Part shown: positions 1-64,000 of the stretch, in pieces
How positions within the stretch are numbered: the stretch's first letter is position 1
Layout: each line of letters starts with the position of its first letter
DNA from: Ruficoccus amylovorans
Lineage (GTDB): Bacteria > Verrucomicrobiota > Verrucomicrobiia > Opitutales > Cerasicoccaceae
DNA: 64,000 nucleotides
Direction: 5' to 3'
Assembly (NCBI RefSeq): GCF_014230085.1
Contig: NZ_JACHVB010000012.1
Location: 310,001-374,000, forward strand
Made by a program: the position numbers and the translations under genes
Notes under the pieces: generated by a model
The model's database searches: none
Told to the model about the DNA's origin: nothing
The model's input: the letters and a program-made list of their open reading frames with translations, nothing else

Positions 1-509
1 CCGTGCTGTTCGCGCCAGTGGGCGACCTTTTCGATCTTGGGCAGGACATCCTCGCGGAAGGACTGCCCGCCAAAGCCGGGCTGGACGGTCATCAACAAAA
101 CAAGGTCCACGGCTTCCAGGTAGGGCTCCAGCATTTCCACCGGGGTTCCGGGGTTGATGCAGATGCCGCAGGTCGCCCCTTGCGCACGGATCTGGCGCAG
201 GGTTTCGGCCTTCGGGTAGTCGGGCTCGGCGTGGATGGTCACGTTCTGGGCTCCGGCCTTGATGAAGGCGTCAATGTAAAGGTGGGGGTTGTCCAGCATG
301 AGGTGGACATCGAAAAACAGTTCGCTGCCCCCGCGCAGGTCGGCCACGGTCTGGGGGCCGAAGCTGAGGTTCGGGACGAAGTGCCCGTCCATGATGTCGA
401 TGTGGACCCAGAAGACGCCGTCGGTCTGCTCGGCCTGGGCGAGGCTGTCGGCCAGACGGGCATGATTACCGGCGAGGATGGAGGGGGCGACGATGGGACG
501 GTGGGACAT
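1..509 (-). CDS. rpe: Ribulose-phosphate 3-epimerase, partial at left edge
   Basis: This gene interconverts D-ribulose 5-phosphate and D-xylulose 5-phosphate in the pentose phosphate pathway. The minus-strand translation starts MSHRPIVAPSILAGNHARL and continues with HIDIMDGHFVPNLSFGP, the typical metal-binding and active-site segment of the family. Further motifs are FDVHLMLDNP and, near the window edge, LMTVQPGFGGQ. About 169 of roughly 220 residues are present; the C-terminus lies outside the window. It is the last visible gene of a minus-strand run and starts 14 bp after the LptE-like gene, so cotranscription is likely. The identification rests on several family motifs and is secure. Confidence 0.95.
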   Translation of the reverse strand, partial: MSHRPIVAPSILAGNHARLADSLAQAEQTDGVFWVHIDIMDGHFVPNLSFGPQTVADLRGGSELFFDVHLMLDNPHLYIDAFIKAGAQNVTIHAEPDYPKAETLRQIRAQGATCGICINPGTPVEMLEPYLEAVDLVLLMTVQPGFGGQSFREDVLPKIEKVAHWREQH

Positions 510-523
510 GGGCTGGGATTCCT

Positions 524-1045
524 TTACCAGGTGCTGACTACGGCGTTGGAGATCTTCTGAGCCATGGTGCGGGTCAGCACCGGCAGGGCCTGGTACTCGG
601 CGATCTGGAAGCCGCCCTGGACGAAAGCCTGCTGCTCGGCCCAGATCTCACGGCTGTTCATCAGGATCTCGCCGGTGCGGTTGTTCTTGAGCGTGACGAT
701 GCACTGCATGCGCAGCATGTAGGACTGGGCCAGGCCGGTGTCCTGCTTTTGCGTGGCACCGACGGTGCGCTCGTAGTTGGCGATGAGAATTTCCAGGGTG
801 GCGTCGGCCGAGGCGTTTTCGACGATCTTGAGGTTACTGTGGCCTTGCAGGTCGGTGATCGTCTGGTCGGTCAGGGTGGCTCCGGCCTGGGGGGCGAAGG
901 AGCCGTTCTTGACCGGGGCGACGTAGAGCGTGCGGAAGGGCAGCTCCCCGGGAGGGCCGAGCCGGTAGTGCGAGCAGGCCCCGAAGACGAGGGCGAGCGC
1001 GACCAGCGCGAACCAGGAAAGACGGAGTCGGGCAGGGCGGAACAT
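524..1045 (-). CDS. LptE-like LPS assembly lipoprotein
   Basis: This 173-residue protein has a signal peptide with a plausible lipobox (VFGAC, Cys24), then SHYRLGPPGELPFRTLYVAP, which resembles the start of LptE and related proteins in Gram-negative bacteria. LptE-type lipoproteins plug the LptD barrel that inserts lipopolysaccharide into the outer membrane. The body alternates predicted beta strands and a C-terminal helix (ALPVLTRTMAQKISNAVV), as in the LptE fold. The gene starts 3 bp after the stop of the TPR protein gene, so translational coupling is likely, and an envelope-assembly context fits. LptE is poorly conserved in sequence, so the assignment is a fold-level guess. An unrelated small outer-membrane lipoprotein is the alternative. 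Confidence 0.6.
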   Translation of the reverse strand: MFRPARLRLSWFALVALALVFGACSHYRLGPPGELPFRTLYVAPVKNGSFAPQAGATLTDQTITDLQGHSNLKIVENASADATLEILIANYERTVGATQKQDTGLAQSYMLRMQCIVTLKNNRTGEILMNSREIWAEQQAFVQGGFQIAEYQALPVLTRTMAQKISNAVVSTW

Positions 1046-1048
1046 GAC

Positions 1049-2440
1049 TTACTGGGCTCCGGCGGGCAGGTTCTGGTTTTCGGCGGCTTCGGTCTGCTCC
1101 TTGTCCACGGCTTCCTGCTGGGGGGTGTTCGGGCCGGGGAGCTGGACGGGGAAGAGGTTGTCCACCCCGAACTCGGGGCCGATGAGCGGATCGGCGGGCC
1201 ACATGCCCTCGTACGGCTCCATGATCGGATCGTCGAGATAGGGATCCATGAGAGGAGCGCCGACACCCATGTAGTCCTCGGTGGTGCCAGTGGCCGGGTC
1301 GTAGATCTCGGCGGCTTCGGCTCCGGGGGTGGTCAGGAAGTCTTCGGTCTGTTCGATCTGGAAGCCTTCGTCCTCAAGCATGTCGATCTCGCTCTGCTCG
1401 TCGTACTGGCGGTCGCTCGGCTCCTTGTAGCGGCCAAAGACCCAGTCGTAGGGGGTCATGGGAGGCTTTTCGCCGGACTTGATCTCGATGATCAGCTCGC
1501 GGGCCTTGCGGGCGCTGGGAGAATCGGGGGCGACGGTGATGGCCTCGTTGAGGAAGATCAGGGCGGCGCGGGGGTTGTTGCGGTATTCCCAGTAAAAGGT
1601 GCCCATGTCGTAGCGGTTGGCGGCGAGGGTTTCCTCCATGTAGTAGAGGCCGGCTTCAGCCTCGGAGACGCTGGTTGAGTCTGGAAAGAGGATGAGGAAG
1701 TCCTTGTAGTAGGAAATCGACTGGCGGGTGGCTCCCTGGTCGTACTGGGGGCCCTGGACGAGGGCGCCGTAGGTCTGGGCGAGGCTGAGGTAAGCGTCGG
1801 AGGTGATGAAGCTGTCCGGGTAGTTGTTGATCAGGCGGTCGAGCGCGTCGATGGCCTCCTCGGGCTTGTCGTTGTCGTTGGCGACCATAGCGAGGTTCAT
1901 GAGGGCCATGGGGGCGTAGTCGCTGTACGGGGCGCTCTGGACAACTTCCTCGTAGGCTTTGGTGGACATGTCGGCATTGTAGAAGCCGGGGAAAAGCCCC
2001 CAGTAGTAGGGCAGGGCGCCGTCCTGGACCTTTTCGCCGATGTTGTAAAGCTGCTGGACGACGAGGTTGAAGCCCTCGTAATTAGGATACTTCTTGATGA
2101 TCTTCTGGAATTCCTTGGTCGCGGTTTCGAACTGGTGACGGTCGGCGTAAATGACGCCGCGCTGGTAGATGGCCTCCGGGGCGAAAACCGAGTTCGGGTA
2201 GTCGGAGACGACTTCCTTGTAAAGGTCGAGGGCGGACCACTGGTTACCTTCCTCCTGCTCGAGGCGGGCCTCGTTCATGAGGTCGAGAGCGCTGGTGTAG
2301 TCCTCGCCGGAGGGGCCGACGAGGTGGTCCGTGTTGCGTCCGACGACGTGCCAGCCCTCGTCAGGCGTCCATACCAGAGAGGCGCGCAGGGCGGTCAGGG
2401 TAGTCAGAAACAGAAAGAGTGTCAGGAAGCGTATCCCCAT
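1049..2440 (-). CDS. Exported TPR protein, BamD/YfiO-like
   Basis: This 463-residue protein has an N-terminal hydrophobic export signal (MGIRFLTLFLFLTTLTALRA) without a lipobox cysteine. From about residue 45 to 300 it carries repeated helical pairs with TPR signatures, for example SALDLYKEVVSDYPNSVFAP followed by EAIYQRGVIYADRHQFETA, and a later NNYPDSF repeat. This 'A..YQRG..Y..YPNS..A' pattern is shared with BamD, the outer-membrane protein assembly lipoprotein. The last 120 residues are acidic and low complexity, rich in Asp, Glu and Pro. The neighbouring LptE-like gene supports an envelope role. The missing lipobox cysteine and the extended tail mean it is not a simple BamD orthologue. 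Confidence 0.65.
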   Translation of the reverse strand: MGIRFLTLFLFLTTLTALRASLVWTPDEGWHVVGRNTDHLVGPSGEDYTSALDLMNEARLEQEEGNQWSALDLYKEVVSDYPNSVFAPEAIYQRGVIYADRHQFETATKEFQKIIKKYPNYEGFNLVVQQLYNIGEKVQDGALPYYWGLFPGFYNADMSTKAYEEVVQSAPYSDYAPMALMNLAMVANDNDKPEEAIDALDRLINNYPDSFITSDAYLSLAQTYGALVQGPQYDQGATRQSISYYKDFLILFPDSTSVSEAEAGLYYMEETLAANRYDMGTFYWEYRNNPRAALIFLNEAITVAPDSPSARKARELIIEIKSGEKPPMTPYDWVFGRYKEPSDRQYDEQSEIDMLEDEGFQIEQTEDFLTTPGAEAAEIYDPATGTTEDYMGVGAPLMDPYLDDPIMEPYEGMWPADPLIGPEFGVDNLFPVQLPGPNTPQQEAVDKEQTEAAENQNLPAGAQ

Positions 2441-2458
2441 ATTTAGAAAGTAACTGTG

Positions 2459-2980
2459 TTAGGTGCCGTTGGGCTTGGCAAGCTCTCCTTTGTCGCGAGG
2501 TCCGCAGGCAGCGCAATCTTTTTTTGGCCGGGCCGGGTCGTCGAGGGCGAAATAGACAGTACGGCCCAGTTCGGGCAGGGCCACGGCCACGGCCTGATGG
2601 TTGGAAAGAACGCCCTTGAGCGCGACGGTTTCGGAGCGGGTGCGGGGGGCCAGCGCGCCGTTGGCGGCGGAGTCGAAACCCTGGAAATCGATCACTTCGA
2701 GCGAACCCTCATAGGCGATGTCGCCGGATTCGTTCAGGGTCGGCTTGAGGGTGACAATGGTCCCGGCGAAAACATTCTCCTCGGTGCCGGGCACGGGGAT
2801 GCGTTTGCCACTGCGGTACTGGCTGGTTTTGCCAAGCGCGAGGCGGGCGGGTTGGCCCTGGCCGAGCAGGCGAAATTCGACCGTCGCGGGCTGCTCGTCG
2901 GCAGCGGGTGCCACGTCCGTGCCCCAGGCGGTGCAAGCCAGGAAAAAGCAAAGCAGCAGGGCGGTCGGCAGACGCATCAT
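2459..2980 (-). CDS. Small exported protein of unknown function
   Basis: I do not recognise this 173-residue protein. The start at MMRLPTALLLCFFLAC gives a classical signal sequence, with either signal peptidase I cleavage near AWG or lipidation at Cys14. The mature part is mostly beta and ends with a short CAAC-type cysteine pair and a charged tail. The segment GTIVTLKPTLNESGDIAYEG loosely recalls the beta repeat of secretin C-termini, too weakly to assign. An in-frame ATG at 3022 has GGAGG 5 nt upstream, but that stretch belongs to an intergenic repeat, so I prefer 2980. The gene ends 18 bp before the TPR gene and probably heads the same operon. Confidence 0.6.
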   Translation of the reverse strand: MMRLPTALLLCFFLACTAWGTDVAPAADEQPATVEFRLLGQGQPARLALGKTSQYRSGKRIPVPGTEENVFAGTIVTLKPTLNESGDIAYEGSLEVIDFQGFDSAANGALAPRTRSETVALKGVLSNHQAVAVALPELGRTVYFALDDPARPKKDCAACGPRDKGELAKPNGT

Positions 2981-2981
2981 T

Positions 2982-3127
2982 ATCGGCTGATGGTCAATGC
3001 CTGAGCGCGATTGGTCAACCATCATTTCCTCCGCAACGGGCGCGGAACGGAAAATCCCGAAACCCGCCCCCAACAACGAATCCCCAAAATGATAGATGAC
3101 CAATGAGAAATGGAAAATGACCAATCC
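2982..3127. repeat. Intergenic inverted repeat, ATGACCAAT word family
   Basis: The spacer between fabH and the small exported protein gene holds two arms in opposite orientation. The right arm (3086-3127) repeats the words ATGACCAAT and GAAATGGAAAATGACCAAT and abuts the fabH stop codon. The left arm (about 3009-3029) reads GATTGGTCAACCATCATTTC, close to the reverse complement. Such word-like arms around a short spacer recur in this window with other words. The function is unknown, and no protein is encoded here. Confidence 0.55.
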
Positions 3128-4147
3128 CTAGGTCAGCTTGACGAGAGAGGCGGCCCAGGTGAGCCCCGCGCCAAAGGCGGCCATGAGGACGTAGTCGCCG
3201 GGCTTGACCTTGCCGGTGCGGCGGGCCTGCTCCAGGGCGAGCGGGATGGAGGCGGCGGAGGTGTTGCCGAACTGGTCGATGTTGACGAGGAACTTGTCCA
3301 TCGGCACACCCATGCGGGCCACCATCGCCTCGATGATGCGGATATTGGCCTGATGGGGGATGAAGCAGGCGACCTCGGAGGGGCTGACGCCGGTCTTTTC
3401 CAGCAGGTCGAGGGCGACCTTGCCCATGTCGCGCACGGCGACCTTGAAGATCTCCTTGCCGTTCATCTTCAGGAAATGCTCGTGGTTGGCCACGGTCTCG
3501 GCGCTGGCCGGGCTGAGAGACCCCCCGGAGGGCATGTAGAGCAGGGAGGGGCGTTCGCCGTTGGCGCGCAGGATGCTGTCGATCACGCCCACGCCGGGCT
3601 GGTCGCTTTTGCCTAAAACAACGGCCCCGGCCGCATCACCAAAGAGCACGCAGGTCGCCCGGTCGTCCCAGTCCATCAGGCTGGACATCTTCTCGGCCCC
3701 GATGACGAGCGCGTGCCGGTAAGAGCCGGCCTGCATCATGCGCGTACCCGTCTCCAGCGCGTAGAGAAAGCCGCTGCACGCCGCCGAGATGTCGAAGGCG
3801 GCCACGCAGTTTGCCCCGAGCTTGCTCTGGACGAGGCAGGCGGTCGAGGGAAAGGACATGTCCGGGGACATGGTGGCAACGATAATCAGGTCAATGTCTT
3901 GCGCCGTGAGGCCCGCGTCGTCCAGGGCGGCCCTGGCAGCCTCGACCGCGAGGTCGGAGGTGGCCTGGCCTGGCCCGGCGATGCGGCGCTCGCGGATGCC
4001 GGAGCGGGTGCGAATCCACTCATCGGAGGTATCGACGGTTTGGGACAATTCCTCGTTGGTGACGATACGAGCGGGCACATAGGCACCGATTCCCTGAAAT
4101 ATAACGGAAGGTGTGTCTGCGGGCATTGAGTCAGGAGTCGAACGCAC
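3128..4147 (-). CDS. fabH: Beta-ketoacyl-ACP synthase III
   Basis: FabH condenses an acyl-CoA starter with malonyl-ACP to begin fatty acid synthesis in the cytosol. All three catalytic residues are visible: Cys124 in ISAACSGF, His265 in FIPHQAN and Asn295 in FGNTSAAS. The length of 339 residues is normal with a slightly long N-terminus, so Met8 is a possible alternative start. The gene follows plsX by 67 bp on the same strand, the usual plsX-fabH pairing that links phospholipid and fatty acid synthesis. Confidence 0.97.
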
Positions 4148-4214
4148 CGCGAGGGGCCGGTGCGGGATTGATCACATCATGGATGCCGCAAGACCTTGGC
4201 GGAAAAAAACTCCC

Positions 4215-5297
4215 TTAACCAGAAAATTCTACGCCTGCGGGCGTTACGGGGGCGGATTTGGCCAGGGCGTTGGCTTTTTCGATGGTGTCGCCGATGTGGG
4301 CGTTCATGTCGTGCTCCAGCGCGTCGCAGGCGATGCGCACGGCGCTCTTGATAAATTCCCGGTTGCTGGAGCCGTGGGCCTTGACCACGAGGCCGTTGAG
4401 CCCGAGCAGGGGCGCTCCGGCGTAGTGCTCGGGGCTGAAGGTGCGCTTGATACTGGCGAACGCGCCCTTGTTAAGCAGTGCGCCGATCTTGCGGATCGGG
4501 TTCGCGGTGATCTCCTCCTTGAGCACGTCCTTGAGGGTGACGAGGCAGGCTTCGAGCGTTTTCAGGAGGATGTTGCCGGTAAAGCCGTCGCAAACAACGA
4601 CGTCGGCCACGCTGCGGAAGGTGTCGAAGCCCTCGATCAGCCCGATGTAGTTGATCTCGCCCTTGAGTTGCTTGAGCAAATCGTGCGCCTCGGCGATGCG
4701 TGCCGTGCCCTTGCCCTCCTCGGTGCCGATGGTCAGCAGGCCGACCCGGGGCTTGGCAATGGGGAAGATCGCGCGCGCGTAGGCTTCGCCAAGGATCGCG
4801 TTGTGGACGAGCTGGCGGCTCGTGGTCTCGGGCTGGGCCCCCGCGTCGAGCAGGATGAAGTGGTGGTTGCGGCTGGGGATGACGGCGGGCAGGGCGGGGC
4901 GCTCCACGCCGCTCATCTTTTTCAGGATCAGGGTGGAGGAGAACATCAGGGCCCCGGTGTTGCCGCAACTGACGGCTCCGTCGGCCTGGCCGGTGCGCAC
5001 CAGATCAATCACGCGCAGCAGCGAAGCTTCCTTGCGCCGGAAGGCGGCCTTGGGCTTCTCGTCCATCGAGATGACATCCGGGGCGTGCTCCAGCACGACC
5101 TTGGGGTGGTTTTCGAGTCCGGCCTCGCGCAGCAGCGGAAGGAGTTCCTCCTGGCGACCGGTCAGGATGATCTTGTGCAGCTTGGTCCAGTCAGGGCTGC
5201 CCAGCCCCAACCGGATGGCGGCGACCACCTCGGAAGGACCGAGATCGCCGCCCATTGCATCCACCGCTACGGTGGCCCCACACGTCTTTTCAACCAT
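4215..5297 (-). CDS. plsX: Phosphate acyltransferase PlsX
   Basis: PlsX converts acyl-ACP to acyl-phosphate, the acyl donor for PlsY in glycerolipid synthesis. The 360-residue protein begins MVEKTCGATVAVDAMGGDLGP, with the hallmark DAMGGDxxP motif, and carries AVSCGNTGALM and VVCDGFTGNILLK, both typical of the family. The usual upstream partners yceD and rpmF are absent: the next gene upstream is groEL with a terminator between. plsX and fabH therefore form their own short transcription unit. Confidence 0.97.
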   Translation of the reverse strand: MVEKTCGATVAVDAMGGDLGPSEVVAAIRLGLGSPDWTKLHKIILTGRQEELLPLLREAGLENHPKVVLEHAPDVISMDEKPKAAFRRKEASLLRVIDLVRTGQADGAVSCGNTGALMFSSTLILKKMSGVERPALPAVIPSRNHHFILLDAGAQPETTSRQLVHNAILGEAYARAIFPIAKPRVGLLTIGTEEGKGTARIAEAHDLLKQLKGEINYIGLIEGFDTFRSVADVVVCDGFTGNILLKTLEACLVTLKDVLKEEITANPIRKIGALLNKGAFASIKRTFSPEHYAGAPLLGLNGLVVKAHGSSNREFIKSAVRIACDALEHDMNAHIGDTIEKANALAKSAPVTPAGVEFSG

Positions 5298-5451
5298 GGG
5301 TGCATAAGCTGTGTCGTTGGTGCAAAAGCGTCAAGGATAACTCCTTATCTCCAGCGACTGAAGAAAATCCCCAAAACGCCCTCCCGCCCATGCCCCGGGG
5401 CGGCAAAAATTCTTCCGCACAAGGCCGAAGATTCCACCGGAGAAAAACAAA

Positions 5452-5479
5452 AAGGGCGTCGCTCGAAAGCGACGCCCTT
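5452..5479 (-). terminator. Rho-independent terminator after groEL
   Basis: A perfect 12-bp stem (AAGGGCGTCGCT with its complement) encloses a CGAA tetraloop. Read on the minus strand it is followed by TTTTTGTTTTT, giving a textbook intrinsic terminator for the groES-groEL transcript, about 120 bp past the groEL stop. Confidence 0.88.
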
Positions 5480-5595
5480 GTAAATGCGTTGGTTTAGCTG
5501 GAAGGCTGATGGTAAGCGGTGCAGGGTGGAGCCCCTATCGCCCGTGGACGCTGTCCACATACATCATGCCGCAGCGGAAACGTAAGCCCGGGGGC

Positions 5596-7242
<1,647 letters not shown>

Positions 7243-7364
7243 GGTGTATAATTACTTAATGGTTAATTGCTAATTGTTATTTATTGGTCCGGTCGGCACG
7301 CTGTATCCGTTTTTGAATACAGCATCATGGCGCAGCCATGATCAATGCCTGCACGTGTCACGTG

Positions 7365-7664
7365 CTAGCCGACGATGGCGAGGATGTCGTCCTCGCGCAG
7401 CAGCGTGTAGGACTGGTCGCCGAACTTGACCTCGGTGCCGCCGTACTTGGAGACGATGACCTTGTCACCGACCTTGACGTTGAACGGCTGGGGCTCGCCC
7501 TTGTCGTTCTTGGCGCCGGTGCCCAGGGCGACCACTTCGGCCTCCTGCGGCTTTTCCTTGGCGGAATCCGGAATATAGATACCGCCCTTGATTTGTTCCT
7601 GATCTTCGACCGTCTTGACAAGAACGCGGTCTCCGAGGGGTTGGATCTTAGGTGCTTTACTCAT
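7365..7664 (-). CDS. groES: 10 kDa co-chaperonin GroES
   Basis: GroES caps the GroEL ring. The 99-residue product starts [19 protein letters not shown] and shows the mobile loop ([18 protein letters not shown]) and [16 protein letters not shown] strand typical of the family. It is the promoter-proximal gene of the groES-groEL pair. I looked upstream for the CIRCE operator (TTAGCACTC-N9-GAGTGCTAA) and did not find it, so heat regulation probably does not use a canonical HrcA/CIRCE system here. Confidence 0.98.
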
Positions 7665-7696
7665 GGTTTGTTGTTAGAACTTGGTTAGGTTTTTAA

Positions 7697-7737
7697 GAAA
7701 GTTTGAGCGTTGGAAAGTTCCGGGGTTGAGAGTTGAA
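7697..7737. repeat. TTTGAGAGTTTGAAAG-family repeat arm
   Basis: The sequence GAAAGTTTGAGCGTTGGAAA and the following TTGAGAGTTGAAG match the word pattern of the repeat arms near 38.9, 49.0, 50.6, 52.3 and 59.4 kb. It is a diverged single arm just upstream of groES. Confidence 0.5.
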
Positions 7738-7742
7738 GAGGG

Positions 7743-7908
7743 CTCACACGGAGGCACAGAGGCACGGAGGTTTTTTGTTGTTTAAAATTGGCAGGTGGGA
7801 AGTTCGTGAAACTCTCTAACCGTCGGAGCGGGAAATGTGGAAGCCTTGGCCATCCTGATCGCCCCAACCTTTACTTTTTTCCTCCGTGCCTCTGTGCCTC
7901 CGTGTGAG
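7743..7908. repeat. 28-bp perfect inverted repeat, CACAGAGGCAC family
   Basis: The arm at 7743-7770 (starting CTCACACGGAGGCACAGAGG) is matched base for base by its reverse complement at 7881-7908, with 110 bp between. A related word set (CCACAGAGGACACAGAG) occurs at 20731 and at 36454/36623. In RNA the arms could form a long hairpin in the groES leader region. No coding potential is seen in the loop. Confidence 0.75.
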
Positions 7909-7931
7909 TTAAATCTTTCTCTCAAAACAAA

Positions 7932-7969
7932 AGTCACTGGCCGATGCGTGAATGAACCGGCCAGTGACT
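7932..7969 (-). terminator. Rho-independent terminator after dnaK
   Basis: A perfect 12-bp stem (AGTCACTGGCCG with its complement) around a 14-nt loop is followed on the minus strand by TTTTGTTTTGAGAG. It begins 13 bp past the dnaK stop codon. Confidence 0.85.
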
Positions 7970-7982
7970 GGCTTGCGAAACT

Positions 7983-9944
<1,962 letters not shown>

Positions 9945-10080
9945 GCCAAGTCTATTGCAAGGAACGTGCCGGGTTGGGCTTTTTTATTTTTAGTTATTGT
10001 TTATAAATGCTTTAAGGTTGATTTAATGCGTTTTTTGTTCGTTTTAGGATTGGAGCGGGTGGCGCAGAATGTCCCACTCT

Positions 10081-10108
10081 TGTCACACTTGGCGCGTCGT
10101 GTGTGACA
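10081..10108. promoter_or_regulatory. Palindrome between dnaK and the Cdd1-like gene
   Basis: TGTCACAC and GTGTGACA form perfect 8-bp arms around a 12-nt spacer. It lies in the divergent spacer about 140 bp from dnaK and 124 bp from the downstream gene, so an operator or a small hairpin is possible. No regulator is known to bind it. The rest of the spacer (9945-10231) shows only AT-rich sequence. Confidence 0.35.
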
Positions 10109-10231
10109 CGCCGTTGGGGTCTGTCGCGCTCTTTTTTCCGGCATCCGGTTTGGCGGGCTTTTTATATGAAGGGGCGGGGCGGTGCCGGGACGCTTGACTC
10201 TTTGATCCCGCTGGCCGAACTTGATGCCTTC

Positions 10232-10516
10232 ATGCCGCCCAGAAAGAAAAAGGAAACCGACTACGAAGCGCTCAGTTCGTCCTTCATGCGTGTCCCGAAG
10301 ATGAAAGTCGATGCCGCGCGCGCGTTGCTTTCGCTCGGGCTCAAGCAGATTTACCAGTTGGAGGGGCGCTCACCCGACTCGCTTTTTGACGAGTACAAAA
10401 AGCTCCAGCCCAAGGCCGACCTCGAATTGCGCGCCTGTTTCCGCCTGGCCGTGTACTACGCGGAAAACCAGCCGCCTGATCCGGCGATGATGGAGCTGTC
10501 CGTCTGGAGGAAGTAG
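10232..10516 (+). CDS. Cdd1-family helix-hairpin-helix protein
   Basis: This small protein of 94 residues matches the pattern of the Cdd1 family (called 'pathogenicity locus' in Pfam). It has a helix-hairpin-helix-like core VPKMKVDAARALLSLGLKQI, then LEGRSPDSLFDEYKK, and ends FRLAVYYAENQ, where family members typically have CAVYYA. The domain resembles DNA-binding HhH modules but its cellular role is not established. I start at ATG 10232 (MPPRKKKETDYEAL); an upstream in-frame start would add a non-family, unstructured leader. It is flanked by repeats and is probably transcribed alone. Confidence 0.7.
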   Translation: MPPRKKKETDYEALSSSFMRVPKMKVDAARALLSLGLKQIYQLEGRSPDSLFDEYKKLQPKADLELRACFRLAVYYAENQPPDPAMMELSVWRK

Positions 10517-10528
10517 GGGCAGGATTTA

Positions 10529-10677
10529 TGGAATTCGTAGATGTGTAAATTCATGGATGCGTAGTGTCTGTAAAAGGGGAGGCCCCTCGTGCGGTTGGGG
10601 CTCGGAGGGGGGCGCTCCGGTGCCAGCCGTTCGGGCCATGTGTGTCGTCCGCTGCCTTCCATGCATTTACGAATCGA
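10529..10677. repeat. TTCGTAGATTCG-family repeat pair, diverged
   Basis: Just after the Cdd1-like gene, GAATTCGTAGATGTGTAAAT is followed about 100 bp later by CCATGCATTTACGAATCGAC, its approximate reverse complement. The same words occur at 39727-39892 and 54179-54226. Between the arms is a GC-rich stretch with GGGGAGGCCCC-type palindromes (about 10573-10610). Confidence 0.5.
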
Positions 10678-10708
10678 CGGATTTTTCCTTTAAAACGGAA
10701 AAATCCGT
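10677..10708. promoter_or_regulatory. Hairpin upstream of the LON-domain gene
   Basis: ACGGATTTTTCC and GGAAAAATCCGT form a perfect 12-bp stem with an 8-nt loop (TTTAAAAC), ending 36 bp before the LON gene start. No T-tract follows on the plus strand, so it is not a simple terminator for upstream transcripts. A leader hairpin or operator are alternatives. Confidence 0.5.
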
Positions 10709-10744
10709 TCGCGTGTGCGCGAAAACTGCTTACTGTTACTTATA

Positions 10745-11428
10745 ATGGCGTTACAGGTCGAAATCCCGCGCGAAATCCCGGTTATGACGCTGCCGGAGGT
10801 GGTACTGTTCCCGCACGCCATGCTACCGCTGTACATCTTTGAGGAGCGCTACCGGCGCATGCTCCAGGATGTGCTGGAGAGCGACCGGCTGTTTGTCGTG
10901 GCCGGGCAGGACATGGAAAAGGCCCGCGTCACAGGGGAGTTTGAGCCGCCCTTCGGGATCGCCTCGGTCGGAGTTATCCGGGCCAGCCACCTGAACGAAG
11001 ACGCAACCTCGAACCTCATTATCCAGGGACTGGCCCGGGTGCGTATCCGGCGGATACTCTCGGAGGAGCCGTACCGGCTGGTTGAGATCGAGTCGGTCGC
11101 GACCGAGCCCGGCGCGCAGCGCGAAGCCCTCGCTGCGGACCGCCTCCGGCTGACGGATCTGCTCCTGGCCCACGGCAAGCTCGGGGGCGAGGTGCCCGAG
11201 GAAATTATGGAGTTTCTCGGCTCCCTCAAGGACGAGGAGACGTTTCTGGATCTGGCGGCCTTTACGCTGTGCCCGGATGGTTTGGAAAAGCAGCGCCTGC
11301 TGGAAACCTTCAGCACGGCCGAGCGCTTCAGCCGCTTCTTCTCTGTGCTCCAGCGGGCGAACGAAAACCTCGTCATCGACAATAAGCTGCGCGGCGGCCT
11401 GCCCGATGACCGCATTGAGCTGAACTGA
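10745..11428 (+). CDS. LON substrate-binding domain protein
   Basis: The 227-residue protein is a stand-alone LON N-terminal domain (as in Lon protease and cereblon) without ATPase or protease parts. Characteristic segments are IPVMTLPEVVLFPHAMLPLY followed by IFEERYRRML, then FGIASVGVIRA and LIIQGLARVRI. A C-terminal helical part (DEETFLDLAAFTLCPDGLEK) resembles the helical bundle that follows the LON domain. The likely role is substrate recognition or an adaptor function, but this is inferred from the family only. The start at ATG 10745 (MALQVEIPRE) is chosen because the conserved domain begins immediately after. Confidence 0.85.
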   Translation: MALQVEIPREIPVMTLPEVVLFPHAMLPLYIFEERYRRMLQDVLESDRLFVVAGQDMEKARVTGEFEPPFGIASVGVIRASHLNEDATSNLIIQGLARVRIRRILSEEPYRLVEIESVATEPGAQREALAADRLRLTDLLLAHGKLGGEVPEEIMEFLGSLKDEETFLDLAAFTLCPDGLEKQRLLETFSTAERFSRFFSVLQRANENLVIDNKLRGGLPDDRIELN

Positions 11429-11615
11429 AGCGTTCGCAAGGTTGGTTTTGGGTGGTTGCTAAATACCCGTTCGCGGGGTCACTCATTAGTATTGCCTTGG
11501 TGATATGGGGTGGATAATGTTTCCTTATTGGGGCGATTAGTGCCTGTGTGCTATTTGTCCCAAACAGTTCCGGACAGACCGTCCGGAGCGACAAACGCTC
11601 ATTGTTTCTACCAAT

Positions 11616-13280
11616 ATGCGACTCAAATACGGTGTATGTGCGGGCTTTTCATTTTCACGCCAGTGTCGCAGTGCGGTTGCACTGCTCGCGTTGATGGGTG
11701 CCGGGAGCGGCTTGACCTCTTCGGCCTGGGCTCAGGCCACCCTCAAAATCGTCAACAACTTCAATCCGTCGGTTAATAATGCTGCCGATTACTTCGGTGG
11801 CGGGTACAACGACAGCGAGGTTTGGCTCTATTTTCTCAATACCGGGGGTGCGGTGAGCTACACCGATACAACCTCGGGGATGACCACCAGCGTCTCGAAC
11901 GCCACCTCGATCAAGCTCAGCGACGTGCAAAACGGCACCTTCTCGCTGGATGTCGGCTCGGTTTCGACCAAGGTCTTCGCCGGGCTGGGGGCGAGCAATC
12001 CTTTTTCCGGCACCAACGGTCCCGGCGTCTTTGATCAGAATGTGCCCTACGCCTTGGCGGAGTGGACGATCAACGGCAACAGCAATGACAATATTGATGT
12101 CTCCTACGAAGATACCTTCGCCTTTCCCACCACGCTGAAGGTGAAAAATTCCGACGGCACGAAGACGGCGGGTTTCAAGGCCGGCACGCAGGCTGCGGAC
12201 GTGATTTCCCTGCTCTCCTCGCGTATGCCGACGACGCCGACCGGCCCGAACAATGCCAACTATCCCAGCCCAGGCGGAGTCGGGTACGGACCACTGGTGC
12301 CGACCGTCAGCGGTAATCCCGCTGCCAACCGCTGGATCGGCTCCTCCAAGACCTGGACCTCCGGCCCCGGCGCGAGCACCCAGGTGGGCGGGGAAACCAA
12401 GGAGTTGCGCAGCATGTACACCTACGCTCCCAGCATGGAGAACTACCTGCAACACCTGCGCGACAATGAGCCTACCACCAGCACCGCCTCCGGGGACAAG
12501 CAGGGCTGGTACATCGATTATTCGGGTAACAACGGCTATTCCGGTTTCATGCAGGTCAAGGAGGACGGCAGCATCGAGATCAACAATATCCGGGTCAATA
12601 CCGAGCCCAGCGCCGCCAATGACTGGGAGGCGGATCCGGACGCCGGGGATGCCACCACGGGCACGATTACCATTGTCGCCAACGGGACGGTAGTTCCCTC
12701 CGAGGAGGGGGACGGCTCCTATGTCAACGGGCAGTGGACCGATGGAACCCTCTACTCGGGCGCTTCGCTCGTGAACGGTGACTTCGCCTCGGGGCCCATT
12801 ATCATCGCCACCGGAGACTTCGCCGAAGGCGGTACCCACCACGATATTGTGGCCACCATGATCGCCTCGCTCAGCGCGAGTATCGCGACCGGTCTGCTCG
12901 GCAGCGACATGTACAACGAGTCCTATCACACAGATGAGCTCAACGCCGCCGTGCGTTATTCGACCATGTACTGGTTCAATGAATTGCTCCGCGAAGACGC
13001 CATGACCAAGCTCTTTGGCGCGGCCTGGCCCGAAGGCGATGAGTTCTACGATCCGTATTGGGCGACGCTGGCGGAGTTGACCGATATGGAGGGCTATCTT
13101 TCGCCCTTTAACGACCGTTGGGCCAACTTCAGCCCGGACTTCAATCTGGAAGACGGCTCCGAGATTACCTGGGAACTGGGCCTGCTCAATGTCCCCGAAC
13201 CGGCCACCTATGCGCAGATCCTCGCCGTCCTGACTCTCGGCCTGGCGTTTATCATCCGTCGGCGCCGGAACCGGGGCTGA
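11616..13280 (+). CDS. Secreted PEP-CTERM protein, possible glucanase-like fold
   Basis: This 554-residue protein has a signal peptide ending near SSAWAQA and a C-terminal PEP-CTERM sorting signal: VPEPATYAQ, a hydrophobic helix, then RRRRNRG. Such proteins are processed by an exosortase and displayed or released at the surface; no exosortase gene lies in the window. The body is rich in Asn, Thr, Gly and aromatic residues. It opens with KIVNNFNPSVNN, and NIDVSYEDTFAFPTTLKV loosely resembles the core strand of GH64/thaumatin-like beta-1,3-glucanases. Later, EWELG-type segments and an ALNAAV-type helix region are seen, but I cannot identify catalytic residues. It is monocistronic, with a terminator downstream. 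Confidence 0.75.
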   Translation: MRLKYGVCAGFSFSRQCRSAVALLALMGAGSGLTSSAWAQATLKIVNNFNPSVNNAADYFGGGYNDSEVWLYFLNTGGAVSYTDTTSGMTTSVSNATSIKLSDVQNGTFSLDVGSVSTKVFAGLGASNPFSGTNGPGVFDQNVPYALAEWTINGNSNDNIDVSYEDTFAFPTTLKVKNSDGTKTAGFKAGTQAADVISLLSSRMPTTPTGPNNANYPSPGGVGYGPLVPTVSGNPAANRWIGSSKTWTSGPGASTQVGGETKELRSMYTYAPSMENYLQHLRDNEPTTSTASGDKQGWYIDYSGNNGYSGFMQVKEDGSIEINNIRVNTEPSAANDWEADPDAGDATTGTITIVANGTVVPSEEGDGSYVNGQWTDGTLYSGASLVNGDFASGPIIIATGDFAEGGTHHDIVATMIASLSASIATGLLGSDMYNESYHTDELNAAVRYSTMYWFNELLREDAMTKLFGAAWPEGDEFYDPYWATLAELTDMEGYLSPFNDRWANFSPDFNLEDGSEITWELGLLNVPEPATYAQILAVLTLGLAFIIRRRRNRG

Positions 13281-13344
13281 CGCCAACCCGCCACGGAAAG
13301 AGGGCGCGTATGCCCGGTTTTCCGGGAGATAGTTTTTACATGCG

Positions 13345-13371
13345 GACGGCAGGGTATCCTGCCGTCTTTTT
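13345..13371 (+). terminator. Rho-independent terminator after PEP-CTERM gene
   Basis: A perfect 9-bp stem (GACGGCAGG/CCTGCCGTC) with a GTAT loop is followed by TTTTT. It lies 65 bp past the stop codon of the PEP-CTERM gene. Confidence 0.9.
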
Positions 13372-13433
13372 ATTTCCGGGCACAAGCGAGGCGCGGGCTT
13401 GACCACGTGCCCTGCTCCGACCTTGCTGTCTGC

Positions 13434-13853
13434 ATGGCAGTCTGCACCAAATTGCTCACCGTGCGTACGCGCGGGCAGGGGACGTATGAGTTCACGGACG
13501 AGATCGCGCTGGCGCTCGGTTCCAGCGGATTGAGTGAGGGCACGGTCACGGTTTTCTGCCAGCATACCAGTTGCAGTCTGGTCATCATGGAAAATGCCGA
13601 CCCCTCGGCCCGGCACGACCTGCACACCTTCATGCACAAGCTCGTCCCGACCGACGACCCCGACTATACACACACACTGGAGGGGCCGGACGATATGACC
13701 AGCCACATCAAAATGGCCCTGACCCGCACCGCCGAAGTCATCCCCTTTGTCAACGGGCGACTCTGCCTGGGCACCTGGCAGGGCGTTTTCCTCTGGGAAC
13801 ACCGGGACGCTTCGCATGCGCGCCGGATCGTGCTCAGCTTTCAGGGCGTGTGA
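13434..13853 (+). CDS. YjbQ/UPF0047 family protein
   Basis: This 139-residue protein carries the full signature of the YjbQ (UPF0047) family: QHTSCSLVIMENADP, the HTLEGPDDMTSHIKMAL segment and LCLGTWQGVFLWEHRD. Members form trimers with a conserved histidine cluster, and some show weak thiamine-phosphate synthase activity. The physiological role is unsettled. I start at ATG 13434 (MAVCTKLLTVRT), which aligns with the usual N-terminus; an in-frame start at 13407 would add nine residues. It converges with the SulP gene. Confidence 0.9.
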   Translation: MAVCTKLLTVRTRGQGTYEFTDEIALALGSSGLSEGTVTVFCQHTSCSLVIMENADPSARHDLHTFMHKLVPTDDPDYTHTLEGPDDMTSHIKMALTRTAEVIPFVNGRLCLGTWQGVFLWEHRDASHARRIVLSFQGV

Positions 13854-13934
13854 CTCGGCTTATATTAGTTTAAAAAAACTTTTAAGGCGGAGCGTCGTTC
13901 CTTCGCAAGAGCGGCAAGTACGCCGGGCCAGCGC

Positions 13935-15767
13935 TCAGGCGTGGTCCTTGCCCTTGTCGGCGGTGTAGATGGTGATGTCGGCCGAGTCCACACCGGTGAT
14001 TTCGCGGGCACGCTTGAGGGCGTCGCGAGTGGAGATGGTCGGATTCTCCGGTGAGTAGCGGAAGAAGTTCTTTTCCCCGATCAGGTCGAGCAGGCCCGAC
14101 TGGCGCATGACGGTTTCCAGCTCGGGATGGACGCCGGAGACGATCAGGTCGCTGCCCTTGCTGCGGGCGAAGCGCGTCAGCTCCATCATGGTGCTGGCGG
14201 CGGTGGCGTCGAGGTGCCGGGCGTTGCGCATGCGCAGGATAATGATGCGCAGGTCAGGGTGTTCGGCCAGGTGGCGCATCTGGTCCAGGAACACATCGCT
14301 GGAAGCGAAAAACAGGTCGCCTTCGACGTGGACGATGGCGATTTCAGGACGGCGGTGCTTCTGTACTTCGGGGGCGCGTTCGAGGAGGTTGCCCTGCTCG
14401 TCAAAGGAGATTTCCCGCAGTTCCGGGCGGGCGGCCTGGCGCACAAACAGCCCGATGGAAATAGCCGCGCCCAGGTAAATCGCGGTGTCCAGTGGCAGGA
14501 TGAGCCCGCCGACAAAGGTGACCAAGAACACGGTGGCGTCGTTGCGGGTGGTCTTGAGCATGAGCCGGATCTGCTCCGGGTTGATGAGCGAAATACCGAC
14601 CAGGATGACGAGCGTGGCCAGCGCGGCCCGCGGCAGGTACGCGATCTTGTCGCCGAACAGGAACAGCGCCACAATCAGGATCGTGCCACTGAAGACGCTC
14701 GACATGCGGGTGGCGGGCTTGCTGCGGAAGTTCAGCATCGAGCGCGTGAGCGAGCCGCTGACGGCCATGCCCCCGCCGAGCGAGCTGGCAAAGGTAGCCG
14801 CGCCCATCGAGAGCATTTGCTGGTTCAGGTCGATGCGGTCACCTGCCTGCGCGGCCAGGCTCTTGGCGATGGACGAGCTTTCCAGCATGGCGAGGAAGGC
14901 CACGGCCAGCGCCCCGCCCGCGATCTCCGTGAACTCCTTCCACTGAAAAGTGGGGAGCGTCAGGGGCCAGGAACTGGCGTTGATACCGGAGAGCATTTCG
15001 GGTTCCAGCCCGTAGGGCCGCAGAACGTACACCACCACCGCTGTCACCACCAGCGACAGAGCGATGGTCGGCAGGCCCTTGGCGAAGCGCTTCAGGAGCA
15101 GATAGGAAACGAGCGTGATCCCCGAGACGATGAGCGCGTCGGTGTCCGTCTTTCCCAGTCCGGCGGAAAAGTTACCCAGCGACTCGACGAAGGTCGCCGC
15201 CCGGGGCACATGGAGCCCGCAGACGGTTTTTAGCTGGTTGATGATAATAAGAAAGGCCGCCGCGGTGATGTACCCGCAAATGACGGCCTTTGAAATATAC
15301 TGGGTGATGCCGGCGACTTTGCAGAACGCGCCCACGGTCATGAATATCGCCACGAGCAGCAGCAGCAGCGGCAGGGCGATCAGCGCCTGTCCCGGCGAGT
15401 AGCCCAGCGAGAGAAAGACGGACAGGAGCATGACGGCGGTGGCGTTGCTCGGCCCGAGCATGATAAAGCGAGAGCTGGCCAGCACCGGTCCCGTGATAGT
15501 CGAAAGCGAGGCGCAAAAAATCCCCGTCTGGACGGGAAGGCCCGCGATCAGCGCGTAGGCCATGCTTTGCGGGATGTCGAGCAGGGCGACGTTCATCGCC
15601 GCGCGCGCATCCTGTTTCGCCTTACGCAAGTTGTACTGGCGCAGAACCTTTCCGATGGGAAAAAGCTCCAGTCCTTTCCAGCTCAAACTTTTTTTCTGCG
15701 TACTCTCAATCCCTGCACCCTCATTCATTTTCTCAAGCTCATTATCCAAATCACAAATCAGGCGCAC
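13935..15767 (-). CDS. SulP family anion permease with STAS domain
   Basis: This 610-residue inner-membrane transporter belongs to the SulP/SLC26 family, which moves sulfate, bicarbonate or other anions. The N-terminal segment ALLDIPQSMAYALIAGLP is the family signature. About ten to twelve hydrophobic segments follow up to residue 440. The C-terminal 150 residues form a STAS domain (EIAIVHVEGDLFFASSDVFL, then RNARHLDATAASTMMEL). I chose GTG at 15767 because AAGGAG lies 8 nt upstream; a TTG at 15773 and an ATG at 15728 are in frame. The substrate cannot be read from sequence. The nearby cysCDN genes make sulfate plausible but do not prove it. Confidence 0.88.
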   Translation of the reverse strand: MRLICDLDNELEKMNEGAGIESTQKKSLSWKGLELFPIGKVLRQYNLRKAKQDARAAMNVALLDIPQSMAYALIAGLPVQTGIFCASLSTITGPVLASSRFIMLGPSNATAVMLLSVFLSLGYSPGQALIALPLLLLLVAIFMTVGAFCKVAGITQYISKAVICGYITAAAFLIIINQLKTVCGLHVPRAATFVESLGNFSAGLGKTDTDALIVSGITLVSYLLLKRFAKGLPTIALSLVVTAVVVYVLRPYGLEPEMLSGINASSWPLTLPTFQWKEFTEIAGGALAVAFLAMLESSSIAKSLAAQAGDRIDLNQQMLSMGAATFASSLGGGMAVSGSLTRSMLNFRSKPATRMSSVFSGTILIVALFLFGDKIAYLPRAALATLVILVGISLINPEQIRLMLKTTRNDATVFLVTFVGGLILPLDTAIYLGAAISIGLFVRQAARPELREISFDEQGNLLERAPEVQKHRRPEIAIVHVEGDLFFASSDVFLDQMRHLAEHPDLRIIILRMRNARHLDATAASTMMELTRFARSKGSDLIVSGVHPELETVMRQSGLLDLIGEKNFFRYSPENPTISTRDALKRAREITGVDSADITIYTADKGKDHA

Positions 15768-15867
15768 GGGCAAGACTCCTTACGCACGATTAGTCGGGTT
15801 AACGGATGGCGTCGAAAATTCTGAAGAATTGGGTGGGCGGTGCTTCAGCTTCGCTTATAGGGTTTCC

Positions 15868-16025
15868 TAGAGCGTTTCAAAAATTACTGTAGCCACAAAC
15901 TTTTAATAGCTAAATGGCTGATTGTTAATTGTTGGATTCCGAACGTAGGAAATAACAATTAACCATTTAATCATTTAGCCATTCGGCCATTTTGTGACGG
16001 CTACGACTTTATTTGAAACGCTCTA
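15868..16025. repeat. MITE-like palindromic element, copy 1
   Basis: The element is bounded by 14-bp perfect terminal inverted repeats (TAGAGCGTTTCAAA and its complement) with second-level inverted words GTAGCC/GGCTAC. Inside are oppositely oriented AAATGGCTGATTGTTAATTG and ATTTAGCCATTCGGCC words. Two homologous copies lie at 36489-36620 and 56092-56240, in the reverse orientation. It fills most of the 330-bp gap between the SulP gene and modA and has no coding capacity. The remainder of that gap shows nothing distinctive. Confidence 0.8.
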
Positions 16026-16097
16026 AAGGGCTTAATCGTGGAGTTCAAAAGAAAAACATTTTAATGCTATTGGCACTTCGAGTGCTTGACGAATGGT

Positions 16098-16907
16098 GTG
16101 AGAAAAATCGTACTTCTGTGTGCTCTCTTCGCTCTTGGCTGGGCCGGGTGTGATAAAAAAAATGAGACCCCCGACTCCGCGAAAGTGGTTTCGCCGACGC
16201 TTACGGTTTACGTGGCGGCAAGCCTGACCGATGTCATACAGGAGATCGGAAAGAATTTCGAGGCCGGGCACGGGGCGAAACTCGTCTATAATTTCGCCGG
16301 GTCGGGGTCGCTGGCGCAGCAGATCATGTCGGCCCCGCGTGCGGATGTGTTCATCAGCGCGAACGTGCACTGGATGGACGAGGTGGAGAAGCACGGCGAT
16401 GTGGCCGAGGGCACGAGGAAGCTCCTTCTGCACAACGCGCTGGTCGTTATCGCCAATATCTCCTCGGACTACACCATGAGCGGGCCGCTGGATTTGCCGG
16501 GGATGGATTTCAAGTTCTTTTCCGTGGGCGACCCGGGGCACGTTCCGGCGGGCAGTTATACGAAAAAGTGGCTCGAAGGCGTCACGGATGCGGACGGGAA
16601 GTCCGTCTGGAGCCAGATCGAGAGCCGTCTCTCGCCCGCGCCCGACGTGCGCGCGGCGCTGGCTCAGGTCGAGAGCAAGTCCGACATCATCGGCACCGTT
16701 TACCGCACGGACTCCATGACTGCGGCCGACAAGGTGAAAATTATTTATCAGGTGCCGACCGAGGCGGTGAGGATTGCCTACCCGGTGGCGGCCCTCACGT
16801 CCAGCACTAGCCCCGAATTGGCGCGCGCGTTTGTCGATTTTCTGTTCACACCCAAGGCGCAAAAACTGCTGAGCGAAGCCGGGTTTATCGTGAATAGCGC
16901 AGGGTAA
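16098..16907 (+). CDS. modA: Molybdate ABC transporter, substrate-binding lipoprotein
   Basis: ModA captures molybdate or tungstate in the periplasm and hands it to ModB. Family motifs are [33 protein letters not shown] and [15 protein letters not shown]. With the GTG start at 16098 the product (269 residues) has a lipoprotein signal, [18 protein letters not shown], so it is probably membrane-anchored; a TTG at 16086 would add four residues. Its TAA stop overlaps the ATG of modB, indicating translational coupling. The gene starts 73 bp after a MITE-like element. Confidence 0.95.
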
Positions 16908-17596
16908 TGGATACGTCGGTCCTCGGGGTTATCGGGTCCACGCTACTGTGGGCGCTGTTGTCATCGGTCCTCGTGCTGCTGGCCGGGGTGCCGCTGGCCT
17001 ACCTGCTGGCTCGTCGGGAGTTCCCCGGCAAGCGGGTGATATCCTCGGTGGTGAGCCTGCCCATGGTCCTGCCGCCGACGGCGGTGGGCTACCTGTTGCT
17101 GAGCCTGTTGGCCGATAACGGCCCGTTGGGCCGGAACACACTCGGGATCGATCTGGACATTCTCCTGAACTGGAAAGGCGTCATCCTCGCCTACAGCGTG
17201 ATGTCCTTTCCGCTCTTTGTGCGGACGGCGCGGGTGAGTTTCGAGGCGGTGAGCCCCCGGCTTGAAGCCATGTCGCTCACGCTCGGGCGCGGGCCGTTGC
17301 GGACCTTTCTCATCGTCACCCTGCCGCTGGCCACCAGGGGCCTGATCGCGGGCATGATCCTGGCATTCACCCGCGCGATGGGGGAGTTCGGGGCGACCGT
17401 CATCCTGGCCGGTAATATTCCCGGCCGCACCCAGACCCTGGCCTCGGCCATCTACAGCGCCCAGCAGTCAGGTAACGACCACCGGGCCAACATCCTGCTC
17501 GTCACCGCGCTCGGGCTTGGGTTCGTCCTGGTCTATGTGACCGAGCGGCTCACCGTCATGCCGGGTTTCAGGAGCAGCCGCCTGGCGGGAAGATAG
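16907..17596 (+). CDS. modB: Molybdate ABC transporter permease
   Basis: ModB is the inner-membrane channel subunit. The 229-residue protein has about five hydrophobic segments, and the ABC permease coupling motif appears as [20 protein letters not shown], which matches ModB closely. Other family features are [16 protein letters not shown] and [10 protein letters not shown]. It overlaps modA by one base and is followed 4 bp later by modC. Confidence 0.96.
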
Positions 17597-17600
17597 CTCG

Positions 17601-18710
17601 ATGGACACGCAACTTGAAATCCGCCTGAAGGTTCCGCTGGACCAGTTTGTCCTCGATCTGGAATACGCCTCGGCCCAGCCGGTGATCGGGGTCTTCGGTC
17701 CCTCGGGCTGCGGCAAAACGACCCTGCTGGAGACGGTGGCGGGGATTCGCCGGATGGCGGGAATGGCGGGCGTGATCCGCTTTGGCGGGACGGACTGGCT
17801 CGACTCGGCCCGTAAGGTCAACCTCCCGCCCCAGCAACGGGACATTGGCTACGTGCCGCAGGACCATCTGCTTTTTCCGCACCTGAGCGTGGAAAAAAAC
17901 CTGCTGGCCGGGCAGGCGAGGGCGATCCGCAGTCGCCACGACCCGGAGGCGACCTTTCGCGACGTGACCGAAACCCTCCACCTGGAGCCGCTGCTGGGGC
18001 GCACAGTGGCCACGCTTTCGGGCGGGGAGTGCCAGCGTGTGGCCCTCGGGCGGGCGCTCTGCTCGGGGCCGCGCCTGCTCTTGCTGGACGAGCCGCTGGC
18101 CTCGCTCGACATCACCCTGCGCCGCCGGGTGTTGCCCTTTTTGCTAAAAGTGCGCGACCGCTTCCGCATCCCCATGCTGATTGTTTCGCACGACCCCTTC
18201 GAGCTTCAGGCCCTGTGCTCGGAGGTCATCGCGCTGCGACGGGGGCGGATCATCGCCTGCGAGCCGCCTGCCCGGCTTTTTACTCGCGAGGACATTTACC
18301 CGATGGCCGCTTCGCAGGGCTTCGAGAACGTCCTGCCCTCGGTGGTGACGGCGCACGGCGGGCACAAGACGAGCGTCCGGCTCGGCGAGGACGGCTCCGG
18401 CCCGGAGGTCAACGTCCTGCCGGTGGAGGTGGAGCCTGGCGAGCGCCTGATGCTGGGCTTTCCGGCCAGCGACATCCTGATCGCCACCGCGCGTTTCGAA
18501 GGGCTTTCGGCCCGCAACATCCTGCCCGCGGTCCTCACGGACATTCGCCCGCTGGGGGACCGTCACATCGCGCTGGCCCGGCTGGAGGGTGGTTCGCTCG
18601 AACCGCTCGCGGTCGAAATCACCCCCGACGCGGTCCGGGAACTCGGCCTGCGCCCCGGTAAAAGCGTGTACCTGCTGATGAAGTCCAGCGCGATCCGCGC
18701 CTATAGTTGA
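17601..18710 (+). CDS. modC: Molybdate ABC transporter ATP-binding protein
   Basis: ModC powers molybdate import. The 369-residue protein has Walker A GPSGCGKTT, the signature LSGGECQR and Walker B LLLLDEPLASLD in the first 230 residues. A C-terminal regulatory part with a MOP/TOBE-like domain (SARNILPAVLTDIRPLGD to LRPGKSVYLLMKSSAI) typically senses molybdate. The full-length C-terminus suggests feedback inhibition by oxyanion is retained. It closes the modABC operon. The 124 bp after it are GC-rich with several short stems, but I see no clear T-tract terminator. Confidence 0.96.
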   Translation: MDTQLEIRLKVPLDQFVLDLEYASAQPVIGVFGPSGCGKTTLLETVAGIRRMAGMAGVIRFGGTDWLDSARKVNLPPQQRDIGYVPQDHLLFPHLSVEKNLLAGQARAIRSRHDPEATFRDVTETLHLEPLLGRTVATLSGGECQRVALGRALCSGPRLLLLDEPLASLDITLRRRVLPFLLKVRDRFRIPMLIVSHDPFELQALCSEVIALRRGRIIACEPPARLFTREDIYPMAASQGFENVLPSVVTAHGGHKTSVRLGEDGSGPEVNVLPVEVEPGERLMLGFPASDILIATARFEGLSARNILPAVLTDIRPLGDRHIALARLEGGSLEPLAVEITPDAVRELGLRPGKSVYLLMKSSAIRAYS

Positions 18711-18834
18711 GTCCGGAAGGGCCGGGGGAATTTTTTCGCCCGGATAAGTGCCCGCGGGAAGGGTGGCAGCCGAGGGCCTGCGCGAGGCTGCGCGGGTAAG
18801 CGCCGGGGCTTCCTTTTTGCTGGAAGTTTGAGCC

Positions 18835-20694
18835 GTGATGGTTGAGCATGCGCGTTTTTCAGCCTTGAAAAAGTTTATCCGCCAATTCGCCGACGAAGCC
18901 TTCCTGAAACGCTGGGCCTGGTTGATCCTGCTCATCATCGCCGCGCTGACCCTGACGGGCGGCTCGGCCACGCTGCCGCTGATCGACCGCGACGAGCCGC
19001 GCTTTGCCGAGGCCACCATCGAGATGATGCAGACGGACCAGTGGGTCATCCCGTACTTCAACGGCGAGTACCGCTTTGACAAGCCGCCGCTGACCTACTG
19101 GTGGATGCGCGTCAACTACTGGGTCTTCGGCACGACGGAGTTCGGGGCGCGCCTGCACTCGATGTTGGCCGGGTACTTTTGCGCGCTGGCGATTTTCGGC
19201 TTTGGTACGCGCCTCTACGATGCCCGCGCGGGGATATTCGCCGGGTTGGGCTGGCTGACCTGCCTCCAGGTCATGATCCACTCGCGCATGGCCGTGGCCG
19301 ACATGCCCATGGTCCTCGCCGTCATACTCATCCAGTGGGCCGTCTGGGAACTTTTGTCGAGGGGCTCCGCCCCTACGGAGCCAAAAGGCTCCCACCCCGG
19401 GAGGACGGCGTCCGAAATAGAGGTGGCGGAGAATGAGGCTGACAAGAGCGTGGAAAGCGACGAGCGCCCGCGCAAGTTCTCCAAATGGTTCTGGTTGCTG
19501 TGGGTCGGGATGGGGCTCGGGTTTCTGGCCAAGGGGCCGATTGTGTTTTTTGTGCCGCTGCTGGCCTGGCTGCTGTGGCGCTGGGTCTTTTGGCGCGGCC
19601 ACAAGCAGAAGTGGAGCCGCCTCCAGCCGGTGGCCGGGGTAGTGCTGTTTCTGGTCATCATCGGTATTTGGGGCGTCCCCGCCTTGATTGAGACCAGCGG
19701 GCAGTTCTGGGACCGGGGCATGGGCGAGCACGTGGTCGAGCGCGGGTTCAAGTCGTTTAATGACCGGATCACGCTGCCCATCTACTACCCGTTGACGGCC
19801 TTCATCAGCCTGATGCCGTGGGTGGCCTTCGCCTGGTGGGGCGCGGTCAAGGTCCGCCGCAACTGGGACGCGCGTGCCGCCTACCTGCTGAGCTGGCTCA
19901 TCGCGCCGTTTGTGATTTTTACCTTCTACGCCACGCAGCTCCCGCATTATACGATGCCGGGTTTCGCGGCCTTTTTCCTGCTGCTATTCAGCCCGGCCCG
20001 CAACGCGTTCAGGACGGGGCGCGGCGAGAAAATTTTCTACTGGTGCGTGAACGGGCTCTGGCTCTTCGTGCTGGCGCTGCTGACATACCTGCTCTTTTCG
20101 CAGGACTTCGGAGGTGGGATGGGCCCGACGGCTCCGCTGCGCCTTGTGCTGGCCGGGGCGGCTGTGGTCTGGCTGGGGCTGCTGGGGATCGGGTTCAGCT
20201 TCCGCAAGCCCAGCTACGGGCAGATGATTTTCGCGTTGATCGCCATCTGGCTGGGCACGCACGCGATGGCGGTCGGCCTGCGGGCGACGGCCCCGGTCCC
20301 GGCGCTGGTCAAGGTCTTTGAGCAAGCCCCCGAGGGCACGCAGTGGCGCGGAGTCATTTATCAGGAGCCGAGCCTGGTCTTCTACAGCGGCGACCATTGG
20401 AAGTTCTACGGCGACGTGGACAAGATCATGACCGAGGAGGCTTTCCGCGAAGAGGCGGCCCAGCCCACGGGCACGGTCGGGCTTTCACGCGAATGGCGGC
20501 TGGAGGACTTTGCCAAGACCCTCATCGGCCAGCCGCTCGAAGCGGGCAAGGACTACACCGCGGACTGGGACCGGCTCGGGCTGGCCCCCGGCGATGCCGT
20601 TTACCTGCAAGGGATCAACTTCGCCCGCATGTCGTGGGTCGAGTTGATTATCATCCGCCCGCAGGAGACAGCAGCTCCCGTCGCGACGGAGTAG
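18835..20694 (+). CDS. Membrane glycosyltransferase, GT39/ArnT-like
   Basis: This 619-residue polytopic protein resembles ArnT and PMT-type glycosyltransferases, which move a sugar from an undecaprenyl-phosphate carrier to lipid A or another acceptor on the periplasmic side. The first periplasmic loop carries the catalytic-type motif LIDRDEPRFAEAT, and RFDKPPLTYWWM and a LAKGPI segment are typical. A dozen hydrophobic helices are visible. Residues about 175-205 form a hydrophilic loop (SRGSAPTEPKGSHPGR and on) encoded by a palindromic repeat inserted in the gene. The start is GTG 18835 or the adjacent ATG 18838, with GGAAG upstream. The acceptor is unknown. Confidence 0.85.
   Translation: MMVEHARFSALKKFIRQFADEAFLKRWAWLILLIIAALTLTGGSATLPLIDRDEPRFAEATIEMMQTDQWVIPYFNGEYRFDKPPLTYWWMRVNYWVFGTTEFGARLHSMLAGYFCALAIFGFGTRLYDARAGIFAGLGWLTCLQVMIHSRMAVADMPMVLAVILIQWAVWELLSRGSAPTEPKGSHPGRTASEIEVAENEADKSVESDERPRKFSKWFWLLWVGMGLGFLAKGPIVFFVPLLAWLLWRWVFWRGHKQKWSRLQPVAGVVLFLVIIGIWGVPALIETSGQFWDRGMGEHVVERGFKSFNDRITLPIYYPLTAFISLMPWVAFAWWGAVKVRRNWDARAAYLLSWLIAPFVIFTFYATQLPHYTMPGFAAFFLLLFSPARNAFRTGRGEKIFYWCVNGLWLFVLALLTYLLFSQDFGGGMGPTAPLRLVLAGAAVVWLGLLGIGFSFRKPSYGQMIFALIAIWLGTHAMAVGLRATAPVPALVKVFEQAPEGTQWRGVIYQEPSLVFYSGDHWKFYGDVDKIMTEEAFREEAAQPTGTVGLSREWRLEDFAKTLIGQPLEAGKDYTADWDRLGLAPGDAVYLQGINFARMSWVELIIIRPQETAAPVATE
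19359..19393. repeat. Palindromic repeat inside the GT39 gene
   Basis: Two adjacent palindromes, GAGGGGCTCCGCCCCTAC and GGAGCCAAAAGGCTCC, lie within the coding sequence. The first resembles the intergenic GTAGGGGCGAAGCCCCTC at 20944 and GTAGGGGAACTTGTTCCCCA at 56365. The reading frame is kept and the extra residues fall in a loop. Confidence 0.6.
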
Positions 20695-20730
20695 GGCCGT
20701 GTTTTGCGGGCTGGAGTGAAGCTGTTTTTA

Positions 20731-20766
20731 TGAACCACAGAGGACAAAGAGCGCACAGAGGTTTTA
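20731..20766. repeat. CCACAGAGGACA-family repeat, single arm
   Basis: TGAACCACAGAGGACAAAGA followed by GCGCACAGAGG matches the arms at 36454 and 36623. It starts about 37 bp past the GT39 stop codon. I saw no clear partner arm in the spacer up to 20986. The rest of that spacer is GC-rich with short palindromes, including GTAGGGGCGAAGCCCCTC at 20944-20960. Confidence 0.55.
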
Positions 20767-20960
20767 TGAGAGTAGGCCACCACGCGGCGCTAAAGCCCTT
20801 GTGCGGCTGGGGGGCGCGAGTAGCCCGTACGGAGACTCCGCTGTGCCTTTACTGAGGGAATGAGCGCGTGGCATCCCTTTCATCACCGTGGGGAATGCTA
20901 TAGCTTGCAGCACCGTTCCGGGGTAGCGGCCTTTCTGGCCGCGTAGGGGCGAAGCCCCTC

Positions 20961-21010
20961 ATTGTCCGGTGCGGCCACGCACCCCCTTATTGTCGCGTGC
21001 GGCCACGCAC
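20961..21010. repeat. Short tandem duplication over the PAP2 gene end
   Basis: A 22-bp unit beginning ATTGTC and ending GCGGCCACGCAC occurs at 20961-20982 and again at 20989-21010 with two mismatches. The second copy contains the last codons and stop of the PAP2 gene, so the duplication may have set the present C-terminus. Confidence 0.65.
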
Positions 21011-21679
21011 AGCGGAGCCGAAGAGGACGCCGAAGGCGACGCCCAGGCCGATGCCGCCAAGGATGTCGGCGGGGTGGTGGCGGTTGAGCTGCATGCGCGA
21101 CCACGAGATGCTCCCGGCCAGCGGGTAGGCGATGAGCCCGGCAGGCGGGCAGATGAAGGTCACGACGGTGGCGCTGGCGAAGGCCGTGGTTGTGTGCCCG
21201 GAGGGGAAGCTGTGGTAGCCGTGCTTGAACTGCATCAGGTACATGCCGTCGGCCACGTTTTCGCTGGGCCGGGGGCGACCGATGGCCGGGCGCAGGACGT
21301 TGACCGCGATCCCGCCCCAGAGCGCACCGATGAACACAGCCAGCATGATCCGCTGCCACCGCACGCTTTTAAAAATCACCGCCAGCGGCAGCCCGATGAC
21401 GAACACGATGACGTTGATTTTAAAGAAATCGCCCCAGTAGCTCAATTGGCGGGCGGCGAGGTTGACCGGTGTGAACTCGGGCGGGTGCGTGTCTGCAATG
21501 TACTCGGGCTGGCGGATGTCGGCCAGCCAGGCTTTGTCGTGGGGTAGCATCCAGGCCACGCCCGCCATGACCACAACCAGCCCAAGCACGAACCACGGCC
21601 AGCGCCGCTTAAAGGTGCGCCAGGCGAGGACGTGGAGTTCGCGGGTGAGAGCCCAGAGTTGTCGGAAAATCGGTTTCAT
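20987..21679 (-). CDS. PAP2-family membrane phosphatase
   Basis: This 230-residue integral membrane protein belongs to the type 2 phosphatidic acid phosphatase superfamily. All three catalytic motifs are present: LRPAIGRPRP, YHSFPSGHTTTAF and SRMQLNRHHPAD. Five to six hydrophobic helices surround them. Members dephosphorylate undecaprenyl pyrophosphate, phosphatidylglycerol phosphate or lipid A, and the substrate cannot be decided here. I start at ATG 21679 (MKPIFRQLW). The gene follows the CPBP protease gene by 25 bp and is likely cotranscribed. Envelope enzymes on both sides suggest a cell-wall or lipid carrier role. Confidence 0.88.
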   Translation of the reverse strand: MKPIFRQLWALTRELHVLAWRTFKRRWPWFVLGLVVVMAGVAWMLPHDKAWLADIRQPEYIADTHPPEFTPVNLAARQLSYWGDFFKINVIVFVIGLPLAVIFKSVRWQRIMLAVFIGALWGGIAVNVLRPAIGRPRPSENVADGMYLMQFKHGYHSFPSGHTTTAFASATVVTFICPPAGLIAYPLAGSISWSRMQLNRHHPADILGGIGLGVAFGVLFGSAVRGRTRQ

Positions 21680-21704
21680 GAGATCAGGGAGGAGCGGAAC
21701 GGTT

Positions 21705-22685
21705 TTACGCGGAGAGCGTGTCGGCGGAGAGTTTTTTACGTGGGGCGAGTACGGCCCAGGCACACAGTCCGGTCAGCAGGATGACCGGGAGCAGCCCGTC
21801 CACCATGGCCTGCGTGCCCCAGAGCCATTTCAGGTCGCTGGCGGGGACTTCGACGAACTTCGTGTAAACGGCCCGGAAGCAGACCCACCCGGCATGCACG
21901 CCGACGCAGGGCCAGAGCGTGCCCCCGCGCAGGAAGAGCAGGTTTAAAAAGACGCCGGTGGCGAAGAGGTTGAGAAATTTTAGCCATTCGGGCTCCAGCA
22001 CGATGCCGAGCGCCACCCGCCAGCAGACATCGAAACCGCTCCACCAGTGGACTTCCTGCCCCGGCGGCCAGGAGACATGCTTGAAGTGTACGTAGGCGAA
22101 AAAGAGCGCGGCCAGCGCCACGGCGGGACCGGGCCGCAGGGCGGTGTAAAAGAGCCGCAGGATAAGCCCGCGAAAGAGCATTTCCTCCAGCAGGGCGACG
22201 ACCAGCCCGGCCACGATCCCGAGGGCGAGCTTTTCCAGCAGGTAGCCCGCGCTGAATTGCTCGCTCAACGTCAGCCCGACCGTGACCCACTGAATCAGCG
22301 CGACGATGGCGAGCATGGCCATGCCCGCCAGCCACCACCGCAGCAGGGGCAGGGGGGCGCGGGCCGGGTTGCGGTACCCCAGGCGGCGAAAGGAAAACAG
22401 CCCCGTCCAGCGGAACAGCCACGGCAGCAGCAGGACGACGGGCAGCCAGCGCACGCGGTCGAAGTAGCGGGGAAAGTCTTCCGGTGCCATCCGCGAGGAG
22501 AGCCAGCCGGGGATGGTGTCCGGGGAAGAGGAAGCCCAGGCTTTGACTGCGAAGTAGAGCAGGGGGCTGGCCACGGCGGCGAAGAGCATGGCCCCGAAAA
22601 AAATGAAGACGAGCGCGAGGACGCCTTTCCAACTGGTGCGGTCTTCGTCCAGTCCGAAGAGAATGAAGGGGCGTTCGCGTTGCAT
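21705..22685 (-). CDS. CPBP-family intramembrane metalloprotease
   Basis: The 326-residue polytopic protein carries the CPBP (CAAX protease / Abi) motifs: EEMLFRG with the glutamate pair, FAYVHFKH, and HAGWVCFRAVY. Eukaryotic relatives cleave prenylated proteins; bacterial roles include signalling and bacteriocin immunity and are mostly unknown. The start at ATG 22685 (MQRERPFILFG) is chosen because upstream in-frame sequence is low in hydrophobic content and overlaps the divergent hydrolase promoter. It probably forms a two-gene unit with the PAP2 gene. Confidence 0.85.
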   Translation of the reverse strand: MQRERPFILFGLDEDRTSWKGVLALVFIFFGAMLFAAVASPLLYFAVKAWASSSPDTIPGWLSSRMAPEDFPRYFDRVRWLPVVLLLPWLFRWTGLFSFRRLGYRNPARAPLPLLRWWLAGMAMLAIVALIQWVTVGLTLSEQFSAGYLLEKLALGIVAGLVVALLEEMLFRGLILRLFYTALRPGPAVALAALFFAYVHFKHVSWPPGQEVHWWSGFDVCWRVALGIVLEPEWLKFLNLFATGVFLNLLFLRGGTLWPCVGVHAGWVCFRAVYTKFVEVPASDLKWLWGTQAMVDGLLPVILLTGLCAWAVLAPRKKLSADTLSA

Positions 22686-22897
22686 GGTCCGTCGTCGGTG
22701 AGTGGGGGGCCTGTCCGGCCGGTTAAAAGCGCCCATGCTGCCGCTTGAGGCCCGGAGTGCAACACGCTTTTCACGCCAGCGCAGCGGGGGGAGTACAAAT
22801 CTGACGATGTGGGCGGGCGAATCCGGTTCGGCTTTGGGCGGTGCCCGCATTGACATTCCACACCCGCGCCCGGTAGGGTTGGCGGTTTCAGTCGCAC

Positions 22898-23668
22898 ATG
22901 AAACTTGCACATCGCTATTTCGGCGGAGCGGGCAACGAGCCGCTCATCATCCTGCACGGGTTGCTGGGGTCTTCCCGCAACTGGATCACCATTGGCCGCG
23001 CCCTGGCCGAGGATTACGAGGTCTTCGCGCTGGATCTGCGCAACCACGGCGACTCACCCCACGCCGACACCACCACCTTCGAGGAAATGGCCGCTGACGT
23101 GGAGGAGACCCTTCTCGGGCTCGGGCTGGAAAGCGCGCACCTCATGGGCCACAGCCTGGGGGGGAAGATCGCCATGCACATGGCGGTGAACCGCCCGCAG
23201 CGCGTGCGCAGCCTGATCGTGGTGGACATCGCCCCGAAGGGCTACGCGGCCTACCACGTGGGTGACTTTGAGAGCATGCGTGCGCTCGACCTGAAATCCC
23301 TCACCACCCGCAAGGAGGCCGACACGATCATGAAGGCCACCGTGCCCGATTTCGGGCAGCGGCAGTTTTTGCTGACCAACCTCAAGCGCGACGCCGACGG
23401 CAAGTTCGTCTGGGGCGTGAACCTGGAAGTGCTTTACCGCAACCTCGACCTGTTGCGCACCAACTCGATCCGTGAGGACGAGGTTTACACGGGGCCGTCG
23501 CGGTTCATCCTCGGGCAGTACTCGCGCTTCGTGCGTCCGGAGGACCACGCTATCATTCTGAAGCACTTCCCCAACGTCCGCATCCTTACCGTACCCGACT
23601 GCGGGCACAATCCGCACATCGACCAGCCGAAAGCCTTTCTGGAAGCGCTGCAAAGGCCGGGCGCTTGA
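22898..23668 (+). CDS. Alpha/beta hydrolase, YbfF-like esterase
   Basis: This 256-residue cytosolic hydrolase has the oxyanion segment ILHGLLGSSRNW, the nucleophile elbow GHSLGGK, and the catalytic histidine in PDCGHNPHIDQP. The motif LRNHGDSPH after strand 4 is typical of the YbfF/ABHD11 esterase group, which acts on short acyl esters or acyl-CoA. No signal peptide is present. It stands alone, divergent from the CPBP gene and convergent with uppP. The substrate is unknown. Confidence 0.88.
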   Translation: MKLAHRYFGGAGNEPLIILHGLLGSSRNWITIGRALAEDYEVFALDLRNHGDSPHADTTTFEEMAADVEETLLGLGLESAHLMGHSLGGKIAMHMAVNRPQRVRSLIVVDIAPKGYAAYHVGDFESMRALDLKSLTTRKEADTIMKATVPDFGQRQFLLTNLKRDADGKFVWGVNLEVLYRNLDLLRTNSIREDEVYTGPSRFILGQYSRFVRPEDHAIILKHFPNVRILTVPDCGHNPHIDQPKAFLEALQRPGA

Positions 23669-23756
23669 GCCGAATCCGGTTGCTTCCGCAGTCTTCCGCT
23701 GAAGTGCCCGCGTAATCTGGGCGCATCACGTAAGTGCGGGCGGGAGCGTGTCCTTT

Positions 23757-24848
23757 TTATCCCCAGATAATCGTGGCGGCGACCACCGCAGCCAGCGCCA
23801 GCCGGTACCAGGCAAAGAGCGCGAGGCCGTGGCGGGTCAGGTAGCTGACGAGCCACTTGACCGCGAAGGCGGCGGCGACAGTGGCCACCACGATCCCGAA
23901 GAGAACCGGCCCCAGGTCCAGTGCGGCCAGCATTTGCGGGCCGAGGCTGAGGGCCTTGTAGGCGGAGGCCGCGGAGAGCGTGATAAGGCCGAGCAAAAAG
24001 CTGAATTCAGCGGCCCGCGCCGGGGACAGCCCCACGACGTAGCCGCCGACGATTGTCATCATCGAGCGGCTGGTGCCGGGCCACATCGCCACGCACTGGA
24101 GCAGCCCCACGAGCAGGCTTTGGCGGATGCTCAACTCGTGCAGGTCGGGACCGGATTCGGGGGCACTGGAGCCGTGCCGTGCCCGTCGCCAGCGTTCCAC
24201 ACCGAGCATGAGAAAGGCTCCGCCGACCAGCGCGATCACCACCGGCCACACGCCGAAAAGCACGCTTTCGATAAAATCGTCCAGCAACAGCCCCAGGAAA
24301 GCCGCCGGAAGGAAGCCCGCCATCAGGTTGCGCAGCAGGAGCAGTCCGTTGCGATTTTTACCCAGCAGGCCCTCGACGATGCTCCAGAGGCGTTTCCAGT
24401 AGAGGATGACCACAGCGATGATGGCCCCGCCCTGGATGATGATGGCGTAGGCGTTGGCGGCTTCTTCGAGGGTAAAGGGGGCGGGCTCGCCGGTGGCCGG
24501 GTCGATCCGCTTGCCGGGGATGAGCTGGCCCTCGTCGTCGAGCAGGGGCAGCGGCACGTCCAGCCCGAGAAAGCGGTTTGTCAGGATCAGGTGCCCGGTG
24601 GAGGAAACCGGCAGGTATTCGGTCACGCCCTCGACGATACCGAGGATCAACCCGTCCATATAGGTCAACCCGGTGGCGGTGGGAGTACTCGCGGCGGCGC
24701 TGGGCACTGCCTCATCGGCGGTGGTCACGAGGGGGGAGGCGTCGGTCGTCGCGTTCTGGGCGGCAGCCGCGTCAGCCGGGCTTTGAACCGGGGCGTTGAG
24801 CGGGGCCAGCAGGGTAACCCATAAAAACGACAGCAGTACACGGGACAT
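23757..24848 (-). CDS. uppP: Undecaprenyl-diphosphatase UppP (BacA)
   Basis: UppP recycles undecaprenyl pyrophosphate to the monophosphate carrier for peptidoglycan and other envelope polymers. Catalytic motifs are visible: GIVEGVTEYLPVSSTGHLI and MWPGTSRSMMTIVGG. At 363 residues it is about 90 longer than typical. Residues 1-60 form an added signal-peptide-like helix followed by an Ala/Thr/Pro-rich linker, and residues about 97-127 (PLPLLDDEGQLIPGKRIDP and on) insert a charged loop after the first catalytic motif. Both additions would face outside the membrane core. The gene is divergent from trpD. Confidence 0.95.
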   Translation of the reverse strand: MSRVLLSFLWVTLLAPLNAPVQSPADAAAAQNATTDASPLVTTADEAVPSAAASTPTATGLTYMDGLILGIVEGVTEYLPVSSTGHLILTNRFLGLDVPLPLLDDEGQLIPGKRIDPATGEPAPFTLEEAANAYAIIIQGGAIIAVVILYWKRLWSIVEGLLGKNRNGLLLLRNLMAGFLPAAFLGLLLDDFIESVLFGVWPVVIALVGGAFLMLGVERWRRARHGSSAPESGPDLHELSIRQSLLVGLLQCVAMWPGTSRSMMTIVGGYVVGLSPARAAEFSFLLGLITLSAASAYKALSLGPQMLAALDLGPVLFGIVVATVAAAFAVKWLVSYLTRHGLALFAWYRLALAAVVAATIIWG

Positions 24849-24940
24849 GGGCTAATGGCTATGGCAGGGGGGGGGAATTCACTCAAACCAAATTTTTTTG
24901 GGTGGACACTGACGCATAATATAGGAAAAAAGTTGCTACT

Positions 24941-25990
24941 ATGGGGGTCTGCTATCTCGCAGAATTAACAGATGGGCTCCGGCTGGGCAAAAGCCTCGAT
25001 GCCGGGCAAGCTACGACTGCCGCCGGCCTGTTGGCCGAGGGGGCGGGTACGCTGGACGAACGCCAGGAGTTCGTCGTTGCTCTGCATGAAAAAGGGGAAA
25101 CCGCGCAGGAAGTGGCCGCTTTCGCGAGTGTTTTCCGCGAACTGGCGCGCGACCCGGAACTGGGGCCTATGGCCCAGGATGCGGTGGATATCGTTGGCAC
25201 CGGGGGCGACAAGTCCGGCACGGCGAATATCTCCAGCATGAGCGCGATGGTGGTGGCGAGCCTCGGGGTGCCAGTGGTCAAGCACGGCAACCGCTCCGTC
25301 ACATCCAAATGCGGCAGCGCTGACCTGATCGCTGACCTGGGTTTCCCGCTGGAGGGAGACAACGAGGCCCTGCGTGGCCTCTTCGAGCGGCACAACTTCA
25401 CCTTCCTCTATGCCCCGGCCTTCCACCCGGCCTTTGCCCACATCGGCCCGGTTCGCAAAGCCCTTGGCGCGCAGGGCAAGCGCACGATTTTCAACATTCT
25501 GGGGCCGCTTATCAACCCGTCGCGCCCGCCCTATCAGGTGATGGGGGTTTACTCCCGCGAATGGGTCGAGCCGCTGGCCGATGCCTTTCGCCAACTGGGC
25601 ACGCGGCGCGCGCTGGTCGTCCACGGCCAGCCCTTCGAGGGGGGCGTGCTCGACGAGATGTCCTGCGCCTCCAGCAACGCCGTGGCCGGCGGCGGCGAGC
25701 TGTCCGGGCTCAATGAGCTGTGGCTGCCTGAGAAATTTGACCTGACCCCCTGCGCGATCTCCTCCCTCAAGGGCGGAGACCTCGCCCGCAACCACGAGAT
25801 ACTGGAGGAGCTGGCCGAGGGCCGGGCCACCAACGGACTTGTGGACACGGTGGCGATGAATGCGGGGGCCGCGCTTTGGGTCGCCGGGCGGGCGGATTCT
25901 CCGCTGCTGGGCGTCCACCAGTCAAAACAACAAATAATGGGGGGGGGCTTCCGCAAATGGTTAGAACGATTCAAGGAGGATCTGGGTTGA
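24941..25990 (+). CDS. trpD: Anthranilate phosphoribosyltransferase
   Basis: TrpD transfers phosphoribose from PRPP to anthranilate in tryptophan synthesis. Family motifs are IVGTGGDKSGTANIS, VVKHGNRSVTSKCGSADL and TIFNILGPLINP. The length of 349 residues is normal. No other trp gene is nearby. The stop codon overlaps the start of glmM (TTGA), so translation of the two is coupled even though the pathways are unrelated. Confidence 0.96.
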   Translation: MGVCYLAELTDGLRLGKSLDAGQATTAAGLLAEGAGTLDERQEFVVALHEKGETAQEVAAFASVFRELARDPELGPMAQDAVDIVGTGGDKSGTANISSMSAMVVASLGVPVVKHGNRSVTSKCGSADLIADLGFPLEGDNEALRGLFERHNFTFLYAPAFHPAFAHIGPVRKALGAQGKRTIFNILGPLINPSRPPYQVMGVYSREWVEPLADAFRQLGTRRALVVHGQPFEGGVLDEMSCASSNAVAGGGELSGLNELWLPEKFDLTPCAISSLKGGDLARNHEILEELAEGRATNGLVDTVAMNAGAALWVAGRADSPLLGVHQSKQQIMGGGFRKWLERFKEDLG

Positions 25991-27342
25991 AATTGAGCTA
26001 CTTCGGGACGGACGGCATACGGGGCGCCTGGGGTGGCCCGGTGCTCAACGATGTCTTTGTCCATCATTGCGGCTTCGCCCTGGCTCATTTTCTGAAAAAG
26101 CACAATCCGACCAAGCCGATCACCGTTGTCATCGGGCGTGACACCCGCTCCTCGGGGGAGGAGATCGAGAGTGGCCTGTGCGGTGGACTTTGCACGAACG
26201 GGGTCCATGTCATGCTGCTGGGCGTGGTGCCGACTCCGGCGGTTTCCCAGGTCGTGCGCGAGTTGCAGGCGGACTTGGGCATCGCCATCACCGCTTCGCA
26301 CAACCCGGCCTCGGACAACGGGATCAAACTTTTCGACAACCGCGGGCTCAAGTTCGCGGTCGAGGCGGAGGCCGAAATCGAGGGCTTTATCCGTCGGCAG
26401 TGCGAGCACGCCGACACCATTAAAACCTACACCTGCGGTTACCCTTACGACGGGCAGGGCGTTTACACCAACACGCTCAAATCGATCCTCCACCAGCATT
26501 GCATCAAGGGCTGGAAAATCGTCCTCGACACCGCCAACGGTGCCACCGTCGAAACCAGCCGCCCGGTGCTGGAGCACTTTGGGGCGGAAATCGTGGCTAT
26601 TGGTGACGCCCCCGACGGCACGAATATCAACGCCGGGATCGGCAGCGAGCACCCCGCCCGGATGGCTGAAACCGTCCGTCGCGAAGGCGCCCGTCTGGGG
26701 ATCGCCCACGATGGCGATGGGGACCGGCTGGTGGTCTGCGACGAAAAAGGCGAGACGGTGGACGGCGACGAGTTGCTGGGGATTCTCGCCCTGCACGCGC
26801 TGCGTTCGGGCAAGCTCGCTCACAACACCCTTGTGACCACCGTGCAGAGCAACTTCGGCCTCGACAAGACCCTGGCCGCCGCCGGGGGCAGGGTGGAGAG
26901 GGTCGGTATCGGCGACCGCAACGTACTCCTGCGCATGCGCGCTCTCGGCTGCAACCTGGGCGGGGAAAATTCCGGCCACATTATCCAGCGCGATTATTCG
27001 GTGACGGGCGACGGCCTGCTGGCCGCGGTCAAGCTGATCTCCGTCATGCTCGACACCGGCAAGCCGCTTTCCGCCCTGCGGCGGGAGGTGGAGCTTTTCC
27101 CGCAGGTGACGAAAAACCTCCGCGTGGCCAAAAAGCTCCCGCTGGAGGAATGTCCGAGCCTGTGCGACACGATGAAGCAACTGGAGGCGCAACTCGGGCA
27201 CGAGGGCCGTTTGCTGGTGCGTTATTCGGGCACAGAGCCGAAATTACGGCTGCTGGTGGAGGCTTCGGAGACCTCAATTAGCCAAAAGGGGCTGGATTTG
27301 CTGGTTGAGGCCGCAAAAAAAGACCTCGAAGTGATAGACTAA
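25987..27342 (+). CDS. glmM: Phosphoglucosamine mutase
   Basis: GlmM isomerises glucosamine-6-phosphate to glucosamine-1-phosphate on the way to UDP-GlcNAc. The phosphoserine loop ITASHNPASDNGIKLF (Ser104), the metal loop HDGDGDRLV, and RYSGTEPKLRLL in the last domain are present. The start is a TTG at 25987: GGAGG lies 7 nt upstream and the family N-terminus (KLSYFGTDGIRG) begins there. The TTG overlaps the trpD stop, so the genes are coupled. The 451-residue length is normal. Confidence 0.96.
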   Translation: MKLSYFGTDGIRGAWGGPVLNDVFVHHCGFALAHFLKKHNPTKPITVVIGRDTRSSGEEIESGLCGGLCTNGVHVMLLGVVPTPAVSQVVRELQADLGIAITASHNPASDNGIKLFDNRGLKFAVEAEAEIEGFIRRQCEHADTIKTYTCGYPYDGQGVYTNTLKSILHQHCIKGWKIVLDTANGATVETSRPVLEHFGAEIVAIGDAPDGTNINAGIGSEHPARMAETVRREGARLGIAHDGDGDRLVVCDEKGETVDGDELLGILALHALRSGKLAHNTLVTTVQSNFGLDKTLAAAGGRVERVGIGDRNVLLRMRALGCNLGGENSGHIIQRDYSVTGDGLLAAVKLISVMLDTGKPLSALRREVELFPQVTKNLRVAKKLPLEECPSLCDTMKQLEAQLGHEGRLLVRYSGTEPKLRLLVEASETSISQKGLDLLVEAAKKDLEVID

Positions 27343-27460
27343 CGGTGAACTCCCCCGCGCGCTTCGCGATTTTCGCCGGAAACCGCTTCGGATGGCTGTA
27401 TGTGCGCCTTGGGCATTGACGCCCGCTGCACAATCAGTAATTTACCCACTTCCTACTCCT

Positions 27461-28894
27461 ATGGACACCACGGAAAGCACTTATCAGGAAATCGAACTGA
27501 AGGATCTGGATCCCCGCCTTCGCAAACAGGTAGAAAACGCGCAAAAGTCGATCAGCCGCAACGCCAGCTACGCCATCGACATCTGCACCAACATCCTCCA
27601 GCGCGAGCCCGGATGCCTGGATGTGCGCAAAATACTTCGTACCGCCCAGAAACGCGCCACTGCCGGAAAGACCAGCGGCTTCAGCCGCCTGCTCGGCAGT
27701 GTGACCAGCGCGCCCTTTGCCATCAAGGCCAGCACTCAGCTCAAGAAGGACCCCAAGGCCGCCATGGAGAGCGCCGAGAAGATGCTTTCCAACGACCCGG
27801 CCAATGCCAGCGCCCAGCGCATGCTCGGTCAGGCCGCCGAAGCTCTCGGCCTGTGGGAAACCGCCGCTTTTGCCTACGAAGAAGCCAAGGCCGCCGACCC
27901 CAAGAGTTTGGAAATCAAGCTCGCCCTCGGTAATGCCCTGATCGAGGCCGGACGCGCCCAGGACGCCGTTCATGTGGCGGGCGAAGTCCTCGCCGATCTG
28001 CCGGGCAACGACCAGGCCCAGGAACTCGTCAAACGCGCCTCCGTGGCCGAGTCCATGAAGCGTGGCAAGTGGGAAGAAGAAGGCGGCTTCCGCGACAAGC
28101 TCGCCAACGAAGAAGAGGCCATCGAACTCGAACAGCAGGCGCGTGTCGTCAACGACGAAGAGACGGTCCAGAAGCTCGTCAGCAGAAACCTCAAGCTGCT
28201 GGAAAAAGAGCCCGACAACATGAACCTTTACCGGGACATCATCAACGGCTACCGCAACCTTGAGGACTACGACAAGGCGCTCGAATACCTCAAGATGGCC
28301 CGCGAACGCCCGACTGGCCGTGGTGACACCACACTGGAGCGCCTCGCCAGCGACCTCACCGTCCAGTCCATGCGCAAGCGCATCGCCGGGGTGGAAGAAC
28401 AGCTTGCCGCCAAACCTGACGACGCCTCCCTCCAGCAGCAGATCGAAAGCCTGCGCAAGGAAGAGCACGACTTCCGGCTCAAGAACGCCCGCGAAACTGT
28501 CGAGAAGTACCCGAACGACTACGCCGCCCGTTTCGACCTCGGCCAGCTCCTGTACGAAGACGGCCAGTTTGACGAGGCCATCCAGCAGTTCCAGCAGGCC
28601 CGGCGTAACCCGAAGGTGCGCACCCGCGCCATCCTTTACCTGGGCCGCGCCCTCAACGCCACCGGCAAAAGCGACATGGCCATCGAGCAGCTCAAGGCGG
28701 CCAAGGGCGACGTCATCGGCATGAGCGACCTGAAGAAGGAAATCATTTACGACCTCGCCATCGCCTACACCGAGCACGGCGACGAGGACAGCTCGATCGA
28801 GGAACTGAAGGAAATCTATCAGGACGACATCGGCTACAAGGATGTTTCCGACCGCATCAACGCTTACTACGAGAAGAAAAAGAAAAACCAATAA
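27461..28894 (+). CDS. Cytoplasmic TPR-repeat protein
   Basis: This 477-residue soluble protein is built of TPR-like helical pairs. Examples are around residue 115-150 (NASAQRMLGQAAEALGLWET, then AAFAYEEAKAADP), 255-290 (NLYRDIINGYRNLEDYDKAL) and 365-400 (YAARFDLGQLLYEDGQFDEA). No signal peptide or membrane segment is seen. A charged middle region rich in Glu and Arg could be coiled coil. TPR proteins usually scaffold complexes, and no partner can be named. The start at ATG 27461 (MDTTESTYQEIELKD) is preferred. A small secreted protein gene follows 8 bp later. Confidence 0.75.
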   Translation: MDTTESTYQEIELKDLDPRLRKQVENAQKSISRNASYAIDICTNILQREPGCLDVRKILRTAQKRATAGKTSGFSRLLGSVTSAPFAIKASTQLKKDPKAAMESAEKMLSNDPANASAQRMLGQAAEALGLWETAAFAYEEAKAADPKSLEIKLALGNALIEAGRAQDAVHVAGEVLADLPGNDQAQELVKRASVAESMKRGKWEEEGGFRDKLANEEEAIELEQQARVVNDEETVQKLVSRNLKLLEKEPDNMNLYRDIINGYRNLEDYDKALEYLKMARERPTGRGDTTLERLASDLTVQSMRKRIAGVEEQLAAKPDDASLQQQIESLRKEEHDFRLKNARETVEKYPNDYAARFDLGQLLYEDGQFDEAIQQFQQARRNPKVRTRAILYLGRALNATGKSDMAIEQLKAAKGDVIGMSDLKKEIIYDLAIAYTEHGDEDSSIEELKEIYQDDIGYKDVSDRINAYYEKKKKNQ

Positions 28895-28902
28895 GCTGAT
28901 CC

Positions 28903-29367
28903 ATGCAGAAGGCTTTCACTCTAATGGCCCTTGCCGGGGCCGCACTATTCATGGCCCACGGTCTTGTGGCCGGCCCGCGCCCGATTGACAATCACCGGAC
29001 CCGCTGGGAGTACGAAAACCAGGAATGGAGCGAGCCCAAGGTTATGCTCAATGTGCAGTACCGCGTACCGGTCATTGACACGATCGGCTACCTGGCGGTC
29101 AATTTCAATGAACCGCAGCGCCTGAACCAGCTCCTGGCCAAGATCCGTCCTATCCAGAGCCGGGTGATGGAGCTGAGCCAGGGCACTTTCCAGGGCCGTA
29201 GTTTTCCCGCCGAGACTGAGACCGAGCTGGACAAGCTGCGCACGCAGATGATGTCCGACGTGAGCGCGATCTATGGGGATGCGGCGACCAAGCAGGTCGA
29301 AGCCTACCTTTCCCAGAAGTACTCGCTGGCCGATGCCGGCCCCTTCGGCGGCGGAGTCCTGCGCTAG
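28903..29367 (+). CDS. Small exported protein of unknown function
   Basis: I do not recognise this 154-residue protein. It has a clear signal peptide (MQKAFTLMALAGAALFMAHG, cleavage near LVAG). The mature part has an N-terminal beta-like region with YENQEWSEPKVMLNVQYRVP and a helical C-terminal half rich in Leu, Gln and Glu. No cysteines or lipobox are present. It follows the TPR gene by 8 bp and is presumably in the same operon. Confidence 0.65.
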   Translation: MQKAFTLMALAGAALFMAHGLVAGPRPIDNHRTRWEYENQEWSEPKVMLNVQYRVPVIDTIGYLAVNFNEPQRLNQLLAKIRPIQSRVMELSQGTFQGRSFPAETETELDKLRTQMMSDVSAIYGDAATKQVEAYLSQKYSLADAGPFGGGVLR

Positions 29368-29676
29368 AGCTGAGTCTCGGGCGCTTGGCCCCGAAGGCGC
29401 GTTTTTCCATTTGAAAATACCCGGGCTTCGGGTATGTTCTTTGGCAGAGTCCTCTTCTGTGTACGAAAACCTAACGTCTGCTCTTATCCTTTTCTCATAT
29501 ACTGGGAGCTCGACCCCGGAGTGTGAATGTCAAGCCGTAAACCGGAAGACAGAAGCCAACCGGAGAGCACCCACCTTAAACTGATTAGGTTAACAGAGCA
29601 CACACTTAATTCGGCACGTGCAGAGGATTCTGTTTTTTTATCGCCCTGCATAGGGCACGGCCTTTATTTTTCGCTC
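29368..29676. other. 309-bp spacer with hairpins, no gene
   Basis: A terminator-like structure lies at about 29382-29407 (GGGCGCTTGGCCCCGAAGGC, then GCGTTTTT). It is followed by a second stem at 29417-29435 (ATACCCG/CGGGTAT). The part after 29450 is AT-richer, with rare-codon content in every frame. An open frame from 29527 that joins the next gene has GGAG upstream, but its codon use is unlike the neighbours, so I treat it as leader sequence. Confidence 0.5.
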
Positions 29677-30183
29677 ATGCTTGAACAGCGCCCGCTTGTC
29701 CTGCGCAGTAACCGTTTCCTCGGGGCCGCCCTGCTCGAACGCGACCTGGTGAGCAACGCCGACCTGGAAACCGCCAACGAGAAGCTGCTTGAGGTCGTAC
29801 AGGCTGGCGACCTGCGTTCGGCGAGCCTGTTGAACATCCTCATCTTCGAGCTCAAGGCACTCGATGAGACCAAGCTGATCGACAGCCTGATGGAGCGGGA
29901 TGAGGTCAGCCTGATTGACCTTGGGAACTACGATTTGGGCAAGTTCCGCGAAATGCGCGTCAACATCGACGTGTGCTGGGCCACCTTCACGATCCCCTTT
30001 GACCGGGTGGAGGACTTTTACATGGTGGCGACCGGCTACTATCTGAGCGAACCGGCCAAGCAATACTGGGCCGAGCAGTTTGACGGCAATATCCTGTGGT
30101 ACGTGGCCAGCATCACCTCGATTGCCGAAGCCCTCGACCGTGCCGGTCGTGAGCTGGGCGAGCTCAAGGAGGCCGAAAGCTGA
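29677..30183 (+). CDS. Protein with MshEN-like N-terminal domain
   Basis: The 168-residue protein starts with a segment (RFLGAALLERDLVSNADLET) resembling the MshEN domain of type II secretion and pilus ATPases, which in some proteins binds cyclic di-GMP. The C-terminal half contains aromatic-rich SEPAKQYWAEQF and no recognised domain. I start at ATG 29677 (MLEQRPLVLRSN); a start at 29527 is possible but that stretch looks non-coding. It heads a three-gene cluster with a response regulator and a protein of unknown function, so a signalling role is plausible. Confidence 0.55.
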   Translation: MLEQRPLVLRSNRFLGAALLERDLVSNADLETANEKLLEVVQAGDLRSASLLNILIFELKALDETKLIDSLMERDEVSLIDLGNYDLGKFREMRVNIDVCWATFTIPFDRVEDFYMVATGYYLSEPAKQYWAEQFDGNILWYVASITSIAEALDRAGRELGELKEAES

Positions 30184-30298
30184 GTCTGTGGCGGCGAGTT
30201 TTCTGTCGAGAGGGCAGGGCGTTGGCGGAGGATTACCGGGGCAGGTGCCGGAATGGCTTGAACCTTATTTTTATTACCTGCTATAAGTAACATAAACC

Positions 30299-31633
30299 AT
30301 GGGTAAACGGATACTCATACTCGATGACGATTCAGACTTCAACAATCTGCTGACGGACATCTATGCGCAGGCGGATTACGAGGTTGTCTCCGAGCGCGAC
30401 CCGGAGGTCGCCGTCGGGCTTTTCCGTGATGACAATTTCGACCTGGTCGTGACCGACCAGAAAATGCCCGGCCTGAGCGGCGAAGAGTTTATCCGCGAGA
30501 TCAAGCGGCTCAAGCCCGAGGTGCCGGTCATCATGGTCTCCGGCTATCTGGACAATGACACGATCCGCAACCTCATCCGCGAGGGCGTGGGCGGGGTCTT
30601 TCTCAAGCCGCTGAACGTATTTTCCCTGCTCAAGCGCACCTCCGCGCTGATCGAATCCGTCCAGCCCGATTCGGAGCGCACCGGGGTTGCCCGTTCGGTC
30701 GAGGCCGAGGGCGGAGATTTCGAGCACGGCCTGCCTTTCTCCTTTGACAGTTACCCGTGCCGCTCGGCGGCGAGCCTGGAGTTCGCGAAAAAGCTCCACC
30801 ACCTGCGTGGTTTTAAAAACAACCTCGTGCTCATTGGCGAAGACGGGACGGATCTGGCCAGCCTGTTGGAGGACATCCGCCGCTTCGATGCCGAGGCCGG
30901 GGAGGCCTTCGCGCTGGTGGAGCTGGAGCAGTTGGGTGAGGCCACCTTGCTGGCCGCGCTGGAGGAGGCCAAACAGGCCGGTGCCAACCGCCTCACGCTG
31001 ATGGTCAGCCGGCCCGACCGACTCCATCCCGGGCAGATCGAGGCTATTTATGCTGCCGCCAAAAAGAAGGGGGCGTTTCAAGCGAGTAATTTGCCCCTGC
31101 GATACATCTTTTTTGTCAACGAAGACATCGACTCCCTCTACGACGGGGGCAAGATCGACGACAACCTTTATATGTTCCTCGGGACGACCGAGATCAAGGT
31201 CCCCGGCCTCAAGGAGTTGCGGGAGGACATTCCGCTGATTGCCCGTCGCGTGATCAAATCCGAGGCCGCCCGTCAGGGGCTGCCCTCGCTGCCCGAGCTG
31301 GAAAGCCCGGCGGCGGCACTTCTGCGCGAAAAGGAGTGGCCCGGTGGCATGCTGGAGCTTAAGCGCACCGTTCGCGCGGTGGTGGCCGCGTCCGGTGGCC
31401 AGCCGATCAGCCGGGAGGCGCTGGAGGAAAGCTGCTCCCGTGGTGGGGGTAACGCGTGCGAGAAGGTGCGGAACCTCAAGCCTCTGCTCCAACTGCGCAG
31501 AAACGACTACCTGAAAGCCGTCCACCTGCTCGGCGGAGAGGAGCCGGAGCTGACCGCCCAGGTGCTCGGGGTCGATCGGACGCTGGTCCACGAAATTGTG
31601 ACTCCCGGTGGGCAAACTGAAAAGAGAGGATAG
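30299..31633 (+). CDS. Response regulator with degenerate NtrC-type AAA+ domain
   Basis: Residues 1-120 are a receiver domain with acidic pocket DDD at 9-11, phospho-acceptor Asp53 (VTDQKMPG), Ser81 and Lys103. Residues about 145-365 align with a sigma-54 activator ATPase but are decayed. The Walker A position reads GEDGTDLA (180-187) instead of GExGTGKE, and no GAFTGA loop is found. PGLKELREDIPLIARRVI and LLREKEWPGGMLELKRTVRA are still recognisable. The C-terminus (NDYLKAVHLLGGEEPELTAQ, then VLGVDRTLVHEIV) resembles the Fis-type helix-turn-helix. It should bind phosphate signals but not hydrolyse ATP. It is cotranscribed with the following gene (4-bp gap). Confidence 0.8.
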   Translation: MGKRILILDDDSDFNNLLTDIYAQADYEVVSERDPEVAVGLFRDDNFDLVVTDQKMPGLSGEEFIREIKRLKPEVPVIMVSGYLDNDTIRNLIREGVGGVFLKPLNVFSLLKRTSALIESVQPDSERTGVARSVEAEGGDFEHGLPFSFDSYPCRSAASLEFAKKLHHLRGFKNNLVLIGEDGTDLASLLEDIRRFDAEAGEAFALVELEQLGEATLLAALEEAKQAGANRLTLMVSRPDRLHPGQIEAIYAAAKKKGAFQASNLPLRYIFFVNEDIDSLYDGGKIDDNLYMFLGTTEIKVPGLKELREDIPLIARRVIKSEAARQGLPSLPELESPAAALLREKEWPGGMLELKRTVRAVVAASGGQPISREALEESCSRGGGNACEKVRNLKPLLQLRRNDYLKAVHLLGGEEPELTAQVLGVDRTLVHEIVTPGGQTEKRG

Positions 31634-31637
31634 GTAG

Positions 31638-32312
31638 ATGAGCGCGAACGGAGACTCCTATTCACTCAATCCGATGGTAGAACTGACCTTCGGGGAAGAT
31701 TTTTTAAGCGTAGAGGGAGCGGGGGAATCCGTCGATAGCGAGGAACTTGGTCTGTTGCTGAGCACCCTGTGCCGCTCCAGCGAGAATTGCGGCAGCGCCC
31801 TCCAGGCAGGGGCTTTACAGGGAATGCTTACATGGAACCCGGGCCGCGCCTTCCGCCTGCAACGCCGGAATGGTGACTTCCGTTATCAGTTCTGGGAAGG
31901 CGTCACCGGGTGGGAAGACTTTGACGATGTGCCCTGGGATCAAGTGCTGGCGACCGATTGTCTGTTGGACGTTACCCGGGCGGAAATGATTGACCGCCTC
32001 TGTGACCTGCCCGGGGTTTCCTGGGCGGGGGTGCGGGACTTCGAGTCTGGCGTCTGGGAAGAGTGTGCCTGCGACATGAGTATCGGCCAGGAGTACCTCG
32101 CCCAGGCCACCCGACTGGTGCTTCAGCTCGATGTGTTGCTCAAGGGGCACGGTTGCCCGCGCGGCCACCTGCGGCTGGACTTTGAAAAGGCCATGCTCTG
32201 GGCCTGGGTAAACAGCCGCGACGATTACCTCATGGTGCTGACCGAGCCCGAATTAGCGCTGGTTTCACGCGGTGGTCTGCTGCGGATCAGCGAGGCGTTC
32301 ATGCTCCTGTAG
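31638..32312 (+). CDS. Protein of unknown function, paired with response regulator
   Basis: I do not recognise this 224-residue protein. It is acidic, soluble by appearance, and rich in Trp (WNPGRAF, FWEGVTGWEDFDDVPWD). Clustered cysteines appear in EECACDMS and KGHGCPRGHLRLDF. The C-terminal part LMVLTEPELALVSRGGLLRI may form a small sensor-like beta sheet. It starts 4 bp after the degenerate response regulator gene, so a function with it is likely. A bidirectional terminator follows. Confidence 0.6.
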   Translation: MSANGDSYSLNPMVELTFGEDFLSVEGAGESVDSEELGLLLSTLCRSSENCGSALQAGALQGMLTWNPGRAFRLQRRNGDFRYQFWEGVTGWEDFDDVPWDQVLATDCLLDVTRAEMIDRLCDLPGVSWAGVRDFESGVWEECACDMSIGQEYLAQATRLVLQLDVLLKGHGCPRGHLRLDFEKAMLWAWVNSRDDYLMVLTEPELALVSRGGLLRISEAFMLL

Positions 32313-32362
32313 GCCGGGAGAAAACTCCGCGACGAATCGCCTTAAAAGTTTTTGGGGAGAGC

Positions 32363-32396
32363 GCGAGAGGGTGTTTTTTCAAAAACACCCTCTCGC
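32363..32396. terminator. Bidirectional Rho-independent terminator
   Basis: A perfect 16-bp inverted repeat (GCGAGAGGGTGTTTTT and its complement) with a tiny central TC separates the convergent unknown gene and the polyprenyl synthase gene. The stem itself ends in T- and A-runs, so it can terminate in either direction. Confidence 0.8.
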
Positions 32397-32424
32397 ATAA
32401 TCTTCAAAGCGACTTGGACCGGTC

Positions 32425-33321
32425 TTAATTGACGCGCTTTTCCATTTCGCGGATGAGCGAGATGAGGAAGGCGTTGTTGCCGCCGAGCCCTTCGCAGGCC
32501 TTGATGGCGGCCTCGGAGTGCTCGTGGGCTTTGGCGCGGGAAGCTTCCAGGCCGTAGAGGGCGGGGTAGGTGGACTTGTTGTTCTCGACATCGGCTCCGA
32601 CCGGCTTGCCGAGGGTTTCGGCGTCGGCGGTGGCGTCGAGGATGTCGTCAACGATCTGGAAGGCCATGCCCACGTGGTAGCCGATCTCACGCATGACTTC
32701 GACCGTCTCGGCGGGGGCGTCCGTCAGGCGGATGCCCATCGTGAGGCTGGAGGTGATGAGCGCGCCGGTCTTGTTGCGGTGGATGAAGTCGAGGCGTTCG
32801 GCGTTGGGCTCTTCCTTTTCGGCCTGGAGGTCTTCGACCTGGCCGCCGATGAGCTTCTCCGAGCCGGAGGCGTCGCCGAGGTCGCGGACGAGGCCGACGG
32901 CGGTGGCGGGGTCGTGCTGGTACTTCTCGGCCAGGAGCCAGAGGGCCCAAGTCAGCAGGGCGTCACCGGCGAGCAGGGCGATGTCTTCGCCGAACTCCAT
33001 GTGGCAGGTGGGGCGGCCACGGCGCAGGTCGGAGTCGTCCATGCAGGGGAGGTCGTCGTGGATGAGGCTGTAGGTGTGGAGGCACTCCAGAGCGACGCAG
33101 GCGGGCATGGGGTCGTGCCGGGAGGGGAACATCGCGTGGGCGGCCTGGAGCAGGACGGGGCGGATGCGCTTGCCGCCAGCCTGGAGGCTGTAGCGCATGG
33201 CCTTGTGCACGGACGCCGGGCGGGTATCGGCAGCGGGCATGATCGCGTCGATGGCGTTTTCGACCTTCTGCTGGTACTGCTGATAGGTCGTCTTGAAATC
33301 CATAAGTTCAGTGCTGGACAT
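32425..33321 (-). CDS. ispA: Polyprenyl (farnesyl) diphosphate synthase
   Basis: This enzyme condenses isopentenyl diphosphate with allylic diphosphates to make farnesyl or geranylgeranyl diphosphate, precursor of undecaprenyl carriers and quinones. The first Asp-rich motif is HDDLPCMDDSDLRRGRPT and the second FQIVDDILDATAD. GGKRIRPVL near residue 50 is also typical. The 298-residue length fits an IspA-type short-chain synthase. Chain length cannot be fixed from motifs alone. The gene is divergent from a membrane protein gene. Confidence 0.93.
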   Translation of the reverse strand: MSSTELMDFKTTYQQYQQKVENAIDAIMPAADTRPASVHKAMRYSLQAGGKRIRPVLLQAAHAMFPSRHDPMPACVALECLHTYSLIHDDLPCMDDSDLRRGRPTCHMEFGEDIALLAGDALLTWALWLLAEKYQHDPATAVGLVRDLGDASGSEKLIGGQVEDLQAEKEEPNAERLDFIHRNKTGALITSSLTMGIRLTDAPAETVEVMREIGYHVGMAFQIVDDILDATADAETLGKPVGADVENNKSTYPALYGLEASRAKAHEHSEAAIKACEGLGGNNAFLISLIREMEKRVN

Positions 33322-33396
33322 AGATGAATGATCTTACGCTTGCGCTGTCGGGAGAGGCACCTAGGATAGGGCAGAGATCAAACCTTCTAAAACTTG

Positions 33397-34020
33397 ATGG
33401 GCGAAACTCAATCACATCCCGAGCTGGCAAGCCTGGAAACAATTTGCGCGAGAATCTTTGCTGATCAGAGCGCGTGGCGTAAAGTCTTAATTGGCGGTCT
33501 GTTGTGCCTGAGCATTATCGGGCTGCCCTTTGCCTTCGGCTTTTTCTGGCGCTACCTGGAGCAAATCCGGGCGCGGGGGGATTTTTCCCTGCCCGAGTGG
33601 CACCAGCCGGCCGAACTGCTGCTGCCCGGCTTGAAGGCCCTGGCCGTGTTTGCGGTGTGGTTCTGCCTGCCCTGGGGCGTGGCCTTGGCCGTGCAGGGGT
33701 TCTTTGCCTGGCTGTTCGCGCCGTTGGGGTTCCTGGCCATGATCGCCTCCTCCATTGTGCTGTGGATGGTCTGCGGGCTGTTTTTCTCCGCCCTGTGGGC
33801 TTTCCAGCGTAACGACGGCGATTGGCGGGTGCTGCTGGATGCGCGTTTGGTCTGGCGCCCCTTCGCCCGCAACTGGCGTCGCCTGCTGGTGCCGGGGTTG
33901 GCTTTTCTCGGGCTGACCGGTCTGTTTTTCCCGATCCTTCCCTTCGCCTTTTTTGGTGGATTTCTCCCGTTGCTTGGCTATACTTCACAGGTTTATATCC
34001 TTACACAGGAAGCCAGTTAA
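33397..34020 (+). CDS. DUF4013-like membrane protein
   Basis: The 207-residue protein has four or five hydrophobic segments. It shows the DUF4013-like layout of a first helix (KVLIGGLLCLSIIGLPFAFG), a short soluble stretch with DFSLPEWHQPAELLLPGLKA, and further helices. The function of DUF4013 proteins is unknown. ATG 33397 is used, with an in-frame TTG just before. The gene is followed 11 bp later by an FmdB-type zinc ribbon gene, suggesting a transcription unit. Confidence 0.65.
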   Translation: MGETQSHPELASLETICARIFADQSAWRKVLIGGLLCLSIIGLPFAFGFFWRYLEQIRARGDFSLPEWHQPAELLLPGLKALAVFAVWFCLPWGVALAVQGFFAWLFAPLGFLAMIASSIVLWMVCGLFFSALWAFQRNDGDWRVLLDARLVWRPFARNWRRLLVPGLAFLGLTGLFFPILPFAFFGGFLPLLGYTSQVYILTQEAS

Positions 34021-34031
34021 CCAAGCGAATC

Positions 34032-34301
34032 ATGCCGACTTACGAATATCATTGCAGCGCCTGTAACCAGGACTTCGAACAGTTCCAGTCCATGACGGCG
34101 GAACCCCTGAGCGAGTGCCCGCTTTGCCATAAAAAAGGCAAGGTGCAGCGCATGATCAGCGGAGGCGCAGGCATCATTTTCAAAGGAAGCGGTTTTTACG
34201 AAACCGACTACAAATCGAAAAAGGGCAGCCCGTCCTCTTCGGAGAGCAAGAGCGAAGGCGGCTCGCACTGTTGCAGCGGTAGCTGCGGCTGCAAAAACTG
34301 A
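34032..34301 (+). CDS. FmdB-family zinc ribbon protein
   Basis: This 89-residue protein begins MPTYEYHCSACNQDFEQFQS and has the second zinc pair in CPLCHKKGKVQRMISGGAG, the standard FmdB/regulatory zinc ribbon pattern. The phrase IIFKGSGFYETDYK follows as in many members. The Ser/Lys-rich tail ends in a cysteine cluster (HCCSGSCGCKN) that could bind extra metal. The role is uncharacterised; family members are proposed regulators. It lies between two membrane-protein genes on the same strand. Confidence 0.88.
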   Translation: MPTYEYHCSACNQDFEQFQSMTAEPLSECPLCHKKGKVQRMISGGAGIIFKGSGFYETDYKSKKGSPSSSESKSEGGSHCCSGSCGCKN

Positions 34302-34320
34302 CCCCACCTTTACACCCGCC

Positions 34321-35013
34321 ATGCCGAAAAAAAGCCAGCGCGAACGAGATGCCGAAAACCGCTCCACCGGGAGCCTGTTGACATCGCTCGTGCTGGCACT
34401 GTGCTTTGCGCTGCTGGGCTTCGTGCTGGGGGTCACGCATCTGGCACTCATGCCGGTGCAGACAGTGCGCAAGCTTCCGGCCCAGGGGGACCGCGACCCG
34501 CGCGTGGTTTACTACGTGCAGCCCTCGGGCGGCTCCGCGCCGACCTACCAGATCAAGGAAAACACCCTTTATAGCCGCGAAGGCGGGACGGTGTCCGTCA
34601 GCGCAGACGAGCTGAACACCTGGGCCACGAACACCTTCCGTTTCGCACGGGCTCCCGAGGGGACGGACGAGGGAGGCGTGGTGCTGATCCCTTCGTCGCC
34701 GAGGTTTAACCTCACCGACGGCTCGCTTAACATGGCCGTGATGCTGGAGGTGCGCGCCTACGGCAAGACGCACAAGGTGCTGTTTCAGACGCAGGGCGCT
34801 TTCGAGCGCGGGGCCGATGGCGTGGTCTTTGTCCCGCAGGAGTCTTACCTGGGCTCGGCCAAGCTGCCTCCGGAAGTGGTGACCCCGCTGGTGAATAATT
34901 TCATTTACGACATTTTCGCTTCATCCGAAGCGGGTGAGGCCCTTTTGGAAGCCTGGGACAACCTCTCGGATGTCCGTATCGAAGGTAACACGCTTCAACT
35001 GGTCAAAGGTTGA
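34321..35013 (+). CDS. Membrane-anchored protein of unknown function
   Basis: I do not recognise this 230-residue protein. A basic N-terminus (MPKKSQRERDAENRSTG) precedes one transmembrane helix (LVLALCFALLGFVLGVTHLA), placing about 180 residues outside. The exported part has beta-rich segments such as GTVSVSADELNTWATNTFRF and a long hydrophilic region. It begins 19 bp after the zinc ribbon gene. Its stop codon overlaps a possible TTG start of the next gene, so the two are likely coupled. Confidence 0.65.
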   Translation: MPKKSQRERDAENRSTGSLLTSLVLALCFALLGFVLGVTHLALMPVQTVRKLPAQGDRDPRVVYYVQPSGGSAPTYQIKENTLYSREGGTVSVSADELNTWATNTFRFARAPEGTDEGGVVLIPSSPRFNLTDGSLNMAVMLEVRAYGKTHKVLFQTQGAFERGADGVVFVPQESYLGSAKLPPEVVTPLVNNFIYDIFASSEAGEALLEAWDNLSDVRIEGNTLQLVKG

Positions 35014-36398
35014 GCCGCACGGGCTCGAAAAACTGCGCCGTGACTGCATTGCAACGAGTTCTTCGGGCTATCCTCCTGCTGGCGGCGCTGGTGATCCCGG
35101 CTGTGTTGAACGCGCAACCATCCGCCCCGGAGGCGCAGGCTGACGAGGCCCAGGCTTCGTCGCAGACGGACGTGGCGGCAAGCCCCCCGGCGGAAGTGCC
35201 GGTCGTGCGCCGCGCGCCGATGCAGGTCGGGCCGACGCTTGATATCCAGAACCGGACAGGGGGGGGCGGAGGCGACTCGCCGGAGCTTCCGGCCACGCCC
35301 AGGGTGCAGGTCCGGGTGACGCCGAACAACTACTTCCAGGTCGCGGGCGAGGACTACGTTTCCGTCCAGTACGTGACCCACATGGCGCAGCAGGCGGGCG
35401 AATATGGCTCGTCGCTGGTCCCGCTTTCCAAATCACTGCCGCTGCCGATCCTCGTCAAGCTGGTGCCCGCCGCGCAGGCGTCGTTTGAGAGCGCTTTTGT
35501 GATCCGCCCGCAGCCCAACGGCGATGTCCATGTGAGCATCCGCTGGGGCGAGGACACGGAGTTTTCGCAGGTCTGTCAGGCCCTGATGAGCGGCTGGCTT
35601 GTGCGTTGCGCGATCTGGCGCTTTGGCACGGATGCCGCCGCCGAGGTGCCCGACTGGCTGGAACTGGGGGCCGGACTGGGGCTGGAGGTGCAGTTGCGCC
35701 CCGCGCTGATTGATGAGATCGCCCTGCAGTCGCGCAAGGAGAATCCCTGGTCGCTGGAACGGATTTTTTCGATTCGGGGCATGGACAGCTCGGATTCGGT
35801 GCAGGCCCGGCGTCAGTGCCTGTGGCTGCTGCGCTTTCTGGAAAACCAGTCGTCGGACCGGGAACGGTTTCAGCGCCTGATGGCGGGCTTTTTGAAAAAC
35901 CTGCCGCCTTTCCACCTGCTGGTAGCGGCTTTCCCCGAGTCCTTGCCCGACGAATGGACGACGGCCATGTGGTGGGCGGTCGGGTACGAGATGGGAGTGC
36001 GCGCGCGCCAGACGCCTTTTTATTCGCTGGACGAGTCGGTCAAGCTGATCAAGGACTGCGCCACGCTTACGGCCGAAATCGACGGCCGCGATGTCCGCGC
36101 GCTGATTCACGAGTTGTACCCGTACCGGGGGAATCCGGTCATGCGCAGTGCCGCCCGCCAGCGGGTGCGCGAGATCAAGCTCCTGCTCCAGAAGGTGAAT
36201 CCCGTTTACCACAACGCGCTGCTGTCGCTTGCCGTCGTGTATGACACCTGGCTGGTACTCCCGCAGCCGGAGTCCGGAGACGTTTTCGAGCCGAGCGAGG
36301 CCGACAAGGCCTACTTCCGGGCACTGGAGCTATTTACGGCGGACTACCAGACGGCCGAACTGCTCAACGCGGACATCCAGCGGCTCCTCGACTGGTAG
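35010..36398 (+). CDS. Large exported protein of unknown function
   Basis: This protein of up to 462 residues has a signal peptide (LRAILLLAALVIPAVLNAQ), an Ala/Glu/Pro-rich linker, and a Gly run (TGGGGGDSP) before a mainly helical body. It contains conserved-looking Trp and Arg residues (SGWLVRCAIWRFGTD, WTTAMWWAVGYEMGVR) but no known motif. The TTG at 35010 overlaps the upstream stop; GTG 35040 is a good alternative that leaves MTALQRVLRAILLLAAL as signal. A partner of the preceding membrane-anchored protein is plausible from position only. Confidence 0.6.
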   Translation: MSRTGSKNCAVTALQRVLRAILLLAALVIPAVLNAQPSAPEAQADEAQASSQTDVAASPPAEVPVVRRAPMQVGPTLDIQNRTGGGGGDSPELPATPRVQVRVTPNNYFQVAGEDYVSVQYVTHMAQQAGEYGSSLVPLSKSLPLPILVKLVPAAQASFESAFVIRPQPNGDVHVSIRWGEDTEFSQVCQALMSGWLVRCAIWRFGTDAAAEVPDWLELGAGLGLEVQLRPALIDEIALQSRKENPWSLERIFSIRGMDSSDSVQARRQCLWLLRFLENQSSDRERFQRLMAGFLKNLPPFHLLVAAFPESLPDEWTTAMWWAVGYEMGVRARQTPFYSLDESVKLIKDCATLTAEIDGRDVRALIHELYPYRGNPVMRSAARQRVREIKLLLQKVNPVYHNALLSLAVVYDTWLVLPQPESGDVFEPSEADKAYFRALELFTADYQTAELLNADIQRLLDW

Positions 36399-36453
36399 GA
36401 CGCTTGGGGGGCACTTCCTTAAGCCTCTTCGTCCAGTGTTGTTGGGAAATGGA

Positions 36454-36656
36454 TTAACCACAGAGGACACAGAGAGAGGCTTGATGAACGCTGTACCGCT
36501 GCTTGAATACCGAATGGCTTAAGTGATTAATTGCTGTTTTCTGCGTTCAGCATCCAACAATTAACAATCAACCATTTAGCCATTCAATCACTGTGGCTAT
36601 AGTATTTCCTAAAGTGTTCAAGCGCCTCTCTGTGTTCTCTGTGCCCTCTGTGGTTA
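36454..36656. repeat. Inverted CACAGAGG arms bracketing a MITE-like copy
   Basis: The left arm (36454-36480) begins TTAACCACAGAGGACACAGA. The right arm (36623-36656) is its near reverse complement and ends CCCTCTGTGGTTAA. Between them lies copy 3 of the MITE-like element. The result is a nested structure of two repeat families filling the 284-bp gap between the exported protein gene and mutY. Confidence 0.7.
36489..36620. repeat. MITE-like palindromic element, copy 3 (diverged)
   Basis: The core words CCGAATGGCTTAAGTGATTA, GCATCCAACAATTAACAATC and CACTGTGGCTATAGTATTTC align in order with copies at 15868-16025 (reverse orientation) and 56092-56240. The terminal inverted repeats are decayed compared with copy 1. 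Confidence 0.7.
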
Positions 36657-36682
36657 AAAAAACACCAAAAAACCGGCTCGCT

Positions 36683-37819
36683 TTACCTTCCGCCGTGCGG
36701 GAAAAGCTCCGGCTGGCGCGAGAAGAGGATTTCACCGACCCAGCGACGATGCGGCCCGGAGAGGGTAATCCCGTCGAGTTGGTTGAGCGCGACCCAGTGC
36801 AGGTGGGGGGAATTGGGCACATGCGCGTCGCTGGAAAGGGCGTAGATGCGCTCCTCGATCAGTTCGTTGGCGATGCCGCGTTTCTTGCTCAAAATGAGTG
36901 GGGCGGACTCGTAGTCGGAGTTGACCAGACGGCCCTCGGGCAACTCGTACAGCCCGGCCAGACGGGGAGAGTCGCTGGGGGCTTTTTGCAAGAGCAATTT
37001 ACCGTCCCGTTCGACCCAGCAGCGGTTGATCTGCCGGTAGGTGGTGGTTTTTTTCGCGAAAATCGGCAGCAACTCGGCCTCTCCGGTGACGTGGCTGCGA
37101 CAGTACCCCTGCACCGGGCACAGCGGGCAAAGCGGGTTGCCCCGGGTGCAGACGGTGGCCCCGAGCTCCATCATGGCCTGGTTGTGGTCGCCGGGGTTGG
37201 CGGCTCCGGCGATCAGCTCGTTGGCTACGGGGGTGAGCTGGCGGGCGGCCTGTGAGGCGTCCTTGTAGGCCGTGTGGTCGTCAAGCATCCGGGTCAGGAT
37301 GCGAACAACGTTGCCGTCGATTACGGCGATTTCCTCCCCGTGGCTGATGCTGGCAATGGCGGCTGAGGTGTAGGGGCCGACACCCGGCAGCGCCAGCCAC
37401 TCGGCGGCGGTCTCGGGCTTCGGATCGGCCGCGACGTAGGCGCGGGCCAGTGCCAGCAGGTTGCGGGCGCGACGGTAGTAGCCGAGTCCTTCCCAAGCCT
37501 TGACCACACTTTCCTCGTCGGCGGCGGCCAGCGTCTCGAAGTCGGGAAAGGTGCGCATCCAGTCCTCAAAGTAGGGCAGGGCGGTGTTGACCTGGGTCTG
37601 CTGGAGCATGAACTCCGATACGACGGTCCGGTAGAGGCTCGGCTCGGTGCGCCAAGGCAGCTTGCGGTGGTTCTGCTCGTACCAGCGCTCAAGCGTATTT
37701 TGGAAAGCCCGGCGGCTGCGGATAACGTCGGGGTGAGTCACACCCGATAACCTCGACTGATAAATCTTCCGGGTCAACGCAGGCCTTGTCTTTTCGGTAA
37801 TATCTTTTCCCGCATCCAT
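36683..37819 (-). CDS. mutY: A/G-specific adenine glycosylase
   Basis: MutY removes adenine mispaired with 8-oxoguanine. Motifs include SEFMLQQTQV with the catalytic Glu, the HhH LALPGVGPYTSAAIAS, IDGNVVRILTRM with the catalytic Asp, and the iron-sulfur cluster loop CTRGNPLCPLCPVQGYC (spacing 6-2-5). A C-terminal NUDIX-like domain (LPIFAKKTTTYRQINRCWVE onward) recognises 8-oxoG. The start is ATG 37819 (MDAGKDITEK); GTG 37741 gives a length closer to E. coli MutY and has GAGG 9 nt upstream, so it is equally possible. The gene is divergent from the RNase HIII gene. Confidence 0.95.
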   Translation of the reverse strand: MDAGKDITEKTRPALTRKIYQSRLSGVTHPDVIRSRRAFQNTLERWYEQNHRKLPWRTEPSLYRTVVSEFMLQQTQVNTALPYFEDWMRTFPDFETLAAADEESVVKAWEGLGYYRRARNLLALARAYVAADPKPETAAEWLALPGVGPYTSAAIASISHGEEIAVIDGNVVRILTRMLDDHTAYKDASQAARQLTPVANELIAGAANPGDHNQAMMELGATVCTRGNPLCPLCPVQGYCRSHVTGEAELLPIFAKKTTTYRQINRCWVERDGKLLLQKAPSDSPRLAGLYELPEGRLVNSDYESAPLILSKKRGIANELIEERIYALSSDAHVPNSPHLHWVALNQLDGITLSGPHRRWVGEILFSRQPELFPHGGR

Positions 37820-37909
37820 CCCGGCCAATCGCAGGCGGACGAAGGCCGTGCGGCTTTTTTGCGCAAATACGGTTGCAACCGGGCTGACATTTGGCGTGCT
37901 AGTACGCAC

Positions 37910-38875
37910 ATGGCCAAGACGGACGAAGACGCCCCCAAGAAGAAGACCCTGTACACGCTCAAGCTGACCGATGGGCAGATGGACCAGGTGAAGGACTGGT
38001 GCGACCGGCACCTGTGGAGTTTTTACGAGGTCGATTACGCCCGTTTCGCCTTCAAGGGCGACGGGGTGAACCTCGTCGGCTACACCAGCGGCAAGCTTGT
38101 GGTGCAGGGCAAAAAGACCGAGGACTGGGTGACGTATGTGCTGGAGGGCGAGATCACCCACGATCCGAAGTTCGGCTATGACGAAGTCCTCAACCCCGAG
38201 TGGTTCGAGACCCATGCCGGGCTTGACGAAAGCGGCAAGGGCGACCTCTTTGGCCCCCTCGTGTCGGCCTGCGTCATCGCGGACAAGCCCATGATCGAAA
38301 AGTGGCGCGAAGCCGGGCTGCAGGACTCCAAGAAAATCACCTCCGACGCCGCCATCCTGCGGCTGGAAAAACTCATCCGCCAGACCAAGGGCGTGGTGGT
38401 CGAGAGCACCTGGGCCGGGATGGGCCGCTACAACGAGCTTTACAAGAAATTCGGCAGTAACCTGAACAAGCTCCTGGCCTGGATGCACGCCAAGTCAGCC
38501 GAAAACGCCCTGGCCAAGCGCCACGTGCCGTGGGGCCTGCTTGACCAGTTCAGCAAGCAGCCGCTCGTCCAGCGTCAGCTCAAGGTGCCGGATTTCGAAC
38601 TGCGCATGCGGACCAAGGCCGAGTCCGACCCCGTGGTCGCGGCGGCCTCCGTCATCGCCCGAGCCGAGTACGTGCGGCAGATGGACAAGCTTTCCGAAGA
38701 GGCCGGGTTCAAACTCGGCAAGGGAGCCAGCGCCGCCGTCAAAAAGCAGGGCAAGCAACTCGTGGAAAAATTCGGCCCCGAGTCCCTCGGCAACTTCGCC
38801 AAGCTCCACTTCCGCACCGCCTACGAGGTGCTCGGCCTGCCCGTCCCCGAAAAACAGCCCTGGCACAGGTATTGA
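37910..38875 (+). CDS. rnhC: Ribonuclease HIII
   Basis: RNase HIII cleaves the RNA strand of RNA-DNA hybrids. The N-terminal 95 residues form the TBP-like substrate-binding domain (LYTLKLTDGQMDQVKDWC). The catalytic domain begins AGLDESGKGDLFGPLVSACV, the HIII variant of the active site (DExGKG with FGPLV), followed by LQDSKKIT and ESDPVVAAASVIAR. At 321 residues it has the usual two-domain length. It is followed about 100 bp later by RNase HII on the same strand, a close pairing of two type 2 RNases H. Confidence 0.95.
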   Translation: MAKTDEDAPKKKTLYTLKLTDGQMDQVKDWCDRHLWSFYEVDYARFAFKGDGVNLVGYTSGKLVVQGKKTEDWVTYVLEGEITHDPKFGYDEVLNPEWFETHAGLDESGKGDLFGPLVSACVIADKPMIEKWREAGLQDSKKITSDAAILRLEKLIRQTKGVVVESTWAGMGRYNELYKKFGSNLNKLLAWMHAKSAENALAKRHVPWGLLDQFSKQPLVQRQLKVPDFELRMRTKAESDPVVAAASVIARAEYVRQMDKLSEEAGFKLGKGASAAVKKQGKQLVEKFGPESLGNFAKLHFRTAYEVLGLPVPEKQPWHRY

Positions 38876-38880
38876 TAAAC

Positions 38881-39013
38881 AAGTTTGAGAGTTTAAGAGT
38901 TTGAAAGTTTGAGAGTTGGGGGCGGTTGGAACGATTAAAGGTGGAGAAGTTTTACGAAACGGGAACAGCTACGCGATGAACTCTCAAACCAACAAACTTT
39001 CAAACTCTCAAAC
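38881..39013. repeat. TTTGAGAGTTTGAAAG-family inverted pair
   Basis: The left arm (38881-38919) reads AAGTTTGAGAGTTTAAGAGT and continues TTGAAAGTTTGAGAGTT. The right arm (38980-39013) is the reverse complement type (AACTCTCAAACCAACAAACT and on). Arms lie 60 bp apart and could form a long hairpin. The right arm overlaps the proposed first codons of rnhB. Confidence 0.8.
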
Positions 39014-39734
39014 CTCCTTCCCCCTCTGGGAGATGGACTGTGGCGTCTTTCGCGAATGCGGGGCGCTCGTGGGGGTGGACGAGGCCGGACGCGGGGCCTT
39101 GGCCGGGCCGGTGGTGGCGGCGGCGTTTTGTCCCGGAGAGGGATTTTTTGAAAATAGCGAGCTGCGGGAACTTTGCGCCGACATCACCGACTCGAAGCTC
39201 CTTTCCCCCGCCCAGCGCGAGGAGATCCTCGCCCGGCTGGAACAGTGGCGGGACGAGGGCAGGGTGGCCTTTGCCGCCGCGGCCGGCGAGATTGACGAGA
39301 TTGAGCGCCTGAACATCCTTGGTGCGACCCGGCTGGCCATGACCCGGGCGCTGGAAGCGCTCCCTTTGGAGTTGCCGTCCGCCGGGGAGGCGGAGATGCC
39401 GCTTTTTGAACAAGCGGCCAGCGGCCCGCGCCTGCGTATTCTGATCGACGGCAAGCCCTTGAAGAACTTCCCCTACGCCCACGACGGGCTGGTCAAAGGT
39501 GACAGCCGCAGCCTCTGCATTGCCGCCGCCTCCATCGTGGCCAAGGTCACGCGGGACCGGCTCATGGTCGCGCTCGACGCGGAGTTCCCCGCCTACGGTT
39601 TCGCCGGGCACAAGGGCTACGGCACCGCTACCCATCGGGCCGCCCTGCACGCGCATGGCCCGTGCCCGTATCACCGCACACTGTTTTTGAGGAAAGTGCT
39701 CGGTGAAGGGGAGGGGAAAGGGAGAAATTCGTAG
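38976..39734 (+). CDS. rnhB: Ribonuclease HII
   Basis: RNase HII removes ribonucleotides and RNA primers from DNA. Catalytic motifs are ALVGVDEAGRGALAGPVVAA, ITDSKLLSP, and SRSLCIAAASIVAKVTRD, followed by GYGTATHRAALHAHGPCPYH. The first 13-14 residues from ATG 38976 (MNSQTNKLSNSQTS) are encoded by an intergenic repeat arm, not by ancestral gene sequence. The next ATG is 39033 (MDCGVFREC), which would cut into a conserved-looking leader (FPLWEMD). The gene either recruited its start codon from the repeat or starts at 39033. A 252-residue product is assumed. Confidence 0.92.
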   Translation: MNSQTNKLSNSQTSFPLWEMDCGVFRECGALVGVDEAGRGALAGPVVAAAFCPGEGFFENSELRELCADITDSKLLSPAQREEILARLEQWRDEGRVAFAAAAGEIDEIERLNILGATRLAMTRALEALPLELPSAGEAEMPLFEQAASGPRLRILIDGKPLKNFPYAHDGLVKGDSRSLCIAAASIVAKVTRDRLMVALDAEFPAYGFAGHKGYGTATHRAALHAHGPCPYHRTLFLRKVLGEGEGKGRNS

Positions 39735-39892
39735 ATTTATAGATTCGTAGATTCTTGGGATTCTTAAGTTCGTAGGTCGGTCGGAGGGGTATCCGCAGAG
39801 TTTTTTTAGGGAGCGGATTTTCTTGGCGGCAGTGGTTGCCTTGACGGGCGGTCCCGTTTACGAATCTTTGAATTTACACATCTACGAATTTC
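39727..39892. repeat. TTCGTAGATTCG-family inverted pair
   Basis: The left arm (39727-39775) begins ATTCGTAGATTTATAGATTC and overlaps the rnhB stop. The right arm (39856-39892) carries the opposite-strand words GTTTACGAATCTTTGAATTT and ACACATCTACGAATTTC, ending 13 bp before pdxJ. The same words appear near 10.5 and 54.2 kb. Confidence 0.75.
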
Positions 39893-39905
39893 ATTCCCTC
39901 CCCTT

Positions 39906-40676
39906 ATGCAATCTCAGCAGATTCTTCTCGGCGTAAACATCGACCATAGCGCCACGGTCCGCCAGGCGCGTTACCGCGAGCACGCGCTTGACCGTGGACG
40001 GATGGTCGAGCCCGATCCGGTGGAAATCGCCCTGCACGCCCAGCGTGCCGGGGCCGACGGCATCACCATGCACCTGCGCGAAGACCGTCGCCACATCCAG
40101 GACAGCGACGTGCGCCTGATGCGCGACATGATCCAGGTGCCGCTCAACCTCGAAATGGCCTGCACGCAGGAGATGCTCGACATCGCGCTGGAAGTGCGCC
40201 CGGACGTGGTGCTGCTCGTGCCCGAGGGACGCCAGGAGGTGACGACCGAGGGCGGGCTCGACGTGATTGGCGGCCGCGACAACATCTGCACTATGGTCAG
40301 CCATCTGGGCGCGGTGGGCGTCGAGACGAGTCTCTTTATCGACCCGGACCCCGAGCAGGTGAAAACCGCAGCACAGACCGGCTGCGCCTACGTGGAACTG
40401 CACACCGGGGCCTTTGCCAGCGCCTTTTACGAGAGCCGCGAGGCCGCCCGCTACGAGCTGGAGCGGCTGCGCATCGCCGCCGACATCGCTGCCAACGCCG
40501 GGCTCAAGGTCAACGCCGGGCACGGCATCAACTACGTTAACATCCGCATGGTGCGCGAACTGCCGCACCTGCACGAGATGAACATCGGCCACAGCATCAT
40601 CAGCCGCGCGCTCTACACGGGGATCACCGAGGCCGTGCGCGAGATGAAGGCCCTCATGAACGGCGTGCTGCGATGA
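39906..40676 (+). CDS. pdxJ: Pyridoxine 5'-phosphate synthase
   Basis: PdxJ makes pyridoxine 5'-phosphate from 1-deoxyxylulose 5-phosphate and aminoacetone phosphate derivatives. The 256-residue protein starts with LLGVNIDHSATVRQARY, then DGITMHLREDRRHIQDSDV, and near the end VNAGHGINYVNIRMV and MNIGHSIISRAL, all family hallmarks. It overlaps the acpS start by 4 bp (ATGA), the common pdxJ-acpS arrangement. Confidence 0.97.
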   Translation: MQSQQILLGVNIDHSATVRQARYREHALDRGRMVEPDPVEIALHAQRAGADGITMHLREDRRHIQDSDVRLMRDMIQVPLNLEMACTQEMLDIALEVRPDVVLLVPEGRQEVTTEGGLDVIGGRDNICTMVSHLGAVGVETSLFIDPDPEQVKTAAQTGCAYVELHTGAFASAFYESREAARYELERLRIAADIAANAGLKVNAGHGINYVNIRMVRELPHLHEMNIGHSIISRALYTGITEAVREMKALMNGVLR

Positions 40677-41086
40677 ACATCCGGCTGGAGGAAGGCGGCT
40701 TCGTGCTCGGGGTTGGGACGGACCTGGTGGATGTCGAGCGCATCCGCGCTTCCCACCAGCGCCACGGCGAGCGCTTCCTCGACCGGGTTTTTACCGCCGT
40801 TGAGCAGGCCTACTGCCTCGACCACCGCAATCCGTATCCCCATCTGGCCGCCCGTTTCGCCGCCAAGGAGGCGCTCTCGAAGGCTTTCTCGACCGGCATC
40901 GGAGCGGAGTTCGCGTTCACCTCGCTCAGCGTCGAGCACGGGGAGCGCTCCCAGCCGCTGGCCCGTCTGGACGCTAAAGGGCAGGCCCTGCTGGAGGCCG
41001 TGGGCGGAACCAACGTCCTCCTTTCCCTGACTCATACCTCGACTCTGGCCCAGGCGTTCGTCCTCATCGTGCGACGTCCCGGTTGA
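40673..41086 (+). CDS. acpS: Holo-[acyl-carrier-protein] synthase
   Basis: AcpS transfers phosphopantetheine from CoA to acyl carrier protein. The motifs GVGTDLVDVERI and ARFAAKEALSKAF are diagnostic. SLTHTSTLAQAFVL near the end matches the third conserved segment. The 137-residue length is normal with about nine extra N-terminal residues. It is translationally coupled to pdxJ. Confidence 0.96.
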   Translation: MNIRLEEGGFVLGVGTDLVDVERIRASHQRHGERFLDRVFTAVEQAYCLDHRNPYPHLAARFAAKEALSKAFSTGIGAEFAFTSLSVEHGERSQPLARLDAKGQALLEAVGGTNVLLSLTHTSTLAQAFVLIVRRPG

Positions 41087-41139
41087 CCGACGTCTTTTTT
41101 CAAAAAAGCCATCCTCGAACTCCCGACCCCCGATCCGCC

Positions 41140-42675
41140 ATGCCCATCGCCCATCCCATTCTCTCGACCGACGAATCCCTCGATTTCGAGCGCACGCTCT
41201 TGCCGGGGCGTGAGCAGCAATGGACGGCCATGAACAACGCCGGGCGTGCCGTGGGCCGGGCGGTGTTGCAGGACTTCGGCGAGCTGGCCGAGGTGCCCTC
41301 GCGCCTGCGTGTGCTCGCGCTGGTGGGCAAGGGACACAACGGCGGCGACGCGCTGCTGGCGGCGGACGAGATCCTCAAGCGCCACAGTGGGGCCGAGGTG
41401 CACCTGTTGCTGCGGGCCGATAAAAAGGAGCTGCGCAGCCTGACCCGCCGCGCCTTTGACGAGCTTTTGAAATCCTCCCGCGCCAGCCTCTGCAATGAGC
41501 TGACCTACCGGCAGGAAGCCTACGACATCGCGCTCGACGGGCTGCTCGGGATGCAGTTCCGTCCGCCACTGAAGTCCGATCTGGCCGATCTGCTGGCGGA
41601 GGTCAACGCCCGCCGGGGCATCCGCTTCCGCGCGGCGGTGGACCTGCCCAGCGGCCTCGGTGACGCGGACGCCTTTCAGGCGGACTTCACTTACGCCACC
41701 GGCATCGCCAAGAGCCCGCTTTTCGACCCAGCCCATGCGGACAAATGCGGTCGCATCCGCTACCTGGACATCGGGTTTTTCCAACTGCCCTACGAGGGGC
41801 CGCGCTCGTTCGCGGAGAACATCCTGCCCGACGCCGCCTTGCAGAGCCAGGGCGGGCTGCGCCCGCCGCGCTGCGACAAGCGCACCTTCGGCCACCTCTT
41901 TGTGCTCAGCGGCTCGCGCTCCTTTCCGGGGGCGCTGCTGATGAGCGTCAAGGCCGCGCTCAGCTCCGGCGTCGGCCTGCTCACGGCCTTCGCGCCCGAG
42001 TCGCTGGCCGCGCAGTACGCCGCCGCCGTGCCTGAGGCCATGTGGGTGCCCTGGCCGGAAACGCCCGAGGGCGGACTGGCCCTGGAGGGCTGGCACCTGC
42101 TGCGCGAACGTCTTTCCCGCGCCGACGCGGTGCTCTGTGGCTCCGGCATCGGCCGCGAACCGGAAACCCTGCAACTGGTCCGCGACCTGGTGCGCGAGGT
42201 CGAGCTGCCGCTGGTCATCGACGCCGATGCGCTCCAGCCGGAGACGGCGCTGGCCGCCGCCAGCCGCCCGGCCTCGGCGGGGGGCGTTGTGCTGACTCCG
42301 CACATGGGCGAATTTATGCGGCTGGCCGGGCGGCAGAGCGCGGAGTATTCGCGGGAGGCGCTGGTGGATTTTTGCCAAAAGCACCGCGTGGTCACGGCTC
42401 TGAAAGGCCCGCATACCCGCGTGTGCGACGGCTCGCAGGTCGCGCTCAGTACGCGGGGCGGACCGGTCCTGGCCCGGGGCGGCAGCGGCGACATGCTGGC
42501 GGGGTTGATGGGTGGCCTCGTCGCCCAGCAGCCGCGCGCGCCCTTCGAGCCGGCCTGCCGGGCGGTGCTCTGGCACGGCCTCGCCGCCGACCATCTCGCC
42601 CGTACCCGTGGCCAGATTGCCGTGCACACCACGGAGTTGCTGGAGCACTTCGGCCCGGCCCTGCGGGAGGCTTAG
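41140..42675 (+). CDS. nnr: Bifunctional NAD(P)HX epimerase/dehydratase
   Basis: This enzyme repairs hydrated NADH and NADPH. The N-terminal epimerase (YjeF-N) domain shows MNNAGRAVGRAV and ALVGKGHNGGDALLAADEI; the C-terminal ADP-dependent dehydratase domain shows FVLSGSRSFPGALLMSV, LTPHMGEFMRL and LARGGSGDMLAGLMGG. Both domains in one chain of 511 residues match the E. coli Nnr layout. I start at ATG 41140. A TTG at 41083 overlaps the acpS stop, so coupled translation with 19 extra residues is possible. Confidence 0.94.
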   Translation: MPIAHPILSTDESLDFERTLLPGREQQWTAMNNAGRAVGRAVLQDFGELAEVPSRLRVLALVGKGHNGGDALLAADEILKRHSGAEVHLLLRADKKELRSLTRRAFDELLKSSRASLCNELTYRQEAYDIALDGLLGMQFRPPLKSDLADLLAEVNARRGIRFRAAVDLPSGLGDADAFQADFTYATGIAKSPLFDPAHADKCGRIRYLDIGFFQLPYEGPRSFAENILPDAALQSQGGLRPPRCDKRTFGHLFVLSGSRSFPGALLMSVKAALSSGVGLLTAFAPESLAAQYAAAVPEAMWVPWPETPEGGLALEGWHLLRERLSRADAVLCGSGIGREPETLQLVRDLVREVELPLVIDADALQPETALAAASRPASAGGVVLTPHMGEFMRLAGRQSAEYSREALVDFCQKHRVVTALKGPHTRVCDGSQVALSTRGGPVLARGGSGDMLAGLMGGLVAQQPRAPFEPACRAVLWHGLAADHLARTRGQIAVHTTELLEHFGPALREA

Positions 42676-42719
42676 GGGCGGGTTGGTTTACTTTTTAACA
42701 CTTTAGGACAACGCAACGG

Positions 42720-43895
42720 ATGGACAAGGAACTGACGCCCACGCAGGCCACGCTCGTGCTCAACGGCCTCTCCGGCGTCGGCCCGGTCACGCTGCGTCGG
42801 CTGTTCGATCATTTTGGCGAAGATCCCAGGTCGGTGCTGGCGGCGGGCGTGTCGGCGCTGCGGCAGGTGCAGGGAGTGGGGCCGGAGATGGCATCCACGA
42901 TTGCCAACTGGCGCTCGCATTTCGATCTGGCCAAAGAGGAGGAAAAACTGGCTCGCGGCGGGGTGAACTTTATCCATACGGGCAGCGTGGAGTACCCGCC
43001 GTTGCTGAAGGAAATCTACGACCCGCCCATCGGCCTCTACACCAAGGGGCCGCTGCGAGTAGGCCGCAAGACCGTGGCCATTGTCGGCAGCCGCCATACC
43101 ACGCTCTACGGGCAGGGGGTGGCCCGCCGCCTCGCCGCCGACCTCGCCCGGCTGGGCATCTGCGTGGCCAGCGGGTTGGCCAGGGGGATCGACACCGCCG
43201 CCCATGAGGGTGCGCTGGAGGCCGGAGGGCCGACCGTGGCCGTGCTCGGTTGCGGGCTGGACATTATTTACCCGCCTGAAAACATCGACCTGTACCGCCG
43301 CCTGGAAAAATCCGGGGCGATTTTTTCCGAGTTCCGGCTCGGCACCCGCGCCACCAAGAGCACCTTTCCCATGCGCAACCGCCTGCTCTCGGGCATGAGC
43401 CTGGCGGTCATCGTGGTGGAGAGCGACGCCAGCGGCGGCAGCATGATTACCGCCCGCTTTGCCGCCGAGCAGAACCGGCAGGTCTTCGCCGTGCCGGGAC
43501 GCATCGACCAGCCCTCCAGCCGCGGTTGCCACCAGTTGATCCGCGACGGGGCTACGTTGTTGACCTGCGTGGATGACTTGCTGGAGGAGTTGCAGTTCGC
43601 CGGGGAGCAGCTTCAGATGCCCGGTCTGGACGCGACTGACGAAGCGGGTGTTGACGGGGCCTCCGCCCGCGGTTTTTCCGGAAGCGGGCAGGCTACCGAG
43701 GCGCAGGCCGGTGGCTTGAGCGGCGACGAGGCCCGCGTGTACCGCTACCTGTGCGAAAGCGGCCTGCGTGGCGCGGACGATATCGCCGGGGCGCTCGGGC
43801 TGCCAATGCCCGTCGTTGCGGCCACGCTCATGATGCTCGAACTGAAAAAGCGCGTCGTCAAACGCGCGGACGGCACCTTTGAGGCCCGGGGCTGA
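42720..43895 (+). CDS. dprA: DNA-processing protein DprA (Smf)
   Basis: DprA loads RecA on incoming single-stranded DNA during natural transformation. The N-terminal HhH region (LNGLSGVGPVTLRRLFDHFG) is followed by a Rossmann domain with VAIVGSRHTTLYGQGVARR, ASGLARGIDTAAHEGAL and SGMSLAVIVVESDASGGSM. A C-terminal winged helix (LSGDEARVYRYLCESGLRGA) is present, so the 391-residue protein has all three modules. No com genes are nearby. Confidence 0.95.
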   Translation: MDKELTPTQATLVLNGLSGVGPVTLRRLFDHFGEDPRSVLAAGVSALRQVQGVGPEMASTIANWRSHFDLAKEEEKLARGGVNFIHTGSVEYPPLLKEIYDPPIGLYTKGPLRVGRKTVAIVGSRHTTLYGQGVARRLAADLARLGICVASGLARGIDTAAHEGALEAGGPTVAVLGCGLDIIYPPENIDLYRRLEKSGAIFSEFRLGTRATKSTFPMRNRLLSGMSLAVIVVESDASGGSMITARFAAEQNRQVFAVPGRIDQPSSRGCHQLIRDGATLLTCVDDLLEELQFAGEQLQMPGLDATDEAGVDGASARGFSGSGQATEAQAGGLSGDEARVYRYLCESGLRGADDIAGALGLPMPVVAATLMMLELKKRVVKRADGTFEARG

Positions 43896-43980
43896 GCAGT
43901 TCCCGGGGAAGCGTCTTATCGGCGCTGCGTGGTTACGCACCCGGAGCTTGCCAAAGGGTGGATTTGTTGGCAACATTTCC

Positions 43981-44009
43981 GGCTTTTCCTTTTCCGAGCC
44001 GGAAAAGCC
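43981..44009 (+). promoter_or_regulatory. Leader hairpin just before secA
   Basis: GGCTTTTCC and GGAAAAGCC form a perfect 9-bp stem ending 6 nt before the secA ATG, so the purine-rich GGAAAAG that would serve as ribosome binding site lies in the stem. This could reduce or regulate secA initiation. The remaining 120-bp spacer after dprA has no other clear signal. Confidence 0.5.
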
Positions 44010-44015
44010 TGAATC

Positions 44016-47000
44016 ATGATCACAAAGATTTTCAAGAAATTCGCGGGCAGTCACTATCGTCGCTTTCTGAAGAAAGCCCAGCCCATCGTCGCCAAGATCA
44101 ACCAGCTTGAGCAGGAGTACCAGTCGCTCAGTGACGAACAACTACGCGCTAAAACCGAGGAATTCCGGGCCCGCTACACGAAGGAAATGGATGAGGTTCG
44201 TGCCCGCCTCGGGGACAATCCCGACCCGGAGCGTCTGGTCGAGGCCAACCAGGCTATCCTCGACGGCCTGTTGCCGGAGGCTTTCGCCACGGTCAAGAAC
44301 GCCGCCCGCCGCCTTTGCGGAAAGGATGTTGATGTGATGGGCCACATGCTGCGCTGGGAGATGGTCCACTACGATGTGCAGCTCATCGGCGGCATGGCCC
44401 TGCACGACAACCGCATCGCGGAAATGGCCACCGGTGAAGGTAAAACCCTCGTCTCCACGCTCCCGCTCTATCTGAACGCGCTCTCGGGTCGCAATTGCCA
44501 GCTCTGTACCGTCAACGAGTATCTGGCCGAGCGCGACTCCCAGTGGATGGGGCACCTTTTCAAGTTCCTCGGACTCACCGTCGGGGTGATTAAAAACCAG
44601 CAGCCCCCCGAGGAGAAACGCGCCGCCTACGAGGCGGACCTGACTTACGGTACGGCTTCGGAATTCGGCTTCGACTACCTGCGCGATAACGGCATGGCCA
44701 CCCGCGCCGAGGATCAGGTGCAGCGCGACCATTACTACGTCATCGTGGACGAAATCGACTCCATCCTTGTTGACGAGGCGCGCACGCCGCTCATCATTTC
44801 CGGCCCCGTGCAGGATGACCGCCAGGCCCCGTTCATGGAGCTCAAGCCCGGCATCCAGAAGCTCGTTTCGCTCCAGACCAACCTCTGCACCCACCTGGCT
44901 AACACGGCCCAGGAGGCGCTCATGAGCGGCGACCTCGACAACGACACCCGCCTGGACGCTCTCAACAAGCTCGTCCAGGTCAAGCTCGGCATGCCCAAGA
45001 ACCGTTCGCTGATGAAGCTGATGGAGCACGGCAACATCCGCCGCGCCTTCGAGAAGCACGACGCCGAGATGCACTCGGATTTCCAGAAAAAAATCCTCTA
45101 CGCGCTCAAGGAGGAACTCTACTACACCATCGACGAAAAGCAGCACCAGAGCGATCTGACCGAAAAGGGTCGTTCCACCCTGCGCCCGGATGATCCCGAC
45201 GCCTTCGTCCTGCCCGACCTGCCCACGATTTTCAACGAAATCGAAAGCGACCAGTCCCTCTCCGACGAGGAGAAGATGAAGGAAAAACAGAAGGAGGAGG
45301 AGCTTTTTGGTCGCCGCTCGGAGGACATCCACTGCATCAGCCAGCTCCTGCGCGCCTACGCCCTGTACGAGCGTGACAAGGAGTACGTCATCCACGAGGG
45401 CAAGGTTGCCATCGTCGATGAAAACACGGGCCGCATGATGCCGGGCCGCCGCTGGTCCGACGGTCTCCACCAGGCCGTCGAGGCCAAGGAAGGGGTCAAG
45501 ATCGAGAAGGAGTCCAAGACCTACGCCACCATCACCGTCCAGAACTACTTCCGCCTCTACGAAAAGCTGGCCGGGATGACGGGGACGGCCGAGACCGAGG
45601 CGGGTGAGTTCCACGACATTTACGGGCTCAACGTCATGGTCATCCCGACGCACAGACCCTGCCAGCGCATCGACGAGAACGACGTCATTTACAAGACTCG
45701 CCGCGAGAAGTACAACGCCGTCATCGAGGACATCAAGGTCGCCCATGAAAAGGGTCAGCCGGTGCTCGTCGGGACGGCTTCGGTCGAGGCTTCCGAAGTC
45801 CTCAGCCGCATGCTCCAGCGCACGAAAATCCGCCACAGCGTGCTCAACGCCAAGTACCACCAGCAGGAGGCCGAAATCGTCTCCCAGGCCGGGCAACCGG
45901 GCGGCGTCACCATCGCCACCAACATGGCCGGTCGCGGCACGGACATCAAGCTGGGGGAGGGCATCAATGAAAAGGGTGGGCTGCTCGTCATCGGCACCGA
46001 GCGGCACGAGTCCCGCCGCGTGGACCGCCAGCTCCGGGGCCGCTGCGCCCGTCAGGGCGATAACGGGCGCTCGAAGTTCTTCATCTCGCTGGAGGACGAC
46101 CTGATGCGCCTCTTCGCCAATGCCGGTCCCATCTCCAAGATTCTCCAAAGCTCCTTCCAGGAAGGTGAAGTGCTGGCGCACCCGCTGTTGAACCGCTCCA
46201 TCGAGTCGGCGCAGAAAAAGGTCGAGCAGCAGAACTACTCCATCCGCAAGCGCCTGCTCCAGTACGACGATGTGCTCAACAAGCAGCGTGAGGTCATTTA
46301 CGGCATCCGCAACGACGCGCTCCACAGCGAGAGCCCGCGCGACGTCATCATGGAAATGGTGATGGAGGAGCTGGAAGCCCGCCTCGACACCATCGCCTCC
46401 GGCTCGGACAAGCAGCCCGAGTACAGCGACGTGCAGGGCCTGCTCTCCTGGGTCAACACGCACTTCCCGGTCGCCATCGAGGAGCAGGAAATCGAGGGCA
46501 AGACCCACGCCCAGTTGCTCAGCCTCTTCTCCGAGCGCATCAACAAGGCCTACGATCAGCGCGCCTCCGCCGAGGATGAAAAGGCTTTCAAAGGCCTGGA
46601 GCGCTACGTGCTCACCCGCGCCATTGACAAAAACTGGCAGGACCACTTGACCGAAATGGAAGATCTGCGCCGCGCCGTCGGCCTGCGCGGCTACGGGCAG
46701 AAAGACCCGCTCGTCGAGTACAAGGCCGAGGCTTTCACCTATTTCCAGGACATGATCGCCCGTGTGCGCACGGACATCTGCACCGGCATCTTCCGCGTAG
46801 CTATTATCCACAATCCCGCCGAACTGGAAGCCGCCCGCCGTCGCCTGATGGAGATGCAGCGCCGCGCCCAGGCCACCGGCCCCGAGAATGCCTCGGCCCC
46901 GGGTGCCGCCCCTGCCGGGCGCGGACCTGCCGCCGCCGGAGCGGGCCGGACCGCCGACGGCAAACCGATCAAGCTGCCCACGGTGCAGCCGGTCAAGCGT

Positions 47001-47144
47001 GAGCTGCCGAAGATCGGGCGCAACGAGGTCGTGTCCATCCGCAAGGGCGGTCAGACCCAGACGCTCAAGTGGAAAAAGGCCGAGGAAATGGTCCGCGACG
47101 AGGGCTGGGAACTGGTCCCGCCCAGCGAAACGGCCAAAAAGTAG
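44016..47144 (+). CDS. secA: Preprotein translocase motor SecA
   Basis: SecA drives proteins through SecYEG. The 1042-residue protein shows [20 protein letters not shown], Walker [41 protein letters not shown] and [15 protein letters not shown]. It is about 140 residues longer than E. coli SecA, largely from a charged insertion near residues 370-450 ([16 protein letters not shown] to [19 protein letters not shown]) and an Ala/Gly/Pro-rich linker near 950. The C-terminal zinc tail that binds SecB is missing; the protein ends in a conserved-looking [19 protein letters not shown] segment. Confidence 0.98.
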
Positions 47145-47176
47145 CGCCGGTTCTCCAGCCACATCCCGCTAAAGCC

Positions 47177-49042
47177 ATGAGCACTCCACACGGGGCCGAG
47201 TCCACCGGGCGCGCGCCCCTGCGATGTATCATGGCTGGCGTGGCGCTGGTCTTTACAGTCCTGCTGACGGTTATCGCCTTTCCGCCCTTCGATGTGGCCG
47301 AGGCGGCCTATGTCTTGGCCGTCCCGCTCTTGCTGTGGACGACTGCCCGGCCCCGCTGGCGCAGATTTCTGCTCGGGGCCTGGGGCGCGTACGCGGTTAG
47401 CTGGTTCTTCCTCCTGATCTGGCTCCGACACATGGAGCCTCCCATGGGCTGGATCGCGTTGATCGTGTTATCGGGTATACTGGGGGCCTTTAACCTTACC
47501 TGGGCCGCCGCCGCCCGCTGGCTTTTCCCCCGCGCCATGGAGCGTTCCTTGCGTCCGCGCCTGATCGCCCTGCTCGGGCTGGCCGGAGCGTGGGTCGTGA
47601 TCGAGTGGGCACGGAGCTGGATGCTGTTTGGCTTTCCCTGGGCCACGCTGGCGGTTAGCCAGTGGCAACGCCCGCCGATGCTCCAGATTGCTGCCTGGAC
47701 CGGGGCCTACGGCGTCTCCTTTATCCTGATCTTCTTCAACCTCGCGCTGGCGGGCTATTTCTGGCGACTGCTGAATCCCGAGCCCGACGATGAGGCGGAA
47801 GGCGAGGAAATGGACGCGGAAAACGACACCACCGCCGGGAAGAACATCGCCCGCGATTCCGCGCCGGATCAGGACGACTCCTCATCTGACGGCCGCGACA
47901 CCGATCCCGACGCCGAGGATGAGCGCGGGCGTCCTTACCGCAGTCTCGGGCGTTCGTTATTGCATACCCGGCCGCAGCGTCCGGTCACCAACGCGCTTTC
48001 CCTCAGCGGCGCCTTTTCCATGGCCCGCGCGCCGGGCGGGAGTTTTACGCGTTTCCTGCGGGTGAGCCCGGAGCTGGCCCTCGCGTTGGCTATGGTGCTT
48101 GGGAGCCTCTGGCTGTTTTTCAAAACCATCCCCCGTGCCGACGAGACGGGTCCGATGTTCAAGGCCGGGGTGGTGCAGCCCTGGACCGACCCGCAAAAGA
48201 AGTGGGACATCAACTTTTTCCGCGAAAACCTGCTCACGCTCAGCTCCCTGACCGAACGGGCGGCCCTGAGCGACCCGGACCTGATCGTGTGGCCGGAAGC
48301 GGCCACGCCCGGCCCGCTGCTGGACCCCGAAGACCCGCGCATGAAGGCATGGGTCGAGCAACTGGTGAACTTCGCCGGTGTCCCGCTGCTGACCGGCAAT
48401 ATGGCCATCGACGACGGCCACTGGTACAACGCCGCCTTTGTCATCTACCCGGCCAGCGGCACCTACGGTGAGTGGTACGCCAAGCAGAAACGCGTCCCTT
48501 TCGGCGAGTTTGTGCCGTTCCGCGAGTGGTTGCCCTTTCTGGGCAAGTTCGTCCCGCTGGAGGACATCGCCCGCGGCCCCGGCCCGGTCATCCTGCCGGT
48601 CGAACTGCCCGAGGGCACCTACAACGCCGGACCGCTCATCTGCTACGAGGACATTTTTCCAACACTGGCCCGGCAAGTGACCGCGATGGGGGCGGACTTC
48701 CTGCTCGTCGTGACCAACGACGCCTGGTACGGCCAGGAGGGTGGGGCGATCCAGCACGCAGCGCACTCCGTCCTGCGGGCGGTGGAAACCCGCCGCCCCG
48801 TCCTGCGCTGCGGCAACAACGGCTGGAGCGGCTGGATTGACGAACAGGGCCGCATCCGAGACGTGCTGCGCGGGATTAACGGCTCCACCTATTTTCAGGG
48901 AACGGGCACCTTTGACTTGCGGCACGACCTGCGCTGGGGCGGCGTGCTGACCCCCTATGTCCGCTATGGCGACTGGTTTGTCGGCCTGTGTGCGCTCTTT
49001 TTTGCCTGGGCGGCGGTCAGGGAGAATCGTTTGAGAGTTTGA
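47177..49042 (+). CDS. lnt: Apolipoprotein N-acyltransferase
   Basis: Lnt adds the third acyl chain to lipoproteins in the inner membrane. About seven hydrophobic helices precede a nitrilase domain with the catalytic triad: Glu in VWPEAATPGP, Lys in YAKQKRVPFGEF and Cys in LICYEDIFPT. The length of 621 residues exceeds the usual 500 because residues about 200-295 form an acidic, then basic, loop (PEPDDEAEGEEMDAENDTT and on) between helices. The last residues and stop (RLRV-stop) are encoded by an intergenic repeat arm. It follows secA by 32 bp. Confidence 0.95.
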   Translation: MSTPHGAESTGRAPLRCIMAGVALVFTVLLTVIAFPPFDVAEAAYVLAVPLLLWTTARPRWRRFLLGAWGAYAVSWFFLLIWLRHMEPPMGWIALIVLSGILGAFNLTWAAAARWLFPRAMERSLRPRLIALLGLAGAWVVIEWARSWMLFGFPWATLAVSQWQRPPMLQIAAWTGAYGVSFILIFFNLALAGYFWRLLNPEPDDEAEGEEMDAENDTTAGKNIARDSAPDQDDSSSDGRDTDPDAEDERGRPYRSLGRSLLHTRPQRPVTNALSLSGAFSMARAPGGSFTRFLRVSPELALALAMVLGSLWLFFKTIPRADETGPMFKAGVVQPWTDPQKKWDINFFRENLLTLSSLTERAALSDPDLIVWPEAATPGPLLDPEDPRMKAWVEQLVNFAGVPLLTGNMAIDDGHWYNAAFVIYPASGTYGEWYAKQKRVPFGEFVPFREWLPFLGKFVPLEDIARGPGPVILPVELPEGTYNAGPLICYEDIFPTLARQVTAMGADFLLVVTNDAWYGQEGGAIQHAAHSVLRAVETRRPVLRCGNNGWSGWIDEQGRIRDVLRGINGSTYFQGTGTFDLRHDLRWGGVLTPYVRYGDWFVGLCALFFAWAAVRENRLRV

Positions 49043-49064
49043 AGGTTTGAGAGTTTGAAAGTTG
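49029..49064. repeat. TTTGAGAGTTTGAAAG-family arm over lnt stop
   Basis: GTTTGAGAGTTTGAAGGTTT continues with GAGAGTTTGAAAGTT. The lnt stop codon is the TGA inside this arm. The 180 bp after it, up to the BMC operon, have no gene. A TTGACA hexamer at 49212 is a candidate -35 box for the BMC operon, but no good -10 is spaced correctly. Confidence 0.65.
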
Positions 49065-49287
49065 GGCGTTCGCTGGGGCTAGGCGAGGGGAGTTCGCACT
49101 GATAAAAGCGGACGATTGGTGGATTTTAGAGACTTGGTTGTCTCTGGTGGGTGACATTTGACCGCTGGCGTTTTATTTTTGTGATTCCGGCAAATCATGC
49201 GAAAATAGTCGTTGACAGGATTGGAAGATTTTGAAAGTTTTCACTCATAATCTTCTAGAAACCTTTCATAACCCCTTCACATTTCCC

Positions 49288-49965
49288 ATGGCCCAAGCTA
49301 CTCCTGATCTGACCAGGGCCGCGATTGAGCGGCTGGTACGTGAGAGTATTTATAAGCAGCTCGGCAAACAAGTCCCGGCCGGGAACGAGGCACCCAACCC
49401 CCTCGTGGTCAATGTCAGCGCGCGCCACTGTCACCTTTCGCCCGAAGCGGTGGAAAAGCTTTTCGGCCCCGGCCACCAGCTTACGCCGATGAAGTGGCTC
49501 TACCAGGAAGGCCAGTACGCGGCCCAGGAATCCGTCACTCTGGTCGGCCCGCGCAGCCGCGTCATTTCAAACCTGCGCATCCTCGGTCCCTGCCGCCCGC
49601 TCAACCAGGTCGAACTCGCCTTTACCGACGCCATCGCGCTCGGCTACGACATCCCGGTGCGCCAGTCCGGCGACATCGAGGGCACGCCCGGTTGCATGCT
49701 CATGGGGCCGAAGGGCTTCCTGGAGCTGGACAAGGGCGTCATCCGCGCCGCCCCGCACGTCCACATGGCCCCGGAAGACGCCGCGCATTACGGCGTTAAG
49801 CAGGGCGACTTCATGAAGATGCGCGTCGGGGGCGACCTTGGCGTGACCTTCGACCGGATTTTTGTCCGCGTGAGCGACTCCTTCAAGCTGGAGGTCCACA
49901 TCGACACCGACGAGGGCAACGCCTGCCGCCTCGGCCCGCAAAGCCAGGTCGAGCTGGTCAAGTAA
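49288..49965 (+). CDS. pduL: Phosphate acyltransferase PduL (microcompartment)
   Basis: PduL converts acyl-CoA and phosphate to acyl-phosphate and CoA inside the microcompartment, regenerating CoA. The 225-residue protein shows the metal-binding histidines in VNVSARHCHLSPEAV and APHVHMAPEDA, and the PduL repeat segments. Residues 7-25 (TRAAIERLVRESIYKQLGK) form an amphipathic helix typical of an encapsulation peptide that targets enzymes to the shell. I start at ATG 49288; upstream in-frame codons are AT-rich leader. It is the first gene of the BMC operon. Confidence 0.95.
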   Translation: MAQATPDLTRAAIERLVRESIYKQLGKQVPAGNEAPNPLVVNVSARHCHLSPEAVEKLFGPGHQLTPMKWLYQEGQYAAQESVTLVGPRSRVISNLRILGPCRPLNQVELAFTDAIALGYDIPVRQSGDIEGTPGCMLMGPKGFLELDKGVIRAAPHVHMAPEDAAHYGVKQGDFMKMRVGGDLGVTFDRIFVRVSDSFKLEVHIDTDEGNACRLGPQSQVELVK

Positions 49966-50032
49966 GCGTCCCCTCGTATCCATTTTTCAATACAACTTTC
50001 AGAACCCAACTTAAATCAACCCAACAACACAC

Positions 50033-50302
50033 ATGAGCGATTCAATAGGCATGGTCGAAACCAAGGGATACGTTGGCAGCGTTGAAGCCAGCGATGCCAT
50101 GGTCAAGGCGGCAGGAGTCTCCCTGGCCCGTACCGTCCAGATTGGTGGCGGCTTCATCACCGTCATGGTCAAGGGCGACGTCGGCAGCGTCAAAGCGGCG
50201 GTTGACGCCGGTGCGGAAGCTGCCTCACGCGTGGGCGAGCTGGTCTCCTCACACGTCATCCCGCGCCCCCACGCGGACCTCGTCAAGCAGTTTGAACTGT
50301 AA
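50033..50302 (+). CDS. BMC-H shell protein 1
   Basis: This 89-residue single BMC domain protein (Pf00936 type) forms hexameric shell tiles. It begins SIGMVETKGYVGSVEASDAM and contains [20 protein letters not shown] and VISRPH-type edge VIPRPHADL, the family signature. The pore loop reads QIGGGF. It is 67 bp downstream of pduL. The ring pore should let small substrates and products cross. Confidence 0.97.
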   Translation: MSDSIGMVETKGYVGSVEASDAMVKAAGVSLARTVQIGGGFITVMVKGDVGSVKAAVDAGAEAASRVGELVSSHVIPRPHADLVKQFEL

Positions 50303-50329
50303 TCTCCAACTCCAACACATTTACCGAAA

Positions 50330-50608
50330 ATGGCAAAACAAGCTATCGGCATGATCGAAACCAAGGGCCTGATCAGCCTGCTCGAAGCCACTGACGCCGC
50401 CCTCAAGTCGGCCGACGTCACTCTCGCCGGCTGGGAAAAGATCGGCAGCGGGATCGTTACGGGCTTCTTCGCCGGAGACGTCGCCGCGGTCAAGGCCGCC
50501 GTTGACGCTGGTGCTGAAGCCGCCTCGGCGGTCGGCCAGGTGGTCGGCGTCCAGGTGATTCCCCGCCCGCACGACGACCTCTCCAAGCTCGGCCCCTGGA
50601 TCAGCTAA
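50330..50608 (+). CDS. BMC-H shell protein 2
   Basis: A second single-domain hexameric shell protein, 92 residues, starting [20 protein letters not shown]. The pore loop reads KIGSGI, the common type in metabolosome shells. The edge residues [12 protein letters not shown] are conserved. It follows BMC-H 1 by 27 bp and is followed by an inverted-repeat spacer before ackA. Confidence 0.97.
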
Positions 50609-50612
50609 CCTA

Positions 50613-50714
50613 GTTCAAGCGTTTGAGAGTTTAAGTGTTTGGGAGTCGGGTTTCCTCCGGAGACCCACGGCTTTGAATAACGCTTGAGCTTTCGAACCTT
50701 CAAACTTTCCAACG
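50613..50714. repeat. Inverted repeat between BMC-H2 and ackA
   Basis: The left arm GTTCAAGCGTTTGAGAGTTT and right arm (50679-50714: AACGCTTGAGCTTTCGAACC and on) belong to the TTTGAGAG family in opposite orientation. The loop has its own short stem (GGGTTTCC/GGAGACCC). The right arm ends 5 bp before the ackA GTG start. Confidence 0.75.
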
Positions 50715-50719
50715 TACCT

Positions 50720-51910
50720 GTGAAAATTCTCGTCGCAAATCTCGGCTCGACCTCGTTCAAGTACCGGCTGTTCAAGTTCGGTGCGGGCGAGGAAACCCTC
50801 TTGGCAAAAGGGGGCTACGAGCGCGTGGAGGACCACGGTGCCGTTATCGAGGACTGCTTGAAAGTCCTTCAGGAGCAGGGGCACCTCGACAGCGTGGAGG
50901 ATCTGGATGCGGTCGGCTTCAAGACCGTGCTGGGCAAAAACCTCAGCGGTTGCGTCGAGGCGGACGACAAGGTACTGGAGGCCCTGGCGGGCTTCGAGGC
51001 CATCGCCCCGGCGCACAATCCGGCCTATGCGAACGGCATCCGCCAGTTCGCCCGGGTCATGCCCGGCGTCACCCGTGTCGCCCTGTTCGAGACGGCTTTC
51101 TACCAGTGGATGAGCGAGGCGGCCTGCCGCTACGCCGTCCCCGAAAGCTGGTACGAACTGGGCGTGCGCCGTTACGGCTTCCACGGGGCCAGCCACAAAT
51201 TTGTGGCGGAGCGCTCCGCGCAATTGCTCGGACGCGACGATGTGGCCGAGAAGGTCCAGCGCCTGTATCAGAAAGGTGATACAGCGGTCGAACGACCGCT
51301 GCGCATCATTTCCTGCCACCTCGGCGGCAGCAGCTCGATCACGGGTATCTGTAACGGCGTGGCCATCGGCTCCAGCATGGGCTTCTCGCCTCAGGGCGGG
51401 TTGCCGCAAAACAACCGTGTGGGCGACCTCGACTCGATGGCCGTCCCGTACATGGCCAAGGTCGGCGGTCTCTCCATCGACGAGATTGAGCGGCAGATGA
51501 CAAAAGAGGGCGGCCTGCTCGGCCTCTCCGGCGTCAGCAACGACCTGCGCGACCTGATCGAAGCTGCCGACGACGGCAACCAGCGCGCGCGCCTGGCGAT
51601 CGACGTTCTCATCCACAGCATCCGGCAGTGGGCGGGCGGCTTTTTCTGGCAGATGGGCGGCATCGACGCCATCGCCTTTACCGGCGGTATCGGCGAGAAC
51701 AACGCAGCCCTGCGAGCCGCCGTTTGCGCGGGATTGGAGCCCTTCGGGTTAAAAATCGACCCCGCCGCCAACGATTCACTCAAGGGCGAGGGGAATATCT
51801 CCGTACCCGGCTCAAGCATCCCGGCGCTCGTCATCCCGGCCAACGAAGAACTCGTCGTTGCCCGCGAAGTTCACCGCTTCATGGAGGCCCGGCTCACCCC
51901 GGCCTCGTAA
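50720..51910 (+). CDS. ackA: Acetate kinase (microcompartment-linked)
   Basis: Acetate kinase makes ATP from acyl-phosphate and ADP, here acting on the PduL product. Motifs are ILVANLGSTSFKYRLF, YGFHGASHKF, ISCHLGGSSSITGI and FTGGIGENNAALR. The 396-residue length is standard. The start is GTG 50720; upstream in-frame codons come from the repeat arm. Its place between shell genes suggests it serves the compartment, probably outside the shell, since I see no encapsulation peptide. Confidence 0.95.
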   Translation: MKILVANLGSTSFKYRLFKFGAGEETLLAKGGYERVEDHGAVIEDCLKVLQEQGHLDSVEDLDAVGFKTVLGKNLSGCVEADDKVLEALAGFEAIAPAHNPAYANGIRQFARVMPGVTRVALFETAFYQWMSEAACRYAVPESWYELGVRRYGFHGASHKFVAERSAQLLGRDDVAEKVQRLYQKGDTAVERPLRIISCHLGGSSSITGICNGVAIGSSMGFSPQGGLPQNNRVGDLDSMAVPYMAKVGGLSIDEIERQMTKEGGLLGLSGVSNDLRDLIEAADDGNQRARLAIDVLIHSIRQWAGGFFWQMGGIDAIAFTGGIGENNAALRAAVCAGLEPFGLKIDPAANDSLKGEGNISVPGSSIPALVIPANEELVVAREVHRFMEARLTPAS

Positions 51911-51958
51911 AAGACACACTTTCAAAACCAACTCAACAAAACCTTAATTCACGCAATC

Positions 51959-52249
51959 ATGTCCCAAGCACTCGGACTCCTCGAAACCAAAGGTCTTATC
52001 TCGCTCGTGCAGGGCGTTGATGCCATGCTCAAGGCTGCCAATGTCGAATTGGTCGGCCCGATGAAAAGCGTCGGCAGCGCGCTGGTCAGCGCGACGATCG
52101 TCGGTGATGTCGCCGCGGTCAAGGCCGCCATCGACGCCGGTGCCCAGTCGGCTTCCGCCTTCGGCGAAGTCGTCAGCGCGCACGTCATCGCCCGCCCGGC
52201 TGAAGAGCTGAGCAAGAGCATCCTCAAGGCCCCCGCCGCGAAGAAGTAA
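51959..52249 (+). CDS. BMC-H shell protein 3
   Basis: A third hexameric shell protein, 96 residues, with [39 protein letters not shown] and VIARPAEELSKS. The pore loop reads SVGSAL, different from the other two, so its pore should have different size and polarity. A short Lys/Ala tail (APAAKK) extends past the domain. It lies 48 bp after ackA. Confidence 0.96.
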   Translation: MSQALGLLETKGLISLVQGVDAMLKAANVELVGPMKSVGSALVSATIVGDVAAVKAAIDAGAQSASAFGEVVSAHVIARPAEELSKSILKAPAAKK

Positions 52250-52262
52250 CCCGAAACGTCGG

Positions 52263-52367
52263 GAGTTTGAACGTTTGAGAGTTTGAAAGTTGCCGGTGCG
52301 TGTCCCTCGGGCCATCCGCACTGCTTCTGCAAACTCTCAAACCAAAAACGTTCAAACTCTCAAACTT
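52263..52367. repeat. Inverted repeat between BMC-H3 and BMC-P1
   Basis: The left arm (52263-52291) starts GAGTTTGAACGTTTGAGAGT. The right arm (52329-52367) is its reverse type (GCAAACTCTCAAACCAAAAA, then CGTTCAAACTCTCAAAC). The arms are 37 bp apart and can form a strong hairpin in the operon transcript, 7 bp before the BMC-P1 start. Confidence 0.8.
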
Positions 52368-52374
52368 GTAAGTT

Positions 52375-52692
52375 ATGTTTCTCGCCAAAGTCATCGGCCA
52401 CGTCGTTTCGACGAAAAAAGACCCCGCCATGAAGGGGCAGCGGCTGCTTGTCCTGAGGCCCCAGGTGGTCGATCCGGAAAATCCCGGCCAGCTCCGCGAC
52501 GGCTCAAACACGGTGGTCGCGGTGGACCGGCTCGGTGCCGGTACCGGCGAGATGGTGCTGTTCTGCTCGGGCAGTTCCGCCCGTCAGACCGACGGCATGA
52601 AACAGTTGCCGGTCGATGCCGCCGTGATCGGTATTGTGGACACGGTCGATGTGCTCGGCCAGCAGCTCTACAAGGACAAGCCCGGAGCATAA
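52375..52692 (+). CDS. BMC-P shell vertex protein 1
   Basis: This 105-residue EutN/CcmL-type protein forms pentamers that close shell vertices. Typical features are MFLAKVIGHVVSTKKDPAMK, LLVLRPQVV, VVAVDRLGAGTGEMVLFCSG and AAVIGIVDTVDV. It sits between BMC-H3 and the aldehyde dehydrogenase. PVM shells use three different pentamer paralogues, all present here. Confidence 0.96.
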   Translation: MFLAKVIGHVVSTKKDPAMKGQRLLVLRPQVVDPENPGQLRDGSNTVVAVDRLGAGTGEMVLFCSGSSARQTDGMKQLPVDAAVIGIVDTVDVLGQQLYKDKPGA

Positions 52693-52716
52693 ACCCTCTT
52701 GTAATTCCTCTTTCCC

Positions 52717-54177
52717 ATGAGCCTGAATATTGACGAAGCCACGCTCAAGTCCGTCGTCGAAGACGTTCTGAAAAAACTCGGCCAACAGGCCGCCGCCGCT
52801 CCCGCCAAGGGTTCCGATTGCGGCTGCTCGAAGTCGTCCTCCAAGGGGCGCGACGGCGTCTTTCAGGATGCGGGCGAGGCGGCCGAGGCCGCTTCCCACG
52901 CCCAGAAGCAATTGCGCAAGCTCGGCATCGCCGGACGCGCCAAGATCGTCAATATCGTCAAGCGCACCTGCGCCGAAAAGGCGGAAGAGTGGGGCAAGCT
53001 CGAGTTCGAGGAAACCAAGATCGGTCGCCTGGAGCACAAGGTGGCCAAGCTCGCCGGTATCCCCGGTGTGCCCGGTGTCGAGTGGCTTGCCCCGCGCGGC
53101 ATGAGCGGCGACCACGGCATCACGATGGAGGAAAACACGCCCTTCGGCGTCGTTGGCGGCATCACGCCGGTCACGCACTCCATCCCCACCATCAGTTGCA
53201 ACATCGTCAGCATGGTGGCCGCGGGGAATGGCGTGGTCTTCAACGCGCACCCCGGCGGCGCGCGTTGCGCGGCGGAGGCGATCCGCCACTACAACCGGCT
53301 TTTCAAGGCCGAGGTCGGGATCGAAAACCTCGTCACTATCATTGAAAAGCCTACGCTCGAATCTTTTGAATCTCTGTGCAAATCGCCCCACGTGGACATC
53401 CTCTGCGTGACGGGCGGTCCCGGTGTGGTCAAGGCCGCGATGGCCAGCGGGAAGCGTGCCATCTGCGCCGGCCCGGGTAATCCGCCCGTCGTGGTGGATG
53501 AATCCGCCAACCTGGCCAAGGCCGCCCGGGATATTATTCTCGGTGGGGCGTTCGACAACAACCTGCTGTGCGTCGGTGAAAAGCAGATCTTCGTCCTGGA
53601 CAAGATCTACGGCGCGTTCCTCCAGGCCTTCAAGGACGCCGGCGCGGTTCAGATCAACGACGCCCAACTGGCCAAGCTGACCGAAGCGGCCTTCACTTAC
53701 AAAAAGGACGGCGGCGGCTGCTCGCACCCTGTTCTCAACCGCGACTTGGTCGGCGCCGACGCGACTCGCCTGGCCGAAGTGGCCGGTGCCAGTTGCTCCG
53801 CCAGCACGCAACTGCTCTTCGCCGAGACCGACGCGGACCACCCCTTTGTCATGGAAGAGCAGATGATGCCGATGGTCCCAGTTGTGCGTGTTCGGGACAT
53901 CGAAGAAGCCATCGAGCTTGCCCGTGTATCCGAACATGGATACAAGCACTCTTCCATGATCCATTCGCTCAACGTCGAGCATATGGGCATGATGGCCCGC
54001 GCTCTCGACTCCACCGTTTTCGTGAAAAACGGCTCCTGCCTGGCCGGTCTGGGTACCGGAGGCGAAGGCTACTCCAGCTTCTCCATTGCCACCACCACCG
54101 GCGAGGGCATCACCACGCCGGACACCTTCACCCGCCGCCGCCGCTGCGTCATGGTGGACAACCTCCAGATGTATTAG
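52717..54177 (+). CDS. CoA-acylating aldehyde dehydrogenase (microcompartment)
   Basis: This PduP/EutE-like enzyme oxidises an aldehyde with NAD and CoA to acyl-CoA inside the compartment. The catalytic Cys285 lies in AFDNNLLCVGEKQ, and NTPFGVVGGITPVTHS and VVFNAHPGGARCAAEA mark the family. Residues 4-22 (IDEATLKSVVEDVLKKLGQ) form an amphipathic helix typical of an encapsulation peptide, joined by a Ser/Lys linker with two cysteines (DCGCSKSSSKG). The 486-residue length fits. By context the aldehyde is probably L-lactaldehyde from a deoxysugar phosphate. Confidence 0.94.
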   Translation: MSLNIDEATLKSVVEDVLKKLGQQAAAAPAKGSDCGCSKSSSKGRDGVFQDAGEAAEAASHAQKQLRKLGIAGRAKIVNIVKRTCAEKAEEWGKLEFEETKIGRLEHKVAKLAGIPGVPGVEWLAPRGMSGDHGITMEENTPFGVVGGITPVTHSIPTISCNIVSMVAAGNGVVFNAHPGGARCAAEAIRHYNRLFKAEVGIENLVTIIEKPTLESFESLCKSPHVDILCVTGGPGVVKAAMASGKRAICAGPGNPPVVVDESANLAKAARDIILGGAFDNNLLCVGEKQIFVLDKIYGAFLQAFKDAGAVQINDAQLAKLTEAAFTYKKDGGGCSHPVLNRDLVGADATRLAEVAGASCSASTQLLFAETDADHPFVMEEQMMPMVPVVRVRDIEEAIELARVSEHGYKHSSMIHSLNVEHMGMMARALDSTVFVKNGSCLAGLGTGGEGYSSFSIATTTGEGITTPDTFTRRRRCVMVDNLQMY

Positions 54178-54178
54178 G

Positions 54179-54226
54179 ATTTGTAGATTCCGAATTTGTA
54201 GATTCGTAGATTCGGGATTTGTGCAT
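54179..54226. repeat. TTCGTAGATTCG-family repeat after the aldehyde dehydrogenase
   Basis: The stretch TTTGTAGATTCCGAATTTGT continues with AGATTCGTAGATTCGGGATT, directly after the dehydrogenase stop. It matches the arms at 39727 and 10529. No clear opposite arm is seen before the next gene. Confidence 0.65.
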
Positions 54227-54270
54227 CCAAAAACTTTTCGCTTCTCCGCATAACTCAATAACCCATCGCC

Positions 54271-54525
54271 ATGATCCTCGCTCGCGTAGACGGCAACATC
54301 ACCTCGACGGTCTGTCATCCGACCTTGAGGGGATGGCGCCTGCTCATCCTGCAAGGCATCGACGAACAGGGTCGCGAAAAAGGCGATCCCGTTATTGCCA
54401 TCGATGAGCACGGAGCAGGCTTTGGCGATCGGGTTTTTTACACCACGGACGGCAGCAGCACCCGCGAGCATGTGGGCAACGAGCATTCGCCGCTGCGCAA
54501 CATGGTCATGGGGATTATCGATTAA
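54271..54525 (+). CDS. BMC-P shell vertex protein 2
   Basis: A short 84-residue EutN/CcmL-type pentamer protein, starting MILARVDGNITSTVCHPTLR with WRLLILQGID, VIAIDEHGAGFGDRVFYTTD and NMVMGIID at the C-terminus. It is followed 3 bp later by the third pentamer gene. Confidence 0.96.
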   Translation: MILARVDGNITSTVCHPTLRGWRLLILQGIDEQGREKGDPVIAIDEHGAGFGDRVFYTTDGSSTREHVGNEHSPLRNMVMGIID

Positions 54526-54528
54526 ATC

Positions 54529-54825
54529 ATGAGACTCGGACGCGTCATAGGCAGAGTGACCCTCAGCCGCCAGGACCCCGCCTTTCGCGGCGCGCGTTGG
54601 CTGATCGTCAGCCCCATGTCCCGCCCCCAGCTCAGCCGCCCGGATGAAGAAATCGTTTCGGCTTCGGCCTCCGCTGTTGTTTACGATGATCTCGGAGCGG
54701 GCCGGGGCGACATTATCGGCTTTGTCGAAGGGGCCGAGGCGACTGCGCCTTTTGACCGTCCCACTCCCATCGACGCCTACAACGCGGCTATCATCGAGAA
54801 CCTGAATTACCAGCCCGCCAACTGA
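54529..54825 (+). CDS. BMC-P shell vertex protein 3
   Basis: The third pentameric vertex protein, 98 residues, with MRLGRVIGRVTLSRQDPAFR, RWLIVSPM, SAVVYDDLGAGRGDIIGFVE and a C-terminal AAIIENLNYQPAN extension. Three distinct BMC-P genes in one locus is characteristic of PVM-type microcompartments. Confidence 0.95.
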   Translation: MRLGRVIGRVTLSRQDPAFRGARWLIVSPMSRPQLSRPDEEIVSASASAVVYDDLGAGRGDIIGFVEGAEATAPFDRPTPIDAYNAAIIENLNYQPAN

Positions 54826-54859
54826 TTTTTTTTCCAAAAACCCGCACCCATTTTTTACC

Positions 54860-55939
54860 ATGAAGAAGGTTTACACAGCCAGAGACATTGCCGAAATCGT
54901 GGCCGCCGGTGGCGACGTCACCGCGATCCCCACAAATGCGGTGGTGACCCCTTCGGCCCGTGACGCGATCCGCGAAGCCCTGAAGAAGGGCCACACGGGC
55001 AAGGCTACCGCGGCCGCGGCCAAGCCCGCCGAGCCGATGGTGCCCGACTACGAGTACCACTGGGTGAAGGGCAACGACCCGAAGACCCCCGAGGCGATCC
55101 AGGCTTTCTTTAACTCGCCCGAAATCCAGGTGCTCAAGGAGCGCATGTGCGACATGGGCCGTCGCATCTGGGCCCGCAGCTTCTGCGACGGCAACGGCGG
55201 CAACATCACCATCCGCGTCGGCGACAACCTCGTGCTGTGCACGCCGACCCTGATCTCCAAGGGCTACATCCAGCCCGATGAAATCTGCATGGTGGACATG
55301 GACGGCAAGCAGGTTGCCGGTACCCGCAAGCGCACCAGCGAGTGCAACACGCACTTGGCTATCATGAAGGCTACGCCCGAGGCCAAGTCCTGCGTGCACG
55401 CGCACCCGATTTACGCCACCGCCTTCGCCGTGTGCGGGATGGTTCCGCCCACCTGTCTGATTCCCGAGCCGGAGGTCTTCCTCGGCCAGATTGGGCTTGC
55501 TCCCTACGAAACTCCCGGTACGCCCGAAATGGCTGAGACCGTGGGTCGTCTCGCTCCCGACCACCAGTCGATCCTGATGGAAAACCACGGGGTCATCGTC
55601 TGGGGCAAGGACGTGGAGGACGCCTACTGGAAGATGGAAAACACCGAGTCGTACTGCCAGACGGTTTACGTGGCCTCGCAACTCGGCGGCATGAAAACCT
55701 ACGGCCCGCAGAAGCTCAAGGACCTGATGAACATCCGCACCAGCCTCGGAATGCCAGAAAAGCGCTCCGACTGGAAGGAATGCGAACTGTGCGACAATGC
55801 CGAGTTCCGCCCCGGCGTGGTTTGTCAGGCCGACACCGGCGTCATCAATCCGATGAACTTCAAGCCCGGCGGCAAGGACGAGACCGAAGCTCTCGTGCAA
55901 AAGGTCACGGACATGATTATGAAGCAGCTCGGCTCGTAA
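54860..55939 (+). CDS. Class II aldolase (microcompartment)
   Basis: This 359-residue protein contains a class II aldolase domain of the fuculose/rhamnulose-1-phosphate type, which yields dihydroxyacetone phosphate and L-lactaldehyde. The metal site is CVHAHPIYATAF plus ENHGVIVWG, and the acid is in TSECNTHLAIM. The N-terminal 45 residues (YTARDIAEIVAAGGDVTAIP, then TPSARDAIREALKKG) and the C-terminal helix (ETEALVQKVTDMIMKQLGS) both resemble encapsulation peptides. A CELCDN pair lies before the C-terminal tail. It is the last gene of the BMC operon, followed by a terminator. Confidence 0.9.
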   Translation: MKKVYTARDIAEIVAAGGDVTAIPTNAVVTPSARDAIREALKKGHTGKATAAAAKPAEPMVPDYEYHWVKGNDPKTPEAIQAFFNSPEIQVLKERMCDMGRRIWARSFCDGNGGNITIRVGDNLVLCTPTLISKGYIQPDEICMVDMDGKQVAGTRKRTSECNTHLAIMKATPEAKSCVHAHPIYATAFAVCGMVPPTCLIPEPEVFLGQIGLAPYETPGTPEMAETVGRLAPDHQSILMENHGVIVWGKDVEDAYWKMENTESYCQTVYVASQLGGMKTYGPQKLKDLMNIRTSLGMPEKRSDWKECELCDNAEFRPGVVCQADTGVINPMNFKPGGKDETEALVQKVTDMIMKQLGS

Positions 55940-56055
55940 GAGCCGCCGCTTCGCAAGGACTGAGTCCTTGACCTGTGATCCTGCCGATCACTGATGCATC
56001 CGCCAACGCGGAGGCACGGGCAACGGCGCTGGTCGCCAGTTCAAACGAACTTTAT

Positions 56056-56088
56056 ATGCCTCTCTGCGTCGCGGAGAGGCATTTTTTT
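56056..56088 (+). terminator. Rho-independent terminator of the BMC operon
   Basis: A 9-bp stem (ATGCCTCTC/GAGAGGCAT) with a 9-nt loop is followed by seven T. It lies 117 bp after the aldolase stop. Confidence 0.9.
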
Positions 56089-56091
56089 CAG

Positions 56092-56240
56092 TAGGGCGAT
56101 TTGAATAAGGCCGTAGCCGCCACTATAAGACCGAATGGCTAAATGGCTAATTGTTGTTTTCTACGTTCCGCATCCAACAATTAACAATTAGCCATTTAAC
56201 CATCCTACCACTGTGGCTACAGTATTTTTTAAACGTTTTA
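56092..56240. repeat. MITE-like palindromic element, copy 2
   Basis: It starts TAGGGCGATTTGAATAAG and ends TTTTTTAAACGTTTTA, with inner words CCGTAGCC, GACCGAATGGCTAAATGGCT, ATCCAACAATTAACAATTAG and GTGGCTACAGTA. These align in order with copy 1 read on the opposite strand. It begins immediately after the terminator of the BMC operon. Confidence 0.8.
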
Positions 56241-56428
56241 GTGTGCCGTCATCCAAGACGCGATGCGGCAGTATCAGAAAGTGCAGGGTTCGGCTGGACC
56301 AGCAATCTGCCTGCTGCGGGGCTTGGGGGCGCATAGCCCCCAAAAATATGGTCTTTCTGGACGCGTAGGGGAACTTGTTCCCCACGGTGCTGCTCCAGCC
56401 GGAGTGCCTCCGGGGGCAACCCGGCGCG

Positions 56429-56581
56429 CTAGTTGTTGTTGCTTTCGGTGAAGGTCATACCGAAGCCGTCACTGACGGTGGTTGTCTGGTCGCTTTCGCA
56501 GCCGGTGAGGAGGGCGGCGGCAACCAGCATTAAGAGGGCATTCAGACGAAAAAGGTATTTTGATGTTGATGTAGAGGTCAT
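56429..56581 (-). CDS. Small lipoprotein, 50 residues
   Basis: A short frame encodes MTSTSTSKYLFRLNALLML, then VAAALLTGCESDQTTTVSDG and a polar tail ending in ESNNN. The lipobox LTGC with a hydrophobic h-region marks a lipoprotein whose mature part is only about 24 residues. No clear ribosome binding site precedes ATG 56581. It is divergent from the SRP RNA gene, starting about 20 bp before it. The function is unknown. Confidence 0.6.
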   Translation of the reverse strand: MTSTSTSKYLFRLNALLMLVAAALLTGCESDQTTTVSDGFGMTFTESNNN

Positions 56582-56599
56582 TGTGGGGGAATATTGATG

Positions 56600-56700
56600 C
56601 TTGGCCGGGTCCCATGCAACGACGAACCGGCGAATCCCGCCAGATCCGGAAGGAAGCAACGGTAGTCAGGATTCGCGTGTGCCGTGGGGTGCCTGGCCTT
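56600..56700 (+). ncRNA. ffs: Signal recognition particle RNA (small, 4.5S type)
   Basis: The conserved apical part AGATCCGGAAGGAAGCAAC (56642-56660) is the hallmark of bacterial SRP RNA. Flanking GCGAATCC (56630-56637) pairs with GGATTCGC (56668-56675). The outer stem pairs GGCC at 56603 with GGCC at 56695 through GGGTCCCA/TGGGGTGCC. A T-run at 56699-56704 serves as terminator. The position just upstream of dnaX is common in bacteria. The RNA partners Ffh in targeting membrane proteins. End points are set by the outer stem and are accurate to a few bases. Confidence 0.92.
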
Positions 56701-56816
56701 TTTTGTGCCCGGATATAGGGATTTGGTCTTCATTCGGCGCAGGACCGGGGGCGAAAAGCGGCCCGGACGGTATTTCTTGTTGAAGCCGCCGCCGAGGCCG
56801 CGCAAGCTGTTAACTC

Positions 56817-58613
56817 ATGGCAGAAGCCTACCAGGTCATCGCCCGCCGCTGGCGTCCCAAGCAGTTCGACGAGCTCGTCGGGCAGGAGCACATCGTGCGC
56901 ACGCTCAAGAACGCCATCGACTCCAACCGCATCGCCCACGCCTACCTCTTTGTCGGCCCTCGCGGCACCGGCAAGACGACCACGGCCCGCATCTTTGCCA
57001 AGGCCCTCAATGCCGAGGGCGGCCCCAGTGCCACCCCGGATGATACCAGCGACATCAGCAAGGCCATCATGGACGGCTCCTGCATGGACGTGATCGAGAT
57101 TGACGGTGCTTCGAACAACGGGGTGGACCAGATCCGCGACCTGCGCCAGGAGTGCCAGTACTCCCCGGCCCAGGGCACGTACAAGATCTACATCATCGAC
57201 GAGGTGCACATGCTCTCGAACCAGGCCTGGAACGCCCTGCTCAAGACTCTGGAGGAGCCGCCCAGCCACGTGAAGTTCATCTTCGCCACGACCGAGGCCC
57301 ACAAGGTGCTGCCGACGGTCGTTTCGCGCTGCCAGCGTTTCGAGTTCCGGCCCATCCCCGATGACAAAATCGCGGGCAAGCTCGGCGAAATCGCCAAGGC
57401 CGAGTCCATCGACATCACCCCCGGCGCGCTGACCACTATCGCCCGCATGGCCGATGGCGGGATGCGGGACGCCCAGTCGATCCTCGACCAGCTCATTTCT
57501 TTCTGTGGCAACAAGATCACCGACGAGAATGTGCTCGACGTTTACGGGCTCGCCTCGGAGGACGACCTCAAGGCCCTGACCGAGGCCATGGCTGCCGCCG
57601 CGCACCAGCCGCTTTTCGCCGCCATTGAGCGTCTCGCCAGCGAGGGCCGCGACCTCTACCGCCTGCTGCTGGACATCCAGCGGATCGTGCGTCAGGCGCT
57701 GCTGGAGGCGATCACCGGGGGCGGGCAAACCGACATGCTCGGCACGCCGCTCACCGCTGAATCGCTCACACGCATGCTCGACGCGCTCCAATCCGCCGAG
57801 CACACCGTGCGTCAGGGACTTTCGCAGCGGGTCAACTTCGAGGTCGCGCTCCTGCGGGCCATTGACCAGAGCAGGTCCCGAGCGATCGATTCGCTGATTA
57901 AAGAACTTTCCCAGCTTGCAGCCGGCCTCCCTGAGGATGCCGGCCAAAAAAAAATAAGCCCATCGCTCGCGCCTGAAAAAAAGGTGCCCGCCCGCGAAAA
58001 AGCCCCCGCTGTGCCGGGCGGACGGGGTGAAACTGGCCCCGCCGCGAAGCCGTCGGCGGATGTCGGTACGGCCAAGTCTCAATCCAGGCCCGCCCAAACG
58101 CCGCCGCCCATTGTGTTGCCTGATGCCGGCTCCGGGGCTTCTGCTCCGGCTGGCGACGGCGGCGTGAACGCGGCGTCCAAGACCTCGCCGGATACGCCCA
58201 AGGGGGCAGGGCAGGGGGCGACTGCCTCGGCCGCGAGCAAGAAAAACCGCGAGCAGGCTGCGCCTCTGCCCCCGATTGTGCTTCCCGGTGACGATGTGCC
58301 GCTGGAGGTGTTGGAGGCTGCTGCTGCTTCGGCGGGGGAGGAGAGCGGTTACAGCTTTGATGTGGAGGGCGACTATTCCGTCCCCGGGGTGACCGAAGGG
58401 ATGGAATTCCCCGGCAGCAAGCGCTTCGAAGCCGCTCGCGAGAGTATTTCCCCGGCCACGCTGGAGTTGCTTGACGAGCGGTTGCGGGCCGTGCCCAAGT
58501 TTTTGAAAAAAGTACCCCGCCCACAGAAGCCGGAAGGTCAGGCTGCTGCCGCCGGAGCCTTGCCGGAAGCGGAGGAAATCCCGGTCGAGGAAGACGAGTT
58601 AGACGAGTCCTGA
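56817..58613 (+). CDS. dnaX: DNA polymerase III subunit gamma/tau
   Basis: DnaX is the clamp-loader ATPase. Walker A is [10 protein letters not shown] (residues 47-56), [20 protein letters not shown] is the Walker B region, and [20 protein letters not shown] is the sensor segment. The zinc module that normally follows Walker A has lost its cysteines ([18 protein letters not shown]), leaving only Cys89. After domain III there is an A9 tract (57946-57954): an indel or slip stops translation after 379 or 386 residues, giving a gamma-size product. The full 598-residue tau tail is Pro/Ala/Lys-rich. Confidence 0.96.
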
Positions 58614-58680
58614 GCTTTCATTGTTAGCCGTTCTCTTTGCGGTTTGATGGGTATTCGGCAGCGGTATTGTTGTTATCTTA

Positions 58681-58700
58681 ACTAAATTACCAAATTTAGT
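58681..58700 (+). promoter_or_regulatory. Palindrome upstream of cysC
   Basis: ACTAAATT and AATTTAGT are perfect 8-bp arms around ACCA, in the AT-rich 140-bp leader 54 bp before cysC. The compact, AT-rich dyad looks like a repressor operator for sulfur genes. No regulator can be named. Confidence 0.45.
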
Positions 58701-58753
58701 AAATAAACCTTGCCATTGCCATTCTCAGCGGTACATCTATCAGTCTTAACCGT

Positions 58754-59362
58754 ATGACAGCCAAGCCACAGGAGCACCTATATCCTCAGTTCGAGAAAAT
58801 GCTGTCCCGTCGCGAGCGGGAGGAGCGTCTGGGGCAGCGGGCACATGTTTTCTGGCTCTACGGGCTGTCGGGCTCGGGGAAAAGCACGCTGGCTATCGCG
58901 CTGGAGAAGACCCTTTTTGCGCAGGGGCGGGTCGTTCAGGTGCTCGACGGCGACAACATCCGCACCGGGCTCAACAGCAACCTCGGCTTCAGCGACGAGG
59001 ACCGGCTCGAGAACATCCGCCGCATCGCCCATGTGGCCCGCCTGTACGCGGACTCGGGGCTGATCGTGATCACGTCCTTTATCACGCCGCGCGCGGAGCT
59101 GCGCCAGCTGGCCCGCGAGATCGTCGGCCCGGCGGACTTTTCGGATGTTTACGTAAAAGCCTCCTACGAGGCCTGTGCCAGCCGAGACCCCAAGGGGCTT
59201 TACGCCAAAGTCAAGGCAGGGGAGGTTAAGCAGTTCACGGGGAAAGACTCCGGCTTTGAAGAGCCAGCGGCCCCCGACCTGCTCATCGACACCGAGCGCG
59301 AAACCGTCGAGCAGAGCCTGCAAAGGTTGCTCGACTATACCACCCCGAGGATCAGCCTGTGA
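58754..59362 (+). CDS. cysC: Adenylylsulfate kinase
   Basis: CysC phosphorylates APS to PAPS. The P-loop is LYGLSGSGKSTLA, followed by LDGDNIRTGLNSNLGFSDED and ARLYADSGLIVITSFITPR, typical of the family. The 202-residue length is normal. It begins the sulfate-activation cluster cysC-cysD-cysN on the plus strand. Reduction genes (cysH, cysI, cysJ) are not in the window, so PAPS may feed sulfation or a distant reductase. Confidence 0.97.
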   Translation: MTAKPQEHLYPQFEKMLSRREREERLGQRAHVFWLYGLSGSGKSTLAIALEKTLFAQGRVVQVLDGDNIRTGLNSNLGFSDEDRLENIRRIAHVARLYADSGLIVITSFITPRAELRQLAREIVGPADFSDVYVKASYEACASRDPKGLYAKVKAGEVKQFTGKDSGFEEPAAPDLLIDTERETVEQSLQRLLDYTTPRISL

Positions 59363-59422
59363 GTTGTTCCCTGGCCCGGTTTATAGCTGCCCTGCGCGGG
59401 GCGTATCCGGTTAGTTTTTCCG

Positions 59423-59455
59423 CTTTTTGACTTTCAAATTTTTGACCTCTCAAAC
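59423..59455. repeat. TTTGAGAG-family arm between cysC and cysD
   Basis: CTTTTTGACTTTCAAATTTT continues with TGACCTCTCAAAC, the reverse-strand form of the TTTGAGAGTTTGAAAG words. It is a single diverged arm in the 152-bp spacer; I see no second arm there. Confidence 0.5.
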
Positions 59456-59514
59456 CCCCGCACTTTTACTTTTAACGTTCTAACGCTTTTTCAATTTTTC
59501 GGATTTTCAGTCCC

Positions 59515-60426
59515 ATGCACACGTACCGCATCAATCACCTCAAGCAGCTCGAATCCGAGTCGATCTACGTCTTGCGCGAGTTCGCCGCCCAGTTCGAAAA
59601 GCCGGTCCTGCTCTTCTCCGGGGGCAAGGACTCCATCGTCATGGCCTGGCTGGCCCGCAAGGCGTTCTGGCCCGCACGCATGCCGTTCCCGCTCATGCAC
59701 GTGGACACGGGGCACAACTTTGACGAAACGATGGACTACCGCGACCGGTTCATCGCCGACATCCGCGCCGACCTGATCGTGGCCTCCGTGCAGGAGTCCA
59801 TCGACAAGGGCCGTGTGGTCGAGGAAAAAGGCCCCAAGGCCAGCCGCAACGGTCTCCAGACCGTGACCCTGCTTGACGCGCTTGAGCAGCACGGCTTCGA
59901 CGCCGCCCTCGGCGGTGGCCGCCGCGACGAGGAAAAGGCCCGCGCCAAGGAACGCTTTTTCTCCCATCGCGACGAGTTCGGTCAGTGGGACCCGAAGAAC
60001 CAGCGCCCCGAGCTGTGGAACATCTTCAATGGCCGCAAGCAACACGGGGAGCATTTCCGCGTCTTCCCGCTCTCCAACTGGACCGAGATGGACATCTGGC
60101 AGTACATCAAGCAGGAGAACATCCCGCTGCCGAGCCTCTACTTCGCCCACGAACGCGAAGTCTTTGTGCGCGACGGCACGCTCCTGGCCAAGACGGACTT
60201 CATCTCGCTGCTGCCGGAGGAGGAGCCCACGCTGGAGCGCAAGACCGTGCGCTTCCGCACTATCGGGGATGCCACCTGTACCGGGGCCACGCTTTCGAGC
60301 GCCTCGACCCTCGACGACATCATCGAGGAGGTGGCCGCTGCCCGCCAGACCGAGCGTGGTGGACGCGCCGACGACCGCCGCTCCGAGACCGCTATGGAAG
60401 ACCGTAAAAAGCAGGGTTACTTCTAG
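59515..60426 (+). CDS. cysD: Sulfate adenylyltransferase subunit 2
   Basis: CysD catalyses formation of APS from ATP and sulfate. The PP-loop is LLFSGGKDSIVMAWLARKAF, followed by LMHVDTGHNFDE and GGGRRDEEKARAKERFFSHR. The C-terminal region (RYRTIGD-type RFRTIGDATCTG) is typical. The 303-residue protein works with CysN encoded 77 bp downstream. Confidence 0.97.
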   Translation: MHTYRINHLKQLESESIYVLREFAAQFEKPVLLFSGGKDSIVMAWLARKAFWPARMPFPLMHVDTGHNFDETMDYRDRFIADIRADLIVASVQESIDKGRVVEEKGPKASRNGLQTVTLLDALEQHGFDAALGGGRRDEEKARAKERFFSHRDEFGQWDPKNQRPELWNIFNGRKQHGEHFRVFPLSNWTEMDIWQYIKQENIPLPSLYFAHEREVFVRDGTLLAKTDFISLLPEEEPTLERKTVRFRTIGDATCTGATLSSASTLDDIIEEVAAARQTERGGRADDRRSETAMEDRKKQGYF

Positions 60427-60503
60427 GGCGAACAGACCGGCCTCTTCTTTAAAAAAACGGCCAAGCCGACACATTGTAGTTAATTTCAAATACACCTTTT
60501 CCA

Positions 60504-61778
<1,275 letters not shown>

Positions 61779-61843
61779 CCACTGACAGGCCGCTCTGAGG
61801 TGAAACACACACCTTCCGGCATAGCCGGGAATTTTATCCTAAT

Positions 61844-61880
61844 CGCGCCCCGTACTTGCACGTACGGGGCGCGTTCGTTT
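61844..61880 (+). terminator. Terminator after cysN, just before the hydantoinase gene
   Basis: A perfect 12-bp GC-rich stem (CGCGCCCCGTAC/GTACGGGGCGCG) with a 6-nt loop is followed by TTCGTTT. It ends 18 bp before the next start codon, so the hydantoinase gene either uses a promoter overlapping this region or is read through. Confidence 0.75.
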
Positions 61881-61891
61881 GAATACCCCGC

Positions 61892-64000
61892 ATGTGGCAG
61901 ATCGGCGCAGACACAGGCGGGACGTTCACGGACCTGATCGGGCTCGACCCGGCGGGCAAACCCTGCCGCGCAAAGGTACTCTCGAGCGGTTGCCTGCGGG
62001 CGCGAGTTGTGAGAACGCAGGGGAGACAACTCGTGCTGGAGGGACTTCCCGGTCTGGTAGACGGCGTGCTGGCGGGGTTTCGCCTGCGGCGTGCCGGAGA
62101 GAGGGACGAAGGCGTTGTAGTTGTTTCCCATGACAATGAAGGCGTGCGTCTGGAGGTGGCGCCGGAGGGGCTTGAGGCCGGAATGCTGGTCGAGCTGTTT
62201 ACCGGCGAGGAAGCACCCGTGGTGGGTGCCCGCGTCATGACGGGCACACCGGGGGCGAGGCCGCTTCCCCCGATCGCTCTGCGGCTGGGAACCACGCGCG
62301 GGACAAACGCCCTGCTGGAGCGGCGCGGGGCGCGCACGCTTTTTGTCGTGACGGAGGGCTTTGCCGACCTGCTGGCCATCGGCGATCAGCGCCGCCCGGA
62401 CCTTTTCGCGTTGAACATCGTGCGCCCGCGCCCGCTTTACGATCATGTGATCGAGGTCAAGGAACGCCTTCGCGCGGACGGTTCCGTGCTGCTGGCGCTC
62501 GAAGGCGGCGACCAGCTCCGGCAACGCCTCCGTCGCGCGCGAAAGGACGGCTGTGAAGCGGCGGCGGTTGCGCTGCTGCACAGTTACCAAAATCCGGGGC
62601 ACGAGGAGACGCTCGGACGGATGTTGCGGGAGGAAGGTTTTGGCACGGTGTCGCTCTCGTCGGAGCTGGCCCCGTTTATCAAGCTTGTTCCCCGGGCGCA
62701 GACCGCGGTGACAGACGCCTATCTGGGGCCGGTCATGGAGGCATACCTGGACCGTGTCGAGGAGGCAGTCCCCGCTGGCCGCCTGCACGTCATGACCAGC
62801 GCGGGCGGTCTGGTTGGACGCGGGCAGTTCCGCCCGAAGGACAGCCTGCTGAGCGGCCCTGCCGGGGGCGTGGTCGGGGCAGCCTCCATTGGCCGCCGGG
62901 CGGGTTTTTCCAAAATCATCGCCTTTGACATGGGCGGGACGAGCACGGATGTTTCGCGCTTTGATGGCGAGTTTTCCTACCGCGATGTGCAGCGCGTGGG
63001 GGACTCGCAGATCGTGGCTCCCGCGCTGAGCATCGAGACCGTGGCCGCCGGAGGCGGGTCCATCTGCGGGTACGATGGGAGGTCGCTTTTTGTCGGTCCG
63101 CAGAGCGCTGGGGCTTCGCCCGGGCCGGCCTGCTACGGGGCGGGCGGCCCGTTAACCCTGACCGATGTCAACCTGCTGGCCGGTCGGCTCGATCCGGAGC
63201 ACTTCGGCATCCCGGTTAACCCGGAGGCTGCCGAAACGCGTCTGGCCGAAATCATCGCGGCCACCGGCAGCGAACGCGAAACTCTACTGCGGGGCTTTCT
63301 CGACATCGCCAACGAGCGCATGGCGGACGCGATCCGGGCGATCTCCGTGCGCGAGGGGTACGACCCGGCGCAGTACGCGCTGGTGGCCTTCGGCGGGGCG
63401 GGTGGGCTGCACGCCTGCCCGGTGGCGGAAAATCTCGGCATCCGCACCGTACTCTTTCCCCGCGACGCGGGCCTGCTCAGCGCCTACGGCCTGCGTAACG
63501 CCCGCATGGAGCGCATCTGCGAGCGGCAGGTCTTGCGCGAACTGGAGGATGCGGAAGGTGAACTGGCCGCGCTTTTCGAGGAGCTGGCGACGGAGGGTTT
63601 TTCCCTGCTTGAAGCCGAGGGGCTTCGCGCCGCGCAGTGCGAAGTGCGGCAACGCGTGGCCCTGCTGAGGCTGTCGGGGCAGGAGTCTCCGCTGGAGGTG
63701 GAGTGGGAGTCGGGGGTGTCGCTGGCGGACGCTTTTGCCCGGCGCTACCGGCAGGTGTTCGGCTACTGGGAGTCCGGCGGGAGCGTCGAGGTGGTCAAGC
63801 TCCGCGTGGTTGTCGCGGCGACAGGCCCTAGGGCCGAGGAAGAGGGGTTCGCCGCTGCGGAGGTACAGGCAGCGGAAAAGCCTCGCGTGCTGGCGGACGA
63901 AACGGCGACGCTCGTGGTGGACCCGGGCTGGGCGTTGAGCCGCGGGAGCGCGGGCACCTTTCGTCTCGACAGAGTCGGGGGCCGAGAGGGCGGTATGTAT
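61892..64000 (+). CDS. Hydantoinase/5-oxoprolinase family protein, partial at right edge
   Basis: The frame stays open to the window end (703 codons). It starts MWQIGADTGGTFTDLIGLD, the actin-like ATP-binding start of HyuA-type proteins, and has RLGTTRGTNALLERRGART and IIAFDMGGTSTDVSRFDG. The ATP-dependent family opens hydantoin or 5-oxoproline rings; N-methylhydantoinase, 5-oxoprolinase and acetone carboxylase subunits are all members. The open end could be a stand-alone A subunit or a fused A-B protein of about 1200 residues. Substrate is undetermined. Confidence 0.9.
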   Translation, partial: MWQIGADTGGTFTDLIGLDPAGKPCRAKVLSSGCLRARVVRTQGRQLVLEGLPGLVDGVLAGFRLRRAGERDEGVVVVSHDNEGVRLEVAPEGLEAGMLVELFTGEEAPVVGARVMTGTPGARPLPPIALRLGTTRGTNALLERRGARTLFVVTEGFADLLAIGDQRRPDLFALNIVRPRPLYDHVIEVKERLRADGSVLLALEGGDQLRQRLRRARKDGCEAAAVALLHSYQNPGHEETLGRMLREEGFGTVSLSSELAPFIKLVPRAQTAVTDAYLGPVMEAYLDRVEEAVPAGRLHVMTSAGGLVGRGQFRPKDSLLSGPAGGVVGAASIGRRAGFSKIIAFDMGGTSTDVSRFDGEFSYRDVQRVGDSQIVAPALSIETVAAGGGSICGYDGRSLFVGPQSAGASPGPACYGAGGPLTLTDVNLLAGRLDPEHFGIPVNPEAAETRLAEIIAATGSERETLLRGFLDIANERMADAIRAISVREGYDPAQYALVAFGGAGGLHACPVAENLGIRTVLFPRDAGLLSAYGLRNARMERICERQVLRELEDAEGELAALFEELATEGFSLLEAEGLRAAQCEVRQRVALLRLSGQESPLEVEWESGVSLADAFARRYRQVFGYWESGGSVEVVKLRVVVAATGPRAEEEGFAAAEVQAAEKPRVLADETATLVVDPGWALSRGSAGTFRLDRVGGREGGMY

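Follow-up and report, generated by a model that had tools for sequence, protein, structure and literature searches.

A 158-bp palindromic element of Ruficoccus amylovorans as a probable MITE with IS630-type ends and a host-palindrome core

The 158-bp element at positions 15868..16025 of the window (the whole 64,000-nucleotide stretch of DNA analysed here) is very probably a non-autonomous MITE with IS630 ends that is moved in trans and carries a host palindrome as its core; we put the probability of this reading at about 0.92. The mechanism proposed here starts from an IS630-family insertion sequence (IS) of 1004 bp that is resident in the genome. Its transposase, encoded in two ORFs that are probably joined by a frameshift, would bind the MITE ends, which measure about 27 bp each and resemble those of the IS. 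Acting in trans, it would then cut out the MITE and paste it into TA dinucleotides that are mostly intergenic. The MITE interior would go back to a host intergenic palindrome of ~8-bp units that came to be flanked by an IS end on each side.

The element (copy 1 of family A; plus strand, full-length, TA-bounded) lies between two divergent genes, one for a sulfate permease on the minus strand and one for a modA-like solute-binding protein on the plus strand. It is non-coding, and it occupies exactly the positions given in the original prediction, which had described a 158-bp element with 14-bp perfect terminal inverted repeats (TIRs; TAGAGCGTTTCAAA). The left end is an IS-like terminal segment (15868..15894, plus strand; TAGAGCGTTTCAAA...CTGTAGCC), of which the outer 14 bp constitute the perfect TIR. 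The IS-like segment at the right end (TAGAGCGTTTCAAATAAAGTCGTAGCC; 15999..16025) reads inward on the minus strand. Between them, at 15905..15986 (plus strand), lies a palindrome of ~8-bp repeats (AATGGCTA / ATTGTTAA and their complement) that is not derived from the IS. Both strands of copy 1 fold far more stably than shuffled sequence does (z -8.1 and -8.7). Strong folding is expected, since the element is a nearly complete palindrome.

Very stable hairpins on both strands (z about -8) would also be formed by a structured repeat, REP/ERIC-like or active at the RNA level, that spread via a RAYT/IS200-type transposase or by recombination and resembled IS630 ends by coincidence. The mostly intergenic position of the copies and the occurrence of the interior without ends would fit such a repeat as well. 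We consider this explanation very improbable. The consensus structure is almost devoid of compensatory changes, with double changes in only 2 of 21 pairs, and conserved RNA structure is therefore unsupported. An Rfam scan of the window detected SRP and 6S RNA only, with no hit at the element. REP/RAYT-type repeats are palindromes of 20-40 bp with a GTAG or CGTC tag that are associated with a tyrosine transposase (PMC3733652); assignment to this type was rejected, the element being a 158-bp TA-bounded unit whose ends match an element with a DDE transposase. A promoter or terminator role found no support either: there is no sigma-70-like site in 15600-16300, and the terminator-like sites fall beyond the element, at a frequency close to that expected by chance.

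Two further copies in the window had been predicted on the other strand, and profile matches place both on the minus strand. Copy 2 (56092..56240; 158 bits, E 1e-31) has partly decayed ends and is flanked by an aldolase-family gene on one side and the SRP RNA on the other. Copy 3 (120 bits, E 2e-23) is old, has one eroded end and sits within CACAGAGG-type palindrome arms. Its extent had been given as 36489-36620 and is slightly wider in the profile match (36472..36621). The stretch between groES and groEL (7248..7290, plus strand), which had been noted as a short fragment with the words of the element, does share octamer words; however, it has no TIR and gave no profile match even at E 10. We reject it as a fourth copy because it resembles the free-standing octamer arrays of the genome, and list it as a free octamer half-array. 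The window also contains other intergenic families of inverted arms with ~8-bp periodicity (GTTTGAGA, ATTCGTAG, CACAGAGG), in many cases with 60-130 bp of intergenic sequence between the arms (38875-39013, 49021-49066, 50605-50658, 52249-52302; 10532-10558, 39712-39904, 54193-54219; 7743-7908, 20726-20760).

A family A profile was built from 33 copies, and loci were counted at E<=0.01 in the element's own genome (G000, a 4.5-Mb draft of 64 contigs). The large genome-wide family that had been anticipated from the window was found, with 76 distinct profile loci. On inspection about 8 of the 76 consisted of interior only or lacked ends, and ~68 were MITE copies or remnants with at least one transposon end. 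Nucleotide searches of G000 with copy 1 and with copy 2 gave at least 40 matches each. Among the matches listed, at least 12 copies match copy 1 at 94-100% identity; the remaining copies form older groups (roughly 70-87% identity) with unrelated flanks. Family A thus has the many dispersed copies in unrelated flanks that characterise a MITE, and its alignment breaks off sharply at TA on either side. The 14-mer TAGAGCGTTTCAAA occurs, with at most one mismatch, at 39 places in G000, compared with 1 for the reversed control. All of its exact genomic matches are part of a MITE or IS copy, which argues against a structured repeat with coincidental ends. A DNA search among 54 genomes (own and relatives) detected family A in G000 and, apart from it, in a single congener, G002. 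The close IS is likewise present in these two genomes, and both it and family A are absent from G001 and G003.

The original prediction saw no transposase and left mobilisation in trans and spread as a structured repeat side by side. An IS630 transposase is encoded elsewhere in G000, in a gene bounded by TAGAGCGTTTCAAA ends, and it may well mobilise the MITE in trans. The resident IS630-family IS measures 1004 bp and has a perfect 24-bp TIR (TAGAGCGTTTCAAATAAAACTGTA) that opens with TAGAGCGTTTCAAA as in the MITE. Two full and identical copies (C42:57047-58050 and C63:4-1007) are delimited by TAGAGCGTTTCAAA pairs exactly 1004 bp apart. Four more copies (C4, C34, C22, C25; 99.9-100% identical) are cut at contig ends, and a 58-bp relic of an IS end is found at C4:16059. 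The IS has two overlapping ORFs with matches to DDE_3 (6e-24), HTH_Tnp_IS630 and NCBIfam transpos_IS630; the last is the best match for both ORFs, with either half alone below the whole-protein cutoff. The D34E spacing is found in the DNLRAHK...PIE stretch of the transposase. With its DDE_3-type transposase, a size of ~1 kb and termini in TA, the IS has the features of the IS630 family. Because a run of seven A (A7) sits at the ORF overlap, the sequence suggests that translational frameshifting at this run joins the two ORFs.

The ends of the MITE match those of this autonomous partner: the outer 14 bp are identical, with a few differing positions further inward. That the full 14-bp MITE end is common to the IS TIR is a further point against coincidental resemblance. 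IS630 relatives from Opitutaceae and from further Verrucomicrobiota MAGs are bounded on either side by TIRs of close similarity, ~1003-1008 bp apart; these ends therefore belong to this transposase lineage. In two MITE copies (G000:C25:843-970, L039, and G000:C22:19796-19922, L040) the IS sits within the element, each time at the interior TA that precedes AATGG and in the same orientation.

Insertion sites were compared between G000 and its relatives, as the original prediction had proposed. Most intact family A copies have TA at both ends and no longer duplication. At the L010 locus, G001 and G002 have a single TA where G000 has TA-MITE-TA. The G002 sequence can be aligned through the L002 site and has no element there, at a divergence too high to fix the exact empty site; the GTTTGAGA arms are retained there in G002 with altered units. 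The interval between the sulfate permease (SulP) and ModA genes, which holds copy 1, spans 325 bp in G000. In G002 this interval has no MITE and is 152 bp shorter (173 bp); it is too diverged for an exact junction. The element is hence absent from relatives at all three loci, with only L010 resolving to a single TA. Target-site duplication together with empty sites is the pattern of a MITE, and TA-bounded insertions with a single-TA empty site are difficult to reconcile with a structured repeat. Most sites avoid long open frames: the stop-free span has a median of 123 codons at the insertion sites, versus 409 at random TA sites. At L010 (G000:C14:140158-140315) the target TA apparently belonged to the TAG stop codon of a gene, and the stop is retained by the first bases of the MITE itself, which read TAG on the strand of that gene.

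The interior belongs to a separate repeat class that also occurs without transposon ends, which the original prediction had overlooked; the groES-groEL stretch is a member of this class. The family A core is a palindrome of (AATGGYYR)-type octamers and is not IS sequence. Its right arm repeats at lag 8 with 0.69 identity (0 of 1000 shuffles), and the left arm peaks at lag 7-8. A three-unit octamer pattern has 198 occurrences in G000, many of them inside MITE copies, and 0 in the reversed control. About 11 of the inspected places were free arrays that lack transposon ends, and in some of them the loops are much longer. Such arrays occur in both G000 and G002. They would be expected if the octamer palindrome were the primary element, with IS630 ends added by later flanking IS insertions and spread by either part, and the IS does insert at TA within the octamer array of the two interrupted MITE copies on C25 and C22. 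However, two-ended copies are collinear over all 158 bp and their flanks are unrelated beyond the TA, so that the whole framed unit moved. We rate this order of events as highly unlikely, marginally more so than the structured repeat. The MITE is most simply read as two IS ends that captured a host palindrome between them. Capture rather than release is the probable direction and is not settled, because G001 and G003 have neither family A nor, by the pattern used, free octamer arrays.

In the sister species G003, ~20 copies, mostly at or near 100% identity (for example L167, L169, L171 and L175), carry a different palindrome, with ACCACGGAT/CACAGATT units, between ends like those of family A (TAGAGCATTTTAAGAAATATTGTGTCC...GGCTACATTTTTATTTAAACTGCCCTA). 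No close IS partner for these MITEs was detected in G003. G002 holds a few diverged copies with family-A-like ends around the ACCACGGAT/CACAGATT palindrome, which is also found free in this genome (TTTTAACCACGGATCACACGGATGGCACGGAT...). A second MITE family in G000 (~155 bp, CTAG-bounded, CACCGCAGAGG-type core) has more than 15 copies at 95-99% identity; its short copies, such as L209-L223, number about 15. It is accompanied by its own IS630 element of 1148 bp (G000:C19:53045-54192, L259; TIR CTAGTGTYGTGTTAGCTAAGTTC). With this second IS630/MITE pair, the same design recurs in G000. Several family A copies (L006, L011, L015) abut the ends of the second pair exactly. The chances seem about even that, in this genus, IS630-type ends have time and again taken up short-unit (8-10 bp) palindromes from the intergenic DNA of the host, and that these frames disperse repeats that are otherwise free. 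If so, sister species would have one transposon frame filled with different palindromes.

Literature searches on Verrucomicrobia IS630 MITEs and on the repeat words returned no prior description. Family A adds a MITE family paired with a probable transposase source in a phylum that had none in the literature searched. Same ends, different cores, free cores and empty sites form a natural series in which the origin of MITE interiors unrelated to the parent IS can be studied, an origin usually left unexplained in bacterial MITEs. In the properties tested family A is an IS630-derived MITE, a kind of mobile DNA already known and essentially an ordinary case; it is unusual only in that host palindromes recur as the core.

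The closest precedent is RUP of Streptococcus pneumoniae with IS630-Spn1. RUP is 107 bp long and has about 108 intergenic copies at TA targets (PMC2229807, citing Oggioni and Claverys 1999); its TIRs match the resident IS630-family element IS630-Spn1, and mobilisation in trans has been proposed. Both are short and intergenic, with TIRs that match a resident IS630-family IS and with TA targets. Family A differs in sequence and host, in a core that is an identifiable class of host palindrome, and in having sister species with another core in related ends. The Neisseria elements known as Correia/NEMIS, of about 107 and 155 bp, have 24-bp TIRs with TA termini, filled and empty sites and stable stem-loops (PMC2229807). 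They are similar to family A in size and in each of these features by description, in another host and presumably with another sequence. The BrickBuilt MITE of Porphyromonas gingivalis is intergenic, has an interior array of short repeat units and ends resembling those of a resident IS (PMC4596501). Its array is a 23-bp direct minisatellite, in contrast to the palindromic arms of ~8-bp units in family A, and the IS partners are different (PMC4596501).
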